From Candidatus Poribacteria bacterium (lineage in GTDB: Bacteria; Poribacteria; WGA-4E; WGA-3G): 64,000 nucleotides of DNA. Both the position numbers and the translations under genes were made by a program. Positions 1-64,000 of this stretch are shown here, in pieces (the stretch's first letter is position 1; each line of letters starts with the position of its first letter). The stretch covers positions 1-64,000 of the forward strand of contig JAPPIG010000043.1 in NCBI GenBank assembly GCA_028820635.1, read 5' to 3'. The notes beneath the pieces are model-generated. The model did not search any database, was not told where the DNA came from, and was given only the letters and a program-made list of their open reading frames with translations.

Positions 1-150
1 CCAATGGCATTCATACCCGGGGAATGCCTAAATGGCATTCATACCGTTGATTTGGCCAAATGCCTAAATGGCATTTGTAGCGTTGATTTGGGGGAATGAC
101 TAAACGTCATTCATACCGTTGATTTCTTGATTTCGATCTCCGAACCGCGA
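1..150. repeat. Dispersed palindromic repeat cluster
   Basis: Three successive palindromic units of the type GAATGCCTAAATGGCATTC are followed by ATACCGTTGATTTGG. A near-identical arrangement, including the GAATGACTAAACGTCATTC variant, recurs near 16125-16275. Related units lie near 6360-6480, 8860-8960, 17810-17940 and 40210-40250. They look like a REP/MITE-type intergenic family. The rest of the gap to 586 holds no convincing gene. Confidence 0.75.
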
Positions 151-480
151 CCTTTACACCAAACGGGTTAACAAACCAAAATTGAATGCCTTGATAAAAT
201 GTAAGATTTTAACTTGACAAACACTATTTGCTTATGTGATAATTAGTATCACATATAGTTTATCTATAAGGTGTCACAATTATGTCAATATTTCAAAATA
301 CCAACATTCAGAGAACTATTAAAAACATCGCCGAAATGCCGCAAAAAAACAGGAATTCGGGCAGAATATCAAAAGTTACCAAAAATGAAAAATTTAAAAT
401 TAATAATTCTACAAAAAATACCTATAAACCCAGACACAGACTGGGTTAAAAGCAATATTCAAAAAGTTACCACGGTATCA

Positions 481-506
481 AAAAAGTTACCAAATGGTAA
501 CTTTTT
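481..506. repeat. 11-bp inverted repeat with AAAT loop
   Basis: AAAAAGTTACC (481-491) and GGTAACTTTTT (496-506) are perfect reverse complements around a 4-nt loop. Two further direct copies of the half-site lie upstream (371-380 and 461-471). A second stem, AACCCAG/CTGGGTT, sits at 427-447. This could be a terminator-like hairpin or an operator array; nothing here decides between them. Confidence 0.6.
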
Positions 507-586
507 CATGTAAATAATTTTGTAAAATTATACCATTTCTGGATGAATTACCGAAATAGATTTGTTAATAATTGTTCTGGTGAGAG

Positions 587-787
587 ATGGCACGAATGAA
601 TTTCTCAAACTGGCTTGAAAAATGGGAAATGACACCTTTGAAAATCACGACTCCTTTTCTGCAAATGGAGTGGTCTCCAAAGGATTCGGATAAAAATGCC
701 GCTTGGGCACTCTATATTGAATTGCTTACACGGATTACGACACGACCATTGCCTATTGAACACGACGTAGAATCCACTATAAAATAA
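587..787 (+). CDS. Small orphan protein, possibly a truncated gene
   Basis: This 66-residue ORF starts ARMNFSNWLEKWEMTPLKI and ends soon after an RITTRPLPIEHDVE segment. The N-terminal pattern (short amphipathic NWLEKW helix, then a strand-rich part and AAWALYIELLTRI) looks like a real small globular protein, not noise. It stops abruptly at VESTIK, so it may be the N-terminal part of a longer gene. An in-frame ATG three codons downstream (596) is an alternative start. It lies 33 bp before the first permease of the next operon. I do not recognise a function with confidence. Confidence 0.4.
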   Translation: MARMNFSNWLEKWEMTPLKITTPFLQMEWSPKDSDKNAAWALYIELLTRITTRPLPIEHDVESTIK

Positions 788-820
788 ACGTTTGACTACA
801 CGCGGAGCATTCCTGCTACT

Positions 821-2035
821 ATGATACTCAAAATCGCATTCCGCAACATCTTCCGACAAAAGCGACGAACAATCCTTACCGCTCTTGCCATGATTGTTGG
901 ATTTACACTCTCCTCAATAGTCATTGGTTTATCTGATGGTGCGTATTCTAATGTCATCAAGATGTTCACCGGAAACCGTATCGGACACATTCAGGTGCAT
1001 CAAGAAGGTTATCACGACAAACCGTCTATCTATAAAACAATTAGTAACTATGAATCCATTGGTGAAACAATTCAAAGTAATACAGACGTTGAAGCATGGA
1101 CGCCAAGAGTTTATGCAGGTGGACTCGGTTCAGTTGGCGAAAAGAGCACTGCGGTACGAATCATTGGGGTTGATGTAGCACAGGAAATCAAAGCAACGCA
1201 ATTTGATAAAAAAGTGGTTCAAGGGAATGCTTTAACGGAAACTGCATCGCGTGAGGCGGTCATTGGTCAAGGACTCGCAAAGACGCTGGCTGCAACACTT
1301 GGCAGTAAAATCGTGATTTTTTCACAAGCTGCCGACGGTTCTATAGCGAATGACGAGTACACAATTGTTGGTTTGGCTGAAAGTGGCGATGATATAACGG
1401 ACAAGATAACTTGCTACCTACACATTGAAGATGCACAAGAACTGTTTGTGCTTGAGGGGCGAATCCACGAAATCGTTGTAATTATATCAAATATCAATAA
1501 GGTTGGCAAAATAACGGAAGCGATTAAGGAGAGTCTTAACGATTCAGACCTTGAAGTCTTACCTTGGCAAGTGGTAGCAAAGTCCTTTTATGATGCGATG
1601 CAGTCTGATAAGCAGGGAGATGCTGTTGTCCGTCTAATTATTATGTTCATCGTTGCAATTGGTGTTCTCAACACCGTGTTGATGTCTGTATTAGAGCGGA
1701 CACGTGAATATGGTGTGCTGAAGGCAGTCGGAACGAAACCCATCCAAATTTTCTGGTTAGTTATCTGTGAAGTGGTTATCATCACTATTGGCAGTATCGC
1801 AATTGGTGCGCTACTTGGTAGCTTAATCAATTATCTGTTTTCTATATACGGACTGACGTATGCCGAAGGGTTGACCATGGGCGGTGTTGAATTTGGAACG
1901 ATGTATGCTGAAGTCAACGCCCGATCTCTCATGATACCGGGTATTACCGTGATGCTTTCGGCGACGCTTGTCGGGCTGTTTCCAGCAATAAAAGCCGCAC
2001 GGATTATGCCTGCAAAAGCGATGCGAACACATTAA
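821..2035 (+). CDS. ABC transporter permease, FtsX/MacB-LolC type
   Basis: The 404-residue protein has the classic layout of one N-terminal membrane segment (about residues 20-42), a large periplasmic MacB-like domain, then three C-terminal helices from about 270 onwards. The cytoplasmic loop RTREYGVLKAVGTKP is the typical FtsX/LolC coupling segment. It is the first gene of an operon with a second permease (2096), an ATPase (3334) and an outer-membrane barrel (4022). The family moves lipoproteins, peptides or lipids across or out of the inner membrane, or transmits force; the substrate cannot be told here. Confidence 0.88.
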   Translation: MILKIAFRNIFRQKRRTILTALAMIVGFTLSSIVIGLSDGAYSNVIKMFTGNRIGHIQVHQEGYHDKPSIYKTISNYESIGETIQSNTDVEAWTPRVYAGGLGSVGEKSTAVRIIGVDVAQEIKATQFDKKVVQGNALTETASREAVIGQGLAKTLAATLGSKIVIFSQAADGSIANDEYTIVGLAESGDDITDKITCYLHIEDAQELFVLEGRIHEIVVIISNINKVGKITEAIKESLNDSDLEVLPWQVVAKSFYDAMQSDKQGDAVVRLIIMFIVAIGVLNTVLMSVLERTREYGVLKAVGTKPIQIFWLVICEVVIITIGSIAIGALLGSLINYLFSIYGLTYAEGLTMGGVEFGTMYAEVNARSLMIPGITVMLSATLVGLFPAIKAARIMPAKAMRTH

Positions 2036-2095
2036 ATGGTTGTGAGAAAGAAATTTTTTCTGATTGCCAACCGATAACCGAAAACTATTAAAACT

Positions 2096-3325
2096 ATGTT
2101 TCTGATTTTAATCAAACTCGCTTGGAGAAACATCTTACGGAATAAACGACGTACAATCATTGCGTCAATAGCGATGAGCATTGGTCTGGCTACCCTTATT
2201 TTTGGAGATGCTTTCATGATTGGGATGATGGAGAATTTGATTAAAACAGCCACCGATTCTTTCATCGGTGATGCACAGATTCATCGGCAAGGATTTCGGG
2301 ACACGCAAGAGGTTTCAATGACCATTCAGGAAATTGATAAAGTGGGTGCGAATCTGGCTAAAGAAGCGAACGTCCAATATTTTACACGAAGAACTTTCGC
2401 TTCAGGTATGATTGCATCGTCGGCAAATAGAAGTGCAATTAACCTCGTAGGTGTTCAGCCATCAACAGAAAAATTCCTATCCCAGATTGATGATGCAATT
2501 ACGGAAGGTGTCTTTTTTGAAAAGACGAATGAGCATGATATAGTTATCGGTAGCAAACTTGCCGAAATTCTGGAAATTGAACTCGGAGATAAGGTCGTCG
2601 TGACAGTCGTTCAAGCCGGAAGCGGTGATTATTTTGAAGATTGGTTCCGCGTTTCTGGGATATATTACTTTGCTGACGCAGCAATGAACAGTGGTATGGC
2701 GTTTGTTCGGCTTAAAAAGGCACAACAGATGCTTGCTATTGGTAATAATATCCATGAAATAGCGATTAAGTTTACTTCAACCGAATATGGTCAAGACAAG
2801 AAAGTGCCATTTTGGGAAACTTATTCTCAACATGGGAACGAGGCGCTCAGTTGGACAGAAATACTACCGCAATTACCTAAAGTGTTTGCAATGTCCGAAT
2901 ACAGCAAATACGTCATGGGAATTGTGCTGTTCGGGGTGGTTATTTTTGGTATTATCAACACCCTTTTTATGTCGTTATACGAACGAATGTTTGAATATGG
3001 CGTGTTGCGCGCCGTTGGAACGCGTTCTTTCGGCATGGCGCGCATCATCTTATTTGAGGCAGGTGCATTGGCAATCGTGAGTATAGTAATCGGGGTGATA
3101 CTTGGCTTTGTATTGACTGCAATATTTGCAAATGTCGGTTTAGATTATACGGGTAATGAAATGATGGGCGTAACAGTCCAAGAGTTTATCTTTCCAGTTC
3201 TAACGATTGAACAGTTCATAATTTATCCTGTAGCGGTCTTTGTTTTCACTATCATTGCCGGATTGTATCCCGCTTGGCATGTCGCCAAAATGTCTCCAGT
3301 AGACGCAATGCGGCGAAGTTTTTAG
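2096..3325 (+). CDS. ABC transporter permease, FtsX/MacB-LolC type (second)
   Basis: This 409-residue protein has the same layout as the preceding permease: an N-terminal helix after NILRNKRRTIIASIAM, a periplasmic domain, and three C-terminal helices with the loop ERMFEYGVLRAVGTR. The two are clearly paralogous but diverged, which suggests a heterodimeric exporter like LolC/LolE. The ATPase begins 9 bp after its stop. It probably forms the membrane core with the 821-2035 product and is energised by the 3334-4035 product. Confidence 0.88.
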   Translation: MFLILIKLAWRNILRNKRRTIIASIAMSIGLATLIFGDAFMIGMMENLIKTATDSFIGDAQIHRQGFRDTQEVSMTIQEIDKVGANLAKEANVQYFTRRTFASGMIASSANRSAINLVGVQPSTEKFLSQIDDAITEGVFFEKTNEHDIVIGSKLAEILEIELGDKVVVTVVQAGSGDYFEDWFRVSGIYYFADAAMNSGMAFVRLKKAQQMLAIGNNIHEIAIKFTSTEYGQDKKVPFWETYSQHGNEALSWTEILPQLPKVFAMSEYSKYVMGIVLFGVVIFGIINTLFMSLYERMFEYGVLRAVGTRSFGMARIILFEAGALAIVSIVIGVILGFVLTAIFANVGLDYTGNEMMGVTVQEFIFPVLTIEQFIIYPVAVFVFTIIAGLYPAWHVAKMSPVDAMRRSF

Positions 3326-3333
3326 GAATTATC

Positions 3334-4035
3334 ATGGAACAAAATCAAAATACTGATGTCATTGTTACTGAAAGTGTGACAAAAGTTTATGATGCTGATG
3401 GGATTCCCGTGAATGCCCTCAATGGGATTGATTTAACAATTCAATCCGGAGAATTTACGGCAATTGTTGGTCCTTCTGGTTCGGGAAAAACTACCTTTCT
3501 CAACATCATTTCTGGATTAGACGCGCCCACAGAAGGAAAAGTATGGCTTTCTGGCAAAGTGCTATCAGAGATGGGCGGCAATGAACTTTCTGACTTTCGA
3601 CGAGATAACATCGGTTTCATTTTTCAGGCTTACAATCTGATTCCCGTGCTAACAGTTGAAGAGAATGTTGAATACATCATGCTCTTGGCAGGTGTGCCGA
3701 AAGCAGAACGGCACGACCGCGTTGTAGCAATGCTTGAATCTGTCGGATTAAAGGATGTTGAAGACCGGCTTCCCACGCAGCTTTCAGGTGGACAACAACA
3801 ACGTGTCGCTATCGCACGCGCGATGGTCTCTGAACCTACCATTATTCTTGCAGACGAACCGACAGCCAACCTCGACTCCAAAACAGGTAGCGATCTGCTT
3901 GAGATGATGAGTCGTCTTAACACTGAAACAGGCATGACTTTCATCTTTTCAACGCACGATCCGATGGTGATGGAAAGTGCAAAACGGTTAATTACACTTC
4001 GTGACGGGCAAATAGACACTGATGAGACGAAATAG
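3334..4035 (+). CDS. ABC transporter ATP-binding protein, LolD/MacB type
   Basis: The 233-residue ATPase has Walker A GPSGSGKT (46-53), a Q-loop near IFQAYNL (96-102), signature LSGGQ (150-154), Walker B ILADEP (171-176) and a switch His in STHDP. Length and sequence fit the LolD/MacB/FtsE class. I place the start at the ATG at 3334 (MEQNQN). An open frame extends back to 3274, but that overlaps the permease end. Its last codons overlap the next gene by 14 bp, which points to translational coupling. Confidence 0.93.
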
Positions 4036-5266
4036 CGGATCGCAACAAATCAGAAAAATTGTGATGCTTATTGTTTGTCTTCTGACAGTCCCTTTTGTCA
4101 AAATTGCTGGCGCGGAACTGCAATTAGGGGGCTACTACAAAAACTTTTTTACCACCTTCAACTCCCCTTCCACAAGCGAACCGATGATGGGTGCAGTGGT
4201 CAACCGACTCCGACTCAATCTCTCTTATGCCCCTGTGGATTCGCTGTTCTTAACTTTTGCTTACGATTTTACACCGCGCATTCAAAACCCTTCACTCTTT
4301 ACTGAATCCCCATTTGCTGTTGGTATCGCCTCATCCCGTTACCGCCTGGCAGACTTCGATTCTCGGATATATCCAAGTCAAGATGAATCAACCGCCAATG
4401 TAGGTATTTACCATAATCTTGATCGTGCTTCGGTTCAAATTAGTACCGATTTTGCTGACATCTCTATCGGTAGAGATGCAATTGCTTGGGGCAGCGCACG
4501 CATAATCAATCCAACAGATATTGTCGCGCCTTATAATTATGACCAGTTAGATACTGAAGACCGTGTTGGCGTAGACGCAGTTCGTATCAGGATTCCGGTT
4601 GGTATTCTTGGAGAAATGGATACCGGCTACATCTTTGGTACTGGCTTCAATTTTGACAAGAGTGCAATTTTCCTTCGGACACAACTAAATGCCGTTGAAA
4701 CGGATTTTTCAATCTTACTATTGGAGTTTCAGAAAAACCTGCTGGTAGGTTTGGATATTGCGCGTGGAATTGGAGGCGCGGGATTCTGGTTTGAAACTGC
4801 CTATGTGTTTGCCGAACCTTTTGATGGACCGAATACTTCAGAAAACTATCTGCGCGCTTCTGTCGGTTTAGATTATAGCTTCGGCGGTGAAACTTATACA
4901 TTTGTTGAATACCATTTCAATGGAGTGGGCACGAACAACCCCGAAAATTTCCTCGCCAATACAATCCAAACTGCATATACTCAGGGTGGCGTTTATCTGC
5001 TCGGTGTCCATTATATTGCCCCCGGATTCACCCACCAACTTACACCACTCATCAGTTTCAGCGGACAGTTACTATTCAACCTTTCCGATCCCTCAGCTTG
5101 GATTGCCCCGCAGATCGCGTATAACATTGCAGAGGATATCCATCTGTCTGTTGGCAGTTTTTTCAGCTTCGGAAAACGCCCGGAAAACGGTGAGGCGACC
5201 CAATTGCAATCGGAATTTGGGACATATCCTAATCTATTCTTCACTTCCTTTAGCGTCTATTTTTAA
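4022..5266 (+). CDS. Putative outer-membrane beta-barrel protein of the ABC operon
   Basis: The 414-residue protein has a signal peptide (charged start, hydrophobic [18 protein letters not shown]). Mature sequence is rich in alternating strands and ends in the aromatic FFTSFSVYF, typical of outer-membrane barrels. It starts inside the ATPase gene (14-bp overlap), so it is almost certainly co-expressed. A DUF1302-like porin is one possible family but I could not confirm it. The pairing of a LolCDE-type exporter with its own barrel suggests transport or lipid transfer across both membranes. Confidence 0.7.
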
Positions 5267-5420
5267 TGTCAATTGGCATCTGACGACCATATATGTTACC
5301 ATATTTCTGTGCCAAATTCTTGTGGGAGGGTTTGCAACCCCGATTTTTATGAAATCCTTGGTTTGACAAGACATTTACACACCTCAATGCTTGGGCAGAC
5401 AATAGATAGAGAGAAAATTT

Positions 5421-6140
5421 ATGGATAATTGCTGTCACGAAAAAACTGATGAACTTGAAGTGCTCCGTGAGCAACAATCCAAAACACTATGGATCGTGCT
5501 GGCTATTAACGGCATCATGTTCTGCTTGGAATTAATCGTTGGTTTGTTAGCAGGTTCAGTGGCATTGCAAGCCGATTCGCTTGATATGTTAAGCGATACT
5601 TTGGTTTACGGATTCAGTCTCTATGTAATTGGTAGAAGTAACCAATGGCGTGCAGGTGCAGCCTTGCTCAAAGGTAGCATTATGGCAATCTTTGGCATCA
5701 GTGTTTTGTTCCAGAGTGTCTATAAATTCCTTGCAGGCAGTATCCCGGAGTCGCATTTCATGTTTTTAATGAGCGTGCTCGCTTTGATCGCAAACGCCAG
5801 TTGCCTGCTTCTACTGTCCAAACACAAAACAGATGATATAAACATGCGCTCAACATGGGTATGTTCCCGCAATGATATTATCGCGAACACAAGCGTTTTC
5901 GTAGCAGCGGCACTCGTTGCCATCACCCAATCCAAACTGCCAGACGTAGTTGTTGGTCTACTGATTACAAGTATCTTTCTCAAATCAGCGGTCTCTATTT
6001 TAAAGGATTCATATAGAGAACTACGTCAACCAACCGAACAATCCTCCGAATCGTTCTCTATTCCCAAACTTTTAGCAACACCAGAACTCTGTGCGACAGG
6101 CACTTGTCCAGTGAATGCTTGCCTTTGTGGTGGCTTATAG
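5421..6140 (+). CDS. Short cation diffusion facilitator-like metal transporter
   Basis: This 239-residue protein has about six membrane helices in the CDF arrangement but no C-terminal cytoplasmic domain. The metal site in helix 2 reads D55-MLS-D59. In helix 5 it reads C148-SRN-D152, so Cys stands where most family members have His (HxxxD). The N-terminus carries Cys-Cys-His (4-6) and the tail has four cysteines (224, 229, 234, 236) in a short Gly/Cys-rich end. Export of a soft divalent metal is likely. The gene stands alone. Confidence 0.82.
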   Translation: MDNCCHEKTDELEVLREQQSKTLWIVLAINGIMFCLELIVGLLAGSVALQADSLDMLSDTLVYGFSLYVIGRSNQWRAGAALLKGSIMAIFGISVLFQSVYKFLAGSIPESHFMFLMSVLALIANASCLLLLSKHKTDDINMRSTWVCSRNDIIANTSVFVAAALVAITQSKLPDVVVGLLITSIFLKSAVSILKDSYRELRQPTEQSSESFSIPKLLATPELCATGTCPVNACLCGGL

Positions 6141-7275
6141 TAAAAATCTAAAATATATCCTGACCTTGTAAAATACAGATATTATGCGCGAATTCTGCGT
6201 TGATTTGTGTTTTGTAAGCGCGCCGGACAACTGTGTATCGCTGAATTGTAATACCAATTCTAATAAATACTCTGTCATTAAGAAATCCGACTGTTATTGT
6301 TTACTAAAGATACCTTTCTTCTGTAGGAGCGACCTCCCGGTCACGACCCACCGAATACCATACGGGGAATGCCTAAAGACGAATGGGCTTTTGGCATTCG
6401 CCATGATTCATACCGTTGATTTGGCGTATTCTGTGTTGATTTGGACAAATGCCAAAGGCGCATTTGGCGTTGATTCGAGGTCGCTCCTACAAGATATTTC
6501 TGCAAATGGCACATTATATATTAGAAATGGTATAAACTTTGAATAAAAAGGCAGTAGCAATCCGAAAACCGCTACCGCCATAAATCGCGATTTGGTTAGC
6601 GCGCCTACCCAAATCGCGATTTTGTAAGCACGCCTTAGGGGAGAGGGACAGGCGCACTTACACTTTTAAGGCACAAGGTGTGTGCCTATGTCTTAAAGTT
6701 CTATATCTAACTAAATACTCTCAACATCGGCGAAAAATTACATTGGGCTTAATAACATAAGCAAGTTTCATGCCAAATTTTTCACGTGTCCAATATTTCA
6801 AACTTCAATTGCTAAATTTTAGAGTACCTGTTACCGCAATGTGTTAAAAACATGCGCTACTATAAGGATTAGCAAAGATGACTAAGCGTTTATTTTATGA
6901 AAAAATCTCTGCACAGACAAAGTCATCTCTCTTTGAGATCTTATTCTTGTACCCCGATACGCAAAAATTGTAGTATGAAACATAAAAAATTGTGTTTTTG
7001 CATGCAAAAATTGCTGTAGCATGCAAAATTGCGCATTAATATTGAAGAATGAAAACTCAATTAAATGTAGTTGTTGAGAAATAAATATCAAGTCAACTAA
7101 ATTCTGAATCCAACGTTAATAGTCAGAAAAAATGTGCTGTAGTTTTATTTACTATGAGGCAAAATAAGGTATGTGCTTGGTAATGACGCATCTGGCACAA
7201 TCAGCACTTAGAAATAAAACTGTTCAAACTTAAATATACTTCGTCCAGACTAATATATACTTTAAGGGGCACATT
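6141..7275. other. Gene-free 1.1-kb repeat-rich gap
   Basis: No convincing coding region. It contains the repeat element at 6324-6494, REP-like GCGCGCC fragments near 6215-6230 and 6597-6640, and an AT-rich stretch from 6700 to 7275 just before the sigma54-type activator gene. Open frames here lack Shine-Dalgarno sites and run through repeats. Confidence 0.6.
6324..6494. repeat. MITE-like element with 15-bp terminal inverted repeats
   Basis: The element begins TGTAGGAGCGACCTC and ends GAGGTCGCTCCTACA, a perfect inverted pair. Between them lie the palindromic GAATGCC/GGCATTC units found throughout the window. No ORF inside encodes a transposase, so any mobilisation would be in trans. Confidence 0.65.
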
Positions 7276-8403
7276 ATGAACAAGCAACCAGCGTTTATTG
7301 AATTGCCTTCTGCGCAAATGCAGGCGATTTATAACACAGTAAAACAGGTTGTAAAATCAAATATCCCGTTTTTAATTACCGGCGAAACAGGAGTCGGTAA
7401 AGAAGGCATTGCAAAATATATTCACGAAAATAGCCCGCGTCGGGACAACCCATTTATTGCCATTAACTGTGGAAGATTTTCCACTGAACTCCTACAAAGT
7501 GAACTCTTTGGTCACGAAGCAGGAGCGTTTACCAGTGCAATCCGCCAGAGGCAAGGTGCATTTGAACAAGCAAACGGCGGCATTCTCTTTTTAGATGAGG
7601 TGCCCGAAATGTCTTTGGATGCACAGAAAATGCTCCTCCGTGTTTTGGACACAACCACATTCACGCGACTTGGCGGAAACCAACCATTGGCAGTAGATGT
7701 GCATATTCTCACCGCAACAAACAGAAATATAGAAAAAATCGTTGAAAAAGACAAATTTAGAGAAGACCTATATTACCGTCTCAAGGGTATGACGCTACAC
7801 CTGCCACCTTTACGGTACCGGACTGAAGATATACCTCCTTTGGTGGAAACTTTCATTCGGGAGTTCAGTTCTGAGTACGGTAAAGAAATAACTGGTATTA
7901 CTCCAGAGGCACTCACTCGCCTTCAGGAAGCGGCGTGGCCCGGCAATATTCGGCAGCTAAGAAGCACAATTCAAACTGCTATTGCACTCGCTACAACTGA
8001 TATTCTTGAACCAAAAGATTTTCCAAATATCTATCCTGAATTCTTACAGAGGCTAATCTCTATATGGGGCACACTTCCACAAGAGACGCAGCATGCAATA
8101 TGGAAAGCACTCCATCCAGAGACGCAGCATATAATTATGCATGAACTTTCAGCGCAAACCCCTCAACCGTGGTATAGCGCGAGGAATTCAATTGATGCAG
8201 AAACAGTTGAAGACACGGAATTACTTAACATAGAAAATATGAATCAAAATCAAATTCTACGCGCAGTTGCGCAGATGCGTATTGAGAAGTTTGCATCCTT
8301 ACGTGAAGCAGCTGAGTCGTTAGGAATTGATATCCGCACCCTTCAGCGACATGCTCAATGGTCTGAGACTGATAATAATAAGGAACCAGATGTAAGTGCG
8401 TAA
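7276..8403 (+). CDS. Sigma54-dependent AAA+ transcriptional activator (PspF-like architecture)
   Basis: The 375-residue protein begins directly with the AAA+ domain: Walker A GETGVGKE (36-43), the sigma54-contact loop GAFTSA (83-88), Walker B GGILFLDE (101-108), a DLYYRL segment and AWPGNIRQL. A Fis-type helix-turn-helix ends the protein (LREAAESLGIDIRTLQRH). There is no receiver or sensor domain, as in PspF. The usual GAFTGA loop here has Ser at the fifth position. No target operon or sigma54 promoter could be assigned nearby. Confidence 0.9.
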   Translation: MNKQPAFIELPSAQMQAIYNTVKQVVKSNIPFLITGETGVGKEGIAKYIHENSPRRDNPFIAINCGRFSTELLQSELFGHEAGAFTSAIRQRQGAFEQANGGILFLDEVPEMSLDAQKMLLRVLDTTTFTRLGGNQPLAVDVHILTATNRNIEKIVEKDKFREDLYYRLKGMTLHLPPLRYRTEDIPPLVETFIREFSSEYGKEITGITPEALTRLQEAAWPGNIRQLRSTIQTAIALATTDILEPKDFPNIYPEFLQRLISIWGTLPQETQHAIWKALHPETQHIIMHELSAQTPQPWYSARNSIDAETVEDTELLNIENMNQNQILRAVAQMRIEKFASLREAAESLGIDIRTLQRHAQWSETDNNKEPDVSA

Positions 8404-8765
8404 ACATTTTTGTCAGTCGTGCTTTATCGCGTCTCTTATTTTCGTAGGGCGGGGCATAAATGTCCCGTCTTTTATTTCATAACGTGAATTCTATAAGAGA
8501 AATATCGTAGTGTGCCTAAAGGAGAACCCATTTGTATGATGATTAATCATACTCATTATCAGCAGGAATTTCCATGAACTGCGAACTTAAATTTTTTAAC
8601 CTTACATTAAATTTCGTTATTAAATATACAATACCTGACTAAATTAGTCAAATTAATTTTCAAAATATTTTTTCTTGATATTTGATCCTAATATGGTTTA
8701 TGTTGAACAAACTGAATTATAATAAAAATATGCGAATTTTTGTTTGTAAGTTTTCCTGCCTACTA

Positions 8766-8983
8766 TGGTAGGACGAGGTCTCTGTGCCCCGCCATGTCAA
8801 ACTATGGACGGGTACAAATCAACACTGTGAATACGCTTGGCAAAATATGCGGAATCAACGCCAGATGCGCCAAATCAACGGTATGAATCATGGCGAATGC
8901 CAAAAGCGCATTCGTCTTTAGGCATTCGCCGTATGGTATTTGGCGGGCATTCTGCATGATTCAGCGGAGACCCGTCCTACAAT
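8766..8983. repeat. Composite dispersed repeat with inverted ends
   Basis: The left end, GGTAGGACGAGGTCTC, is mirrored at the right end by GGAGACCCGTCCTAC (imperfect). The interior carries the GAATGCC...GGCATTC and AATCAACG units shared with the other intergenic repeats. It is the same kind of element as 6324-6494 with different terminal sequence. Confidence 0.55.
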
Positions 8984-9035
8984 AAGGGTATGCAAGTTTT
9001 AACAAGATTTTACAGATTTAAAGCAGAGATGATCC

Positions 9036-9064
9036 TTGAATCGCCTCTCATCTTGTGTTAAACT
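9036..9064 (+). promoter_or_regulatory. Possible sigma70 promoter of the branching enzyme gene
   Basis: TTGAAT (9036-9041), a 17-bp spacer and TAAACT (9059-9064) lie just before the ATG at 9073. There is no Shine-Dalgarno before that ATG, so a leaderless or nearly leaderless mRNA would result. The -10 match is weak. Confidence 0.35.
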
Positions 9065-9072
9065 GATACATT

Positions 9073-11124
9073 ATGGAGAAGTACAAACCTGATGGCACAC
9101 ACCTCATTAAACTTGATCCCCTCTTAAAGCCTTATACTCCCCAATTACGCGAAAGGTTTGCGCACTATCAAAGTATCAAAACTAAAACAGAAAAGACCGG
9201 AGGTGTATTAGGTGAGATTAGCCAAGGACATCTATTTTTCGGTTTCAACCGTGGCAAAAATGATGGTGAATCAGGTATCTGGTACCGCGAGTGGGCACCC
9301 GGTGCACAGTCCCTCTCCCTAATTGGCGATTTTAACGACTGGAATCGTGAGGTCAACCCAATGTCTATTGATGAATGGGGAATATGGCATCTGTTTCTAC
9401 CCAATAAACATTATGCAGATCGATTCACACACGGCACACGAGTCAAGGTGCATGTCAAATCAGCATTGGGCGAATTAGATAGAATCCCCGCCTATATCCA
9501 ACGTGTCATTCAAGAAAGTGAAACCGAATTCACAGGACAATATTGGTCACCGCCGAATCCATATCAGTGGAAGCATGACGCACCCGAATTTGACACCAAT
9601 ACCGAAGGACTAAAGATTTACGAAGCGCACGTCGGCATGGCACAAGAGGCAGAAAAAGTCGGAACGTTCGCTGAGTTTACACAAAATGTTCTGCCCCGAA
9701 TTGCCAATTTAGGTTATAACGCAGTGCAACTGATGGCTATTATGGAACATCCCTACTATGCAAGTTTCGGATATCACGTAAGCAACTTTTTCGCTGCTTC
9801 AAGCCGTTTTGGAACGCCTGAGGAATTGAAAGAACTCATTGATACGGCACACGGAATGGGGTTGCTGGTTATCATGGATTTGGTGCATAGCCATGCTGTT
9901 AAAAACATCAACGAAGGGTTGAACTGCTTTGATGGTACAGAACATCACTATTTTCATGCAGGTGAAAAAGGCGAACACACCGCGTGGGATTCACGCTGTT
10001 TCGATTACAGCAAATACGAGGTACAACGGTTTCTACTGAGCAATATCCGCTATTGGTTAGAAACCTATCGGTTTGATGGCTTCAGATTTGATGGTATTAC
10101 AAGCATGCTCTACAGCGACCATGGGCTTGGACAGAAGTTCACAGGCTATGGTGATTATTTTGGACCTAAAGTGGAGTTGGATGCTATCGCTTACCTAATG
10201 TTAGCAAATGAGGTTGTGCATGCTGTCAACCCAAACGCGATCTCTATTGCTGAGGATATGAGCGGAATGCCCGGTCTTGCACGCCCAATTGAAGAGGGCG
10301 GACTCGGATTCGATTATCGCCTTGCAATGGGTATACCAGACTACTGGATTCGGTTGTTAAAGGAGAAAAAGGATGAAGATTGGCATATCGGTGAGATTTA
10401 CGGCATATTGCGCAACCGCCGCGCAGGAGAAAAACACATCGCTTACGTTGAAAGCCACGACCAAAGCATTGTCGGTGACAAGACACTTGCGATGCAACTC
10501 ATGGACGCTGAACTCTACACAAAAATGAGCGTCTTCACGCCAAGCCTTAGAATTGCAAGAGGCGTTGCGCTGCACAAGTTGATTCGCCTTTTCACATTTA
10601 GTTTAGGTGGGGAAGGGTATCTCAACTTTATGGGCAATGAGTTTGGACACCCTGAGTGGATTGACTTTCCCCGAGCAGGGAACGATTTTTCCTATTGGTA
10701 TGCACGTCGGCAGTGGCATCTTGTTGATGATAACACGCTTCACTATCAACATTTGAACGCTTTTGATGTCGCGATGCAACTGCTTGATGCAAAGTATAAC
10801 CTGCTCACTGATGAAGACATTCAGTTGTTATTTATTCACGAAGACGCAAAACAGATTGTCTATGTGCGCGGAGGACTTGTGTTTGCCTTCAACTTCCATC
10901 CGACAGCATCTGCTACGGATTGGCGTATCCCCGTGCCTGAAAAGGCAGATTATCGTCCCATCCTTAACACGGACGGCACTGAATTCGGTGGCTACGGTGC
11001 CGTAGAAGGTGTCCATTATCCATGGCAGGACGTAGCGACAGAAGGGCATACACAATCTATTCAACTTTATGTTCCTGCCCGAAGTGCGCAAGTGTTTGTA
11101 CCGCAAAAGGTGTCAAATTCATGA
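9073..11124 (+). CDS. glgB: 1,4-alpha-glucan (glycogen) branching enzyme, eukaryotic-like GH13_8 type
   Basis: The 683-residue enzyme cuts alpha-1,4-glucan and rejoins it as alpha-1,6 branches in the cytoplasm. It has an N-terminal CBM48-like domain (WYREWAPGAQSLSLIGDFNDW, about 70-90), a GH13 barrel with nucleophile Asp340 (GFRFDGITSML), acid/base Glu394 (IAEDMSGMP) and transition-state Asp463 (YVESHDQSIVGDK), and a C-terminal all-beta domain. The wording of these motifs and the length match the eukaryotic-type subfamily GH13_8 and not the E. coli type. No other glycogen gene is present in the window. Confidence 0.95.
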   Translation: MEKYKPDGTHLIKLDPLLKPYTPQLRERFAHYQSIKTKTEKTGGVLGEISQGHLFFGFNRGKNDGESGIWYREWAPGAQSLSLIGDFNDWNREVNPMSIDEWGIWHLFLPNKHYADRFTHGTRVKVHVKSALGELDRIPAYIQRVIQESETEFTGQYWSPPNPYQWKHDAPEFDTNTEGLKIYEAHVGMAQEAEKVGTFAEFTQNVLPRIANLGYNAVQLMAIMEHPYYASFGYHVSNFFAASSRFGTPEELKELIDTAHGMGLLVIMDLVHSHAVKNINEGLNCFDGTEHHYFHAGEKGEHTAWDSRCFDYSKYEVQRFLLSNIRYWLETYRFDGFRFDGITSMLYSDHGLGQKFTGYGDYFGPKVELDAIAYLMLANEVVHAVNPNAISIAEDMSGMPGLARPIEEGGLGFDYRLAMGIPDYWIRLLKEKKDEDWHIGEIYGILRNRRAGEKHIAYVESHDQSIVGDKTLAMQLMDAELYTKMSVFTPSLRIARGVALHKLIRLFTFSLGGEGYLNFMGNEFGHPEWIDFPRAGNDFSYWYARRQWHLVDDNTLHYQHLNAFDVAMQLLDAKYNLLTDEDIQLLFIHEDAKQIVYVRGGLVFAFNFHPTASATDWRIPVPEKADYRPILNTDGTEFGGYGAVEGVHYPWQDVATEGHTQSIQLYVPARSAQVFVPQKVSNS

Positions 11125-11185
11125 ATTTCTTGTTTTGACAATTGGATCTTTGCAAGGTGTAATATTTTAGGAGGCACTGCATAAA

Positions 11186-11446
11186 ATGGTAACACGCGAA
11201 GATCTTTCACGCCCAGAAATGAACGAAGTTGTTAAGGAAGTTCGCGAAATGCGGATGAAAATTTCAGAAGAATGTGGGCATGATCTTAATCGGTTGATCG
11301 CTTACTACCAAAAAGTAGGTGAGGAAATGCGGAAGTTTGGCAAATATAAGTTTGCCGACCCGGAACCACCTGCAGAGAAGCCAACGCCATTGAATCACCC
11401 GAAGATAAAGTTCAGATTAAGGTATAGCAACACACGGCACATTTGA
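11186..11446 (+). CDS. Small hypothetical protein
   Basis: The 86-residue ORF has a good Shine-Dalgarno (TTAGGAGG, 12 bp before the ATG). It is mostly charged helix (EVVKEVREMRMKISEECGHD) followed by a Pro-rich segment and a basic tail. The first 70 residues resemble small plasmid-stability or antitoxin-like helical proteins seen in environmental genomes, but I cannot name a family. The last residues may be disturbed by the IS630 remnant that starts 44 bp downstream. Confidence 0.55.
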   Translation: MVTREDLSRPEMNEVVKEVREMRMKISEECGHDLNRLIAYYQKVGEEMRKFGKYKFADPEPPAEKPTPLNHPKIKFRLRYSNTRHI

Positions 11447-11489
11447 TTATTCCATTGCCCGAATACGTGCCATAAGGACGGTGCTTCCT

Positions 11490-12159
11490 CATGAAGATTA
11501 ATAAATTAATCGGGTAATAATCCGACATATCGTAGGAGTTTTTCTGAACCGCCTTGAAACTGTTGCATGAATGCCATGACCCGCTGTTGAAGTGCTTGCC
11601 AGTCATCAGCAATCCGATGCAGATGTAAGACTGACTGTCGCACCCATCGCCACAACTTTTCAATCAGGTTCGTCCATGGCGCGTAAGTCGGGAGTTGTAA
11701 TATCTCAATCGGGAGTTTAGCAAGTTCTCCGATTTTTTTTTTGAAAGTTTGCCTTTCCAACTCGGCGGTAGGGGGTTATGATTGGAGTTCCGATTCTGCG
11801 TCTTCTTCTGACAATGGTGCGAAAGCCGGTTTTCTGCCTTTACCGGGTTTATGTCGCAACCCCATAACGCCTGCTTCACGGTAGCGTTGAAGCCAGATAT
11901 AGACGGTGTCAGGTTTCCGTTTTTTTAACAGACCGCTTTGTGCGACCTTATGCGGAGATGTCCCCGCGGCGACTTTCAACAACGCAGCGGCACGCTCACG
12001 TAAATACGCCGGTTCACCGGTATCACGGAGGTGGCAAAGTTCTTCTAACTGTTCATCACTGAGATGAAGTGTGTGACGTTTAGCCATAATACTTTTCCTC
12101 CTTTTTTAGCAGTATAGCAGACTTCACACAATTACCCAATTTATTTTTTAATCTTCATG
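11490..12159 (-). mobile_element. Internally deleted IS630-family element
   Basis: Imperfect terminal inverted repeats of about 29 bp flank the element: 11490-11518 (starting CATGAAGATTAATAAATTAA) and 12131-12159 (its reverse complement with a few mismatches). The transposase is on the minus strand and has lost its middle. About 670 bp remain of a usual length above 1 kb. It is therefore non-autonomous. Confidence 0.8.
11506..12087 (-). pseudogene. IS630 transposase remnant (N- and C-terminal parts only)
   Basis: The 5' part (12087 down to about 11776) encodes an N-terminal helix-turn-helix region with GLRHKPGKGRKP typical of IS630. The 3' part (about 11760 to 11506, another frame) encodes the LPTYAPWTNLIEKLWRW segment that carries the last acidic residue of the DDE triad. 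The two catalytic aspartates in between are missing, consistent with an internal deletion near 11760-11800. No active enzyme can be made. Confidence 0.85.
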
Positions 12160-12243
12160 TCGCTTTTCTGGTTCACACTTATCTGATATTGTATCAGAAA
12201 CTATCAGAAAAAAGCAACTCCAAAAAAACAGGAGGATTTTCTG

Positions 12244-12793
12244 ATGGATCTAATCAAGGTGATGAAGGCGTTTTCAACGCAACCGGATTGCATCGAATAC
12301 CTGGAGCAACTCCGATGGAAAGAATCGCCAGAATGTCCGCATTGTGAAAGTCTAAACGTCCGAAGGCGAAACGAACACGAGATTGGGCGTGTCGGACGCT
12401 GGAACTGCCACGATTGCCGTGCTGGGCGCAGTTGCACGGGGTGGACACGTCGTCGCACAACTCGTATCCAACGTCACTGGTGAGACGATCTCCGACTTCA
12501 TCAACAGATTCGTCAATACCGAAGGTTCTGAACACATTACCGATCAGTATAGAGGCGACAACGAAATCGGTAAGGAAATGAAACACGAGACACTTAATCG
12601 TAGTGAGAAATGGGAGGTTGGCGACATCCATACCAATATGATGGAAGGCTTTTGGTCTTTCGTCAAGAGAACATGGTATGGACAACACCATCACTACTCA
12701 ACAAGATACACGCCTCTGTATCTCGCAGAGGCATGCTATAAATATAACTACCGAGAAACCAGCATCTTGAGAAGTTTCTCACCGAAAGTATAA
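12244..12793 (+). pseudogene. IS1595-family transposase remnant with internal deletion
   Basis: The first frame (12244 to about 12430) encodes the N-terminal zinc ribbon (CPHC ... CHDC) after EYLEQLRWKESPE. A second frame (from about 12410) resumes at IAVLGAVARGGHVV and continues to the C-terminal GDIHTNMMEGFWSFVKRTWY and LAEACYKYNYR motifs of IS1595/ISXO2 enzymes. Several hundred bases, including most of the catalytic core, are missing near 12410-12430. A good Shine-Dalgarno (CAGGAGG) still precedes the first ATG. Confidence 0.85.
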
Positions 12794-12961
12794 CGTGAAA
12801 ATTCTAAAAAAATCCAAGTCCAAAACGACTTATTGCGTTCTTTTTTTCTGTTCACAATAACATATCTAAGAAAATATATACAAGAAAAATCACGTTAATA
12901 CGGTATAAGAGTAGAATTGAGCATTAAGAACTTCACATCTCTTACTCCGATCTCACGTTAT

Positions 12962-15900
12962 TTATTCTTCAATATTATAATGAAGCATGCCGCGATTTTG
13001 CGTGCCTACGTATAATGTGTTCCCATCAGCAGCAAGAGAAATAACGTTATCAGGTATCTTTGGGACAACCTGTTCCCAAGTGCCGCTTTCCAAACGATAG
13101 ATCCCTGTTTCCTTAGTAACACCGTAAACCTTTGTGCCATCAACAGCCAAGCGTTCCATAATGAGGTGTGTTCCTACTGCATCGGTGATCGCATGCCAAT
13201 GTTTTCCTGCATCTGATGCAGCGACACCTACGTCCGTTGCCACATACACCGTAGAACCCGCAAACACAATATCTTTGAAGGTTTCAATAGGTGTAGAAAA
13301 TATAAAGGCCAAAGGAATATCTTTCCAATTATGTCCTGCATCTAATGATTGAACAAGGTGTCCATCCCGTTTGCCGAAGTAGACAGTATCTCCTGAAACA
13401 GCAAGTTTAGGAACTTTTCCTGCTATGTCTAAAGTTAATTCAACGGTTTCTTCCACACCGGTGCCGTGCCATTCAGTATCACCGGGTTTCCATCGGAAAA
13501 GTTTATAATTGTATTCCATATAGAATGTGTCACCACTGACAGCAAACGGACTACGCTGGGCGACTCTAAAAAGTTTAAACTGATTTTCACGGTCTGTTTG
13601 TATTAACTGTTTGAAGAGCTGAGTTGCGCCAGGAATCTCCTCTTGCATCTGTTCAAGGACCGATTTATCTGAAATGTTAAATCGGTTATCCAATATTTTG
13701 CCCGAATCGCTATATGATCTCAGTGAGTCGAAGATGGGCATGCCTTGAATCGGAACAAGCATATTACCGTCTGTAGATACGCGATATATATGTGTTTTGC
13801 TTCTGTGAAAAGATCCGCCCCCCTTTGCGTAGAGAACACCATCAGATTTGAAAATATGCGTAATATCTGGTGGTTTTTCTCTATCGGGGTCCGTCATAGG
13901 AATTTCTATTTGAACAGCATCCCAAGACTTGCCTTCATCGGAAGTTTTTGCGATCCTTCCTTCATATTTCGCATAGAGCGTTGGAGGTATGTCTTGCTTT
14001 TTATCGTTCCTTTGATACGCTATTAAAGCCTCTATTTTGCTCTTATCCGTAGTGATATTAACCTGACTCCACGATTTACCACTATCAGTGGAACGATGCA
14101 GTCCGTTTCTCCCACTAACATAAAAAACACCTTCGTTTACTGCTGCTGTCTTAAAGTTTATATCAGGATGGGTTAAAGGAGTAGGTCCCGATAATTGTGA
14201 TGTAAACCATGTGTTTCCATTATCGGGAGAGCTAACCATACCATGTTCCATCGCCAGAAGTGTATCACCAACTGCAATAAGTTGGAGACGAGGCGGCAAC
14301 CCTTTTACGGGCCAAGCGTTTGTTGGCGTTATATCATCCCATGAATCACCGAGGTCAGTTGATCGGAATATCCACCAACCACGTTCCTGCCCTTGAGATA
14401 CTTTACCGGAATCTAACACATCATCACTCGCCTCTGCCACAACATATAGTTTCTCTTCAGTCGCTGCAACTGAACGAACTTTTCCAACAGACACTGGAAA
14501 TTCCAAACGTTGCCAGTTGTCATCGGTAAAGCGGTAGAGGGCATATCTTGTCCTTGCAAACAACGTGTCCTGTATATTGGCAATTGAAGCAATGAATCTA
14601 TCTATCTGACCGTTTATTGCCTTCCATGTCTTGCCAGAATCTTCAGAACGAAGAACATCGTTACCTATATAAAAGAGAATATAAAAAGCCTGTTCTGTTA
14701 CCACCAATTCTAAAGGATACCAACGATCTCTTGGCCATGAGTGAACTAAGTTCCACGTTTTACCATCATCCTTTGAAGCGAAGAGGTCTGTAGACAGAAT
14801 CAAATAGAGTGTATTATCCCACTTTTTCATAACTGCCTCACCCTCATAATCAGTATCCAGTAAATTAGTATCAAAGATATGTCGCCATCCTTTCCCATCG
14901 GTTTCCAATTTATAGATATTCCTATCAGCCAAAGCGTAAACTTCACCCTCTGGTGTTGCAAGCAAACTAATCACTTCGCTTCCTCTGATAGGTCCAGACT
15001 GAATCCACTGTTGTTTGGCGGCAGCAATATCTTCTCCTTCTGACTGGGCGGCAGCTAATAAAACCGCATCAGGTTTTTGACCATTATTATCAGTTTTATT
15101 GAGTGCATTTGCATTCACAAGTTGATTTCGGGTATTTGGTTTTACTTCAAGATTAAAGAAAATAGGTGCATCAACGAGTTCAACCATCCTTTCAGCATGA
15201 GCATCTAAACTATAAGGGTTCTGAAAATGTGTTAAGTATTGGCTGCCTATGCCAAGCATCAACATGATCAAAACTGCACTTGATGCAGCAATTGCCCACG
15301 GCACCAAAGGTTTACTGACAGAAGGGGCAGCAGGTTTTAGACGATTGACCTCTCGCATAATATTATTGGTTAGGTTTGGTGAAATTTGAAAGTTGCTAAT
15401 TGCTTCTTGGATCATCGGTTCCTCCTTTTTCAAACGGTTGCGTGCACGGCGGAGTCTACTTTTAATCGTGTTTGCGGATACACCTAAAAACTCGCTCATT
15501 CTTTCACACGTCATGTCGCCGAAGTAATGAAGCGTAATGACGGTGCGCTCACTCTCTGGCAGTGTGGCGAGAAGCTTTTTAACGATTCGGCGTTGTGCCT
15601 CAACGGTTACTTTCGCTTTTTCTTCCACGACATAGCGGGAATACGCCTCTGGCTCTATTTCTTCACTATCTATTTCCTCTAATGGTTCAGTCTGCATTCG
15701 CTTTTTTCGTAGCCAAGCTTGGCAGCAGCGTGTCGCAATTACATAGAGCCATCCGGCAAGACGATGCGGTTTTTTCAGCGTTGCGAGTTTTTGGTATGCT
15801 TTCAGGAAGGTGTCCTGTGTAATTTCTTCAGCAATATGAAAATCACCGATTTTCCGCCAAGCGAGTGCGTGAACCTGTTTTTGATATTTTTCAACAAGGG

Positions 15901-15964
15901 TAGAAAAAGCGGCTTCATCACCATCAAGGATGCGATGGACTAATTCAATATCGTTGTTTTTCAT
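12962..15964 (-). CDS. Transmembrane ECF sigma factor with extracytoplasmic Asp-box propeller (paralogue 1)
   Basis: The 1000-residue protein joins three parts. Residues 1-180 are an ECF sigma factor: region 2 (WRKIGDFHIAEEITQDTF, 37-53) and region 4 with its helix-turn-helix (MSEFLGVSANTIKSRLRRAR). A single membrane helix lies at about 222-244. The remaining 750 residues face outside and hold eight Asp-box motifs (S-x-D-x-G-x-x-W) near 397, 440, 535, 579, 625, 674, 873 and 917, typical of sortilin/YCF48-like propellers. No separate anti-sigma gene is adjacent. Release of the sigma domain by proteolysis is inferred, not shown. Unlike its paralogues, no clear ECF-like promoter precedes it. Confidence 0.9.
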   Translation of the reverse strand: MKNNDIELVHRILDGDEAAFSTLVEKYQKQVHALAWRKIGDFHIAEEITQDTFLKAYQKLATLKKPHRLAGWLYVIATRCCQAWLRKKRMQTEPLEEIDSEEIEPEAYSRYVVEEKAKVTVEAQRRIVKKLLATLPESERTVITLHYFGDMTCERMSEFLGVSANTIKSRLRRARNRLKKEEPMIQEAISNFQISPNLTNNIMREVNRLKPAAPSVSKPLVPWAIAASSAVLIMLMLGIGSQYLTHFQNPYSLDAHAERMVELVDAPIFFNLEVKPNTRNQLVNANALNKTDNNGQKPDAVLLAAAQSEGEDIAAAKQQWIQSGPIRGSEVISLLATPEGEVYALADRNIYKLETDGKGWRHIFDTNLLDTDYEGEAVMKKWDNTLYLILSTDLFASKDDGKTWNLVHSWPRDRWYPLELVVTEQAFYILFYIGNDVLRSEDSGKTWKAINGQIDRFIASIANIQDTLFARTRYALYRFTDDNWQRLEFPVSVGKVRSVAATEEKLYVVAEASDDVLDSGKVSQGQERGWWIFRSTDLGDSWDDITPTNAWPVKGLPPRLQLIAVGDTLLAMEHGMVSSPDNGNTWFTSQLSGPTPLTHPDINFKTAAVNEGVFYVSGRNGLHRSTDSGKSWSQVNITTDKSKIEALIAYQRNDKKQDIPPTLYAKYEGRIAKTSDEGKSWDAVQIEIPMTDPDREKPPDITHIFKSDGVLYAKGGGSFHRSKTHIYRVSTDGNMLVPIQGMPIFDSLRSYSDSGKILDNRFNISDKSVLEQMQEEIPGATQLFKQLIQTDRENQFKLFRVAQRSPFAVSGDTFYMEYNYKLFRWKPGDTEWHGTGVEETVELTLDIAGKVPKLAVSGDTVYFGKRDGHLVQSLDAGHNWKDIPLAFIFSTPIETFKDIVFAGSTVYVATDVGVAASDAGKHWHAITDAVGTHLIMERLAVDGTKVYGVTKETGIYRLESGTWEQVVPKIPDNVISLAADGNTLYVGTQNRGMLHYNIEE

Positions 15965-16124
15965 AAGTCACCTTCTGATAAGCGCAAACTTTGAGCGTTA
16001 TCTCCTGTGTTTATAGTTATGCTTACAATTATTGAGACACTTTTTACTCGATAAGATTGCAAAATTCATTTACAAAAAAATCTAAAATTACCTTCACATT
16101 TTTCTTTAGGTTAGAGGCGTTTAA

Positions 16125-16275
16125 TGTGAATGCCATACGGGGAATGCCAAATGGCATTCATACCCGGTGAATGACTAAACGTCATTCATACCGTTGATTT
16201 CTTGATTTGGCGCATTCACCAAGCGCAATTCATTGCCAAATCAACGCCAAATACGCTTATGGTATTTGTCGCCTC
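16125..16275. repeat. Dispersed palindromic repeat cluster
   Basis: GAATGCCAAATGGCATTC, then GAATGACTAAACGTCATTC and ATACCGTTGATTTCTTGATTT, follow the same order as in the cluster at 1-150. Unrelated surroundings show this is a mobile or recombining intergenic family. Confidence 0.7.
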
Positions 16276-16345
16276 TTACATTCACGGTGTGTTTGAAGTT
16301 TACGCAAGAACCAAAACGGAAAAATAATTATAGGTTTCACTATAA

Positions 16346-16373
16346 TGTATGCGGGCATAGATTCCCGCATACA
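16346..16373 (-). terminator. 3' hairpin downstream of the TlpA-like gene
   Basis: TGTATGCGGG (16346-16355) pairs with CCCGCATACA (16364-16373) across an 8-nt loop. It starts 29 bp after the TlpA-like stop codon. No U-run follows, so it may be a Rho-assisted terminator or an mRNA stabiliser. Confidence 0.45.
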
Positions 16374-16401
16374 CATTTAGCGTTTTCCTTGACAGATTTG
16401 G

Positions 16402-17721
16402 TTACTTACTCTCGACTTTCTTCTTGAGTGCTTCCACGACGAGACCTTCTAACTTTTCACCTCTCGCCTTATGCGTAATTAATTTGCCATCTCTATCAAT
16501 AAGCCACTGTGATGGAACACCCGTAATTTTAAACTGCTGTGCAAGTGGATCCTCCTCCCACCTTTTGCCACTGTAAATCTGCCGCCATTGGATGTCGTTC
16601 TCCTTAATATAGTCCCGCAGTGCCGATTCCTCATCATCAAGACTGACCCCAATGATGTCAAAACCCTGATCCTTATAGGTATCGTAGACTTTTTTGAGAT
16701 TCGGCATTTCGTCAATGCAGAAACCACACCACACACCCCAAAAATCGAGCAAAACAACTTTTCCACGATAGCCCTGAAGCGATATAGGCTTACCATCAAG
16801 GTCTGTTGTAGAAAAATCTGTCACAGGTTTTCCCCACAAGTCATATTTAGGATCAGACTTCCGATAGTAAACTTCGGCGAGTTCAGTATTACCCAATTTC
16901 TCATAAATGTCGGCAAGTCTCACGAGGATAACCCCCTCGTCGGGCTGCCGCTGCTCAGCTGCCTTAAAAATCTCAAGCAGCTCCTCATAGAGGCCCGCGC
17001 CCCTAAGTTTCCCGTGCACTGAGCGGTACCCCTTATTGTCTGGTATCATGCCTGGTGACTTGAGACGTTCAATCATGGCATCTGCTGATTTTTCGTTTCC
17101 GACCTTGGTGTAGAGTACGACAAGCCGTGGGTAGAGATCAAAGAACCGCCGATCATCCGGATATTGCGCAAGCGAGTTTTCAAAGGCAGCAATAGCGGCT
17201 TCGGGACTACCGTATATATCTTCGTCGCTCCAATTGAAACCTGACTTGTAAATTTTCAAGGAAAAACTCAAGTTCAGACCTTCTTTAGAGACTTTATCCG
17301 GGTTGATGTGATGTAGACATCGGACAAGCGGTATGTTATCGCCATACACAAAACGGGTTTCATTTTTCTTCTCTCGGTTTTTAGGAAGAAACTCATACCC
17401 ATAACTCACAGGCATTTTCGGGTCTGCGTTCCAATAAGAGATTGGCTTGCCGCCCTCTTTATCTCCAGGACAAAGCAAGAGGTTGGCATCTGGCAAATAT
17501 TTAGGATGAAGTTCTGAGAGATACTCTGGAAAATCACCGTGTTCCTTCTTATAGGCTTGGATTGCTTTGCCAATTGCAACCAAATTTTGCGTGCAAAGTT
17601 TTATATTTTTTTCATGCTGTTCCGTAATCACACCTTCGTTAGGCTTTTCTGTAGGTGGATGCGCAATTGCAGAAGTTATCAGCAAACCCAGCAGAATTGC
17701 CGCAGTCAAAATTGCTTTCAT
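16402..17721 (-). CDS. Exported TPR and TlpA-like thiol oxidoreductase
   Basis: The 439-residue protein has a signal peptide (AILLGLLITSAIA, cleaved near 20). A region at 40-140 resembles DUF1559/pseudopilin-like exported domains (AIGKAIQAYKKEHGDFPEYL, CPGDKEGG). TPR-like helices follow (170-290), then a TlpA/redoxin thioredoxin fold (295-435) with active site C332-GF-C335 and the cis-Pro loop TGVPS. It is likely periplasmic and acts in disulfide reduction or thiol exchange. It lies between sigma fusions 1 and 2 on the same strand. An ECF-like promoter motif lies about 306 bp upstream. Confidence 0.88.
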   Translation of the reverse strand: MKAILTAAILLGLLITSAIAHPPTEKPNEGVITEQHEKNIKLCTQNLVAIGKAIQAYKKEHGDFPEYLSELHPKYLPDANLLLCPGDKEGGKPISYWNADPKMPVSYGYEFLPKNREKKNETRFVYGDNIPLVRCLHHINPDKVSKEGLNLSFSLKIYKSGFNWSDEDIYGSPEAAIAAFENSLAQYPDDRRFFDLYPRLVVLYTKVGNEKSADAMIERLKSPGMIPDNKGYRSVHGKLRGAGLYEELLEIFKAAEQRQPDEGVILVRLADIYEKLGNTELAEVYYRKSDPKYDLWGKPVTDFSTTDLDGKPISLQGYRGKVVLLDFWGVWCGFCIDEMPNLKKVYDTYKDQGFDIIGVSLDDEESALRDYIKENDIQWRQIYSGKRWEEDPLAQQFKITGVPSQWLIDRDGKLITHKARGEKLEGLVVEALKKKVESK

Positions 17722-17791
17722 TTTAATATTCTCCTTTTTAGATTTCTTATGAATATAGTGAACTTTAGAATTAACAGGACATTTTGAGAGG

Positions 17792-17945
17792 TAGGAGAGA
17801 ACTCCGGGGAATGCCTAAGACGAATGCGCTTTTGGCATTCGCCATGATTCATACCGTTGATTTGGATTCCCGACTGTCAGTGAGGTTCGTCGTGATTCGG
17901 AGATCGGAATCAATGCCAAATGCGCTTTTGGCATTCGGCGCCTAC
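17792..17945. repeat. Dispersed intergenic repeat
   Basis: Starts GGTAGGAGAGAACTCCGGGG and runs through GAATGCCTAAGACGAATGCG / GGCATTCGCCATGATTC units and ATACCGTTGATTTGG. Same family as 6324-6494 and 8766-8983, in a different arrangement. Confidence 0.6.
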
Positions 17946-18026
17946 AGAAAATGTGCCTCTTTAATTTTAAGGTTCACTATAGTAAAAAAAGATTACAAAT
18001 CTAACATTGTCTCTGTACTTTATAAA

Positions 18027-18053
18027 GACGCGAGGTAGGTGCAAAACGGGTGC
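18027..18053 (-). promoter_or_regulatory. ECF-like promoter motif 5' of the TlpA-like gene
   Basis: On the minus strand, GCACCCGTTTTG (-35-like; GCACCC at 18048-18053) is followed after 17 bp by CGTC (18027-18030) inside CGCGTC. This matches the motif 5' of three sigma fusions and the selenoprotein gene. It is about 300 bp from the TlpA-like start, with repeats in between, so the assignment to that gene is an inference. Confidence 0.5.
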
Positions 18054-18192
18054 ATAACGCAAAAAAAATATTCCTAAGAGGGACGATCCGAGAAAATACG
18101 GTACTATTTTACCAAATTGGGTGGGTTTGTCAAGGTGTAAGGTTTATTGGCCAGAGGCATTCAATTGTCGGGTTTTTCCATTTAATTCTATT

Positions 18193-18262
18193 GTAGGAGG
18201 GAACTCCGATTCCCGACTATCATTGTGTTTTGTCGCGATTCGGAGATCGCTCCTACAAGATG
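18193..18262. repeat. Short repeat element with near-inverted ends
   Basis: TGTAGGAGGGAACTCCGATT on the left is mirrored by GATTCGGAGATCGCTCCTAC on the right (imperfect). It looks like a minimal form of the repeat family, with only about 30 bp between the ends. Confidence 0.55.
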
Positions 18263-18355
18263 AAACAGATGTAGCATGTGCGATTACTGGAGAATTGAAT
18301 ACCCCTGTTTGGTTGGCAGGATATTTGTGGTAAATAAAAAAGTATGTGAACATTT

Positions 18356-18390
18356 ACCTGTATGCGCGCTTACAGAGCGCGCATACAGGT
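18356..18390 (-). terminator. 3' hairpin downstream of sigma fusion 2
   Basis: A perfect 14-bp stem, ACCTGTATGCGCGC / GCGCGCATACAGGT, with a 7-nt loop lies 30 bp after the stop codon at 18420. No U-run follows. A related hairpin with a compensating base-pair change follows the next paralogue (21667-21695). Confidence 0.5.
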
Positions 18391-18419
18391 AGGGTTGCTG
18401 TGATTATAGGTTTTATACA

Positions 18420-21400
18420 TTATTCTTCAAGAGTAAAATGAAGCATACCGCGGTTTTGTGTGCCTATATATAGCGTGTTTCCATCCACAGCAAACGAAGT
18501 TACACGATTCGGCACCTCTGAGGCGATCTTTTCCCAAGTGCCGCTTTTCAGGCGATAGAAATTGGTAGCACCATAGTAGGCAGCCGACCTCTTGGTAACA
18601 CCATAAAGTGTCGAACCATCAACAGTCAGTTTGTCCATATTGAGGTTCGTTCCTTCAATATCAGTGATAGCACGCCAATTTTTCCCATCATCTGACGCAG
18701 CAACTCCTGCGTCCGTTGCTACATACACCGTGGAACCCATAAACACAATATCTTTGTAAGCTATAACAGGAAACGGTAAAATCGGTGTAACATCAATCCA
18801 ATTATTTCCCTTATCATAAGATAAAACGAGTTGGCGATCCCGTTTTCCGACGTAAACAGTGTTACCTGAAACAGCAATTTTAAATCCTTGTCGCCTTGCT
18901 GCAAGTACTTCGTTGTACTTTTCCCGCGGCACATCTACGAGTCTAAATGCCATTCCCAAGGTGCGTTCATCCGTCTTTGTCTCTTCCAAACCTGTGTCGT
19001 GCCATGCAGTCTCACCCGGCTCCCATCGGAAGAGTTTATAATTATATTCCATATAGAATGTGTCGTCACTCACGGCAAATGCACCACGTAACCCTAATCG
19101 GCGAAGATCCTGTTGCTGTATACCTTGTTTTTGAGCCAACTGTTTGAAGTACAACGTTGCACCAGAGGCACTTTCTTGCAACTGTTTAACGAACGCCTCA
19201 TCTGGCAAGTCAGGTTTTCTTTGAGACAAGAGGTGCCCAAATATGTATGGGTCAAAGATAGGCATGTCTTGAATCGGTACTAACATATTACCATCTGTAG
19301 ATACGCTATATATACGTGTTTCTCCTTTACCATAAGCACTACTAAGAGAACTGCTGCCTTTGGCATAGATAACACTATCCGATTTGACTATCTGGGTAAT
19401 GTCCGGAGGGTCTTCTCTATGCCATGTTGTCATCGGCATATCGGTTGGAATAATGTTCCAAGACTTCCCCTTGTTAGTAGTTTTTACCATATCACCATCA
19501 CTACCATAAAGAATTGAAGGCATGTTTCGTCCGCTACGGGTTTCTTTAACCGCTATTAAATTACCAATTCCACCTCTATTCTGAAAGACATTTACGATAT
19601 CCCATGATTTTCCCCCATCAGTGGAACGTCGGAGTCCACGGTCTGAGCAGCTAATATAAAAAACATGCTCATTCAACACCGCAGCTGCGGAATTACTAAA
19701 CACTGAAGGGAATACGTGTTGTGCTTGTAGTGGCATCCAGGTATCTCCGCCATCGGTAGAGCGCACCATGCCTTGTTCTATTGCCAGAAGCGTATCACCG
19801 GCAGCCAAGAGTCTGATACCGATTAACCATCCCACCCTTGATTTCCAAACGTGTGTTGGCGTAATATCTTTCCACGAATTTCCCAAGTCAGTTGAGCGAA
19901 AAATCCACCAGCTTCGTTCTCCTTCCGCTGCTTCATTAGGATCAAAATGGGCATTGATTGCGAATGCATACAACTTATCTTTGGTTGCTGTAATGGAAAA
20001 ACATGACTTTGCTTGAGGTACTGGGAATTTTGCTAAACGTTGCCAACTACCGGAGTTCCAGCGATAGACATCACCTGCTAAAGCAAACACCGTATCTTGA
20101 ACCGCTGCAATAGAGCTGGGTTCTTGGGGAAATTCATCGTTTATATTTTTCCATGTCTTGCCTTTATCTTCAGAACGGAAAGCACCCTTGTCAAAAATGA
20201 TATAAAACGCTTGTTCTGTTAGCAGCAGTTCTGTCGGAAATTCATATTTTTCAGGAAATTCATGAACTAAATCCCACGTTTTACCACCATCTTTAGAAGC
20301 ATAGAGTTTATTAGATGGAACAATATAAAGGGTATTGTCCCATTCTGCCATAGGAATTCCAGCAAGCATATCATCAATTAGTGTGCTAATGTCGCTAATG
20401 TGTTGCCACTCTGTTTTATCGTCCTGTAATTTGTATATGTGTCCACGAGCGAGGGTGTAAAGCACTCCCTCAGAGGTTTCAAGTAAGCTTTCCACAGAAC
20501 TCCCCCCGGTGGGTGCTGATTGAATCCACTGCTGTTTGGAAACAGATACGTCTTCTCCTTCCGCCTGGGCGGCAGCCAATAATACCTCATCGGGATTCTG
20601 ACCATTATTATCATTCTTACCAAGTGCATTTGGATTTCCAAACTGACGACGAACATCTGCCTCTGTATCAAAATTTAGCACAATTGGAGCGTCAATAAGT
20701 TCAACCGTCGTTTCAGTCTGTGCTTCCAAGCTATAAGGTTGCTGAAAACGCACTAAATATTGACTGCCTATGCCAAGTAAAAGCACAATTAAAGCTGCAC
20801 TTGCAGCACCTATCACCCACGGGATCAAAGGTTTGCTACCGGAAGGTGCAACAGGTTTAAGTCGTTCGACTTCTTGCATGATATTATCGGTTAGGTTCGG
20901 TGAAATTTGAAAATGGTCGAGTGCTTCTCTAATCATTGTTTCCTCCTTTTGTAAACGTTGCTGTGCGCGGCGGAGGCGACTCCGAATTGTATTTGCCGAC
21001 ACACCTAAAAACGTACCAATCTCTGCGCTGGACATCTCGCTGAAGTAATGTAGCGTGATAATCGTGCGTTCACTCTCTGGAAGTCTCGCAAGCAACTTCT
21101 TGACAACTTCGCGCTGTGCTTCTATCGCTGTCCGCTCGTTTTCTTCAATGACATATTGTGAGTAAGTCGCTTTTTCTACCTGCAGACTGCTTGTCTCTTC
21201 AAGCGGCTGCGTCCGAACACGCTTTTTACGCAACCATGCAACGCAGCGGCGCGAGGCTATCACATAAAGCCAACTGGCAAAACGCTGTGGCTTCTTTAAT
21301 GCCCCTAAATTCTGATACGCTTTCAGGAAAGTGTCTTGTGTAATCTCTTCGGCGATGTGGAAATCTCCAATTTTTCGCCATGCCAGTGCGTGAACCGACT

Positions 21401-21485
21401 TTTGATATTTTTTGACAAGTTCGGTGAAAGCGGTATCATCACCATCAAGAATACGATGAATGAGTTGAACATCATCGTTTTTCAT
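18420..21485 (-). CDS. Transmembrane ECF sigma factor with extracytoplasmic Asp-box propeller (paralogue 2)
   Basis: This is the longest of the four large paralogues at 1021 residues. Sigma regions 2 and 4 occupy about 1-180 (WRKIGDFHIAEEITQDTF; IGTFLGVSANTIRSRLRRAQ). One membrane helix (WVIGAASAALIVLLLGIG, about 223-240) follows, then the outer propeller. Its eight Asp-boxes are colinear with those of paralogue 1, e.g. SKDGGKTW, SEDKGKTW, STDGGDTW and SYDKGNNW. The start has a near-perfect Shine-Dalgarno, GGAGGTGATCC. An ECF-like promoter motif sits directly upstream (21511-21537), which suggests the product activates its own transcription or that of its sisters. Confidence 0.9.
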   Translation of the reverse strand: MKNDDVQLIHRILDGDDTAFTELVKKYQKSVHALAWRKIGDFHIAEEITQDTFLKAYQNLGALKKPQRFASWLYVIASRRCVAWLRKKRVRTQPLEETSSLQVEKATYSQYVIEENERTAIEAQREVVKKLLARLPESERTIITLHYFSEMSSAEIGTFLGVSANTIRSRLRRAQQRLQKEETMIREALDHFQISPNLTDNIMQEVERLKPVAPSGSKPLIPWVIGAASAALIVLLLGIGSQYLVRFQQPYSLEAQTETTVELIDAPIVLNFDTEADVRRQFGNPNALGKNDNNGQNPDEVLLAAAQAEGEDVSVSKQQWIQSAPTGGSSVESLLETSEGVLYTLARGHIYKLQDDKTEWQHISDISTLIDDMLAGIPMAEWDNTLYIVPSNKLYASKDGGKTWDLVHEFPEKYEFPTELLLTEQAFYIIFDKGAFRSEDKGKTWKNINDEFPQEPSSIAAVQDTVFALAGDVYRWNSGSWQRLAKFPVPQAKSCFSITATKDKLYAFAINAHFDPNEAAEGERSWWIFRSTDLGNSWKDITPTHVWKSRVGWLIGIRLLAAGDTLLAIEQGMVRSTDGGDTWMPLQAQHVFPSVFSNSAAAVLNEHVFYISCSDRGLRRSTDGGKSWDIVNVFQNRGGIGNLIAVKETRSGRNMPSILYGSDGDMVKTTNKGKSWNIIPTDMPMTTWHREDPPDITQIVKSDSVIYAKGSSSLSSAYGKGETRIYSVSTDGNMLVPIQDMPIFDPYIFGHLLSQRKPDLPDEAFVKQLQESASGATLYFKQLAQKQGIQQQDLRRLGLRGAFAVSDDTFYMEYNYKLFRWEPGETAWHDTGLEETKTDERTLGMAFRLVDVPREKYNEVLAARRQGFKIAVSGNTVYVGKRDRQLVLSYDKGNNWIDVTPILPFPVIAYKDIVFMGSTVYVATDAGVAASDDGKNWRAITDIEGTNLNMDKLTVDGSTLYGVTKRSAAYYGATNFYRLKSGTWEKIASEVPNRVTSFAVDGNTLYIGTQNRGMLHFTLEE

Positions 21486-21510
21486 GGATCACCTCCGATT
21501 GCTTTATAGT

Positions 21511-21548
21511 GACGCGACTTAGGGGTAAAACTGGTGCATAATTCTGCA
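21511..21548 (-). promoter_or_regulatory. ECF-like promoter motif of sigma fusion 2
   Basis: Minus strand: GCACCAGTTTT (GCACCA at 21532-21537), 17 bp, then CGTC (21511-21514) in CGCGTCAC. A further conserved block, TGCAGAATTATGCA (21535-21548), overlaps the -35 side. The -10-like element lies about 26 bp from the ATG, leaving a short leader that includes the strong Shine-Dalgarno. Confidence 0.65.
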
Positions 21549-21666
21549 TGTCTACAAATTGGATGGCTGGAAACAGTGAATACTATTCTACCAAATCAGG
21601 AGGGTTTGTCAAGATGTGAAGGTTGTCGGGGATATCTATAGTGGTTTATAATTAATGATACATCAT

Positions 21667-21695
21667 TGTAGGCGCGCTTACAAAGCGCGCCTACA
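21667..21695 (-). terminator. 3' hairpin downstream of sigma fusion 3
   Basis: TGTAGGCGCGC (21667-21677) pairs perfectly with GCGCGCCTACA (21685-21695) over a 7-nt loop, 34 bp after the stop at 21729. Flanking sequence (GGTAAGGTTGCTGTGATTAT) is shared with the hairpin after paralogue 2. At one stem position T-A there is replaced by G-C here, a compensating change. Confidence 0.5.
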
Positions 21696-21728
21696 GGTAA
21701 GGTTGCTGTGATTATAGGTCTTACTACA

Positions 21729-24647
21729 TTATTCTTCAAGGGTGAAATGAAGCATGCCACTGCTTTGTGTCCCAACGTATAACGTGTTTCCATCAACAGC
21801 AAGAGAAATTACGTTGTCAGGTATCTCTGAAACGACTTGTTCCCAAGTGCCGCTTTCTAAACGATAGATACCGGTATCTTTGGTAACACCATAAAGCATT
21901 GTACCATCAGCAGTCAAGCGTTCCATAACGAGATTCGTTCCCTCTGCATCGGTGACGGTATGCCAATGTCTTCCATCATCTGATGTAATGATACCTGCGT
22001 CTGTTGCTACATAAACGGTAGAGCCAGCAAGCACAATATCATTAAAAGAGTTAACATGAAATGGCAGAGCAGGTGTAAGATCAACCCAGTTATTTCCTTT
22101 ATCAAACGATACGACAAGGTGACCATCCCGTTTCCCGACGTAGACGGTATTACCTGAAACTGCAAGTTTGAGTTTTCTTTTGGCAATATCCAAAGTCAAT
22201 TCAACGGTTTCTTCTATTCCAGTGTCGTGCCATTCTGTATCACCTTGCTGCCATCGGAAGAGCTTATAGTTATATTCAACGTAGAACGTGTCGTCGGTAA
22301 CTGCAAACGCTCCGTGTAACCCCCTTTCTGTAAGGTCACTTCTAAGTTTACTTTTTGGTTGTGTAAACAGTTTAAGAAACTGAGTTGCGCCAAGAGCTCT
22401 TCCTTCAGACATCAGTACCTCTAAGTTCAATGAATTAAAAGCTGGCATACCCTGAATCTGCACAAGCGTCCTACCATCACTGGATAAGCGATAAATACGT
22501 GTATAATAACTGGGATATACATTTTCCTTACCCTTTGCATAAAGGACATTATCGTGCTTAATAATTTGGGTGATATGCGGTGGTGTTTCACTGTTAGGTT
22601 CTGTCATTGGTATCGCTATTTGAACGGGTTTCCAGGAATTGCCGCCGTCATCGGTTTTTTGAATTTGATCTCTGTATCCTGTTGCTAATTCCATTCTTGC
22701 ATAGAGAGCAGCAGGTGTGCTTTGATCTTTATCAGTCTTTTTAAAAGCGATTAGATCATATATATTTTCTTCCTCTTGCTTGATGTTCATCTTGTGCCAT
22801 GATTCACCGAGATCAGTGGAATAATGGAGTCCGTTTTCACTACTGATATAAATAGTGTCCTTTTTCACTATCGCAACTGGAGAACCACCTCCCATTGTCG
22901 GTGATGTGTTATGTGCTTGTGGACTCAGCCAGGTATCTCCACCGTCAATTGAACGCACCATTCCCTGTCCCATCGCTAAAAGCGTATCACCAATAGCAAT
23001 AAGTTTTATACTAAGAAAATCAACATTTATATGCCAAGCATTTGTAGGTGTAATGTCTTGCCACGAATCTCCGAGATCCGTTGATCGAAATATTCCCCAA
23101 GTACGTTTCAATTTTTGAGAAACTTTCGAATCCAACCTTGCAGCAACATAGAGTTTTCTGTCGGTTGCTGCAGTTGAAATAACGTCGCCAATCGTGACTG
23201 GGAATTTCAAGCGTTTCCAACCGTCACCACTGTAGCGGTAACAACCATTGTTAGTTCCCGCAAAAATCGTGTTCTGGATCTCAAATAATGATTTGATTCT
23301 TCCCATCAACCCTTCGCTTATGTTTTTCCATGTTTTGCCTTTGTCCTGAGACTGGAGAACATCACTCCCAGAAGTGACGTAAAACGCTTGTTTCGTTAGT
23401 ACTAATTTGTACCTCCCCTTTTTCCAAGAATAGAGTAAATTCCAAGTTTCACCGTCATCATTTGAAGTTAAGAGCTCATTATTTGGCAAAAAGTACAAAG
23501 TATTGTTCCACTTGGATATAGAGGCTCCACCTCCAAAGGAAGTGAATTTGTCAATGTGGATTCGTTGCCAAGTGTTTTTTCCTGTTGCTAATTTGTAGAC
23601 AGAAATATAACTCATAATTACATAGAGATCCCCATCAGGAGTAGTGTGTAGGTTATTTGCTGGGGCACCACTAACTTGTTTTGCCTGAATCCACTGTTGT
23701 TTTTGATTAGACATGTCTTCTCCTTCCGCCTGCGCGGCGGTAAATAATATTTCATCAGGTTTCTGTCCGTTATTATCGCTTTCACCAAGTGCATTTGAAC
23801 TCCCAAGCTCGCGCCGAATATCTGGTGTCGCCTCAAGATTTAGCACAATAGGCGTGTCAACAAGTTCAACTGTCATCTCAGTCTGTGCATCTAATGTATA
23901 AGGCTGTTGAAAACGGAGTAATTGTTGACTACCTATTCCAAGCATAAACACAATTAAAATAGCACTTGTAGCAGCAATCGCCCACGGCACGAAAGGGTTG
24001 CTTACTGAAGGCGTAGGTTTAAGACGGGAAACTTCTTGCATGATGTTATCGGTTAGGTTCGGTGAAAGTTGGAAATAGTCGAGTGCTTCTTTAATCATCG
24101 TTTCCTCTTTCTTTAAACGGTTCCGCGCACGTTGCAGTCGACTCTTAATCGTTCCCGCAGATACCCCTAAGAACCTGCTAATCTCTTCGACTGTCATTTC
24201 GCCAAGATAGTGGAGCGTCATGACCGTGCGTTCGCTCTCTTTCAACTTCGCGAGTAGTCTCTTGACCACCTCGCGTTGTGATTCAACTGCGGTTTTAACT
24301 CGTTCTTCTGCGACATGTCGGGAATAAGCATCTCTTTGTATCATGGTTGTCTCTGCGTCCTCCAACGGTTGTGTTCGTATCCGTTTTTTGCGGAGCCAAG
24401 CGTAGCATCGGCGCGTCGCAATCACATAGAGCCACCCAGAAAACTGATTTGCGTCTTTCAGGGTGTGAAGTCTCTGATACACTTTCAGGAAGGTATCTTG
24501 TGTAATCTCTTCAGCGATGTGGAAATCCCCAATTTTTCGCCAAGCCAGCGCATGAACCGGCTTTTGATACTTTTTCACAAGCTCAGCGAAAGCGGACTCA
24601 TCGCCAGCGAGAACCAGTTGGATGAGTTTAACATCGTCGTTTTTCAT
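21729..24647 (-). CDS. Transmembrane ECF sigma factor with extracytoplasmic Asp-box propeller (paralogue 3)
   Basis: The 972-residue protein has sigma regions 2 and 4 (1-180; ISRFLGVSAGTIKSRLQRAR), a membrane helix (WAIAATSAILIVFMLGIG) and an outer Asp-box domain with eight motifs such as SNDDGETW, SQDKGKTW, STDLGDSW and SFDKGNNW. I set the start at the ATG at 24647 (MKNDDVKLI), although the frame is open to 24773. The shorter start aligns with all paralogues, and the ECF-like promoter at 24693-24719 lies inside the longer frame. The C-terminus ends like its sisters in GMLHFTLEE. Confidence 0.9.
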   Translation of the reverse strand: MKNDDVKLIQLVLAGDESAFAELVKKYQKPVHALAWRKIGDFHIAEEITQDTFLKVYQRLHTLKDANQFSGWLYVIATRRCYAWLRKKRIRTQPLEDAETTMIQRDAYSRHVAEERVKTAVESQREVVKRLLAKLKESERTVMTLHYLGEMTVEEISRFLGVSAGTIKSRLQRARNRLKKEETMIKEALDYFQLSPNLTDNIMQEVSRLKPTPSVSNPFVPWAIAATSAILIVFMLGIGSQQLLRFQQPYTLDAQTEMTVELVDTPIVLNLEATPDIRRELGSSNALGESDNNGQKPDEILFTAAQAEGEDMSNQKQQWIQAKQVSGAPANNLHTTPDGDLYVIMSYISVYKLATGKNTWQRIHIDKFTSFGGGASISKWNNTLYFLPNNELLTSNDDGETWNLLYSWKKGRYKLVLTKQAFYVTSGSDVLQSQDKGKTWKNISEGLMGRIKSLFEIQNTIFAGTNNGCYRYSGDGWKRLKFPVTIGDVISTAATDRKLYVAARLDSKVSQKLKRTWGIFRSTDLGDSWQDITPTNAWHINVDFLSIKLIAIGDTLLAMGQGMVRSIDGGDTWLSPQAHNTSPTMGGGSPVAIVKKDTIYISSENGLHYSTDLGESWHKMNIKQEEENIYDLIAFKKTDKDQSTPAALYARMELATGYRDQIQKTDDGGNSWKPVQIAIPMTEPNSETPPHITQIIKHDNVLYAKGKENVYPSYYTRIYRLSSDGRTLVQIQGMPAFNSLNLEVLMSEGRALGATQFLKLFTQPKSKLRSDLTERGLHGAFAVTDDTFYVEYNYKLFRWQQGDTEWHDTGIEETVELTLDIAKRKLKLAVSGNTVYVGKRDGHLVVSFDKGNNWVDLTPALPFHVNSFNDIVLAGSTVYVATDAGIITSDDGRHWHTVTDAEGTNLVMERLTADGTMLYGVTKDTGIYRLESGTWEQVVSEIPDNVISLAVDGNTLYVGTQSSGMLHFTLEE

Positions 24648-24692
24648 CGGGTGCCTCCAGAAAAAGTTCAATTTTTCATACTGAACCCTTGT

Positions 24693-24730
24693 GACGCGAC
24701 TTAGGAGGAAAACGGTTGCATAATTCTGCA
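24693..24730 (-). promoter_or_regulatory. ECF-like promoter motif of sigma fusion 3
   Basis: Minus strand: GCAACCGTTTT (GCAACC at 24714-24719), 17 bp, then CGTC (24693-24696) in CGCGTCAC. The TGCAGAATTATGCA block (24717-24730) is again present. Its position supports translation from 24647 and not from the longer open frame. Confidence 0.65.
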
Positions 24731-24797
24731 AAAGGAGAAATTTTTGAGGAAAAGATAGGAAAAAGGACGACATGCTGTGCCATCCTGATAAGATTAG

Positions 24798-27700
24798 TTA
24801 TTGTTCAAGAGTTAAATGCAGTATACCGTCAAATACTGTCCCTAAGTATAAATTGCTGCCAGCAACAATAAGAGATGTTCCGTTAGCCGTTACATCCATA
24901 ATTGCCCCTTCCGGTATCTCTGTGATGATCTGTTTCCAAGTACCAGTATCACTTTCCAAAATATATAGATCCGTTTTTTTCGTGATACCATATAGTGTTG
25001 TGCCATCAACTGCTAATTGTTCCATGATGAGATTTGTTCCTTTTGCATCAGTAAGGATACGCCAATTTCTGCCATCATCAGATGTAATCATGCCTGCGTC
25101 TGTTGCAACATACACGGCGGATCCAGCAACCATAATCTCTTTGAAAGTTGTAACAGGAAATGGCATTGCTGGGGTGAGATCAATCCAATTTTCTCCCTTA
25201 TCAAAAGATACGAAAAGGTGGCCATCACGTTTTCCGACGTAGACTGTGTCTCCTGAGACAGCAAGTTGGAGACCTTGCCAAGCTATGATTGAAGTCTCTT
25301 GCCTTATGTCTTGCCATGCAGTATCTCCTGGTTCCCATCGAAAGAGTTTAAAGTTGTACTCCATATAGAACGTATCATCACTTACTGCAAAGGTTCCGTT
25401 AAGTCCTCTTTGGATGAGTCTTTCCTGTTGTTGAGGAGGTGATGTAAGCAACTCTTTGAAGAATTGAGTTGCTCCAGAAAACTCTCCCTGTAGCGTCTCT
25501 ATAGAGAAATTTTGATGTTTACGCAGATGGTCTCTTAATTTCCTTGAGTCGAAGGTAGGAATTCCTTGAATAGGGACTAATGTATCACCATCTTCGGATA
25601 CGCGATAGAAACGCAATTCTCCGATGGGATAATCACTCTGACCTTTTGCGTAGATTACATCATCAGTTGTAGTTAGCTGATTAATCCTTGGTTGGTTTTC
25701 TCTTACAGGAGTCGTCATAGGTATTTCAATCTGAACAGTGTTCCAAGACTTACCTTGGTCAGTTGTTTTTACAATCCTTGACACATCAATCCCGTAGAGG
25801 GTAGGCAGCCTGTTTTGCATTTTTCTGTTCTCATTGAATTTGATTAGGTTTTCTATGACATACCTCATCTTATCCTGAGCGATTCTTGCTTTTTCCCAAG
25901 ATTGACCAGCATCAGTAGAGCGGTGTAAACCACCTCTTGTAGCAAAAAATGCGCTTTCATTTACTGCTACAGGAGCTATATCAGAGGAAACTTTCATAGG
26001 GAAAATGGTAGAGGCTTGTGGTGTCATCCAAGTATCTCCTCCATCGGTAGAACGCACCAGCCCTTGTCCCATCAATAGAAGAGTTTCACCAGCAGCAACC
26101 AGATTGATATCGGGTGGCAATCCCTTTACGGGCCAGGCATTTGTCGGTGTAATATCTTCCCATGAATTTCCGAGGTTTGTTAATCTGAATATCCACCAGG
26201 TCCGCTGTTGTCCCTCCCGTGCAGCTTTATCATCAAGAGAGTCACTACCTAATGATGCCATTACGTACAGTCGATCTTTGGTGGCTGCGGCGCTGGTGAC
26301 CAATATTGCTTCAGGTACGGGTAATTTTATACGTTCCCATCTACCTGTGTTCCAACGATACAACCCGGGGTTTGATCCAACATATACTGTGTTCTGTATT
26401 GCTATAAAAAAGTTGGAACCTTGAAATAATTCAACGTCCACATCCTTCCATGTCTTGCCTCTATCCTCTGAACGGAAAACGGCATTGTTAAATTGGACCC
26501 AAAATACTTGATCTGTAAGCACTAATTTGTAAGGCCGACAATAATCATCTGTCCATGAATGAACAATCTTCCAGTTCTTTCCATCATCTTCTGAAGATAA
26601 AAATAAATTTTGTAATACAATATAAAGTGTATTGTCCCACTTTGCTATCGGAACTTTACTTGCACTATTGATCTCAATCTGTTTATCATGGACTTCTCTG
26701 ATGTCACCACTAACTTGTTGCCATCCCGTGGTATCGTCATGCCATTTGTATATGTGTGCAAAATTAACAGCGTAAAGTTCTTTCTCTTCGGTGGCGCATA
26801 TACCTTGTACTAAGCTTCCATAGATAGGTTCAGACAGGATCCACTGATGTTTAGGAGTTGAAACATCTTCTCCTTCCACCTGCGCGGCGGCTAATAATAT
26901 CTCATCGGGTTTTTCTCCGTGGTTGTCACTTTTAGCAAGTGCAGTTATATTCCCAAGTTCAGGACGAACATCTGGCTTTGTATCAAGATTTAACATAATG
27001 GGAGCGTCAACGAGTTCAATTGCTCTTTGGGATTGTGCATCTAAACTATAGGGTCGCTGGAAACGTGCTAAGTATTGACTGCCTATCCCAAGCATCAGCA
27101 CAATCAAAACTGTACTTGCAGCACCTATCACCCATGGGAGCAAAGGTTTACTTGCAGATGGTGTAGCAGGTTTTAGACGATTGATTTTTCGCATAATGTT
27201 TTCAGTTAGATTCGGAGAAATTTGGAAATTGCTAATTGCTTCTCGGATCATTGGTTCCTCCTTTTTCAAGCGGTTCCGTGCGCGGCGAAGTCGACTCTTA
27301 ATTGTATTTGCGGATACACCTAAAAACTCGCTCATCTCCTCACATGTCATTTCGGCAAAGTAGTGAAGCGTGATGACGGTGCGATCACTTTCCTGCAACG
27401 TCTCAAGCAATTTTTTGACAACTTCCCGCAGTTCTTTGTCAACAGTTTTTGCCTGTTCCTCAGCAACATGTTGTGAATAAGCATCTTTGTTTGTCGCTGG
27501 TGTCCCTACATTTTCCAGTACTTGTTTCTGCAGACGCTTTTTGCGGAACCATGCAAGGCATCGACGTGTCGCAATCACATAGAGCCACCCCGCAAACCGC
27601 TGCGGTTCTTTGAGCGTGTGAAGTCTTTGGTAGGCTTTGAGGAAAGTATCCTGCGTAATATCTTCAGCAGTGTGAAAATCACCTACTTTCCGCCAAGCGA

Positions 27701-27800
27701 GCGCGTGAACTTGTTTTTGATATTTCTTTACTAATTCGGAGAAGGCGTTGTTATCGCCTGCAAGCGTACGTTGAATCAGTTCAGCGTCGTCGTTTTTCAT
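24798..27800 (-). CDS. Transmembrane ECF sigma factor with extracytoplasmic Asp-box propeller (paralogue 4)
   Basis: The 1000-residue protein repeats the family plan: sigma regions 2 and 4 (1-180, with MSEFLGVSANTIKSRLRRAR as in paralogue 1), membrane helix (WVIGAASTVLIVLMLGIG) and outer domain with Asp-boxes such as SEDDGKNW, SEDRGKTW, STDGGDTW and SFDKGENW. Its sigma half is closest to paralogue 1 by eye, whereas its C-terminus has diverged (GILHLTLEQ). The ATG at 27800 is preceded by GGAGGTAGCC and by an ECF-like promoter motif. Confidence 0.9.
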   Translation of the reverse strand: MKNDDAELIQRTLAGDNNAFSELVKKYQKQVHALAWRKVGDFHTAEDITQDTFLKAYQRLHTLKEPQRFAGWLYVIATRRCLAWFRKKRLQKQVLENVGTPATNKDAYSQHVAEEQAKTVDKELREVVKKLLETLQESDRTVITLHYFAEMTCEEMSEFLGVSANTIKSRLRRARNRLKKEEPMIREAISNFQISPNLTENIMRKINRLKPATPSASKPLLPWVIGAASTVLIVLMLGIGSQYLARFQRPYSLDAQSQRAIELVDAPIMLNLDTKPDVRPELGNITALAKSDNHGEKPDEILLAAAQVEGEDVSTPKHQWILSEPIYGSLVQGICATEEKELYAVNFAHIYKWHDDTTGWQQVSGDIREVHDKQIEINSASKVPIAKWDNTLYIVLQNLFLSSEDDGKNWKIVHSWTDDYCRPYKLVLTDQVFWVQFNNAVFRSEDRGKTWKDVDVELFQGSNFFIAIQNTVYVGSNPGLYRWNTGRWERIKLPVPEAILVTSAAATKDRLYVMASLGSDSLDDKAAREGQQRTWWIFRLTNLGNSWEDITPTNAWPVKGLPPDINLVAAGETLLLMGQGLVRSTDGGDTWMTPQASTIFPMKVSSDIAPVAVNESAFFATRGGLHRSTDAGQSWEKARIAQDKMRYVIENLIKFNENRKMQNRLPTLYGIDVSRIVKTTDQGKSWNTVQIEIPMTTPVRENQPRINQLTTTDDVIYAKGQSDYPIGELRFYRVSEDGDTLVPIQGIPTFDSRKLRDHLRKHQNFSIETLQGEFSGATQFFKELLTSPPQQQERLIQRGLNGTFAVSDDTFYMEYNFKLFRWEPGDTAWQDIRQETSIIAWQGLQLAVSGDTVYVGKRDGHLFVSFDKGENWIDLTPAMPFPVTTFKEIMVAGSAVYVATDAGMITSDDGRNWRILTDAKGTNLIMEQLAVDGTTLYGITKKTDLYILESDTGTWKQIITEIPEGAIMDVTANGTSLIVAGSNLYLGTVFDGILHLTLEQ

Positions 27801-27853
27801 CGGTGGCTACCTCCGCAAAAGAATAATTCCGACAATTCATATCAACATCTTGT

Positions 27854-27890
27854 GACGCGTGAAACAACAAAACGGGTGCATAATTCTGCA
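27854..27890 (-). promoter_or_regulatory. ECF-like promoter motif of sigma fusion 4
   Basis: Minus strand: GCACCCGTTTTG (GCACCC at 27874-27879), 16 bp, then CGTC (27854-27857) in CGCGTCAC. The TGCAGAATTATGCA block (27877-27890) is present. The spacer is one base shorter than in the other copies. Confidence 0.6.
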
Positions 27891-28008
27891 TGTTTTAGTG
27901 GGATGGTGAGATACTATGGAGTACTATTCTACCAAATGAGGTGGATATGTCAAGATGTGAGTTTTTGGAGGATAGGTTAGGTGGGAAAATGTTCCAGTTT
28001 TTGGCAAA

Positions 28009-29325
28009 TTATTGTAATCCAGATTCTATAGATATATTCGCGAGAAAAGAATTGACACTCTCCTTTTCATTGAACGAATTGCCGATAGCACCCAATTTAA
28101 AGACTTTGCCTTGATCAAAACGGTGTATAATTTTTCCTGCTTTGCCGCTCGGAATACCTGACGCTGAGGCGAGCGCTGTCTGAGGAATTCGTTCTGAGGG
28201 AAGTTCAGTGTCGCTATCAAATAAGTTGAATGAACCAGATGTCTCAGCACTCCCGACCCAAATATCAATGGTGAGCGTGCCGCCATCCTTGAATGCTGTC
28301 ACATCAATTTCAACAATAGTGTAGTCCTGAGAGTGTGTGTCAGGTGTTCGGAAAATGCCTAAGACATCTTTTGAGGGCTGCTCACCGTTAAGAACGATAT
28401 TTTCTACCAGAGCAGTAGATAAAACGTTGTCTGATTTTGGAGTGATTCCTTCGCTTTTACCGGAAACATCAGACTGCCCTAATTGATTTCTTGCATTCGG
28501 CTTTGACGGGATATTCAAGACAATGGAATCGTCAATGATTTCAACTTTCATTTCTGATGTGGCATCAAAACTGTAGGGTTGTTGGAAACGGGCAAAGTAT
28601 TGATTACCTATTCCCAACATCAGGATCGCTACAACGAAGGTTGAAGCAGCGAGTGCCCACGGTAACAAAGGTTTACTTGCAGAAGGCGCAGCGGGTTTAA
28701 GATGGGAAATTTCTTGCATGATATTATCGGTTAGGTTAGGTGAGATTTGGAAGTGTTCAAGTGCTTCTCTGATTATCGTTTCCTCTTTTTTTAAACGTTG
28801 TCTGGCACGTCTAAGACGACTTTTTATTGTACTCGTTGATACACCTAAAAATTTGCTAATTTCTTCACATGTCATTTCTCCAAAATAGTAAAGTGTCATC
28901 ACCGTCCGCTCACTATCTTGTAACTTTGCAAGCAGCTTTTTAGCCACTTCGCGCTGCGTTTCAGCAGTAGCTTTTGCTCGCTCCTCAGCCACATATCGGG
29001 AATATGTTTCACCTTCTATCAACTCAATATCTGTATCTTCCAACGCTTGCGTCTGAAAGCGTTTCTTACGAAGCCAAGCGAGGCAACGACGTGTAGCAAT
29101 TACATAAAGCCATCCAGAAAACTGATTTGGATTTTTCAGACTTACTAATTTCTGATATACTTGCAAAAAGGTGTCTTGTGTTATTTCTTCAGCAATATGG
29201 AAATCACCGATTTTTCGCCAAGCCAGCGCGTGGACTTGCTTCTGATATTTTTCAACCAAAGTAGCAAAAGCACTGTCATCTCCTGCAAGGATGCGGTCAA
29301 TCAGCACAACATCATCGTTTTTCAT
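28009..29325 (-). CDS. Short transmembrane ECF sigma factor with a different outer domain (paralogue 5)
   Basis: The 438-residue protein has the same sigma half (1-180; ISKFLGVSTSTIKSRLRRAR), linker and membrane helix (about 222-244) as the large paralogues. Its outer part is not an Asp-box propeller. Instead residues 320-436 form a compact domain (VLGIFRTPD ... DYTIVEIDVTAF ... FKLGAIGNSF) that is also the C-terminal domain of the neighbouring selenoprotein. The start is the ATG at 29325 after GAGGTG; a TTG four codons earlier is less likely. A TATAAT hexamer at 29355-29360 suggests a housekeeping promoter; the ECF-like motif is absent. Confidence 0.87.
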   Translation of the reverse strand: MKNDDVVLIDRILAGDDSAFATLVEKYQKQVHALAWRKIGDFHIAEEITQDTFLQVYQKLVSLKNPNQFSGWLYVIATRRCLAWLRKKRFQTQALEDTDIELIEGETYSRYVAEERAKATAETQREVAKKLLAKLQDSERTVMTLYYFGEMTCEEISKFLGVSTSTIKSRLRRARQRLKKEETIIREALEHFQISPNLTDNIMQEISHLKPAAPSASKPLLPWALAASTFVVAILMLGIGNQYFARFQQPYSFDATSEMKVEIIDDSIVLNIPSKPNARNQLGQSDVSGKSEGITPKSDNVLSTALVENIVLNGEQPSKDVLGIFRTPDTHSQDYTIVEIDVTAFKDGGTLTIDIWVGSAETSGSFNLFDSDTELPSERIPQTALASASGIPSGKAGKIIHRFDQGKVFKLGAIGNSFNEKESVNSFLANISIESGLQ

Positions 29326-29462
29326 AAGACACCTCAAATTAATGCTTCATTAATATTATATCATCAATGTAGTATACTGATGCAATTTAAACAAGTGCTT
29401 TCTGCCTCCACACTCATTAGAGATTCTTACATAGATATTCAAGGCATTGCTGCTTATGAGTG

Positions 29463-29496
29463 GATTCTCAGAGATTCAGTTGCACCTCTGAGAATC
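29463..29496 (-). terminator. Hairpin between the selenoprotein gene and sigma fusion 5
   Basis: GATTCTCAGAG (29463-29473) pairs perfectly with CTCTGAGAATC (29486-29496) across a 12-nt loop. It lies 43 bp after the selenoprotein stop codon. No U-run follows. Confidence 0.4.
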
Positions 29497-29538
29497 TGCC
29501 CACAAGGAATAGCGGTTATAGCACTCTGGACATTGAAA

Positions 29539-31227
29539 TTAGTCTTCTTTTCCGAGTTCCGTCTCTACAGAGATTCGTAAAAGAAAAGCGTTAATGCTCC
29601 CCTCTTCACTGAACCAACTACCAGTAGCACCTAACTTAAAGGCTTGACCCTGCTCAAAATCATACTTGATTGTTTTACTTTTACCAGGTCGAATATCCCA
29701 TGCGGAGGCAAGTGCACCTTTAGGCATACCCGTTTTTGGTAACTCTGTCTTGGCATCATATAGATCAAACGAACCCATAGATTCAGCATTCCCAACCAAG
29801 ATATTGAGTAAGAGTGTGCCGCCATTTTTAAACGCTGTTGCGTCAATTTCAACGACAGTATAATCTTGAAAACCCTCTTTTGAAGTTCGGAAAATGTTAA
29901 GGACTTGCTGCTCGGGTTTTTCATCAGTGAGTGTTACTTTCAAACTTCCCGTGACTGGACTATCTAAGTTGCGGAGGTCTTCTGAATCAGTTTTAGATGA
30001 AGGTTTCGCGACACCTCCGCTCACACCAGGAGTTTTTCCCGCTAAGGAGTCCTGGAGAAACGTCAGGTAATTCTCAGCAGGATCTTGTACAGTAAGCAAC
30101 TCATTGACCGGTAGGCTACCCATCAATTCAAACTCAGACGAGATAACTAAACAATCCGCTGGGGAATACTCATTCCATCCCTTCATGATTGCTTGTGCCA
30201 ACGCGTGCGTAGTATTAAACGTCTTGGATTCTCGCTTGCGCCGCTTAGCAATAGGATCTTGTAAACTGGGGGAACGTCCTAAGTCCGCATTGAACACCCA
30301 CGTGTTGATGAAATTTTCGTTCAGGAATTTTACGACTCGGTCATCGGAGAGGACAACTGCCCTCAAACTTTTGCCGCTCCCTCAGCACGCTTCGTCATCA
30401 AGCGGTCCGTTTATTGAAATCGCATGAACAGGCTTCTGATGTGCAGGTGACATTTTTAATGCTTCGTCTATTGATACCCAGTTAATTTGCTGCGACTTAT
30501 AGAAACGTAATTTTAAAAGACGTTTTGCTTCTTCCAGAGTGATAGCCTCTGTGAATTTAGCGTTTTGTAAAATATCTTGTGTTCCGGCACGAAGTTCTAT
30601 TTGCGGGCAATAACCCATGTCCGTTCCAAAACTTTGTGCACCTTCATGTTGCTTATTGACATCAAAATTTATCAGTGCTTCAGGAACCCGCATCTCAAAA
30701 AACGCTACCTTCTTTCCGATTCGGTCAATCACAAGATGTCCAGCGAACTGTGAGGGCGTAAACCACCCATCTTTCAACTTGAACTCGGCATGAATCCGAA
30801 ACATAATGTCGGCAAACCTATCGTTGTAAGCGCGCAAGCATGCCCATAACCCACGGGAATCCCCCATATTAATGTGCATGTCCAGATGCGGATTTGGATG
30901 CAATTGCCGAAGCAGTGTGAGAACACCCTCCTCCTCTATCTGCCAGAGTCCACCAATGGAAACTGCTTGGTTCGGCAGAAAAGCGCGGAAAACGGTTTCG
31001 GGATACTGCTTCTCTGGCTCGGCAACCCGCAGGTCTGCCAATGTATCCCACGTTACATGGAAATTATCTTGTGTGTATTCAACTGGGGCGATAAAGCCCT
31101 TTATGTGTACTTCTTGCCCACTATCAAGGGTGAGCATAATCTTGTTGTTATCCGTCAAACTCTCATCCGCGTGAAGTTGCCCAGTTATCAAAACTAAAAC
31201 AAAGCAACTCCAAATTAAGGTTTTCAT
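29539..31227 (-). CDS. Exported thioredoxin-fold selenoprotein (in-frame TGA as Sec)
   Basis: I read one 562-residue protein through the TGA at 30382-30384. Part 1 (1-281) starts with a signal peptide (LIWSCFVLVLITGQLHA) and ends NGPLDDEAC. After the TGA the same frame continues GSGKSLRAVVLSDDRVVKFL, giving Cys-Sec-Gly-Ser-Gly at 281-285 in a thioredoxin-like context. A hairpin at 30349-30364 fits the bacterial SECIS pattern. The C-terminal ~115 residues match the outer domain of sigma protein 5. The downstream half alone has only a TTG inside the hairpin as start and no signal peptide. An ECF-like promoter lies at 31367-31393. If TGA is a true stop, this is a broken gene instead. Confidence 0.78.
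30349..30364 (-). promoter_or_regulatory. bSECIS-like hairpin
   Basis: In the mRNA, GAGGGC (30364-30359) pairs with GUCCUC (30354-30349), including one G-U pair, around the loop AGUU. The loop begins 23 nt after the UGA and carries G as its second base. These features meet the published bacterial SECIS consensus (16-37 nt spacing, G among the first two loop bases). Confidence 0.65.
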
Positions 31228-31366
31228 TTAAAATCTCCTTATTTTTATCATATCAAGATTTGATTTTAGATTATATATCTCACGATTCACTCAAAGGGTA
31301 ATGAAAAAGTGAAATACTTAGATTATCTCTTTCAAAAAAGAGGTATCTTTTTATTTACAATATAGT

Positions 31367-31393
31367 GACGCGGGTTAGGTGCAAAACGGTTGC
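31367..31393 (-). promoter_or_regulatory. ECF-like promoter motif of the selenoprotein gene
   Basis: Minus strand: GCAACCGTTTTG (GCAACC at 31388-31393), 17 bp, then CGTC (31367-31370) in CGCGTCAC. It is identical in its core to the motif before sigma fusion 3 and lies about 140 bp from the ATG. Confidence 0.6.
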
Positions 31394-31458
31394 CTAATTT
31401 TACAAAAATTTGTAATTTTAAGACAATAAAATGTTTATTGATATTAAACAAAGCATTC

Positions 31459-31487
31459 TTGACAAAATAGAAAAACATGTATAGAAT
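31459..31487 (+). promoter_or_regulatory. Sigma70 promoter of the GH32 gene
   Basis: TTGACA (31459-31464), a 17-bp spacer and TAGAAT (31482-31487). The start codon at 31580 would have a leader of about 85 nt. Confidence 0.65.
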
Positions 31488-31579
31488 CACCCTTAAGGCA
31501 ATGGAATAGAGATTGAACATAAATCATTACGTTATTTGTGTCCACAAGGCACACTACAGACATCAGAAAGGAACAGACA

Positions 31580-32926
31580 ATGATTCAAACTGCTTACAAG
31601 GAAACGTATCGTCCACAGTTCCACTTCACACCAAAAACTAACTGGACCAACGACCCAAACGGATTGATTTATTACAAAGGAGAGTATCATCTCTTCTTTC
31701 AACACAATCCATTCGGCATCAATTGGGGCAACATGACATGGGGGCATGCCGTTAGTCCGGACCTTGTTCACTGGAAACAACTGCCGCACGCAATTCATCC
31801 TGATGAACTCGGCACAATTTTCTCAGGTTCCGGCGTTGTGGATTATAACAATACAGCAGGTTTCCAGACAGGCGACGAAGCAGTACTGGTTGTTTTTTAT
31901 ACATCTGCTGGTAGCCATGCCCCAGAGAAAGTGCCGTTTACACAAAGCATCGCCTATAGCAACGACCGCGGGCGGAGTTGGACAAAATATGAAGGCAATC
32001 CTGTCATTGAACATATTGTTGCAAGCAACCGTGATCCGAAGGTAATCTGGCACGAACCTACGCAAAAATGGGTGATGACGCTTTTTCTTGATGGCAATGA
32101 TTTCACTTTTTTTGGCTCTACAAACCTAAAAGAGTGGGAACACCTCTCCGACATTAAGATTCCAGATGGAGAATGCCCAGATATCTTTGAACTTCCTGTT
32201 GATGGTGATCCTGAGAATACCAAATGGGTTTTCTGGGGTGCGGGTGGAAAATACTATGTCGGTGATTTTGATGGCACTATCTTCACACCAGATGGCGAAT
32301 CACAACGGGCAGACTACGGCGCAAACTTTTACGCCGCGCAAACTTGGAGTGATATTCCGGATTCCGATGGTCGTCGTATCCAAATTGCATGGATGAATGG
32401 CAGTAATCCTCCAGAAATGCCATTTAATCAGCAGATGAGTTTTCCATGCGTGTTGACACTTCGGACGACACCAGAAGGTATCTGTATGTATCGCGAACCT
32501 GTGGCAGAAATCGAAAATATCCATGATTATACGCATGCTTGGAGCAATGTCACACTTAATCCTGATGAAAACCTTCTTGCAGGGTTAACAGGCGAGTTGT
32601 TTGACATTCGTGCGGAGATAGAACTGAATGATGCTTCTGCTGTAGGTTTCAATATCCGGGGTCAAGATGTACGATACAATGTCGCTGAAAAGCAGTTGAC
32701 ATTCCTTGAAAGGAGCGGTCCTCTTGCACCACAAGATGGTAAAATCCAGTTGCAGATTTTAGTAGATCGCATCTCTATAGAGGCATTCGGTAATGCCGGA
32801 GCACTCTCAATGACCTCCTATTTCCTTCCAGACCTTGAAAACGCGGACATTGGGATTTATGCAGAGGGTGGTTCAGCTACACTCGTATCGTTAAAAGTGC
32901 ATGAACTCAAATCGTCTTGGGTATAA
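31580..32926 (+). CDS. Glycoside hydrolase family 32 (sucrose/fructan hydrolase)
   Basis: The 448-residue enzyme hydrolyses beta-fructosyl bonds in sucrose, inulin or levan. The GH32 signatures are present: WTNDPNG with nucleophile Asp25, RDPK (151-154) and GECPD with acid/base Glu198. A C-terminal beta-sandwich follows (QILVDRISIEAFGNAG). There is no signal peptide, so it probably acts in the cytoplasm on imported sugar. I chose the ATG at 31580 after GAAAGGAACAG; the frame is open to a GTG at 31538. No transporter or sucrose regulator is adjacent. Confidence 0.93.
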   Translation: MIQTAYKETYRPQFHFTPKTNWTNDPNGLIYYKGEYHLFFQHNPFGINWGNMTWGHAVSPDLVHWKQLPHAIHPDELGTIFSGSGVVDYNNTAGFQTGDEAVLVVFYTSAGSHAPEKVPFTQSIAYSNDRGRSWTKYEGNPVIEHIVASNRDPKVIWHEPTQKWVMTLFLDGNDFTFFGSTNLKEWEHLSDIKIPDGECPDIFELPVDGDPENTKWVFWGAGGKYYVGDFDGTIFTPDGESQRADYGANFYAAQTWSDIPDSDGRRIQIAWMNGSNPPEMPFNQQMSFPCVLTLRTTPEGICMYREPVAEIENIHDYTHAWSNVTLNPDENLLAGLTGELFDIRAEIELNDASAVGFNIRGQDVRYNVAEKQLTFLERSGPLAPQDGKIQLQILVDRISIEAFGNAGALSMTSYFLPDLENADIGIYAEGGSATLVSLKVHELKSSWV

Positions 32927-32951
32927 TCCATCTGCTAACGCTGGCAATGGA

Positions 32952-33362
32952 CTATGAATAAAGCGTCGCTGTTAGGTTTCGTCTTCCACCCCGATTGCGG
33001 AATTCGCACAGATAAATGCCCTGCCAGATACCTAAATTCAGACGATGGTCAGTAATCGGGATAGATACGGCAAAGCCGACAAGCGACGCCTTGATATGTG
33101 CAGGCATATCGTCATCACCTTCTATGGTGTGTTTATAGAAAGGTTCACGCTCTTTTACAAGGCGGTCAAAACTATTGGCAAAGTCTTCACGCACCGTTGG
33201 ATCGTCATTTTCGTTGATAGTTAAGCCTGCTGAAGTATGCTTAATAAAAAGATGGAGAATACCTGCTTTCGGTAACTCATCGAGCGATTTCAGAATTTCA
33301 TCTGTAACAAGATGAAAGCCTCGTGGATATTCAGGTAAAGTGATTTCAATTTGATGAATCAT
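32952..33362 (-). CDS. yjbQ: YjbQ/UPF0047 family protein
   Basis: The 136-residue protein carries the family hallmark HTSAGLTINENDDPTVREDF and the second motif GDDDMPAHIKASLVG. Members are small trimeric proteins; E. coli YjbQ has a weak thiamine-phosphate synthase side activity and its main role is unclear. It converges on the GH32 gene with 25 bp between the stops. It is monocistronic here. Confidence 0.92.
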   Translation of the reverse strand: MIHQIEITLPEYPRGFHLVTDEILKSLDELPKAGILHLFIKHTSAGLTINENDDPTVREDFANSFDRLVKEREPFYKHTIEGDDDMPAHIKASLVGFAVSIPITDHRLNLGIWQGIYLCEFRNRGGRRNLTATLYS

Positions 33363-33544
33363 TTGTGTGTTATCTCAGATTGATAGAATCAATATGAGAC
33401 TATGCCTTCTTTCGTACGTAAAGTTTTCTGCTATAATACCACGATTCTCTGATATTTCAAGAAAAATAATAGAAGAATTTCTTGATAATTGAATTGTTAC
33501 AGGATATAATGGTTTATCCTTAAACTTGAGGCAAGGAGACAAAC

Positions 33545-33870
33545 ATGGAAAAAGTTTTTACCGCCGAAACGCAGAAACAAGGGGTTGGAGAGACCTATAC
33601 CTTCCACATTCAAAAAAACGGTGAAGGATGGATTGGGTGGATACTGGAACTTCCAGAGGTGAATGTGAAAAAAGACACGAGAGAAGAAGTATTAAAAACG
33701 CTAAAAATTGAATTCGAAAAAACATTAAAAGTATATCATTAAAAGTATATGAGGAGCAAGCAGCAGCTTGGGATAAGCAGTTTGAGGAAGATGTGAAGGC
33801 TGGAAAACTTGATCGGTTTGCAGAGGAAGCTCTTGCTGATTTTCAGTCGGGTAGGTGTGAACAAATATAA
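33545..33870 (+). pseudogene. HicB-like/antitoxin-like gene frameshifted by a 14-bp tandem duplication
   Basis: The first 65 residues (ENGEGWIGWILELPEVNV-like HicB fold) end at a stop at 33740-33742. The sequence CATTAAAAGTATAT is present twice in tandem (33723-33736 and 33737-33750). Removing one copy restores one frame to 33870, adding EEQAAAWDKQFEEDVKAGKL and an EEALADFQSGRC tail common in antitoxin-like proteins, about 107 residues in total. The Shine-Dalgarno (CAAGGAGAC) is intact. It could be a recently broken gene or a reversible slippage site. Confidence 0.75.
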
Positions 33871-33879
33871 GGAATTTTT

Positions 33880-34674
33880 ATGGACATAGTTTGTGCCTCT
33901 ATCTGCTACCGAGGCTATGCTGAAGATGAAGTGGCAGCGACCTTGGAATATGCCCCGAAGATTGGCTATCGCGCTATGGAGATTCACGGACCTCTCATCT
34001 GGAGCGTTGATGCTGTCCACAATTTTGACTTAGACAGCATGAAAAACGATGTTGACAAATCCGGCATGAAGTGTGCAGGACTTTATCCTCCCGGTTGGGG
34101 CGGTAACGATAATGCCGATGTGGAAGCACATGCTGAAGCAATAGCAAAGTGTGTAGACATCGCGGAACAACTCAATGCAACACATCTGACAACCAGTGGC
34201 GCACAACGCAGAACTGAACATGGTGCATTAGACAGAGTTATTTCATGTGTACGCGAGGTATTAGCACGAATACCTGTAGAAAGCCGTATCAAACTGACGC
34301 TTGAACCGCATCACGGAAATGTCCTTGAACAACCTGAGGATTTTCAACGAGTGTTGGATGCTATTCCTGATGAACGAGTGGGAGTCTGTATAGATACGGG
34401 ACATTTCCATACATCTGGGGTGGACACACTTGCTGCTATTCGTCAGTTTGGTTCGCGTATCTATGCAGTGCATCTCAAAGACCATATTGGTGCTATATCT
34501 GTTGGCATCGGGCGCGGTGAACTCAACCTCCAACAGATTGTCGGGAATCTCCAAGAAGCAGACTACCAAGGCGATCTCACGCTTGAATTGGAGGTAGAAG
34601 ACCCAGAAAACCTACCACGTTATACAGAAGAGGCATATTTCTATCTCAGTGGGATGTTAGGTTTGCGACTGTAG
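33880..34674 (+). CDS. Sugar phosphate isomerase/epimerase (xylose isomerase-like TIM barrel)
   Basis: The 264-residue protein fits the AP-endonuclease-2/xylose-isomerase-like superfamily. Metal-site residues appear in LTLEPHHGN (Glu), VGVCIDTGHFH (Asp, His), AVHLKDH and LTLELEVEDPE. The start lies 9 bp after the end of the broken HicB-like frame with Shine-Dalgarno TAAGGAA. Members isomerise or epimerise sugars and inositols; the substrate is not evident. Confidence 0.88.
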   Translation: MDIVCASICYRGYAEDEVAATLEYAPKIGYRAMEIHGPLIWSVDAVHNFDLDSMKNDVDKSGMKCAGLYPPGWGGNDNADVEAHAEAIAKCVDIAEQLNATHLTTSGAQRRTEHGALDRVISCVREVLARIPVESRIKLTLEPHHGNVLEQPEDFQRVLDAIPDERVGVCIDTGHFHTSGVDTLAAIRQFGSRIYAVHLKDHIGAISVGIGRGELNLQQIVGNLQEADYQGDLTLELEVEDPENLPRYTEEAYFYLSGMLGLRL

Positions 34675-34694
34675 CAATAGCAAGGTAACTCCTA

Positions 34695-35915
34695 CTATTG
34701 CCAACTCGCAATGAAATCTGCAACGCCAAAATTCGATGGCATCTCATTAAAGTAGTACCGCATTGGTCCTGATTGGAAACCGGGTAAAAAATGTTCTTCA
34801 TCCGTTTTCAGAAGTGCGTCAAGAGACTTAAACCTTTCCCACAAGACAACCGCTTCCTCCCGTGTGAAACGCTCCTCGGCAAAGGGTGGTCCCCAATTAA
34901 GCGTGATGGAATGGAAACCTTTTCCACGATTTTTCAGATCATCAGGAATATCTTCAAGTTCACACCCATGTGCCAGTGCTACAAAACACGCAGCTTTACA
35001 TAAAAAGACTGTAGATAACAATTTTCCTTTCTCATCTCTTTCTGGATGTAACTTTTCAAGTGCTGTGTGATAGGCGGTGGCATTCTTTTCAACCACAGAC
35101 TGAAGTGCGTATTCGGTCCACATTTGCATCTGATGACTACGTTTATCCCACCGATCAAACATCTCTTGCACCTGCGGTGACAGATACTCCAGGTAATCAA
35201 GGTTTGGGTAGTGTGTAAAGTTTGAAAACCCGCCATGTATTGTGCGGCGCATTTTCTGACTGTAGTTACTTCCCCAATGTAAGATTGGCAAAATATAGAC
35301 CACTCCGTCACCTGCATTGAGATGTGTTTGCACTCCATTGGGCAAAGGCAGTCGCGGATCTGCCAACAATTGTTCGTTTTCCTGTTCTGTATTCACTCGC
35401 AGGTGGCTACCCGGAATAACCCATAACACACTGTCGTCGTAAAGCGAAAGATTCCACTGCACGTAGCGCGGGCCTGTCTCCAGAATATCATCAAGATAAC
35501 CTTGTAGTGGTGCCGTGTCAATCGGGTGATGGTCACGATGCCAAGCAGCAGGTCCGCGATCACTTACTGGATTACACATGAGCATCATTTCAGTAACACC
35601 AGCATCCTCAACACCGAGTAATTCACTACTGACACCTTGCATGTTTTCGTGTGCCCAAATTTCAATGGTACTTGCTGTTTTTTCATCAACAAGTCCAGCA
35701 AGTGGTTCACGTCCGAGATTCAAACGCGGTTGTGCTGCAGTCTCCCAAGCGCCTCCCGGTGGATCATCAGGCTGTCGTTCTTTTTTCCAGATGTCGCGCT
35801 GTCGTGACACCATCAGCTCGTAACTTTCCCGAAGCGTATTCAATTCGTCAGGAGGAATTACTTCCCGCAAAACGAGGTATCCTTCTTCCATAAATTGATT
35901 TCGATTTACCTTCAT
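34695..35915 (-). CDS. Phytanoyl-CoA dioxygenase (PhyH) family protein
   Basis: The 406-residue protein is an Fe(II)/2-oxoglutarate oxygenase of the PhyH family. The iron-binding HxD is in AAWHRDHHPID. A distal His is probably in VYILPILHWGSN, and RRTIHGGFS may hold the 2-oxoglutarate-binding Arg. The start is the ATG at 35915 after TGGAGGAAATC; an ATG four codons earlier is less well placed. It is the last gene of a minus-strand set with the SDR and DUF2064 genes. Such enzymes hydroxylate diverse small molecules in marine bacteria; the substrate is unknown. Confidence 0.85.
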   Translation of the reverse strand: MKVNRNQFMEEGYLVLREVIPPDELNTLRESYELMVSRQRDIWKKERQPDDPPGGAWETAAQPRLNLGREPLAGLVDEKTASTIEIWAHENMQGVSSELLGVEDAGVTEMMLMCNPVSDRGPAAWHRDHHPIDTAPLQGYLDDILETGPRYVQWNLSLYDDSVLWVIPGSHLRVNTEQENEQLLADPRLPLPNGVQTHLNAGDGVVYILPILHWGSNYSQKMRRTIHGGFSNFTHYPNLDYLEYLSPQVQEMFDRWDKRSHQMQMWTEYALQSVVEKNATAYHTALEKLHPERDEKGKLLSTVFLCKAACFVALAHGCELEDIPDDLKNRGKGFHSITLNWGPPFAEERFTREEAVVLWERFKSLDALLKTDEEHFLPGFQSGPMRYYFNEMPSNFGVADFIASWQ

Positions 35916-35974
35916 GATTTCCTCCAATGTGTTCCTACATGGAGCATTAGCAAAACCGTTTTAGTTGCTAAACC

Positions 35975-36706
35975 TTAGCCACGCCCAACATAGAGTTGTC
36001 CCACAGGTAGAACTGTCGCCTCTAACATATTGATATTGGGTGGCAGTGTTGCCATGAGAACAGCAGCTTTCGCAAGTTCGTCAACCTCCATCATCGGTTC
36101 AGATGGGGGAAATGGGTGGTTCTGAATCCGTTCTACATAAGTGTTGCCGGGTTGTAAGCAGCTCGCAGTAATACCGTGCGGTCTGCCTTCCAATGCTATT
36201 ACTTGCGTCAACCCCCATATCCCGAATTTGCTTGCACTGTACGGCGCACTGCGGGGACGAACTCGGTGCGCAGAAATACTACCGACGTTGATGATACGCC
36301 CGCCTTCACCTTGTGCCTTCATAATCCCCATCGCTTCACGCGAACAGAGAAAAGGTGCACGGAGATTTACACCTATTACCTTGTCCCATGCTTCTGTTGA
36401 AAGCTTGTCTATCGGACCACCATCAAACGCACCAGCATTATTAACAAGGATATCTAAACGTTCATATTCAACCATCGCTTTTTCAAAAAGTGCCTTAATC
36501 TGCTCTTCATCGGTGACGTCGGTAGGAACAGCAAGGACTTTTGTTCCCATTGCACGCAGTTCATCTGCCGTTTGCGAAAGTAGTTCAGCATTTCTTGCGG
36601 CAATAGTTAAACTCGCTCCCTCAGCAGCGAGTCCTTTCGCAATGCCTTTCCCGATACCCCTATTGCCACCAGTAACAATTGCAACTTTCCCATCTAATTG
36701 TCCCAT
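35975..36706 (-). CDS. SDR-family NAD(P)-dependent oxidoreductase
   Basis: The 243-residue classical short-chain dehydrogenase has the cofactor loop TGGNRGIG near the start, NNAG, catalytic Ser in VGSIS and YSASK with the catalytic Tyr and Lys. Its ATG overlaps the stop of the upstream DUF2064 gene (TAATG), so the two are translationally coupled. The substrate is not known. Confidence 0.92.
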   Translation of the reverse strand: MGQLDGKVAIVTGGNRGIGKGIAKGLAAEGASLTIAARNAELLSQTADELRAMGTKVLAVPTDVTDEEQIKALFEKAMVEYERLDILVNNAGAFDGGPIDKLSTEAWDKVIGVNLRAPFLCSREAMGIMKAQGEGGRIINVGSISAHRVRPRSAPYSASKFGIWGLTQVIALEGRPHGITASCLQPGNTYVERIQNHPFPPSEPMMEVDELAKAAVLMATLPPNINMLEATVLPVGQLYVGRG

Positions 36707-37416
36707 TACGAATTCTCCTTTAACAATTCAAACAACATATTTTGCGTTCTAACTGCTTGCACTGTCCCTTCTGCGAGTCGTATCGCAGAGAGATGTGTAA
36801 GTAAAAATGATAAATCTTCTGGTGTATCTACGTCGTACCAGGGCGGTAAAACCTTGAGCGTAGCGTCCATGGTTCGAACACGTTCTACTGTCTGTTGCAA
36901 AACTTGCGGTGTACTCCACGCAATTTCCTCAAAAATGGATGGAACTATCTCATTGAGATTTTCTACGGAAAAGCCGATAAGGTAATAACCACCATCCACA
37001 CTTGGTCCGATGACGATATCGCGCGAGTCAAGACCTACAACCGCCTGCAAGATATATTCAAGTGGTAATGTTGGACTGTCGGAACCAACGACTAAAATCT
37101 TTTCATATCCGTTTTCGGATGCCCACTGCGTTGCTGAAGTGAGACGTGTCCCAAGGTCTGTGCCTGTTTGCGGAATATAGGTAACATCGTTTCCAATTAA
37201 CGCTTGTAAATCTTTTTGGCTTTCTGGTGGTGTATACGCGATCACTAAATCCACGTTTGAAAGCCCCGAAAGCGTTTCACACCAATCTATGAGGAAAGCA
37301 CGGTATAACGATGCTGCTTGTTCAGGGGATAATTCTGGAAGCAGCCGCGTTTTAACTTGATTCGGAATCGGATTCTTAGCGAAAACAATCAGACACGTAC
37401 TCACTTCAACATTCAC
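36706..37416 (-). CDS. DUF2064 / TIGR04282-type nucleotide-sugar transferase-like protein
   Basis: The 236-residue protein has the family pattern: FAKNPIPNQVKTRL near the start, VVGSDSPTLP and IGPSVDGGYYLIG. It has the GT-A-like fold of nucleotidyl- and glycosyltransferases; some members are annotated as arsenosugar biosynthesis glycosyltransferases. It is the first gene of the operon with the SDR and PhyH genes. The specific role is unproven. Confidence 0.85.
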   Translation of the reverse strand: MNVEVSTCLIVFAKNPIPNQVKTRLLPELSPEQAASLYRAFLIDWCETLSGLSNVDLVIAYTPPESQKDLQALIGNDVTYIPQTGTDLGTRLTSATQWASENGYEKILVVGSDSPTLPLEYILQAVVGLDSRDIVIGPSVDGGYYLIGFSVENLNEIVPSIFEEIAWSTPQVLQQTVERVRTMDATLKVLPPWYDVDTPEDLSFLLTHLSAIRLAEGTVQAVRTQNMLFELLKENS

Positions 37417-37502
37417 CTATTGTGTTGCATGTTTTTATACACTTGAACATAGTTTACTTACTTTCAATTTATCAGATACCTGTTTAACCGTCAACATAGA
37501 AT

Positions 37503-38300
37503 GCAGGGTTATTTAGTTTTATGTTTTTCGGGCAGTTTCTATCACATTTGCTAATATTTATGTATAGCAGATGTCGCTTGACTTGCATGCTACATCTGTT
37601 ATACTTCACCTTAAAACTACCCTATTTTGAGGTGAATAATGACAAGAGATGTATCTTGCCACTTGATAGATATGTTAGCAAAACTTAGAGACCCACGCAA
37701 GGATAAAGGGAAACGACATCCGCTAAAATCAATCCTCGCACTACTCGTCTGCGATTGAGAAACTTTTTCAAGACATACCTGATACGCTTTCTGATGACAC
37801 GACACATCCTATTTTGACAGACCGTATTCACATTCACGAGACAGTTGAAAAATCGCAAGGTAGACTACAAACAAGGTGTTTGAGAGCAAGCACAAGTCTC
37901 AATGACTATTTGGACTGGCTGGGTGTAGCACAAGTCATCCAATATCGTTATACGGACAAAAACCTGAAAACAGGAGAAGAAACATCCAAAGTTCACTATG
38001 GGATAACAAGTCTAAGTCCCGAAGCAGCATCTGCTGAATACTTACTTGCATTACGGCGTGGACATTGGTCAATAGAGAACAAGTCGCACTGGATGCGGGA
38101 CACGCTGCTTGGCGAAGATGCCTCACCTGTCCGGTGTGGTGCTATTCCAGAAGTCATGGCAGCATTACGCAATACGGCATTATCCGTATTCCGATTTGCA
38201 GGGATAACGCGTATTGCTGATAAAATGAATATCTCGCTTCAAAACCTAAACTCGCAGTTAATATGATAAAATAAGAATCTATAAAACTAAATAACCCTGC
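37503..38300 (+). mobile_element. Internally deleted ISAs1-family element
   Basis: Perfect 19-bp terminal inverted repeats bound the element: GCAGGGTTATTTAGTTTTA at 37503-37521 and its reverse complement at 38282-38300. A further TIR-like CAGGGTTGTTTAGTTTTG lies just outside at about 38307-38324. The transposase has a large internal deletion, leaving a 0.8-kb non-autonomous element. Confidence 0.85.
37639..38266 (+). pseudogene. ISAs1-family transposase remnant
   Basis: The N-terminal fragment (37639-37758) encodes LRDPRKDKGKRHPL and SILALLVC, the conserved start of ISAs1 (H-repeat) transposases. The frame then breaks. The C-terminal fragment resumes near 37751 in another frame and includes YRYTDKN, TSLSPEAAS, RGHWSIENKSHWMRDTLLGE and AALRNTALSVFR. 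The catalytic middle has been lost. Confidence 0.87.
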
Positions 38301-38393
38301 TTCTGGACAGGGTTGTTTAGTTTTGATTTTTCTGGTATATTTTTCACATTTTCATATAAACTACTATATAAATCGCGAAGTTCAGAAAAATTA

Positions 38394-38422
38394 TGGACAA
38401 ACACGAATTTTTGTAGTATAAT
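38394..38422 (+). promoter_or_regulatory. Sigma70 promoter of rpsT
   Basis: TGGACA (38394-38399), a 17-bp spacer and a perfect TATAAT (38417-38422). The leader to the TTG start at 38466 would be about 37 nt and includes AAGGAG. Confidence 0.65.
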
Positions 38423-38465
38423 TTATTAGGTTTACAAGATAAATTTAAACAAGGAGTTTTAAGTT

Positions 38466-38729
38466 TTGCATAGACGATCTGCAAGGAAACACGTACGCGC
38501 GGATGCGAAAAAACGGACGCGGAATAGACACCGTAAAGCGTCACTCAGAACTGCACTCAAAAACACTGAATTAGCACTACAAGAAGGTGATGTGGAAAAG
38601 GCGCAACAATTGTGCAAAACCACTGCAAGTTTACTTGATAGAGCTGCAAGTAAGGGTGTTATCAAAAAAGGCACGGCGAATCGACAAAAATCACGCATCA
38701 CGCGCAAGTTAAACGCGCTCACTGCATAA
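38466..38729 (+). CDS. rpsT: 30S ribosomal protein S20
   Basis: The 87-residue, highly basic protein begins HRRSARKHVRADAKKRTRNR and contains ALQEGDVEKAQQL and a C-terminal GTANRQKSRITRKLNAL, all typical of S20, which binds 16S rRNA. It uses a TTG start, supported by AAGGAG 9 bp upstream and the absence of a closer ATG in frame. A clear promoter precedes it. It is followed by rsmB after 64 bp. Confidence 0.95.
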   Translation: MHRRSARKHVRADAKKRTRNRHRKASLRTALKNTELALQEGDVEKAQQLCKTTASLLDRAASKGVIKKGTANRQKSRITRKLNALTA

Positions 38730-38793
38730 TCAGCCTAATTTTCATTAGCATGAATCGCCCTATAAATAACCTTATACTGTATAGGGAAATAAA

Positions 38794-40161
38794 ATGAATG
38801 CACGCGAAGTCGCATTGGCATGTCTGTTAAACCTTTCTGAAACCGATGCGTCAATTGCGTCTGTCGTTGACAACGCATTTAAGCGATCCGCGCTCAACGG
38901 TCGTGAACGCCGATTAGCCAACGCACTCGTTTACGGTGTCGTGCGTTGGCAACAGCAACTGGATTGGGTGTTGAAACATTTCATCAATCCTCGATTTCGG
39001 TTAGATGCAAAGCATCGTGCTATTCTTCGACTCGGTGCATTTCAATTGTTACACTTGGATGGCATCCCTCCGCACGCCGCAATTTTTGAAACCGTCCAAC
39101 TTGTAAAAAATAGACGAAAGACAACTGGTTTTATCAATGCTGTTTTGCGTTCTGTGCAACGCAAATACACAGAATTATCCTATCCTCCACTTGAAACTCA
39201 CCCTATAGAACATATATCCTTTTCTTTTTCTTATCCGAAATGGTTGGTGAAAAGGTGGCTTGAAACACGCGGCCTACCTTGGACATTGGCATTTTGCCAA
39301 GCAAGCAATCAAGTAGCACCACTAACCTTACGTGCGAATTCCCTTCAAACAGATCGCGACGAACTTTGTCAATGGCTTGCGGCAAATGGTTTGTCCACCA
39401 AACTATCTAAAATTGCTCCAGATGGGATTGTAGTTGAAAATCCGTCAATCACTGCGGACGATGCAGTTTCTGGTTCAAAAGATGAAATAACTTTAAAAGA
39501 TGTGCTTAATCGCGAAGATGTGTATGTGCAAGATGAAAGTGCCATGTTAGTTCCATACCTGCTCCTGCCAGAATCTCCGAAGTTAGTTGTGGACCTATGC
39601 GCAGCGCCAGGCGGTAAAACAACACACATCGCTTGCCTAATGGGGAATTCGGGGAAAGTCATCGCTGCTGATATTTCGGACCAGAAACTTGCTATGTTAC
39701 AAGAAAATTGCAAACGTCTCGGTGTTCAGAACGTAGAAACCCGAACAATAGATGCCACAAAATCGGATCTCAGTTTTCTCAACGCTGCAGATGCCGTGCT
39801 TATTGATGCTCCATGTTCAGGATTCGGCACACTTCGTCGGCATCCTGATATCCGTTGGAATAAGACCTCAGACCAACTTCTCTCCCTTAGAGATCTTCAG
39901 TACAGTCTCTTGGAAAACGCTGTGCCACACATCAAACCCAACGGTATTTTAGTATATAGCACTTGTACAATTGAACGGACAGAAAATGAGGAAATCATCA
40001 GTCGGTTTTTGAAAAATTTTCCAATGTTCAAAGTGGAACATGTAAATGAATTTTTACCCGATATTCCACAGAGTGCAATAACGTCCCAAGGCTTTCTCCA
40101 GACGTTTCCACATGAACACGGTGTTGATGGCACTTTCGCTGCAAGGCTTCGTCGTATCTAA
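38794..40161 (+). CDS. rsmB: 16S rRNA (cytosine-967-C5)-methyltransferase
   Basis: The 455-residue protein has an N-terminal NusB-like helical domain (about 1-130) and a C-terminal SAM methyltransferase domain. The SAM motif is DLCAAPGGKT (from 267). The two catalytic cysteines are in DAPCSG (Cys341) and YSTCTIE (Cys391), as in RsmB/RsmF-type m5C methylases. The length and the fused NusB domain point to RsmB. Start ATG follows an AT-rich leader with AGGG. Confidence 0.93.
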   Translation: MNAREVALACLLNLSETDASIASVVDNAFKRSALNGRERRLANALVYGVVRWQQQLDWVLKHFINPRFRLDAKHRAILRLGAFQLLHLDGIPPHAAIFETVQLVKNRRKTTGFINAVLRSVQRKYTELSYPPLETHPIEHISFSFSYPKWLVKRWLETRGLPWTLAFCQASNQVAPLTLRANSLQTDRDELCQWLAANGLSTKLSKIAPDGIVVENPSITADDAVSGSKDEITLKDVLNREDVYVQDESAMLVPYLLLPESPKLVVDLCAAPGGKTTHIACLMGNSGKVIAADISDQKLAMLQENCKRLGVQNVETRTIDATKSDLSFLNAADAVLIDAPCSGFGTLRRHPDIRWNKTSDQLLSLRDLQYSLLENAVPHIKPNGILVYSTCTIERTENEEIISRFLKNFPMFKVEHVNEFLPDIPQSAITSQGFLQTFPHEHGVDGTFAARLRRI

Positions 40162-40194
40162 CTATTGCTTAGTCAAGTACTAATTGATGGGTCT

Positions 40195-40310
40195 TGAAAG
40201 TAGTCGGGAATCCAAATCAACGGTATGAATGCCTTTTGGCATTCCCCGGAGTTCCCTCCTACCATAAGCAGTTCATAGGTAGGAGCGATCTCCGAATCGC
40301 GACCTATACC
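40195..40310. repeat. Dispersed intergenic repeat
   Basis: Contains ATCAACGGTATGAATGCC, GGCATTCCCCGGAGTTCCCT and GTAGGAGCGATCTCCGAATC, all shared with the repeats at 17792-18262 and 1-150. It fills most of the gap before thiE. Confidence 0.6.
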
Positions 40311-40343
40311 TATAAATTTGGGGTAGACAAAGCACTATAATCA

Positions 40344-40973
40344 ATGATTGATTTTAAACTCTACGTCATTACAAACAGGCACTTGTGTGCGCCCAAGCCT
40401 TTGCTCACAGTCGCCTCAGAAATTTTAGATGTCGGGGTAAGAGCAATCCAGATGCGCGAAAAGGATTTAGACGATGTTGATTTGTACGAGTTGGCAAAGC
40501 CTATATCAGAATTATGTAAAACGAACAACGCCCACCTGTTCATTAACACCAATACCAAAGTTGCGATGGATGTAGGTGCTGCAGGCATTCATCTGCCTGA
40601 TAGTGGTGTGTCTGTTGACTACGTAAAAGCACAATCAGAGTCCAATTTTCTAATTGGGTGTTCAATACATGGTATTGATGCTGCCAAAAAACGGAAGACT
40701 GAAGGTGCAGATTTTGTGACCTATAGTCCAATATATCCGACAGAAAGTAAACCGGGATATGGTCCAGCAGTTGGTGTGGAAAATCTTGAAAAGTTGGCAA
40801 AACAGGTTAACTTGCCAGTGTTTGCACTTGGAGGAATTACGCCGGCGCGCGTTGGCGAATGTTTGAGAGCGGGGGCATCGGGCATCGCAGTCATGTCAGG
40901 CATTATGTCGCCAATAGATGCAGCACAACGCGCTAAGGAATACCTCAGCGCGTTATGTGACAATCCAATCTAA
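40344..40973 (+). CDS. thiE: Thiamine-phosphate synthase
   Basis: The 209-residue TIM-barrel enzyme joins hydroxymethylpyrimidine diphosphate and thiazole phosphate to give thiamine phosphate. Motifs: QMREKD (pyrophosphate/pyrimidine site), GAAGIHLPDSGV, GCSIHGIDAA, YSPIYPTESKPGYGP and FALGGI near the end. Length is normal. No TPP riboswitch was recognised in the 180-bp leader, which is filled by a repeat. Confidence 0.93.
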   Translation: MIDFKLYVITNRHLCAPKPLLTVASEILDVGVRAIQMREKDLDDVDLYELAKPISELCKTNNAHLFINTNTKVAMDVGAAGIHLPDSGVSVDYVKAQSESNFLIGCSIHGIDAAKKRKTEGADFVTYSPIYPTESKPGYGPAVGVENLEKLAKQVNLPVFALGGITPARVGECLRAGASGIAVMSGIMSPIDAAQRAKEYLSALCDNPI

Positions 40974-41008
40974 TATCTATTCATTTTATGTCGCTGCAGA
41001 AAAACATA

Positions 41009-43225
41009 TTAGAATTGAAAACTGATTCCTGCTTGCAGATTTAACGGATTTCCCGGCGTAAAATGAATCTCCGACACTGGTTCTGGTTCGTGAGCTAAGC
41101 GTGATTCTGTGTCAAACTGCGCTTCGTTCCAATCAACGTCAAAAAGGTTTTCAACAGCAACAAAATATTGGAATGGACCGTACGTGTAAGAAAGCCCAAG
41201 ATTCACCACTGTGTAGCCTTCTGCGGTCACGCTGCCGTCCTCATTAGCAGGACGGTCGCCGATGTGCCGATAACGCAAACTGACATCCCAACCAGAAGGG
41301 TGGATAGCAGTTATCCCGCCCGTTGAGGTGATACGTGGCGCAAGAGGTATCTGGTTAGCATCATCAGGTTCATCAACGTATTTTCCTTGCGATAAGTTCA
41401 CGTCTGTATCTACCCATAACCATGAAAGAATCTTTATTCGTCCTTCAATGTCAATACCGATCCGCTGTGATTTACCGCTGATTTCTGTTTCACCTGCATC
41501 ACCGACAAAAACTAATTCTTCGTCTAATTCCAACCACCAGCCAGCAAACCCGATATTAAATCGGTCAAAAAATCGGTGACGAGTGCCGATTTCAGCACCA
41601 ATCGCACGAGGTAACGTCTGAATCCCAGCGTGGTCCCGGTTGAAATTCATCTGTGTTAGACGTTCATCAATTTGCTCTTCACTCAAGTCTTGGCGTTTAT
41701 ATGTTTGTTCTAAATCCGAAATTGTTTGTTCAATCACTACATCACGGGCGTCGTTAGAGTGGAATCCAGTGCCGAAATTTAGGAAAACATCAATCGACTG
41801 GTTCGGGCTATAAACCATGTTGAACTTAGGATTGAGCATCGCCTCCTGTGCATATCCTGAAGCATGCGGCAAGTTAACTGTTTCGTCAGACAAGGTGTCA
41901 AGATGGTCTTCTACATTAAAAGTAAAGTAATCCCCGCGTAAACCGAGTTGGAATCGGAGTTTTGGGTTGATGATTAATTCTTCTTGTGCCCAGAGAAACA
42001 AGTTACGCTCAATAATGCCAGAATCCACCCTTTGTGTTAACCGCCTGCGATTTGGGCTGTGCCAAAGGCTAACTGCGATGTCGTCAGAACGAAATCCACC
42101 ACCGAACGTTGTGTTAGCCTGTATAGAAGAGATCGATTGCGTAAATTTATATTCGGTATTTAAGCCGAGAACGGTGCGATCATCAGTCTGCTCAATCATA
42201 TCACTGTTTTCTGAGTCTTCAAGAAAAAAGGTAAAATTTGAGAACAACTTGAAGTTATATCGACAGAAATAGGGTTGAAACAAAAACTGGCTGTTACCTT
42301 CACCTGTTGCCGTGTAAATCAAATTGAGATTCTGTCTGCCTGTTTGTCCACCTTCAAGGTCGTCAATAGTTCCGAAACGCGAAATTAAGCCACTATCTAC
42401 CGCGCGTTTGGGAATTTGCCCAGAAGCGTCCCACGCCGAAGTAAAAGAACTTGCTGAAACGGAAAGTTGGCTTTTTTCATTTAACTCTGTCCGAAATTTA
42501 CCGAAAAGATTTAAACGCTGAAAATCTTGTTCACTTTCAACGGGGCCGTCCGTATTATAAAACTGTCCAGCAAAATAAGCGTTTTGATGTTTACTGAGAG
42601 TAGGCAGCTGAAACATTCCGGTGAATTTTTGCGTGTTAAACTCGCCTCCTTCGATTTTCAGCATATTTCCATCAATTTTGTCTTTTGTACGAAATTGGAT
42701 TGAACCTGCGGTCGAGAAATTGCCGTATCTGGCAAAGTAGGGACCTTTGAAAACGTCAATTGATTCCACTAATTCAGGTATAGCGAAATGGATATCTGCA
42801 TATCCCTGCCCGTGCCCGTGTGAAACCATATTTACCGGAGTGCCGTCAGATGAGATGGCAACGTCTGTACCATGGTCGGCATCAAACCCACGTAAAAAAA
42901 TCTGCTCAGCTTTACCACCACCTGCGTGTTGTGCGATAACAAGCCCTGGTGCCAGCTGAAGCATATCTTGTGCGGTGCTCACTGGACGGACGTTCAGATC
43001 AAAATCTCGTATAGATCGTGAAGATGCTGTTGAATAGACACGTTCACCCTCGACTATAATTTTTTCAAGTTCAATTACTTCATCAGAAGATACAGAATCG
43101 TTTTCAGTTTCCACGTCTTCATTCTGAATTGATTCCTCTTCTGCTTGTGATGTTCCAAAGAAAAAAATTAAAATGAGCAATAGAGTTATTAATAATTGAA
43201 CGAATGGTAGACCATTTTTTTTCAT
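41009..43225 (-). CDS. TonB-dependent outer-membrane receptor
   Basis: The 738-residue protein has a signal peptide (LLITLLLILIFFFGTSQA), a plug domain (TAQDMLQLAPGLVIAQHAGG, LRGFDADHGTDVAISSDGTP, FKGPYFARYG) and a long C-terminal barrel with a terminal aromatic (LQAGISFQF). A His-rich VSHGHGQGYADIHF segment lies in the plug. It takes up a ligand across the outer membrane using TonB energy. Substrate is unknown, and no TonB/ExbB/ExbD or cobalamin riboswitch was seen nearby. Confidence 0.93.
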   Translation of the reverse strand: MKKNGLPFVQLLITLLLILIFFFGTSQAEEESIQNEDVETENDSVSSDEVIELEKIIVEGERVYSTASSRSIRDFDLNVRPVSTAQDMLQLAPGLVIAQHAGGGKAEQIFLRGFDADHGTDVAISSDGTPVNMVSHGHGQGYADIHFAIPELVESIDVFKGPYFARYGNFSTAGSIQFRTKDKIDGNMLKIEGGEFNTQKFTGMFQLPTLSKHQNAYFAGQFYNTDGPVESEQDFQRLNLFGKFRTELNEKSQLSVSASSFTSAWDASGQIPKRAVDSGLISRFGTIDDLEGGQTGRQNLNLIYTATGEGNSQFLFQPYFCRYNFKLFSNFTFFLEDSENSDMIEQTDDRTVLGLNTEYKFTQSISSIQANTTFGGGFRSDDIAVSLWHSPNRRRLTQRVDSGIIERNLFLWAQEELIINPKLRFQLGLRGDYFTFNVEDHLDTLSDETVNLPHASGYAQEAMLNPKFNMVYSPNQSIDVFLNFGTGFHSNDARDVVIEQTISDLEQTYKRQDLSEEQIDERLTQMNFNRDHAGIQTLPRAIGAEIGTRHRFFDRFNIGFAGWWLELDEELVFVGDAGETEISGKSQRIGIDIEGRIKILSWLWVDTDVNLSQGKYVDEPDDANQIPLAPRITSTGGITAIHPSGWDVSLRYRHIGDRPANEDGSVTAEGYTVVNLGLSYTYGPFQYFVAVENLFDVDWNEAQFDTESRLAHEPEPVSEIHFTPGNPLNLQAGISFQF

Positions 43226-43883
43226 AAACTTTCCTTTACTGTACTACCTCTTGATTGAGGATTCATTACAATGTTCACATATAATTTATATCTTATGATA
43301 TGCAACAAGAAGTGGAGTTTGATGAAATTCCATTTCATCAAACCATAAAACAATAACATAATTTAAGATAAAAAGACAAGAAATTTATCAAAAATCATAT
43401 ACTCTCTGAAAAGGGTATGTAAAGTTTTCGTACAAAGCATATTATCGGTGAGTTTCGCTTCGCCCTCCCCGATCTACACATTAAATTAGGACGTTGCACG
43501 TCACATTTAGGACGTTGCACGTCACATTTAGGACGTATTTCACGTCACATTTAGGCGTTTTGCACGTCACAGTGACGTGCAAAAACCCAGTCAGTATAAG
43601 GATTGTGACGTGGAATTTGAGCTTTTTTGTTTTTTCTTCTCTTCTCTTTAGAAATTTTGCGTATATTGAGGACATTATTTAATTGTGTGATAATTATATT
43701 AACACATACACATTGGTTTGTCAAGTTAATTTTTAAAAAAATAATCATTAACAAAAACTTTACACCCCTCTGAAAGATTTGATTTGCACATATTTCATTT
43801 TTATGATAAATTATTTGCCATACACAAACTTTAGGTTTTAGCACCAGTATTTTCGTCTACTTGTGAGGAGGAGATGTTCTACA
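43226..43883. other. Divergent intergenic region with a direct-repeat array
   Basis: Lies between the TonB receptor (minus) and the DUF1553 gene (plus). Apart from the repeat array at 43488-43584 it is AT-rich and has no supported gene; the small open frames over the array are by-products of the repeats. Confidence 0.6.
43488..43584. repeat. Tandem CACGTCAC repeats ending in an inverted repeat
   Basis: Two exact 21-bp units (AGGACGTTGCACGTCACATTT at 43488-43508 and 43509-43529, shown here minus nothing but written in two parts: AGGACGTTGCA + CGTCACATTT), a 23-bp variant (43530-43552) and a partial unit (43553-43570). The last unit is mirrored: TTTTGCACGTCAC (43558-43570) and GTGACGTGCAAAA (43572-43584) are perfect reverse complements around one base. 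It may be an operator array or a cruciform. Confidence 0.7.
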
Positions 43884-46800
43884 ATGTTTAGAACGTACCA
43901 ACAAAGAAAGTTATTTTCGTTAATGCCATTGTGCAAAGGGTTTATTTATCTTTTAGTAATCGCGCTGTTGCTGACAACGACAACACAGTTTGCCGATGCT
44001 AAAAAAATCCAATTTGACCGAGATATTCGTCCGATTTTGTCCGATAAATGTTACGCCTGCCACGGTCCAGACCCGGCGGTGCGGCAAGCAAACTTACGAC
44101 TTGACATTAAGGAAGGGGCTTTTTCTGAACCGAGTGGTTATCCGATTATTGTTCCGGGTGATCCAGAGAACAGTGAATTGGTCCTGCGTATTACACATGA
44201 AGATATTGATAGACGGATGCCACCACAAACCTCTAATCGACAACCTACCCAAGAACAGATTGATACGCTAATTCAATGGATCAAAGAAGGTGCGGAATGG
44301 GAGGAACATTGGGCATATAATTCACCGAAACGGGTTGAACTGCCAGAAGTTAAAAGTCCTGATTGGGTGCACAATCCGATTGATCAATTTATTCTTGGTA
44401 AATTAGAGGCAGAAGGACTTGAACCGTCTTCAGAAGCAGATAAACGCACGCTCATCCGGCGTTTACACTTTGATTTGACAGGTTTGCTACCTACCCCTGC
44501 TGAAGTTGATCAATTTGTAAGAGATGAACGTCCAGAGGCTTATGAGGATTTAGTCAATCGTCTACTTTCCAAACCGCAGTACGGTGAGAGGCTTGCAATT
44601 TACTGGCTTGATCTGGTGCGATATGCCGATACAAGCGGCTACCATTCGGATGAGAATGTTAGTGTTTGGCCCTACCGAGACTATGTGATTAAGGCATTTA
44701 ATGACAACATGCCATTCGATCAATTTACATTAGAGAACCTGGCAGGTGATCTTCTGCCAAATGCATCACCAGACCAGAAAGTGGCATCGGGATATAATCG
44801 ATTAAATCAAACGACCGCTGAAGGTGGCGCACAAGCAAAAGAATATCTCGCAATCTATGCAGCGGATAGGGTGCGTACCACTGCATCAGTTTGGTTAGGT
44901 GCTACACTCGGCTGCGCACAATGCCACGACCACAAATTTGATCCTTATACCGCAAAAGATTTTTACAGCTTTGCTGCGTTTTTCGCTGATATTCAGGGAC
45001 CTGGCGTGTATGGTGGTGGAAGTAAATGGGATCCCGTTGTAATGCTCCCATCGTCTGAGCAACAAGCTAAATTGGAGGAAATTGACGATGAATTAGTGAG
45101 GTTGCGTAAAGTATTTGAGTTATCATCACCTGGGTTGCAAGCAGAACAGACAGAATGGGAAGAGGAGACTCGTTCATTCCTTACTTCAACGGAAGATGCT
45201 GATTTCGCGTGGGTAGACGATGCGCAATCAAACGGTGGTAGAACTGAAGGCGCATGGAAATTTGTTGGAAAAAATGAGGGACCAGTTTTCAGTAAAGAAC
45301 GTTCACGGGTACAGACTGCAGCACCAGAGCAGCTTGTGCAGCATGCATTCCGTGGTGCAAACCGTAAACTCACGCTGGCTGAGGGGGACAAACTGTTCGC
45401 TTATGTTTGGTTAGATCCCGAAAATCCGCCTAAAACGATCATGTTGCAGTGGAACGATGGAAACTGGGAGCACCGGGCATTCTGGGGTGAAGATAAAATT
45501 AAACATGGGGAAATAGGAAGTGATACACCTGGTCACAAACCGATGGGAGAACTTCCGCACCTTGGCGAATGGGTGCGTCTTGAAGTGGAACCCGCAATAG
45601 TAGGATTAAAAGCGGGGAGTGTGCTGAACGGAATGGCATTTACACAGTTTGGTGGTAAGGCATATTGGGATATGGCTGGTATTGCGACCACTCTCGGTGC
45701 AGCGACCAAAAATACGCACGATGATGTTGTCATAAAAGCAATCCAAGTTGATTCTTTTGTTAGAACAACAAACCAACGAAAACAGATTGCTGATTATTAT
45801 CGGCGCATTGCTCCTGCACTTGACGGTATCCGTAACCAGATTGCTGATCTTGAAAGACAAAAAAATGAAATCAATTCCAAGAGTCCATATTCATTAACAA
45901 CCGTGTCGGTCCAACCTCGGACAACCCGCATTTTACCGAGAGGCAATTGGTTAGACGATTCAGGTGATATTGTTGAACCGATAATACCAGAATTCCTTGG
46001 AGATCTCGGCATCAAAAATCGCCGCGCGACACGACTTGACCTTGCCAAATGGGTAGTGTCAAAGAACAATCCATTGACAGCACGGACATTTGTGAATAGA
46101 CTTTGGGCACTATACTTCGGAACTGGCATTTCCCGTGTTCTTGATGACCTTGGCGCACAAGGTGAGCCACCAGTACATTCTGACTTACTTGATTGGTTAG
46201 CGGTAGAATTTATGGAAAGCGGGTGGAACGTCAAACACATGGTTAAACTGATTGTTTCCTCAAATGCCTATCGCCAGTCTTCAAAACCGAATGAAGTCCT
46301 GCGCGAAAAAGACCCCTACAACCGTCTTATTGCACGGCAGTCGCGTTGGCGACTTGACGCAGAAATCGTGCGTGACAACGCCTTATTGCTAAGCGGGCTT
46401 CTTATACCTAAAATTGGCGGACCAAGTGTTAGACCGTATCAACCTGTGGGATATTATTCAAATTTGAACTTCCCCAAACGCAGATACGTCCATGACAAGG
46501 GTGAAAGTCAGTACCGCCGCGGGCTTTATACGCATTGGCAGCGAACCTTCTTACATCCAAGTATGATGGCTTTTGATGCTCCAAGTAGGCAGGAATGTAC
46601 TGCTGAAAGGTCAACTTCCAACACACCGATGCAAGCACTTACCTTGCTCAACGATCCAACTTATGTTGAGGCGGCACGCGTATTTGCTGCACGAACTATT
46701 AAAGAAGGCGGGCAGACCCCAGAAGACCGTATTAATTGGGCATACCACCGCGCACTATCACGTCTGCCACAACCAAAAGAGTTGGAAATTATGACAGGAT

Positions 46801-46970
46801 TGTTAGAAAAGCACAAAATCGAATATACCGACAATCCTGACGCAGCGAAGACTTTAGTGGAAATGGGTGAATCACCTGCAACACAAGGTATTGAACCTAT
46901 TGAACTTGCAGCGTGGACTTCTATCGCACGTGTGGTTTTGAACTTGCATGAAACTATTACGCGATATTAA
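43884..46970 (+). CDS. DUF1549/DUF1553 protein with cytochrome c-type heme site (PSCyt1-PSCyt2-PSD1)
   Basis: The 1028-residue exported protein has a signal peptide (YLLVIALLLTTTTQFADA). A PSCyt1 heme domain follows with C56-YA-C59-H60, then DUF1549 (PSCyt2) with a second CxxCH at 344-348 (GCAQCHDHKFDPYTAKDFYS), an inserted carbohydrate-binding-like region (about 450-630), and DUF1553 (PSD1; RTFVNRLWALYFGTGIS, NTPMQALTLLNDPTYVEAAR). These proteins are abundant in Planctomycetes and relatives and are suspected to act in polysaccharide breakdown. The ATG at 43884 follows GAGGAGGAG. Its usual DUF1501 partner is 4.9 kb downstream. Confidence 0.93.
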   Translation: MFRTYQQRKLFSLMPLCKGFIYLLVIALLLTTTTQFADAKKIQFDRDIRPILSDKCYACHGPDPAVRQANLRLDIKEGAFSEPSGYPIIVPGDPENSELVLRITHEDIDRRMPPQTSNRQPTQEQIDTLIQWIKEGAEWEEHWAYNSPKRVELPEVKSPDWVHNPIDQFILGKLEAEGLEPSSEADKRTLIRRLHFDLTGLLPTPAEVDQFVRDERPEAYEDLVNRLLSKPQYGERLAIYWLDLVRYADTSGYHSDENVSVWPYRDYVIKAFNDNMPFDQFTLENLAGDLLPNASPDQKVASGYNRLNQTTAEGGAQAKEYLAIYAADRVRTTASVWLGATLGCAQCHDHKFDPYTAKDFYSFAAFFADIQGPGVYGGGSKWDPVVMLPSSEQQAKLEEIDDELVRLRKVFELSSPGLQAEQTEWEEETRSFLTSTEDADFAWVDDAQSNGGRTEGAWKFVGKNEGPVFSKERSRVQTAAPEQLVQHAFRGANRKLTLAEGDKLFAYVWLDPENPPKTIMLQWNDGNWEHRAFWGEDKIKHGEIGSDTPGHKPMGELPHLGEWVRLEVEPAIVGLKAGSVLNGMAFTQFGGKAYWDMAGIATTLGAATKNTHDDVVIKAIQVDSFVRTTNQRKQIADYYRRIAPALDGIRNQIADLERQKNEINSKSPYSLTTVSVQPRTTRILPRGNWLDDSGDIVEPIIPEFLGDLGIKNRRATRLDLAKWVVSKNNPLTARTFVNRLWALYFGTGISRVLDDLGAQGEPPVHSDLLDWLAVEFMESGWNVKHMVKLIVSSNAYRQSSKPNEVLREKDPYNRLIARQSRWRLDAEIVRDNALLLSGLLIPKIGGPSVRPYQPVGYYSNLNFPKRRYVHDKGESQYRRGLYTHWQRTFLHPSMMAFDAPSRQECTAERSTSNTPMQALTLLNDPTYVEAARVFAARTIKEGGQTPEDRINWAYHRALSRLPQPKELEIMTGLLEKHKIEYTDNPDAAKTLVEMGESPATQGIEPIELAAWTSIARVVLNLHETITRY

Positions 46971-47007
46971 CGCTAATACAGTATTCTGAGAAAGTTTGTG
47001 AGGCAAC

Positions 47008-47331
47008 ATGGAACTCAAAAAACTCAAAAAAGTGATTTACAGGATCACGTTAGTTCTGTCGATTCTATTAGGTTTAGTAGGTGGCGTAATAAATGTCGTG
47101 CGGACACTAATGGTTCAAATTCTCATGGATGGAACAGGCAACCCTATACTTCTTCGAAAGCTCTGGCTAATAGAGGAAGGACTGCTGGAAAATCCTGTCA
47201 GCTTTCTTGTCGGTTTCGTTCTATGTTTTGGCTTTACTTGGTTACTGTATTTTGCTGCATATTGGATTATAAAAAGTTTCGTAATTAAAGAGGAGAAAGA
47301 GCAAACTATTGAAAGTGATTCAATCTACTAA
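47008..47331 (+). CDS. Small membrane protein, family member A
   Basis: The 107-residue protein has two membrane helices: YRITLVLSILLGLVGGVI near the N-terminus and WLLYFAAYWIIKSFVI near the C-terminus. The same plan (RxTLVLS-I-G-xGG, then a Y-rich second helix) recurs in the products of 48394-48756 and 51011-51316. The start ATG follows GTGAGGCAAC. No function is recognised. Confidence 0.65.
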   Translation: MELKKLKKVIYRITLVLSILLGLVGGVINVVRTLMVQILMDGTGNPILLRKLWLIEEGLLENPVSFLVGFVLCFGFTWLLYFAAYWIIKSFVIKEEKEQTIESDSIY

Positions 47332-47732
47332 ACCTGTTAGCTAAGCTGTCAATTGGCGATTTGCAAGAATCGCGGACTACAATAATATGTTGACGAAGCA
47401 CTAAATTTGTTATAAAGGTTTTATGGATGAGGACTGATAAGCCTTGCGAAGGACACTTATGGGTTAGGATGTTGGATGCTAATTTCTGTGTTTATACAAA
47501 CATGGGAATTCAGAAACCTTCCGTAGCACAATGTGCTTTTGTTACTACAGTCAATCTCATAAATCGTTAAACACGGTTCTCGCCAGAAAATTCAACTCTA
47601 TCGTAGGGGCGGGTCCCTGTACCCGCTTGTTGCTTGGCACGTTCTATGCAATGGCGAGGCACAGGCACCTCGCCCTACAAATGATTTATGAGATACGCTC
47701 TAATAACAGAAATCTGTTATTAAAAGTGTTTA
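47332..47732. other. 400-bp gap with a dispersed repeat
   Basis: Contains a repeat at about 47603-47688 with near-inverted ends (CGTAGGGGCGGGTCCCTGTA and a GGCACCTCGCCCTACAAA end). The open frame that runs through it has no support as a gene. Confidence 0.55.
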
Positions 47733-47987
47733 ATGAATAAACGACATGAAAGAACTTTAAATGCTATTTTTAGAACGCCGGTTCCGAAGACGTTAAAATG
47801 GCGACAAATAGAGTCTCTGTTGGTAGCATGTGGGGCAAAAACGATTGAGGGTAGAGGATCAAGAGTAAGGTTTGAATTGAATGGCGTTACAGCAACATTT
47901 CACCGGCCTCACAATCAAAAAGAAGCACGCCCCTACCAGGTGAAGGACGCTCGGCGTTTTTTAGAAAGAGCAGGTATAATTCCATGA
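47733..47987 (+). CDS. hicA: HicA-family mRNA interferase toxin
   Basis: The 84-residue protein matches the HicA fold (double-stranded RNA-binding-like): TLKWRQIESLLVACGAK, GRGSRVRFELNG, and the catalytic His in ATFHRPH, then the C-terminal VKDARRFLERAGI. Toxins of this family cut mRNA when not bound by HicB. Its stop overlaps the HicB start by 4 bp (ATGA), so the pair is translationally coupled. Confidence 0.92.
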   Translation: MNKRHERTLNAIFRTPVPKTLKWRQIESLLVACGAKTIEGRGSRVRFELNGVTATFHRPHNQKEARPYQVKDARRFLERAGIIP

Positions 47988-48346
47988 AATACAAAAGTTA
48001 CAGTGCACGTATTGAGTACAGTGAAGAAGATGGGTGCCTTGTAGGTCATATCGCAGGAATTACCGACATCGTTGGTTTCCACGGAGACACTATTTCAGAA
48101 CTTCAAGAGGCTTTTGAAGAAGCTGTAGAAGATTATCTGGAAATGTGCCAGAGACTAAATAAGCCACCACAAAAACCATATTCTGGCGATTTAAGGTTGC
48201 GAATTCCTCCAGACATCCATGTAGCTATTGCAAGAGCTGCAAAAGCGAGCGGAAAAGATCTTGAGCAATGGATAACGGATACCTTCAGTCATGCTATAAG
48301 ACAAAAATCGCAAATTGACATCGAACATTATCCAGATTCAAAATAA
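47984..48346 (+). CDS. hicB: HicB-family antitoxin
   Basis: The 120-residue protein has the HicB partial RNase H-like fold (YSEEDGCLVGHIAGI, GDTISELQEAFEEAVEDYLE) and a C-terminal ribbon-helix-helix-like DNA-binding part (LRLRIPPDIHVAIARAAKAS). It neutralises HicA and probably represses the operon. It overlaps hicA by 4 bp. Confidence 0.92.
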   Translation: MKYKSYSARIEYSEEDGCLVGHIAGITDIVGFHGDTISELQEAFEEAVEDYLEMCQRLNKPPQKPYSGDLRLRIPPDIHVAIARAAKASGKDLEQWITDTFSHAIRQKSQIDIEHYPDSK

Positions 48347-48393
48347 GCAATAGAAGTTATAATGAAGTCCAAAAATGGAAAATTGTATCTACT

Positions 48394-48756
48394 TTGCTTG
48401 TGATTTTATGCATTCTATTTGGAATTGCAAGCGGAATTTATTTCGAATTTGCGGGTGAGAGTGCAGATAATGAGGAAAACGCTACAAATTGGAAAAGAGG
48501 ATTTTTTAGATTAACGCTTGTTCTGTCAGTCATTGTTGGCATTTTGGGAGGCACGTTTTTCGCATCTCTTGCTAAGAAGGGAAAACTTGCAGATGAGGAT
48601 GATGGAGATCCGCCATCAAAAGTTTTCACGGTTCCAAAATTTGCTTTTCTGGTTTATTTTGTCTGGTTCTTGATATTCGTTTGGTTGGCATACTTCATAA
48701 TTCAATGGCCCGTTTACTACCTCGTCATTTTTGTCATAAAGGGTTTCATAGGTTAA
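48394..48756 (+). CDS. Small membrane protein, family member B
   Basis: The 120-residue protein has three hydrophobic stretches. The middle one (FFRLTLVLSVIVGILGG) is the family motif shared with the products of 47008 and 51011, and the last is YFVWFLIFVWLAYFI. The start is uncertain: a TTG at 48394 is used here, the frame stays open upstream without an ATG, and no good Shine-Dalgarno is visible. No function is recognised. Confidence 0.55.
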   Translation: MLVILCILFGIASGIYFEFAGESADNEENATNWKRGFFRLTLVLSVIVGILGGTFFASLAKKGKLADEDDGDPPSKVFTVPKFAFLVYFVWFLIFVWLAYFIIQWPVYYLVIFVIKGFIG

Positions 48757-48794
48757 TAGCATAGATTAAAAAATTGACAATAGGAGAAATAGGT

Positions 48795-49805
48795 ATGAGA
48801 TTGCTGTTGGTTTTTTGCATAATCACCTTGATGCTGCTGTGTTCAACGGTATGTCCCCTTTTTGCCAAAGCCCCGACAACGCCCAAAATTCTGTTCACCT
48901 CAAGGCGGGACGGCAATTATGAGGTCTACATGATGAATCCGGATGGTTCTGAACAGGTGAACTTAACACAGCATCCCGCCATCGATCTTGAGGCAGCTTG
49001 GTCTCCGACCGGTGAGCAGATTCTCTTCGTCTCGGATCGTGAGGGCACGCGAGACCTATATTTGATGGATCCCGATGGTTCGAATGTCCGCCGCGTCTTC
49101 AAGCAAAAAGCAGACGTTTGGAGAACAGCACCTACTTGGTCTCCTGATGGCAAACAGTTTGCTTACATGTCCAAGGACTGGAACGCTTTAAAGTTCCTTC
49201 TCTATATTGTGACGCTTGGGGAAGAAGACGCAGAACTCATCGGGGATGGGGGTTCACCGGCGTGGTCTCCTGATGGTTCAGAAATAGCCTGCAGTGCACG
49301 TTCACGACTTACGTTTATCAACGTCCACACACAAGAACGAGAACAACCGCTACCCGAAGAAGTACTACGATGGCAATTGCAATACGGTCTGTCCTGGTCT
49401 ACTGCGGGTGACAAAATCGCCTTTGCTGCGAACAAGCATCCGTTGCCGGAAGTCTTGGATAGGGACCTGCACCGCGCATGGAAGAACAAACAGACGATCT
49501 ACATTGTGAACCGCGACGGCACCGGTCTCCGGCAGCTTGTTGAGGAAGCCGGTTCCTATGCCGAGTGGCCTGAGTTGTCACCGGATGGAGAGGAAGTGCT
49601 CTATACAAAGGAAATTAACTGGGCGTTCCAAATTCTCAAACTTCACGTGAACAGCGGGGTGCGGACGCAGCTGACGTTTATTGGTGGCGGTGCCGTACCA
49701 AATTTTGGCGGGGATTGGTTTGATCCTGGGCATGCAGATAGGTTGCCGGTATCACCTCAGTCAGATATGTTAACGTCAACATGGGGAGAACTAAAGAAGG
49801 AGTAG
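48795..49805 (+). CDS. Exported TolB-like PD40 beta-propeller protein (copy 1)
   Basis: The 336-residue protein has a signal peptide (LLLVFCIITLMLLCSTVCPLFA) and repeated PD40/WD40-like units with WSPDGKQFAY, WSPTGEQILFVSDREG and YLMDPDGSNVRR, as in TolB and related propellers. I prefer the ATG at 48795 (after AGGAGAAATAGG) over the TTG at 48774, as this also matches the length of its tandem copy. Such proteins bind other proteins or oligosaccharides in the periplasm; partner unknown. Confidence 0.88.
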   Translation: MRLLLVFCIITLMLLCSTVCPLFAKAPTTPKILFTSRRDGNYEVYMMNPDGSEQVNLTQHPAIDLEAAWSPTGEQILFVSDREGTRDLYLMDPDGSNVRRVFKQKADVWRTAPTWSPDGKQFAYMSKDWNALKFLLYIVTLGEEDAELIGDGGSPAWSPDGSEIACSARSRLTFINVHTQEREQPLPEEVLRWQLQYGLSWSTAGDKIAFAANKHPLPEVLDRDLHRAWKNKQTIYIVNRDGTGLRQLVEEAGSYAEWPELSPDGEEVLYTKEINWAFQILKLHVNSGVRTQLTFIGGGAVPNFGGDWFDPGHADRLPVSPQSDMLTSTWGELKKE

Positions 49806-49838
49806 AGCGATTAGACCTCTTGAAATGGAGAATCAGGT

Positions 49839-50849
49839 ATGAGATTGATATTATTTTTTTCTCTAATCATCTTGGTGCTGATATGTGGGACGGTGTGTGA
49901 ACTTTTTGCCAAAGCTCCGACAACGCCAAAAATTCTGTTTACCTCCACACGAGATGGCAATCGGGAGGTTTACATGATGAATCCGGATGGCAGTGGACAA
50001 GTGAACTTAACAAAGCATCATGCCTCTGATTTTGGTGCTGTGTGGTCTCCAACTGGAGAGCAGATTCTTTTCGTCTCTGATCGCCAGGGCACGCGGGTGC
50101 GGGACCTCTATTTGATGAACGCTGATGGCACGAATGTCCGTCGCGTCTTCAAGAAAAAAATAGAGGCTTGGAGAGGCAATGTGACGTGGTCTCCTGATGG
50201 CAAACAGTTCGCTTACATATCCACGGACCGGATCCGTATCAGGTCGAGTCTCTATCTTGGGACTTTTGGCGAAGAAGATGCTGAAAACCTCCCGTATGGA
50301 GGTTCACCGGCGTGGTCTCCTGATGGTAAAGAGATCGCTTGCTCTGTAGGACACCCCAAAGGGTCTCGACTTACGTTTATCAACGTCCGCACAAGAAAGT
50401 TGGAACGACCAATACCCGATAAAACTCTTCGGTGGCAACGCCAACCATCTTGGTCTGCTGCGGGTGATAAACTGGCGATTTCAGGTAACAAGCATCCGTT
50501 ACCGGTAATCTTAGATAGAGACCTGCACAACGCATGGGCGGATAAATACGTCATCTACATCGTTAACCGCGACGGCACTGGACTGCGGCAACTCGTTGAC
50601 GAAGCCGGTTCCGATGCACGGTTGCCTGTGTTATCGCCGGACGGTTCGGAAGTGCTTTATACACAGGAAATTAACGGACAGTCCCAAATCTTCAAGATTG
50701 ATGTAAACAGTGGGCTTCGGACGCAGCTGACGCATATTCACACGAATACTGGTGGGGATTGGTTTGATCCGGCGTATACGAAGACATTGCCGGTTTCCCC
50801 TCAACCCGATTTGCTAACGACGACATGGGGACAACTGAAAAAGGAGTAG
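49839..50849 (+). CDS. Exported TolB-like PD40 beta-propeller protein (copy 2)
   Basis: The 336-residue protein is a tandem paralogue of the preceding gene. It shares LFAKAPTTPKILFTS, REVYMMNPDGS, the WSPDGK blades and the C-terminal end TTWGQLKKE. It has its own signal peptide. The gap is only 33 bp, so they are likely co-transcribed. High similarity points to recent duplication. Confidence 0.88.
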   Translation: MRLILFFSLIILVLICGTVCELFAKAPTTPKILFTSTRDGNREVYMMNPDGSGQVNLTKHHASDFGAVWSPTGEQILFVSDRQGTRVRDLYLMNADGTNVRRVFKKKIEAWRGNVTWSPDGKQFAYISTDRIRIRSSLYLGTFGEEDAENLPYGGSPAWSPDGKEIACSVGHPKGSRLTFINVRTRKLERPIPDKTLRWQRQPSWSAAGDKLAISGNKHPLPVILDRDLHNAWADKYVIYIVNRDGTGLRQLVDEAGSDARLPVLSPDGSEVLYTQEINGQSQIFKIDVNSGLRTQLTHIHTNTGGDWFDPAYTKTLPVSPQPDLLTTTWGQLKKE

Positions 50850-51010
50850 AGACTTTGGGTCTTCTTGAGATGAGTTTGGCAGAATTATCCAGCGGTACGT
50901 TTATAGTAAATTATGTAAAGTTAATTGTAGAATCCACTATAATACATCGTTTTTCGTATTAGAAAGGTTTACGGGTTGATGCATGTAAGTTTCCTATGGA
51001 GACACTATAA

Positions 51011-51316
51011 ATGATGATAGGATTTTTCAAGAAGGCATTAAATGCTAAAAAAGGACCCTTTAGATTAACACTTGTTTTATCCATTATAATTGGGGGATTT
51101 TTAGGTAACAAAGCGGGACAACTACAAGATCGGAGCTATGATGGCTGGTTTGATTTCTTGACATGGTTTCTCGGTGGTCAATATGGGTCTACCTATTATG
51201 CACACGTTTTTCAATTGGAAAAATTTATGGCAGTGTTTTTTGGAACTTCTGCTATCATTTGGTCAATTTACTTCATCATTTATTGGATTGCAGTAGGTTT
51301 TACGAATAAAGAATAA
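51011..51316 (+). CDS. Small membrane protein, family member C
   Basis: The 101-residue protein has the family motif FRLTLVLSIIIGGFLG and a second helix with SIYFIIYWIAVGF, matching 47008-47331 closely. The intervening loop differs. The ATG at 51011 follows GGAGACACTATAA. No function is recognised. Confidence 0.62.
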   Translation: MMIGFFKKALNAKKGPFRLTLVLSIIIGGFLGNKAGQLQDRSYDGWFDFLTWFLGGQYGSTYYAHVFQLEKFMAVFFGTSAIIWSIYFIIYWIAVGFTNKE

Positions 51317-51441
51317 GCAATTTAGTCCATTGAAATAGGTTAATTGGAGTGAAACATAGTAACTCATTTCTATAATAACGGGTAGTATAACACAATTCTG
51401 TATTATTGCATAAGTCCTAATGAAAAACAAGAGAGAATAAA

Positions 51442-51855
51442 ATGGAACAGACAACACGAATCGAACTCGCAAATCTGGATGATCTTGCTTTAGTAAGAGC
51501 AGACATTATGAACCCGGAAGATGTCCGGCGACTGACCGTCGAAAATGCACTCGTTGATACCGGCGCAACTGGACTCTGCTTACCAATACCGCTCATCGAA
51601 CAACTCGGACTCACGCCACTCAGAAAGATTCAAGCGGAAACCGCCAACGGCATTGTGACGCGTACCATTTATTCAGAGGTGGAATATACTGTCCTGGAAC
51701 GAAGCGACTCCATCCGGGTAACAGACCTTCCTGATGGCATGCCTGTGCTCCTTGGGCACATGATCTTGGAGGCATTAGACCTCTGTGTTGACATGAAAAT
51801 AGGTTTAATCCATAACCCCGCACATGATGGCGCATGGATGATAAAAATCCTCTGA
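51442..51855 (+). CDS. Retropepsin-like aspartic protease family protein
   Basis: The 137-residue protein contains the aspartyl-protease signature ALVDTGATGLCLP, with Asp in DTGA, and a following hydrophobic-hydrophobic-Gly turn (VLLGHMILEALDL). It is soluble with no signal peptide. Family members are single-domain, dimeric peptidases of mostly unknown substrate. Start ATG has weak support (AGAGAATAAA). It lies directly upstream of the DUF1501 gene with a 19-bp gap. Confidence 0.8.
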   Translation: MEQTTRIELANLDDLALVRADIMNPEDVRRLTVENALVDTGATGLCLPIPLIEQLGLTPLRKIQAETANGIVTRTIYSEVEYTVLERSDSIRVTDLPDGMPVLLGHMILEALDLCVDMKIGLIHNPAHDGAWMIKIL

Positions 51856-51874
51856 TAACTATGAAAGGAGAAAT

Positions 51875-53314
51875 ATGGCTATGGATATTCATGAAGAAAC
51901 AAAACTTCGCCTTACAAGGCGTACATTTTTAGGGAAAACAGCGCGCGGCATTGGGTCGCTTGCACTTGCATCCCTACTTACACCATCAATATTAGATGCA
52001 GCACCACAGGTTGAACGGTGGCCAGGTATAATTACTGAACCGCACGTACCACCGAAAGCGAAACGTATTATCCATCTTTGTATGGCAGGCGGTCCCTCAC
52101 ATTTAGAGACTTTAGATTACAAACCGAAACTGGCAGAAATGCACGGCGAACCGATGCCACAGTCGTTCACTAAAGGACAACCGATCGCGCAGCTGCAGGG
52201 ACAGGCAAATTCGCTTAAATGTCTTGGACCAACCCATGAATTCAAAAAATTCGGGGAGTCGGGACAGGAGATGAGTTCTGCATTTCCGCAAATCGGTAGC
52301 CTTGCAGACGACATTTGCATTGTGCGGTCTTTGCGAACTGAGCAGATCAATCACGATCCCGCTCATACTTTTATGAATACAGGCACTGCCATATCAGGAA
52401 GACCCAGCATGGGGTCGTGGCTGCTATACGGATTAGGTAGTGAAAACGAGAATCTTCCCGGATATGTCGTTCTAATTTCCTCGGGCGGTGGACAAGACCA
52501 ACCCATTGCTACGCGGCAATGGCATAGCGGGTTTCTACCGGGGCAATTTCAAGGTGTTCAGTTCCATTCAAGTGGCGATCCTGTTCATTATGTCTCCAGT
52601 CCTGGCGGTGTCAGTCAGGAACAGCAGCATGACGTTGTTGGAGCAGTGCAAACCTTGAACAGCATGTTGAACGAAACGGTTGACGACCCAACAATTGCAA
52701 CGCGTATCAATCAATATGAGATGGCATTTCGCATGCAGACAAGTGTTCCAGAATTGACCGACATATCCAAAGAACCTCAGGACATTCTTGATATGTACGG
52801 TGCCAAACCGGGGGACGGATCGTATGCATCAAACTGTCTACTTGCGCGAAGGTTAGCAGAACGCGGTGTCCGTTTTATTCAACTCTATCACCGCGGTTGG
52901 GACCATCACGGTGGAATACAGAATGCCATCAAAACAACCTCTGGCTATGTTGATAAGGCAACTGCGGCACTCGTTAACGATCTGAAACAGCGCGGCATGT
53001 TAGATGAGACTTTGGTTATTTGGGGTGGAGAATTCGGGCGGACACCGATGGCACAAGGTAGTGGACGCGACCACCACATCAAAGGATTTTCTATGTGGAT
53101 GGCAGGCGGCGGTGTCAAAGGTGGTATCAGTTACGGCAATACGGATGAACTTGGCTACAATGCCGTTGAAAACATCGTGCATGTGCATGACTTCCATGCT
53201 ACAATGCTCCATCTGTTCGGTATTGACCATGAAAAATTAACGTATCGCTTCCAAGGTCGAGATTTCCGTCTCACAGACGTGCACGGGCATGTTGTCCGCG
53301 ATATTTTAGCGTAG
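51875..53314 (+). CDS. DUF1501 protein, Tat-exported
   Basis: The 479-residue protein has a twin-arginine signal (RRTFLGKTARGIGSLALASL) and the DUF1501 sulfatase/alkaline-phosphatase-like fold with CMAGGPSHLETLDYKP, HRGWDHHGG, WGGEFGRTPMAQG and HHIKGFSMWMAGGGVKGG. DUF1501 genes usually sit right after a DUF1549/DUF1553 gene, as one transcription unit; here the partner at 43884-46970 is separated by several other genes. Strong Shine-Dalgarno (AAAGGAG). Confidence 0.93.
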   Translation: MAMDIHEETKLRLTRRTFLGKTARGIGSLALASLLTPSILDAAPQVERWPGIITEPHVPPKAKRIIHLCMAGGPSHLETLDYKPKLAEMHGEPMPQSFTKGQPIAQLQGQANSLKCLGPTHEFKKFGESGQEMSSAFPQIGSLADDICIVRSLRTEQINHDPAHTFMNTGTAISGRPSMGSWLLYGLGSENENLPGYVVLISSGGGQDQPIATRQWHSGFLPGQFQGVQFHSSGDPVHYVSSPGGVSQEQQHDVVGAVQTLNSMLNETVDDPTIATRINQYEMAFRMQTSVPELTDISKEPQDILDMYGAKPGDGSYASNCLLARRLAERGVRFIQLYHRGWDHHGGIQNAIKTTSGYVDKATAALVNDLKQRGMLDETLVIWGGEFGRTPMAQGSGRDHHIKGFSMWMAGGGVKGGISYGNTDELGYNAVENIVHVHDFHATMLHLFGIDHEKLTYRFQGRDFRLTDVHGHVVRDILA

Positions 53315-53387
53315 TAGGCACACTCTACCGTGTCATCAGCTATTTTACTAATTGAACCGTAAACAAACAGGAAGGAAATTAACCAAT

Positions 53388-54419
53388 ATGCCAAGAGAAC
53401 TTATAGCACCTGCCCAGGAACAGGTTGCTTTCCGAGAATATGAAAGTCCACCGTTACAAGCTAATCAAATTCGAGTCAAAAGCCAATTTGGTGCCGCTAA
53501 ACACGGTTCAGAGATGGCATCGTATAAGGGCTATGCTGGTCCACGCGGTGGCTATGATGGTGAATATAAAATCTTTCGAGCAAACGGTTCTGGAATGGTA
53601 AATTACCCTTCGGGACTTGGGAACATGTGTGTTGGCGAGGTGACTGAGGTCGGTGAGGACGTTACCGAAATTGAGGTTGGAGAGCGAGTTTTTCGGCACA
53701 GTTCTTTTCGCGAGGAACATGTTTGGGGTGCAGCTGGTACCCGTAAACTACCTGATGGCGTTCCGTGGCAGGCAGCTGTCTGTTTAGATCCAACAGATTT
53801 TGCCTTGGGTGCAGTGCGCGACGGTCATATCCGGATTGGTGATGCTGTGGCAGTCTTTGGACTCGGTGGAATCGGACTGATGGCACTTCAGCTTGCGAAG
53901 TTGGCGGGGGCATATCCTGTTATTGGTGTTGATCCACTTGAACTGCGCCGCAATGTAGCTCTTGAATGTGGTGCTGATGTGGTCATTGACCCGGTAGAAG
54001 AGGATGCGGGTTTGGAAATTAAAAAAGCTACTGACAAGCGTGGTGCTGATGTTTGCATTGAATACAGCGGTCATCACATGGCACTGCAACATGCTATCCG
54101 GGGCGCGGCGTATTTAGGTACAGTTGTCGCTGGGGCATGGCCCGGTACCTACCCAGCAGGATTGGATCTCGGTGCCGAAGCGCATTTCAATCGACCGACT
54201 ATTATCTTCTCACGCGCTTGTAGCGAACCGAATCCCGAATATCCAAACTGGAATGAAGGTAGACTCTTTGAGATCAGTTTAAGACTCTTGTATGATGGCA
54301 GTCTGAAATCTGAACCTGTTATTTATCCTGTTGTCGATTTTGACAACTTGTTGGATGAATATCCGAAGATCGCAACGCACCCAGGTGAGAATGTAAAATT
54401 AGGCGTTCGATTTGCATAA
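53388..54419 (+). CDS. Zinc-type alcohol dehydrogenase-like protein (MDR superfamily)
   Basis: The 343-residue protein has the MDR layout: an N-terminal GroES-like domain with GNMCVGEVTEVGEDVTEIEVGERV and a Rossmann domain with VFGLGGIGLMALQLAKL. The usual structural-zinc cysteine lobe is lacking. The start is the ATG at 53388 after AGGAAGGA; the frame is open to a TTG at 53352. Substrate is unknown. Confidence 0.88.
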   Translation: MPRELIAPAQEQVAFREYESPPLQANQIRVKSQFGAAKHGSEMASYKGYAGPRGGYDGEYKIFRANGSGMVNYPSGLGNMCVGEVTEVGEDVTEIEVGERVFRHSSFREEHVWGAAGTRKLPDGVPWQAAVCLDPTDFALGAVRDGHIRIGDAVAVFGLGGIGLMALQLAKLAGAYPVIGVDPLELRRNVALECGADVVIDPVEEDAGLEIKKATDKRGADVCIEYSGHHMALQHAIRGAAYLGTVVAGAWPGTYPAGLDLGAEAHFNRPTIIFSRACSEPNPEYPNWNEGRLFEISLRLLYDGSLKSEPVIYPVVDFDNLLDEYPKIATHPGENVKLGVRFA

Positions 54420-54439
54420 CTGTGATTTTATGATATAAT
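54412..54439 (+). promoter_or_regulatory. Possible sigma70 promoter of the Ldh-family gene
   Basis: TTGCAT (54412-54417), 16-bp spacer, TATAAT (54434-54439). The leader to 54536 would begin at an imperfect inverted repeat (AGAGAACTCC at 54446-54455 against GGAGATTCTCT at 54489-54499). Confidence 0.4.
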
Positions 54440-54535
54440 GTGCATAGAGAACTCCTTTTTAGAGGGTTTCCTAACCTTATTTTACCAAGGAGATTCTCTT
54501 TAACAAATTAACTAACCCTTATACAGTATAAAAAT

Positions 54536-55513
54536 ATGAATGTAGTACCAAAAGAATTTATTCGCGTTATGCCAGATGTAATGCGGGGCTTCATTGGTGA
54601 AGCCTTCCAGAAAGCAGGGGCCTCAGAGGAGGACGCTGCGCATATTGCTAACTTGCTTGTTCTTACTGATCTGCGCGGTGTGTTCAGTCATGGCACGCGC
54701 CAAACACCCGGATATGTGGGGATGATGCTTGATGGCAAAGTAAATCCACGTCCAAACGTCGAATGTATTGATGAATCCCCGACGACAGCGGTCTATGACG
54801 GAGATGGCGGTATGGGACATTTTGCCTCATATCATGCAGCAGAGGCAGCAGTCAAAAAAGCTAAAGAGATGGGACTTGGTGCCGCAACGAGTCGAAATCA
54901 CTTCCACTTTGGGAGTGCTGGTAAGTATTCGCGGCTCGCGCTTGAAGTTGATTGTGCGGGATTTGCAGTCTCCTGCCACCGTTTTCGACACGGCACTGGA
55001 GGTAATATCGCCACTGCAACTGCTGCATCACCAATGAGTTTCGCAATTCCGGCGGGTGAACAGCCACCCATTGTCGTTGATATGGCAATCGGTATTGATG
55101 CTAAACTGCCGTTCGAACAAGCATTTGAACAGAGTCCCGCTGCGTACTTCAAAATGTTAGGTTTGAGTCATGTTAGCCATGCACTCGGCGGCATGGTGGC
55201 AGGTATTTGGTTATTTGATAAACCGGCAGATCCCCCAACAATCTGGGAAGGTGCTAATCAAGGCGGATTCATTGCAGCGTTTGACATTTCCCGGTTCCGT
55301 CCTATTGACGAGTACAAAGCGGAGATTGACCGACATATTCACGATGCACGACAGATGCAACCGGCACCGGGTTATGATCGATCAGATCTGCCCGGCGGCT
55401 TAGAATGGGAACGCGAACAGGAATGGGCTGAAATCGGCATCCCGGTTGGCGAAGCACATCAAGAACAGTTGAAAGGGGTTGCTGAACGCGTCGGCATTCC
55501 TCATCCATTCTAA
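54536..55513 (+). CDS. Ldh/malate-L-lactate dehydrogenase family oxidoreductase
   Basis: The 325-residue protein belongs to the type 2 malate/lactate (Ldh2/ComC) NAD(P)-dependent family: LLVLTDLRGVFSHGTRQTPGYV with catalytic His, KVNPRPNVE, and HFGSAGKYSRLAL. Members reduce 2-oxo acids or related compounds. The C-terminal part shows some extra loops. It follows the MDR gene with a separate leader. Substrate is not evident. Confidence 0.87.
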   Translation: MNVVPKEFIRVMPDVMRGFIGEAFQKAGASEEDAAHIANLLVLTDLRGVFSHGTRQTPGYVGMMLDGKVNPRPNVECIDESPTTAVYDGDGGMGHFASYHAAEAAVKKAKEMGLGAATSRNHFHFGSAGKYSRLALEVDCAGFAVSCHRFRHGTGGNIATATAASPMSFAIPAGEQPPIVVDMAIGIDAKLPFEQAFEQSPAAYFKMLGLSHVSHALGGMVAGIWLFDKPADPPTIWEGANQGGFIAAFDISRFRPIDEYKAEIDRHIHDARQMQPAPGYDRSDLPGGLEWEREQEWAEIGIPVGEAHQEQLKGVAERVGIPHPF

Positions 55514-55615
55514 ATGTTGATTTCAATATCATCATTAGCGAGAATGTGCCTCAAAATCGACCTATACCTTATTGTGGAATGGGACCACAAGAGAGTAATT
55601 TGGTGAAGGGAAGTT

Positions 55616-56560
55616 ATGACTGTTGAAATCGTGTTAGTTTTAATGGGTCTTGCATCATCTCAAATTTTTGGCGATAACGTAATAGAACAAATTGAAGTAA
55701 CGCCAAGAATACAAATCGCAGAGATACCGAGCGAATTTTCTGCTTTTAGACAAGTGGGCTGTGACAAATATGTCAATGTTTTCGGCATTCACATCTTCGC
55801 AAGCCCAACGACACCTGAAGATAAACTCTCTCACGCCGCAGGAGTATTGGCACAATATCTTGATAACGACGAAGATGGCGTTCCTAACAACATGCTGGTC
55901 CTCAGTCACTTGGTGAGTCGAAACGTCTTCATCATCATGCCCGGAACAGAGGCAGAGATGGAGAAGTTGGAAATGGAACGCGTAGAAGAGGCAGGTTATC
56001 ACTTTGGTCAAGACCTGTATGGTGAAGAAACTAAACCGGATTTTCTCGTTGATGGCAAAATCAACGCACCTGATGGCGATTACTATGACGGCGCATTAGA
56101 GGAAATTCTGCATCCTATAACACAACATGGTTATGCCAACGCTTACCCTGAGGTGTTCGGGGAGGAACGGGGGTCCACCTTAGCGAAGTGCATGGATGCC
56201 GCCCGTGGTGGATATTTTGAGCAAGTGCCAAAAGGTGGACCCAAGAGCGGGTATCCGGCAGAAGCTTGGTATCACTATACGGATGAAACCTGTGACTATG
56301 GCTGCATGGTTACGGAATATATCTATTGGGCTTTGACATCAATATTGGGAACACAAGACTTTCCAGGGCGACACGAAGCACTCAAGGTCGAATGGGAATT
56401 GAATACCAGAGAACGGGTTAGAACTGGGGATGCTGCAGTATATGAACTTCTGACAGACCCTCAGTACAGGTTTCCGACCAAAGCACCAGATGGAAACTAC
56501 AAGCCATCGGCATTTCCCGAGACAGCTGTTCCTATAATCTCTATTACAGATGAAGATTAA
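55616..56560 (+). CDS. Hypothetical protein with EF-hand-like calcium loop
   Basis: The 314-residue protein begins with a short hydrophobic stretch (VEIVLVLMGLASSQIFG) that may be a signal peptide. A DNDEDGVPN segment near residue 83 resembles an EF-hand or thrombospondin type 3 calcium loop. A possible metal-binding EEILHPITQHG lies in the middle, and the Cys-containing CDYGC motif follows. It is probably secreted and may be a metal-dependent enzyme, but I recognise no family. Shine-Dalgarno GAAGGGAAG supports the start. Confidence 0.6.
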   Translation: MTVEIVLVLMGLASSQIFGDNVIEQIEVTPRIQIAEIPSEFSAFRQVGCDKYVNVFGIHIFASPTTPEDKLSHAAGVLAQYLDNDEDGVPNNMLVLSHLVSRNVFIIMPGTEAEMEKLEMERVEEAGYHFGQDLYGEETKPDFLVDGKINAPDGDYYDGALEEILHPITQHGYANAYPEVFGEERGSTLAKCMDAARGGYFEQVPKGGPKSGYPAEAWYHYTDETCDYGCMVTEYIYWALTSILGTQDFPGRHEALKVEWELNTRERVRTGDAAVYELLTDPQYRFPTKAPDGNYKPSAFPETAVPIISITDED

Positions 56561-56636
56561 TAGGGATAGTAATGCTTTGCGAAATAATAGATCGCAGCGT
56601 TGCAGTTGAAAATGGAAACACGCAAGCAAGGACGCA

Positions 56637-57626
56637 TTATTGTAGTCCGGCTGCCCGCAGCACTGTTTCCTGTACCGTAAACTCGTGATCAAGTGAACGG
56701 TCAGGGGATTTCTCGCCCCGAATATCAGCGACAAACGCTCGAAGGCTTTCAACGTAACGCGGACGTGGTTCCACTGGCACTGTCTGCCAACCTTTAGCGT
56801 ACCCATCCCGTTCCTCATCAAGACACAATCGCAACGCCGGTGGTTCAAGCGGCTCAAGAATTGCGCTGCCGCGTGTTCCGTAGACTTCCAATCGCCTTGA
56901 TTTGCCAGAATCAATTTCCAATGCCGTTGACTCAAGAATTGCCAATGCTCTCGGATATTCAAATACAGCCGCTGTATTGTTCCGATACCACGGCACATCA
57001 TGTCCGTCGTGTCTTGAGAATGGAGTCACTCTTGTCGGTCTTCCTAACAAGGCAACGATAATATCGGTGAGATGGCAGGCGAGGATAAACATAATGCCTC
57101 CCGAATGTTCACCGAGCGAATCCCAGCGTTGCCAATGTGCATCATTTGAACGCCCTGATGAGATTCGTCCCCGAACAGAAAAAATATCACCAAGTTTGCC
57201 GGAGTTTGCCCAATCAAGGATAAACTGAAAGCCAGCATTGTATCGGAACATGTAACCGAGTTGAACGAGCAGCTTTTTGTCACGTGCTATATCCAAAACC
57301 TCCCGAAACGCATCCAGGTCATCACCAGCGGGTTTATCAAACCAAACATGCTTGTTGTGTTCAAGAATCTCTCTTGCAAAGGTGAGGTTCTGCGATACAC
57401 GTCCCTGCGCCGCAACCCCAACAATTGTTTCGTCCTCAAGTATTTCTTCCTTGGATGTAAACCAGTGAACGCCGTCATAGACCGAACTTTGACCAAGAGT
57501 CTCACGGACTTCTGGTGATGGCTCAAAGACACCAGCAAAGTCGATCTCGTCACTTTCTTTCATCACGCGAGCTTTTCCCCCAGCGTGGTCGTGGGAAATA
57601 CCGTATTGTGCAAGTCGTATTTTCAC
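56637..57626 (-). CDS. Gfo/Idh/MocA family oxidoreductase
   Basis: The 329-residue protein has an NAD(P)-binding N-terminal half (KIRLAQYGISHDHAGGKARV, VGVAAQGRVSQNL, HVWFDKPAG with the EKP-like motif as DKP) and a C-terminal alpha/beta substrate domain. I place the start at the GTG at 57626, which has AAGGAG 8 bp upstream; the frame is open to 57686. Members oxidise sugars, inositols or amino sugars; the substrate is unknown. Confidence 0.87.
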   Translation of the reverse strand: MKIRLAQYGISHDHAGGKARVMKESDEIDFAGVFEPSPEVRETLGQSSVYDGVHWFTSKEEILEDETIVGVAAQGRVSQNLTFAREILEHNKHVWFDKPAGDDLDAFREVLDIARDKKLLVQLGYMFRYNAGFQFILDWANSGKLGDIFSVRGRISSGRSNDAHWQRWDSLGEHSGGIMFILACHLTDIIVALLGRPTRVTPFSRHDGHDVPWYRNNTAAVFEYPRALAILESTALEIDSGKSRRLEVYGTRGSAILEPLEPPALRLCLDEERDGYAKGWQTVPVEPRPRYVESLRAFVADIRGEKSPDRSLDHEFTVQETVLRAAGLQ

Positions 57627-57814
57627 GTCTTTTCTCCTTAGTATGGTTACCAAAACATAGGGTAAGTTCTGACATGATTTTATCATATAATCAACATTGA
57701 CTCATGCAAAAAGTGAATGCGAATTTTGGCTACTTGTGCTAAACTTTAGAGTATGGATTCCCGAGTGTTATCTTGTATTTTCGTTTCAAGGCGATTCTAT
57801 TAAAAACTGAACCG

Positions 57815-58087
57815 ATGCAACTTCAATTCTATACGAAACCGGACTGCCCGCTCTGTGACGAAGCAAAGATCGTGCTGCAGAGCATCGGAGCGAAGACATC
57901 ATTTGTTACAATAGAAGAAATTGACATTACAAAAAATTTGGGGTTATTCACAAAATATAAGCATCTGATTCCTGTACTTGAATTAGATGGTCAACAACTT
58001 TTTGTGCATCGTGCTACCTATTGGAAGTTAATATGGCAGCTGCGGTGGCATCGGTTTCGGAAATTCTTGGCAAAGTTTGCAAGCTAA
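57815..58087 (+). CDS. Glutaredoxin-like (DUF836-type) thiol protein
   Basis: The 90-residue protein has the glutaredoxin-like start QLQFYTKPDCPLCDEAK with a CPLC site and the cis-Pro segment YKHLIPVLELDGQ. It resembles the glutaredoxin-family DUF836 group. The frame is open upstream to a TTG at 57773 but the ATG at 57815 matches family length. Its end lies 32 bp before the gamma-glutamyltransferase start, so the two may be co-expressed in glutathione-related metabolism (inference). Confidence 0.85.
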   Translation: MQLQFYTKPDCPLCDEAKIVLQSIGAKTSFVTIEEIDITKNLGLFTKYKHLIPVLELDGQQLFVHRATYWKLIWQLRWHRFRKFLAKFAS

Positions 58088-58119
58088 AACTTGCAATAAA
58101 AAATAACGAGGAGGTAAGC

Positions 58120-59739
58120 ATGGCTTTTCCATCACACGGCACAACACATCGATCCACAGTAACGGGGACACGCGGAATGGTGACAAGTGCACATCCGCTT
58201 GCAAGTCTTGCAGGCGCACGCATGCTGCTCGCTGGGGGCAACGCTTTTGATGCAGCGGTCGCAGTCGCGTCCACTCTCAACGTCGTTGAACCTTACATGT
58301 CAGGTATTGCTGGCAACGGGTATATGCTGCTCTATAGTGCGAAGGAAAAAGCGCACCGCGTGATAGATTACCTGGGAACTGCCCCTTACGCAGCGACGCT
58401 GGATGTCTATCCAACGCTTGAGAGTCAACAAGTTGGCATCCGTGCGGGGATGGTACCGGGTGGATGTGGTGGATGGCTGGCACTTTTAGACCGTTACGGA
58501 AGCATGGATCGCGCGGACATCTTTGCCCCGGCGATTGAATCCGCAGAGAATGGGTACGCTGTAACGGTCAAGAATGCGGAGTTTATTGCTGGCGCACGTC
58601 CCTATTTTTCAGATAGAGCTGAGGAGGTTATTGCCTCAAGAGGGAGAACACCGCGTCCCGGCGAACTTTTGGTACAGAAGGATCTCGCCCAAACGTTCCG
58701 TACGGTTGTGGAAGGCGGTGCAGAGGCGTTCTACCGCGGTGAGATTGCCGAAGAGATTGTCCGTTTTTCCGAGGAGACTGATGGACTAATTACCGAAAAA
58801 GATTTAGCTGACTTTGAGGTAGAGTGGCAGGATCCTATCTCTGTAACTTACAAAGATTATGAAGTTTATTGTCCACCCCCGCCGTGTTCAGGTTTTCAAT
58901 ATCTGGAGACACTAAATATTTTAGAAAACGATGCCCTCGGTGAACTCGGTCACAATACCCCGGAATACTTACATCTGCTGATTGAAGCGATTAAATTAGC
59001 GAGTGCAGATAGAGCCGAATATGCCCCGCGTCCAAACCCACCGATTGAAAAGTTGTTGTCTAAAGACTATGCACAGGCGCAACGCGAACGCATTGGCGAA
59101 CTGGCTGCAGTCAGTGGTGGTGAACGCTGGTCGAAGGACAAACTCCCTGGTGAGATTGTTGCTGATGACTGGACAACCGAATGTACAACGCACTTTGACA
59201 CCGCAGATGCAGAGGGTAACATCGTCGCTGTTACGCAAAGTCTTGGACAAGCTTTCGGCTCAGGCGTAATTCTCGGTTCAACGGGAATGTTCCTCAACAA
59301 CTTTATGAATTGGTTTGACAGGATTCCAGAGAGTCCGAATGCCGTTGGACCGCATAAACGGATAGAGATGTGCATGTCACCGTGCCAAGTTTGGAAGAAC
59401 GGAAATCCGTTTGCAGCGATTGGCACCCCCGGAAGCCACGGTATCCTTCAGACGACGTTACAGATGGTTTTGAACCTGATTGAACATGGCATGAACGTTC
59501 AAGCGGCGATTGAAGCACCACGCATCCGGTTGGTAAAACCCAGTACACATGTCAGTATGGAGGGACGTATTCCTGTTGCGGTACGCGCAGCGTTAGAAGC
59601 GCGCGGGCATGATGTAGAAGTGTTACCTGATTGGACAGCAACTGTGGGAGGCGGTCACGGTATCGCCTTTGATACTGAAGAAGGAAGTTTTATGGGCGGT
59701 GCTGATCCGCGGCGTGATGGATACGCGATAGGTGTGTGA
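58120..59739 (+). CDS. ggt: Gamma-glutamyltransferase
   Basis: The 539-residue Ntn-hydrolase cleaves gamma-glutamyl bonds, for example in glutathione. Motifs include GMVTSAHPLASLAGARMLLA, NAFDAAVAVASTLNVVEP and the autoprocessing/catalytic Thr region ECTTHFDTADAEGNIVAVTQ. There is no clear signal peptide. Start ATG at 58120 follows a strong GAGGAGG; the frame is open to 58021 but overlaps the glutaredoxin-like gene. Nudix gene follows closely. Confidence 0.9.
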   Translation: MAFPSHGTTHRSTVTGTRGMVTSAHPLASLAGARMLLAGGNAFDAAVAVASTLNVVEPYMSGIAGNGYMLLYSAKEKAHRVIDYLGTAPYAATLDVYPTLESQQVGIRAGMVPGGCGGWLALLDRYGSMDRADIFAPAIESAENGYAVTVKNAEFIAGARPYFSDRAEEVIASRGRTPRPGELLVQKDLAQTFRTVVEGGAEAFYRGEIAEEIVRFSEETDGLITEKDLADFEVEWQDPISVTYKDYEVYCPPPPCSGFQYLETLNILENDALGELGHNTPEYLHLLIEAIKLASADRAEYAPRPNPPIEKLLSKDYAQAQRERIGELAAVSGGERWSKDKLPGEIVADDWTTECTTHFDTADAEGNIVAVTQSLGQAFGSGVILGSTGMFLNNFMNWFDRIPESPNAVGPHKRIEMCMSPCQVWKNGNPFAAIGTPGSHGILQTTLQMVLNLIEHGMNVQAAIEAPRIRLVKPSTHVSMEGRIPVAVRAALEARGHDVEVLPDWTATVGGGHGIAFDTEEGSFMGGADPRRDGYAIGV

Positions 59740-59741
59740 AC

Positions 59742-60191
59742 ATGAATCATCCCAAACATATTGTTGCTGTCTCAGGATTGGTCCGTCATCCCGATGGAAA
59801 AATCTTGCTCATAAGAAGCCCGCGCCGTGGCTGGGAATTTCCGGGTGGTCAAGTCGAAGAAGGTGAAAACCTTATTGAAGCGTTGCAACGTGAAATTCAA
59901 GAGGAATCGGGAGTTACTGCATCAATTGGGTCGTTGGTTGGCATCTATTCAAACATCAAAACTCCTACTAAAGTGATGTTTGGTTTTTTAGGAGATTACG
60001 TCAGCGGAGAATTAACCACGAGTGAAGAGAGTATAGAAACCAAATGGGTTGGACGAAATTCGGTTTTGCAACATATCTCAAATCGGGTTATCTATGACCG
60101 AATCAAAGACATGCTCGATTTTTCGGGACGTGTGCTTTATCGCGTTTATACTACCAACCCATATCAGATTCATGAACAATATTTTCTATGA
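59742..60191 (+). CDS. Nudix hydrolase
   Basis: The 149-residue protein has a complete Nudix box, GGQVEEGENLIEALQREIQE followed by ESGV, which binds the metal for pyrophosphate cleavage. A GTG at 59736 overlapping the ggt stop is an alternative start. Immediate linkage to ggt suggests co-transcription. Substrate cannot be told. Confidence 0.9.
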   Translation: MNHPKHIVAVSGLVRHPDGKILLIRSPRRGWEFPGGQVEEGENLIEALQREIQEESGVTASIGSLVGIYSNIKTPTKVMFGFLGDYVSGELTTSEESIETKWVGRNSVLQHISNRVIYDRIKDMLDFSGRVLYRVYTTNPYQIHEQYFL

Positions 60192-60257
60192 AATCAATGT
60201 CGCAGTTACTGAAAATGTCTATTGTTAGATGTCTTAAACAAAACATAAGGAGAAAAT

Positions 60258-61307
60258 ATGAAAAGAATTCGTGTCTTAAATAATTTGATTCTAATAGGAC
60301 TGGGATTATTATTGATTTGTGGTTGTGAAAAAGTTCAGAAAGTAATGCCTACCGAACTACCAAGCGAAATGGATGCAGCATCAATCCGTGTTACAATGAT
60401 ATATCCAAGCGATTGTGTCGGTCCAGCGGCTTACTGCACTGCATTCCATATCGGTGTAAGAGCTGCTGAAGAAGAACTTGGGATTACACTAACTGAAGTA
60501 AACGGTGATGAAAACGATCCTGTAGTCACAGAAATGCTCATAAGAGACGCTGCACAGAATTCTGAACTCGTTTTGACAGCAGGTTATCAGATGGGAGATG
60601 TGCTTGCTCGCGTCGCGCCAGAATTTCCCGATGTCAAATTTGCAATTTTTGATGTCGTGCTTGATATTCCAAATGTGGCTTCTGTGAATTATAAATCTAA
60701 CGAAGGATCGTTTTTGGTCGGAGCGATTGCAGCCTTAAAATCGGAAAGCGGTAAAATCGGTTATATTGGTGGAGTGGATGTTCCGTTGTTACGTGAATTT
60801 GAAGCTGGTTACGTCGCTGGAATTCAAGCTATAAATCCCGACGCAGAAATCTCCATAGAATACATCAGTGAAGATGTAAGCGGTTTTGGACAACCGGAGA
60901 GGGCAAAAGAATTGGCGTTAGCACAATATGAAAGTGGAGTAGATGTGATTTACGTCGCTGCTGGTGGATCAGGTCAAGGGGTACTTGAAGCTGCGCAAGA
61001 GCAGCAAAAGTTCATCATTTGGGTTGATTCTAACGGCAATCATCTCGCCCCAGGTATTGTCTTGACAAGTATGACAAAAGAGATCCCAGCTTCCGTACTG
61101 AGAATCATCCAAGAAACCGTTGAAGGTAATTTTACGGCAGGCATCCGATACTTTGGTATAGCGGATGGCGGTGTCAATTACGCTGTTGATGAACACAATC
61201 AACCGCTGCTTTCGGATGAGGACATAGCAACTGTTGAAGCGTTGAAAGCAAAAATAATCGCTGGTGAAATTATTGTGCCAAATACTGTTTCTCTACCACG
61301 CGAATAG
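60258..61307 (+). CDS. BMP-family (PnrA-like) substrate-binding lipoprotein
   Basis: The 349-residue protein has a lipoprotein signal with lipobox LLICGC (Cys at about 23). It is a basic-membrane-protein family binding protein: VTMIYPSDCVG, ELVLTAGYQMGDVLARVAPEFP, VKFAIFDVV, and AAGGSGQGVLEAAQEQ. Family members bind nucleosides for ABC import. No permease or ATPase gene follows, so it is an orphan in this window. Good Shine-Dalgarno (AAGGAG). Confidence 0.9.
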   Translation: MKRIRVLNNLILIGLGLLLICGCEKVQKVMPTELPSEMDAASIRVTMIYPSDCVGPAAYCTAFHIGVRAAEEELGITLTEVNGDENDPVVTEMLIRDAAQNSELVLTAGYQMGDVLARVAPEFPDVKFAIFDVVLDIPNVASVNYKSNEGSFLVGAIAALKSESGKIGYIGGVDVPLLREFEAGYVAGIQAINPDAEISIEYISEDVSGFGQPERAKELALAQYESGVDVIYVAAGGSGQGVLEAAQEQQKFIIWVDSNGNHLAPGIVLTSMTKEIPASVLRIIQETVEGNFTAGIRYFGIADGGVNYAVDEHNQPLLSDEDIATVEALKAKIIAGEIIVPNTVSLPRE

Positions 61308-61346
61308 AGTCGGTAAAATCAACGATTTGTATTATCTTGAGAGATC

Positions 61347-62237
61347 CTACTTGCGGCGAGAAAGATACGCTGACAAAGCGTGGTCAAACGGGGTAGTAGT
61401 ATCCATCTGTACGTAATCAATCTGACTCGCACCACATCCACGACGGTAATTCTGAATAAACTGATTCAGATTTTCAAGGTATGCTGTCTTAAGTGAGTCT
61501 GCTTGTGTTGAAAGCGTTTGTCCTGTCTCCATGTCGCGAAAAATGACAGAACCGTTATATGGGAAGGTGAGTTCAGCATTATCAAGAAGGTGAAAGACAA
61601 TCACCTCATGTTTCTGATGACGGAGATGTTTGAGTGCTGAGATGACATTTGAGGGTTCATCAAGCAGGTCAGAGATAACAATAACCAACCCACGCCTGAC
61701 AATCCGTTTGGCGAGTTCGTGAAAGAGACCACTTAATTCAGTTTCCTGTCCAGGCGTAGCATTTTCAAGCGCGGACATAATCGCTCGCAGATGTGTTGCA
61801 GCACCTCTCGGTGGAATGTATTCCGTAATGTCCGTATCAAAAAGTGCCAATCCCACAGAGTCACGCTGCTTCAGCATGAGATATGTAAGCGTCGCAGCGA
61901 GATAACACCCATATTCAAACTTTGTCAAAGTATCATCTCTATGCTTGTAGTTCATTGATGCGCTGGTATCAAGCAGGATATATGCACGCAGATTCGTCTC
62001 CTCTTCAAACTTTTTGACATAATATCGGTCAGATTTTCCATAGACCTTCCAATCAATATATCGGATTTCATCACCGGGCATATATTGTCTGTGTTCAGCG
62101 AACTCAACGCTGAAACCTTGATAAGGGCTTTTGTGTAATCCGGTAACGAACCCTTCAACTACAAGTCGGGCGACAAGTTCCATACCTCCGATACGAGAAA
62201 GTGCGACTGGGTCAAGATATCTGTGCGATGTTTGCAT
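61347..62237 (-). CDS. DUF58 (VWA-like) protein
   Basis: The 296-residue protein matches DUF58: GLHKSPYQGFSVEFAEHRQY, GDEIRYIDWKVYGKSDRYYV, and a VWA-like domain with a DTSASM metal-site motif. Such proteins usually travel with a MoxR ATPase and are involved in protein maturation; no MoxR gene is in the window (it may lie elsewhere). The start is ATG at 62237, without a strong Shine-Dalgarno. Confidence 0.92.
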   Translation of the reverse strand: MQTSHRYLDPVALSRIGGMELVARLVVEGFVTGLHKSPYQGFSVEFAEHRQYMPGDEIRYIDWKVYGKSDRYYVKKFEEETNLRAYILLDTSASMNYKHRDDTLTKFEYGCYLAATLTYLMLKQRDSVGLALFDTDITEYIPPRGAATHLRAIMSALENATPGQETELSGLFHELAKRIVRRGLVIVISDLLDEPSNVISALKHLRHQKHEVIVFHLLDNAELTFPYNGSVIFRDMETGQTLSTQADSLKTAYLENLNQFIQNYRRGCGASQIDYVQMDTTTPFDHALSAYLSRRK

Positions 62238-62288
62238 GTTGTTTCTTCTCTTTCGCCATTTGAATAAAAATAGTTATTAAATCGGTGA

Positions 62289-62471
62289 TTAATTCTTTGT
62301 TTGTCTAACAAATTCTCTAAAAGTGTTTTCAATTTTGGATATGCTTTCGTCAATGTTTTTGAACGTTTGAGTTATCTCCGTTAATTGACGATCTACCTTA
62401 CGGATTTCGGAAACGATCCCAGCAAGTCCACAAAAAACAGCACCAAGCAATAAAATAATGAACAATTCCAT
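62289..62471 (-). CDS. Small membrane-anchored coiled-coil protein
   Basis: The 60-residue ORF has a membrane helix (LFIILLLGAVFCGLAGIV) and a heptad-like helix (VDRQLTEITQTFKNIDESIS). Its ATG directly follows the stop codon of the SPFH gene (TAGATG), and GAGGTGATT in that gene acts as ribosome site, so the two are translationally coupled. No function is recognised. Confidence 0.65.
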   Translation of the reverse strand: MELFIILLLGAVFCGLAGIVSEIRKVDRQLTEITQTFKNIDESISKIENTFREFVRQTKN

Positions 62472-63143
62472 CTAATCACCTCTTAAATCATCAGGATTCT
62501 GGTTAACCTTGTTAATATGAATATATTCAAGGATTATACCATACTGCGATTTCAAATTGTCATTGCAAGTGTCATGCACTTTATCTATAAACTTTTGCCG
62601 TCTCTGAGTAATGTCAGTCGTGTCACACTCAGCAACAACACTTCTTAGGATAGTTTCTAATTTCGGCTCAAAAAACATTTGCATAGTTTCAGAGGTAATT
62701 TGGTTATCGTCAAAAAATTGCGCTGCCTTATTTATATCGTCTTCATCAGGAAAAATTCTAAGATAGAAAGAAACATCAACATCACAGCGTCTGAAATCAT
62801 GGGTAAGAACGCCTTCTCCAATAATGTCAATTCGGATCGTATTAAGAGGAATCTCTCTAACCGTATCAATAACGGTATTAACCCAAAGACCACCAGCAAA
62901 TGCAATGTTGTTTTTGGATTTATTCGTTATAAAGAGTGCAGTATTTGGTTTAGGTATTTGGTATCGAACTGTTACACCTATGAACATCACAGGAATTAAC
63001 GAAAGAACTAAGCCTATCGCCACAGTCCACAGGAGGATTCTATTCTCGATAAGCAGTGGGATCTGAGAAAAAACTGTGTATCCAATGTAACCAGTAACAA
63101 ATGAGTAGGCAATTATGAGTAAAACGACAATCGCAAGTCGCAT
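62472..63143 (-). CDS. SPFH/Band 7-like membrane protein, short
   Basis: The 223-residue protein has two N-terminal membrane helices (IVVLLIIAYSFVTGYIGYTV and VAIGLVLSLIPVMFIGV) and then an SPFH-like domain (FAGGLWVNTVIDTVREIPLN, DFRRCDVDVSFYLRIFP, LKSQYGIILEYIHINKV). It lacks the long C-terminal coiled coil of flotillins, which may be supplied by the coupled 60-residue protein. It may organise a membrane microdomain. Confidence 0.78.
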   Translation of the reverse strand: MRLAIVVLLIIAYSFVTGYIGYTVFSQIPLLIENRILLWTVAIGLVLSLIPVMFIGVTVRYQIPKPNTALFITNKSKNNIAFAGGLWVNTVIDTVREIPLNTIRIDIIGEGVLTHDFRRCDVDVSFYLRIFPDEDDINKAAQFFDDNQITSETMQMFFEPKLETILRSVVAECDTTDITQRRQKFIDKVHDTCNDNLKSQYGIILEYIHINKVNQNPDDLRGD

Positions 63144-63159
63144 TGGTTTTCCTAAGCGT

Positions 63160-63453
63160 TCAGGGTACAGATGTTGTCTGGTATTCCTTCGTTATCTTTG
63201 AATTGCATTCACGATTCTCATGAACAATATCGTCTATGAAGTATAACCTTTCGTCCTCCGACATTGTGTCCCAATCCAAACCACGTGAGGCACATACCTT
63301 TCTTACCTTTGATTCAGCATATTTCATTCTTTCCTCACGCTCAGCTGGGGTCTCCTTTGCAAGCGCGCGAACGACCGATAATTTTTCCTCAGATGGCATT
63401 TGCTGAATTAAATCAATAATCTGTTCAGTTGTTAATTCAATCGTCAAATTCAT
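63160..63453 (-). CDS. Small antitoxin-like protein
   Basis: The 97-residue protein starts at the ATG at 63453 after TTTGGAGGTGATT; the frame is open to 63474. It begins NLTIELTTEQIIDLIQQMPS, then contains GLDWDTMSEDERLYFIDDIV. This layout resembles short antitoxin-like proteins found upstream of PIN-domain toxins, but no toxin follows; the next gene on the strand is the SPFH gene, 16 bp away. The role is uncertain. Confidence 0.6.
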   Translation of the reverse strand: MNLTIELTTEQIIDLIQQMPSEEKLSVVRALAKETPAEREERMKYAESKVRKVCASRGLDWDTMSEDERLYFIDDIVHENRECNSKITKEYQTTSVP

Positions 63454-63746
63454 GCTAATCACCTCCAAAATCATATCTCACAATTATAACAGAAACCTAC
63501 CTCAATATCAACCGAAATGTAAGTGATGTAGAAAGCAGTATTTTCAAAGAAAACCCATCATGAATTTCAATTTTGCAGCTAAAAATGATGCAACGATTAG
63601 CATATTATTTCGTTTTATATTTCGTTGGAAACAGATTAAAACCCGCATGTATTTTTCTGCATACACTACTACCTTAGCCCATTTCCATGGGCATGTAATT
63701 TTCACAATATTGCGGATATAAAAATTATAAGTAAGGACAAATTACG

Positions 63747-64000
63747 ATGGGAAATCCTGTTACATACTTTGAAATAGCAGCGAAAAACGGTAAAGAATTA
63801 TGCGATTTTTACAGTGCCGTATTTGGTTGGAAAATGGAACAAATGCCTGGTGCCGATTCCGGTATTTACTCTTACGGTGTTGACTCACAGTCAGAAGACG
63901 GTATCGGTGGGCACATTTTTGTGCTACCTGAGTTTTTTGACTTCTCAAACCAAGTCACTTTTTACATTAAAGTAGATAATCTACAAACCTATCTTCAGAA
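63747..64000 (+). CDS. VOC/glyoxalase-like protein, 5' part
   Basis: Runs off the window end after about 84 codons. The start GNPVTYFEIAAKNGKELCDF followed by YSAVFGWKME is typical of the VOC (glyoxalase/bleomycin-resistance) fold, with QVTFYIKVDNL beginning the second half. Start ATG follows AAGGACAAATTACG. It binds a metal or small ligand; exact role unknown. Confidence 0.87.
   Translation, partial: MGNPVTYFEIAAKNGKELCDFYSAVFGWKMEQMPGADSGIYSYGVDSQSEDGIGGHIFVLPEFFDFSNQVTFYIKVDNLQTYLQ

Follow-up and report, generated by a model that had tools for sequence, protein, structure and literature searches.

On the minus strand of a contig from Candidatus Poribacteria, two open reading frames share one frame and are separated by nothing more than a TGA. 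Are they the halves of a broken gene, or a single gene in which UGA is read as selenocysteine (Sec)? The window analysed here, a stretch of DNA of 64,000 nucleotides, carries the pair at positions 29539-31227, and a sequence-only reading had proposed a new exported selenoprotein with a thioredoxin-like active site. Its account of the frame and of the TGA context was accurate: a single minus-strand frame of 562 codons runs from an ATG at 31227 to a TAA at 29539 and is interrupted once, at residue 282, by the TGA at 30382-30384, in the context GAC GAA GCG TGC TGA GGG AGC GGC, a position fixed by the sequence and by the family alignment. On the same strand, AAGGAG, which resembles a ribosome-binding site, lies 7 nt ahead of the ATG (31235-31240). 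The upstream half does open with a signal-peptide-like N-terminus (MKTLIWSCFVLVLITGQLHA|DE; residues 1-20, 31168-31227, minus strand, read by eye), and the downstream half, taken by itself, does begin with TTG in the list of open reading frames. Judged from sequence and its comparison with relatives, 29539-31227 is very probably a true selenoprotein gene of the selenoprotein N family, with the UGA at 30382-30384 decoded as Sec.

The codon at residue 282 was counted in fetched, chosen loci, from frames cut at TAA and TAG. In a first set, 149 of 153 distinct sites have TGA, the others being GGC (two), GGA and TCA (one each); in the enlarged set TGA occupies 187 of 191, beside three Gly codons and one Ser codon, and the TGA at this position is therefore not due to chance. 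Cys, TAA and TAG occur at none of the 191 distinct sites in the fetched loci. The alignment spans the TGA, and of the two residues that the sequence-only reading had anticipated in homologues, Cys or Sec, it was the Sec codon, TGA, that was found. Outside this count stand two listed full-length rows without TGA (G031, G050) and 12 fragments that fall short of the site (16 at a laxer score); because cutting at TAA and TAG could have hidden such codons, these 16 were inspected, and in no case does a stop at residue 282 end the fragment. Over the 191 sites the motif reads CUGSG (137), CUGTG (24), CUASG (13), CUANG (12) or CUADG (1), with four sites lacking Sec. In the first set Cys directly precedes the site in 153 of 153 cases and S or A precedes that Cys in 150, hence ACUG in the window protein and SCUG in others. 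Just one TGA lies within the domain in 183 of the 187 Sec members.

The four Gly or Ser copies (L066, L068, L069, L070) differ in the hairpin that follows the codon. Its 6-bp stem is lost in L066 and L070, both with Gly, and retained in the other Gly copy and in the Ser copy. With Gly or Ser at these four of the 191 sites, and the hairpin kept in two of them, Sec is not indispensable in every copy; and as the three exceptions that were placed in the tree all fall within the long-form clade, loss of Sec in that clade would be the simplest reading. The half of the protein downstream of the UGA is under purifying selection. Across 176 members the median dN/dS is 0.189 for codons 101-281, ahead of the UGA, and 0.173 for codons 284-400, behind it; the downstream value stays below 0.5 in all 571 usable pairs, which are not mutually independent, with none above 0.47.

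The hairpin itself lies at 30349-30364 (minus strand), with the 6-bp stem GAGGGC/GUCCUC and the loop AGUU that had been claimed for it, the loop starting 23 nt after the UGA. For bacterial SECIS elements, the available part of a 2026 catalogue gives a stem of 4-16 bp, a loop of 3-9 nt with G in the first two positions that lies 16-37 nt after the UGA, and a minimum free energy (MFE) of at most -7.5 (PMC13188914). These rules were run as a script of our own in place of the bSECISearch program; the window hairpin, with an MFE of -11.6 for 36 nt, falls within all of them, and in loop, stem and spacing so does every one of the 187 Sec members, the energy rule being judged on the window hairpin only. 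The RNA is moreover constrained beyond what the protein demands. A stem of at least 6 bp is present in 184 of the 187 real sequences vs 825 of 3740 codon shuffles that preserve the protein, and, measured against codon shuffles, the 36 nt that follow the UGA have a mean folding z of -1.87 and an overlapping segment four codons on has -1.29, with values from -0.32 to 0.24 at eight other offsets. For the window gene alone the corresponding z is -2.3, which is suggestive by itself; the strength comes from the family. In the first set 132 of 149 members form all six pairs; at the two pairs that vary, 276 of 298 cells are base-paired, and 10,000 shuffles made without regard to kinship never exceeded 263. 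Nine of the 19 most synonymously constrained codon columns, out of 465, fall within codons 283-293 (Mann-Whitney p 4.9e-7), where the remaining two columns rank 73 and 244. A divergent subfamily keeps the hairpin with a different sequence and with the loop shifted by one base.

The genome of the window (G000) holds selA, selB, selC and selD, whose presence had been proposed as a check. The gene for tRNA-Sec, with anticodon TCA, lies at C49:34659-34748 (78.1 bits, gathering score 47) and is directly adjoined by selB (348.7 bits, cut-off 242.25); selA scores 611.8 bits and selD, which has one in-frame TGA of its own, 370.1 bits. Among 145 genomes searched, selB exceeds the cut-off in 59 of the 64 that are family-positive, and the five that fall below it (G003, G010, G048, G053, G056) are 73-83% complete. 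Of the eight genomes of the same order in which the family was not found, seven likewise exceed the selB cut-off: selB presence is no predictor of the family, and the Sec machinery is wider in distribution than the family.

The sequence-only reading could attach no known name to the family, which we take to be selenoprotein N (SELENON, SEPN1; UniProt Q9NZV5). Against an unverified fragment of human SELENON, written out at a time when the window protein was already known, the window protein scores 135 bits, with 32% over 245 alignment columns (residues 105-316), where the best of 1000 shuffled copies reaches 26.9 bits; the alignment runs through the N-terminal and thioredoxin-like domains and places Sec on Sec. 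The short paralogue L116, first seen only after the human fragment had been written out, scores 161 bits against it (34% over 305 columns), and all 187 members match the fragment, the weakest at 73.9 bits. Positions reported for human clinical variants, for example 273, 293, 315, 340, 453 and 469, fit the fragment too; a literature search found no published lists of SEPN1 variants. When Sec is set at 462, the fragment ends at 590 and has Arg at 466, both as stated in the accessible text of a published account (PMC12839072). By these alignments the Poribacteria proteins are judged homologous to eukaryotic selenoprotein N, and a known selenoprotein family would therefore gain a new branch in bacteria. 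In a tree whose root was placed on the unverified human row by choice, that row joins between the short and the long bacterial clades, on a long branch.

The N-terminal SELENON-type domain covers approximately residues 28-245 (30493-31146, minus strand), with the human-fragment match starting at residue 105 and with C130 and C207 nearly invariant in the family alignment; the thioredoxin-like domain, delimited by the human-fragment alignment and a profile match, covers approximately residues 246-400 (30028-30492, minus strand) and contains C281-U282-G-S-G. Both domains align with SELENON, with Sec at the same place, Cys before it and GSG after it. EF-hand calcium control is central to human SELENON; a PS00018-type EF-hand pattern occurs in 0 of 140 bacterial members, and such control seems unlikely in the bacterial family. 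The window protein has a signal-peptide-like start, whereas SELENON has a type II membrane anchor in the ER. Eukaryotic Sec insertion is signalled by a SECIS element in the 3' UTR, in contrast to the in-frame bacterial SECIS found here, and the bacterial family further differs from SELENON in its multi-copy arrays, its ECF sigma neighbour and, in the long forms, an extra C-terminal beta-sandwich. The scarcity of Cys forms is shared: there are none at the 191 bacterial sites, and algal SELENON has almost exclusively Sec, according to the accessible text of a 2020 paper (PMC7539508). The redox motif of SELENON has likewise been published, in sources available in part, as SCUG in a thioredoxin-like region, and variants of C427/U428 have served to trap partners of human SEPN1 (PMC7474598).

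The description of the protein as thioredoxin-like stood at the level of profiles and gained no backing from structure models. A comparison of the family profile with ten Thioredoxin_7 proteins of the same lineage gives a probability of 94.6% over 55 columns and puts U282 opposite the attacking Cys of WCGSC, a position that is itself encoded by TGA in seven of the ten proteins. The family thus resembles Thioredoxin_7 (PF13899)/DUF255-type proteins in having U282 on the attacking Cys of WCxxC, but the resolving Cys of CxxC is Gly, and a Cys stands before the Sec instead. Because AlphaFold models of the Sec domain are poor (mean pLDDT 46.7 and 44.0; five sequences), the thioredoxin fold is not backed by structure. 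Searches of Pfam, NCBIfam and PDB sequences with the window protein returned no family match, no PDB sequence relatives of the bacterial proteins were found, and a PDB search with the family profile gave nothing better than E 0.32. Nothing in Pfam reached the curated cut-off; DUF255 was touched there by one of 26 members, at E 0.091, and was treated as chance. Foldseek, run on the first model, found faint similarities to PliG, to Tk-SP and to collagen-binding domains, which are taken to reflect the better-modelled C-terminal beta-sandwich.

Other in-frame TGAs were seen in Thioredoxin_7 proteins proper. L150, L151, L153, L154 and L155, from Poribacteria relatives, are exported-looking and have TGA at the attacking Cys (WUGSCK, WUGYCK, WUSWCK), and two Thioredoxin_7 rows of G000 (G000:C123:167179-167436 and G000:C107:41176-41433) have one in-frame TGA each. 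In L156 and L159 the frame contains two TGAs (RUVPUVSC), after which come a CIHCH motif and stretches that look PDZ-like by eye. These two may be double-Sec proteins, perhaps close to a Trx7/PDZ family that has been catalogued.

The C-terminal beta-sandwich, approximately residues 426-557 (29557-29952, minus strand), is delimited by the model and by alignment with a sigma factor. This ECF sigma factor is encoded 201 nt downstream on the same strand (28009-29337), has a hydrophobic, TM-like stretch (by eye) and ends in the same domain, 53% identical over 129 residues. Ten matches to the domain in G000 are to selenoprotein N genes of C54, C34 and C45 or to that sigma factor, and none was seen elsewhere in the genome. 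All 28 distinct sigma-domain ORFs of the fetched loci lie on the same strand as, and within 400 nt of, an ORF of the family or of the C-terminal domain, and 23 of them carry the C-terminal domain by cut-off, some ORFs being clipped by the locus end; as the loci were chosen around the family, the association holds at these loci only. A signal-peptide-like start is seen by eye in the window protein and several long forms and is not obvious in most short divergent forms. Further along the window, 21729-24773 and 24798-27800 (both minus strand) encode two more ECF sigma factors that run on into long, beta-propeller-like C-termini with Sortilin/BNR matches, fusions that appear in line with a sigma gene beside the selenoprotein.

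Used as a query, the window protein matched 64 of 145 genomes; among the matches listed, most rows have exactly one inner TGA, four are free of stops and a few contain another stop besides. A profile built from 26 members, in a scan that scored only the best few candidates per genome, likewise hit 64 genomes out of 386. All of these belong to a single order of Poribacteria (58 of 58 in the window's own taxonomic family, and two of two, four of nine and none of three in three others), and the 314 genomes outside the order gave no match. A search of seven genomes with residues 1-400 gave 67 matching rows, from 3 to 18 per genome with fragments included; 61 span residue 282, and all 61 contain a TGA, one of them with a TAA as well. 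The genes often stand in tandem across the 64 genomes. G000 has eight, with one TGA apiece: besides the window gene there is a tandem row of five on C34, and C117 and C45 hold the two divergent copies. Among single-contig assemblies the highest number of matching rows is 12, in G043. No relatives were found on viral contigs. At G034:C1:3785846-3786966 a copy lies in two pieces within an array, one with an inner TAG, and is an apparent pseudogene.

How else might these observations be read? Standard translation does yield two ORFs, the second with a TTG start, and the TGA could accordingly be a real stop or nonsense mutation, followed by a decayed remnant or a separate gene; yet TGA at 187 of 191 sites, the lack of a terminating stop at the site in all 16 fragments, the downstream dN/dS of 0.173 that never exceeds 0.5, the RNA-level constraint after the UGA and the complete Sec machinery of the genome make this extremely unlikely. 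UGA might instead be decoded as something other than Sec, for instance by reassignment, in keeping with the rarity of TGA as a stop: it ends three of 31 long stop-to-stop frames of the window, one of them the selenoprotein's own, and none of nine other neighbouring genes checked. However, the remaining two frames (9067-11124 and 57982-59739, unconfirmed as genes) do end in TGA, and the UGA sits at the catalytic Cys of a thioredoxin-like motif and at the Sec position of human SELENON, is followed by a SECIS-like hairpin in a genome with tRNA-Sec, selA, selB and selD, and is the only TGA of the domain in all but four Sec members. Such decoding is thus very improbable.

Many Poribacteria are sponge symbionts, and the gene might be eukaryotic host DNA contaminating a metagenome bin. 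SELENON has indeed been described in animals and algae (PMC2375036, PMC7539508), but a family that recurs in 64 genomes, in arrays, with bacterial ECF sigma genes alongside, with a bacterial-type in-frame SECIS, in a frame without introns and in single-contig assemblies with up to 12 matching rows leaves contamination hardly conceivable. Finally, a selenoprotein might be granted and the resemblance to SELENON put down to a faulty human sequence, given that the fragment was written out only once the window protein was known. This is very improbable, since L116, fetched later, scores higher than the window protein, since the length and Arg 466 agree with published values once Sec is placed at 462, and since the SCUG motif and the vicinal C427/U428 are both published in the accessible sources. 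A selenoprotein of the selenoprotein N family, as opposed to these alternatives, has the support of the sequence checks that the sequence-only reading had proposed, namely of the Sec machinery, of a TGA kept in homologues and of a SECIS-like hairpin kept beyond protein demand; sequence comparison likewise supports the arrays and the sigma neighbour.

The accessible text of a 2007 paper called SelN animal-specific (PMC2375036), with algae added in 2020. The bacterial proteins resemble those of the 2026 catalogue of 119 prokaryotic families in their in-frame UGA, bacterial SECIS and SelB/SelC/SelD, but Table 1, in the available part of that source, lists neither selenoprotein N nor any CUGSG motif (PMC13188914). 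The accessible parts of PMC9312934 and PMC12013277 make no mention of a prokaryotic homologue of selenoprotein N, and PMC5029168 is without any terms for one. Among the matches listed in our literature search, which covered openly accessible papers, there was no report of a prokaryotic selenoprotein N, and no paper joining selenoprotein N and Poribacteria was found in the searched literature.

We infer export, reductase chemistry, partners and regulation along the following lines. SelB and Sec-tRNA would decode the UGA at 30382-30384 as Sec, guided by the in-frame hairpin at 30349-30364, to give a protein with a signal peptide, a SELENON-type N-domain, a thioredoxin-like domain and an added C-terminal beta-sandwich. 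Outside the cytoplasm, as its N-terminus suggests, Sec282 may attack a partner's disulfide or oxidised thiol, after which Cys281 would resolve the mixed selenosulfide, since the resolving Cys of CxxC is Gly; the protein would then likely be an exported selenol/thiol reductase. The many paralogues in arrays suggest many partners, and joint control or sensing is suggested by the neighbouring ECF sigma factor, which has a TM-like stretch and shares the C-terminal domain. A tentative, rather speculative extension is that SELENON crossed between Poribacteria and eukaryotes, in either direction, with its Sec codon kept, and that the Poribacteria arrays and ECF sigma factors, tied by their common C-terminal domain, form a selenium-based extracytoplasmic redox-sensing system.

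SELENON mutations cause human myopathies. Purifying the human protein is difficult, and its structure had not been solved as of 2020, according to the accessible text of one report (PMC7474598); bacterial homologues of approximately 390 residues without an obvious signal peptide might offer a tractable system for SELENON chemistry and structure. The prokaryotic selenoproteome would gain a family, with several matching rows, fragments included, in each of seven genomes, and with it comes the question of how a selenoprotein gene passes between domains of life whose Sec signals differ.
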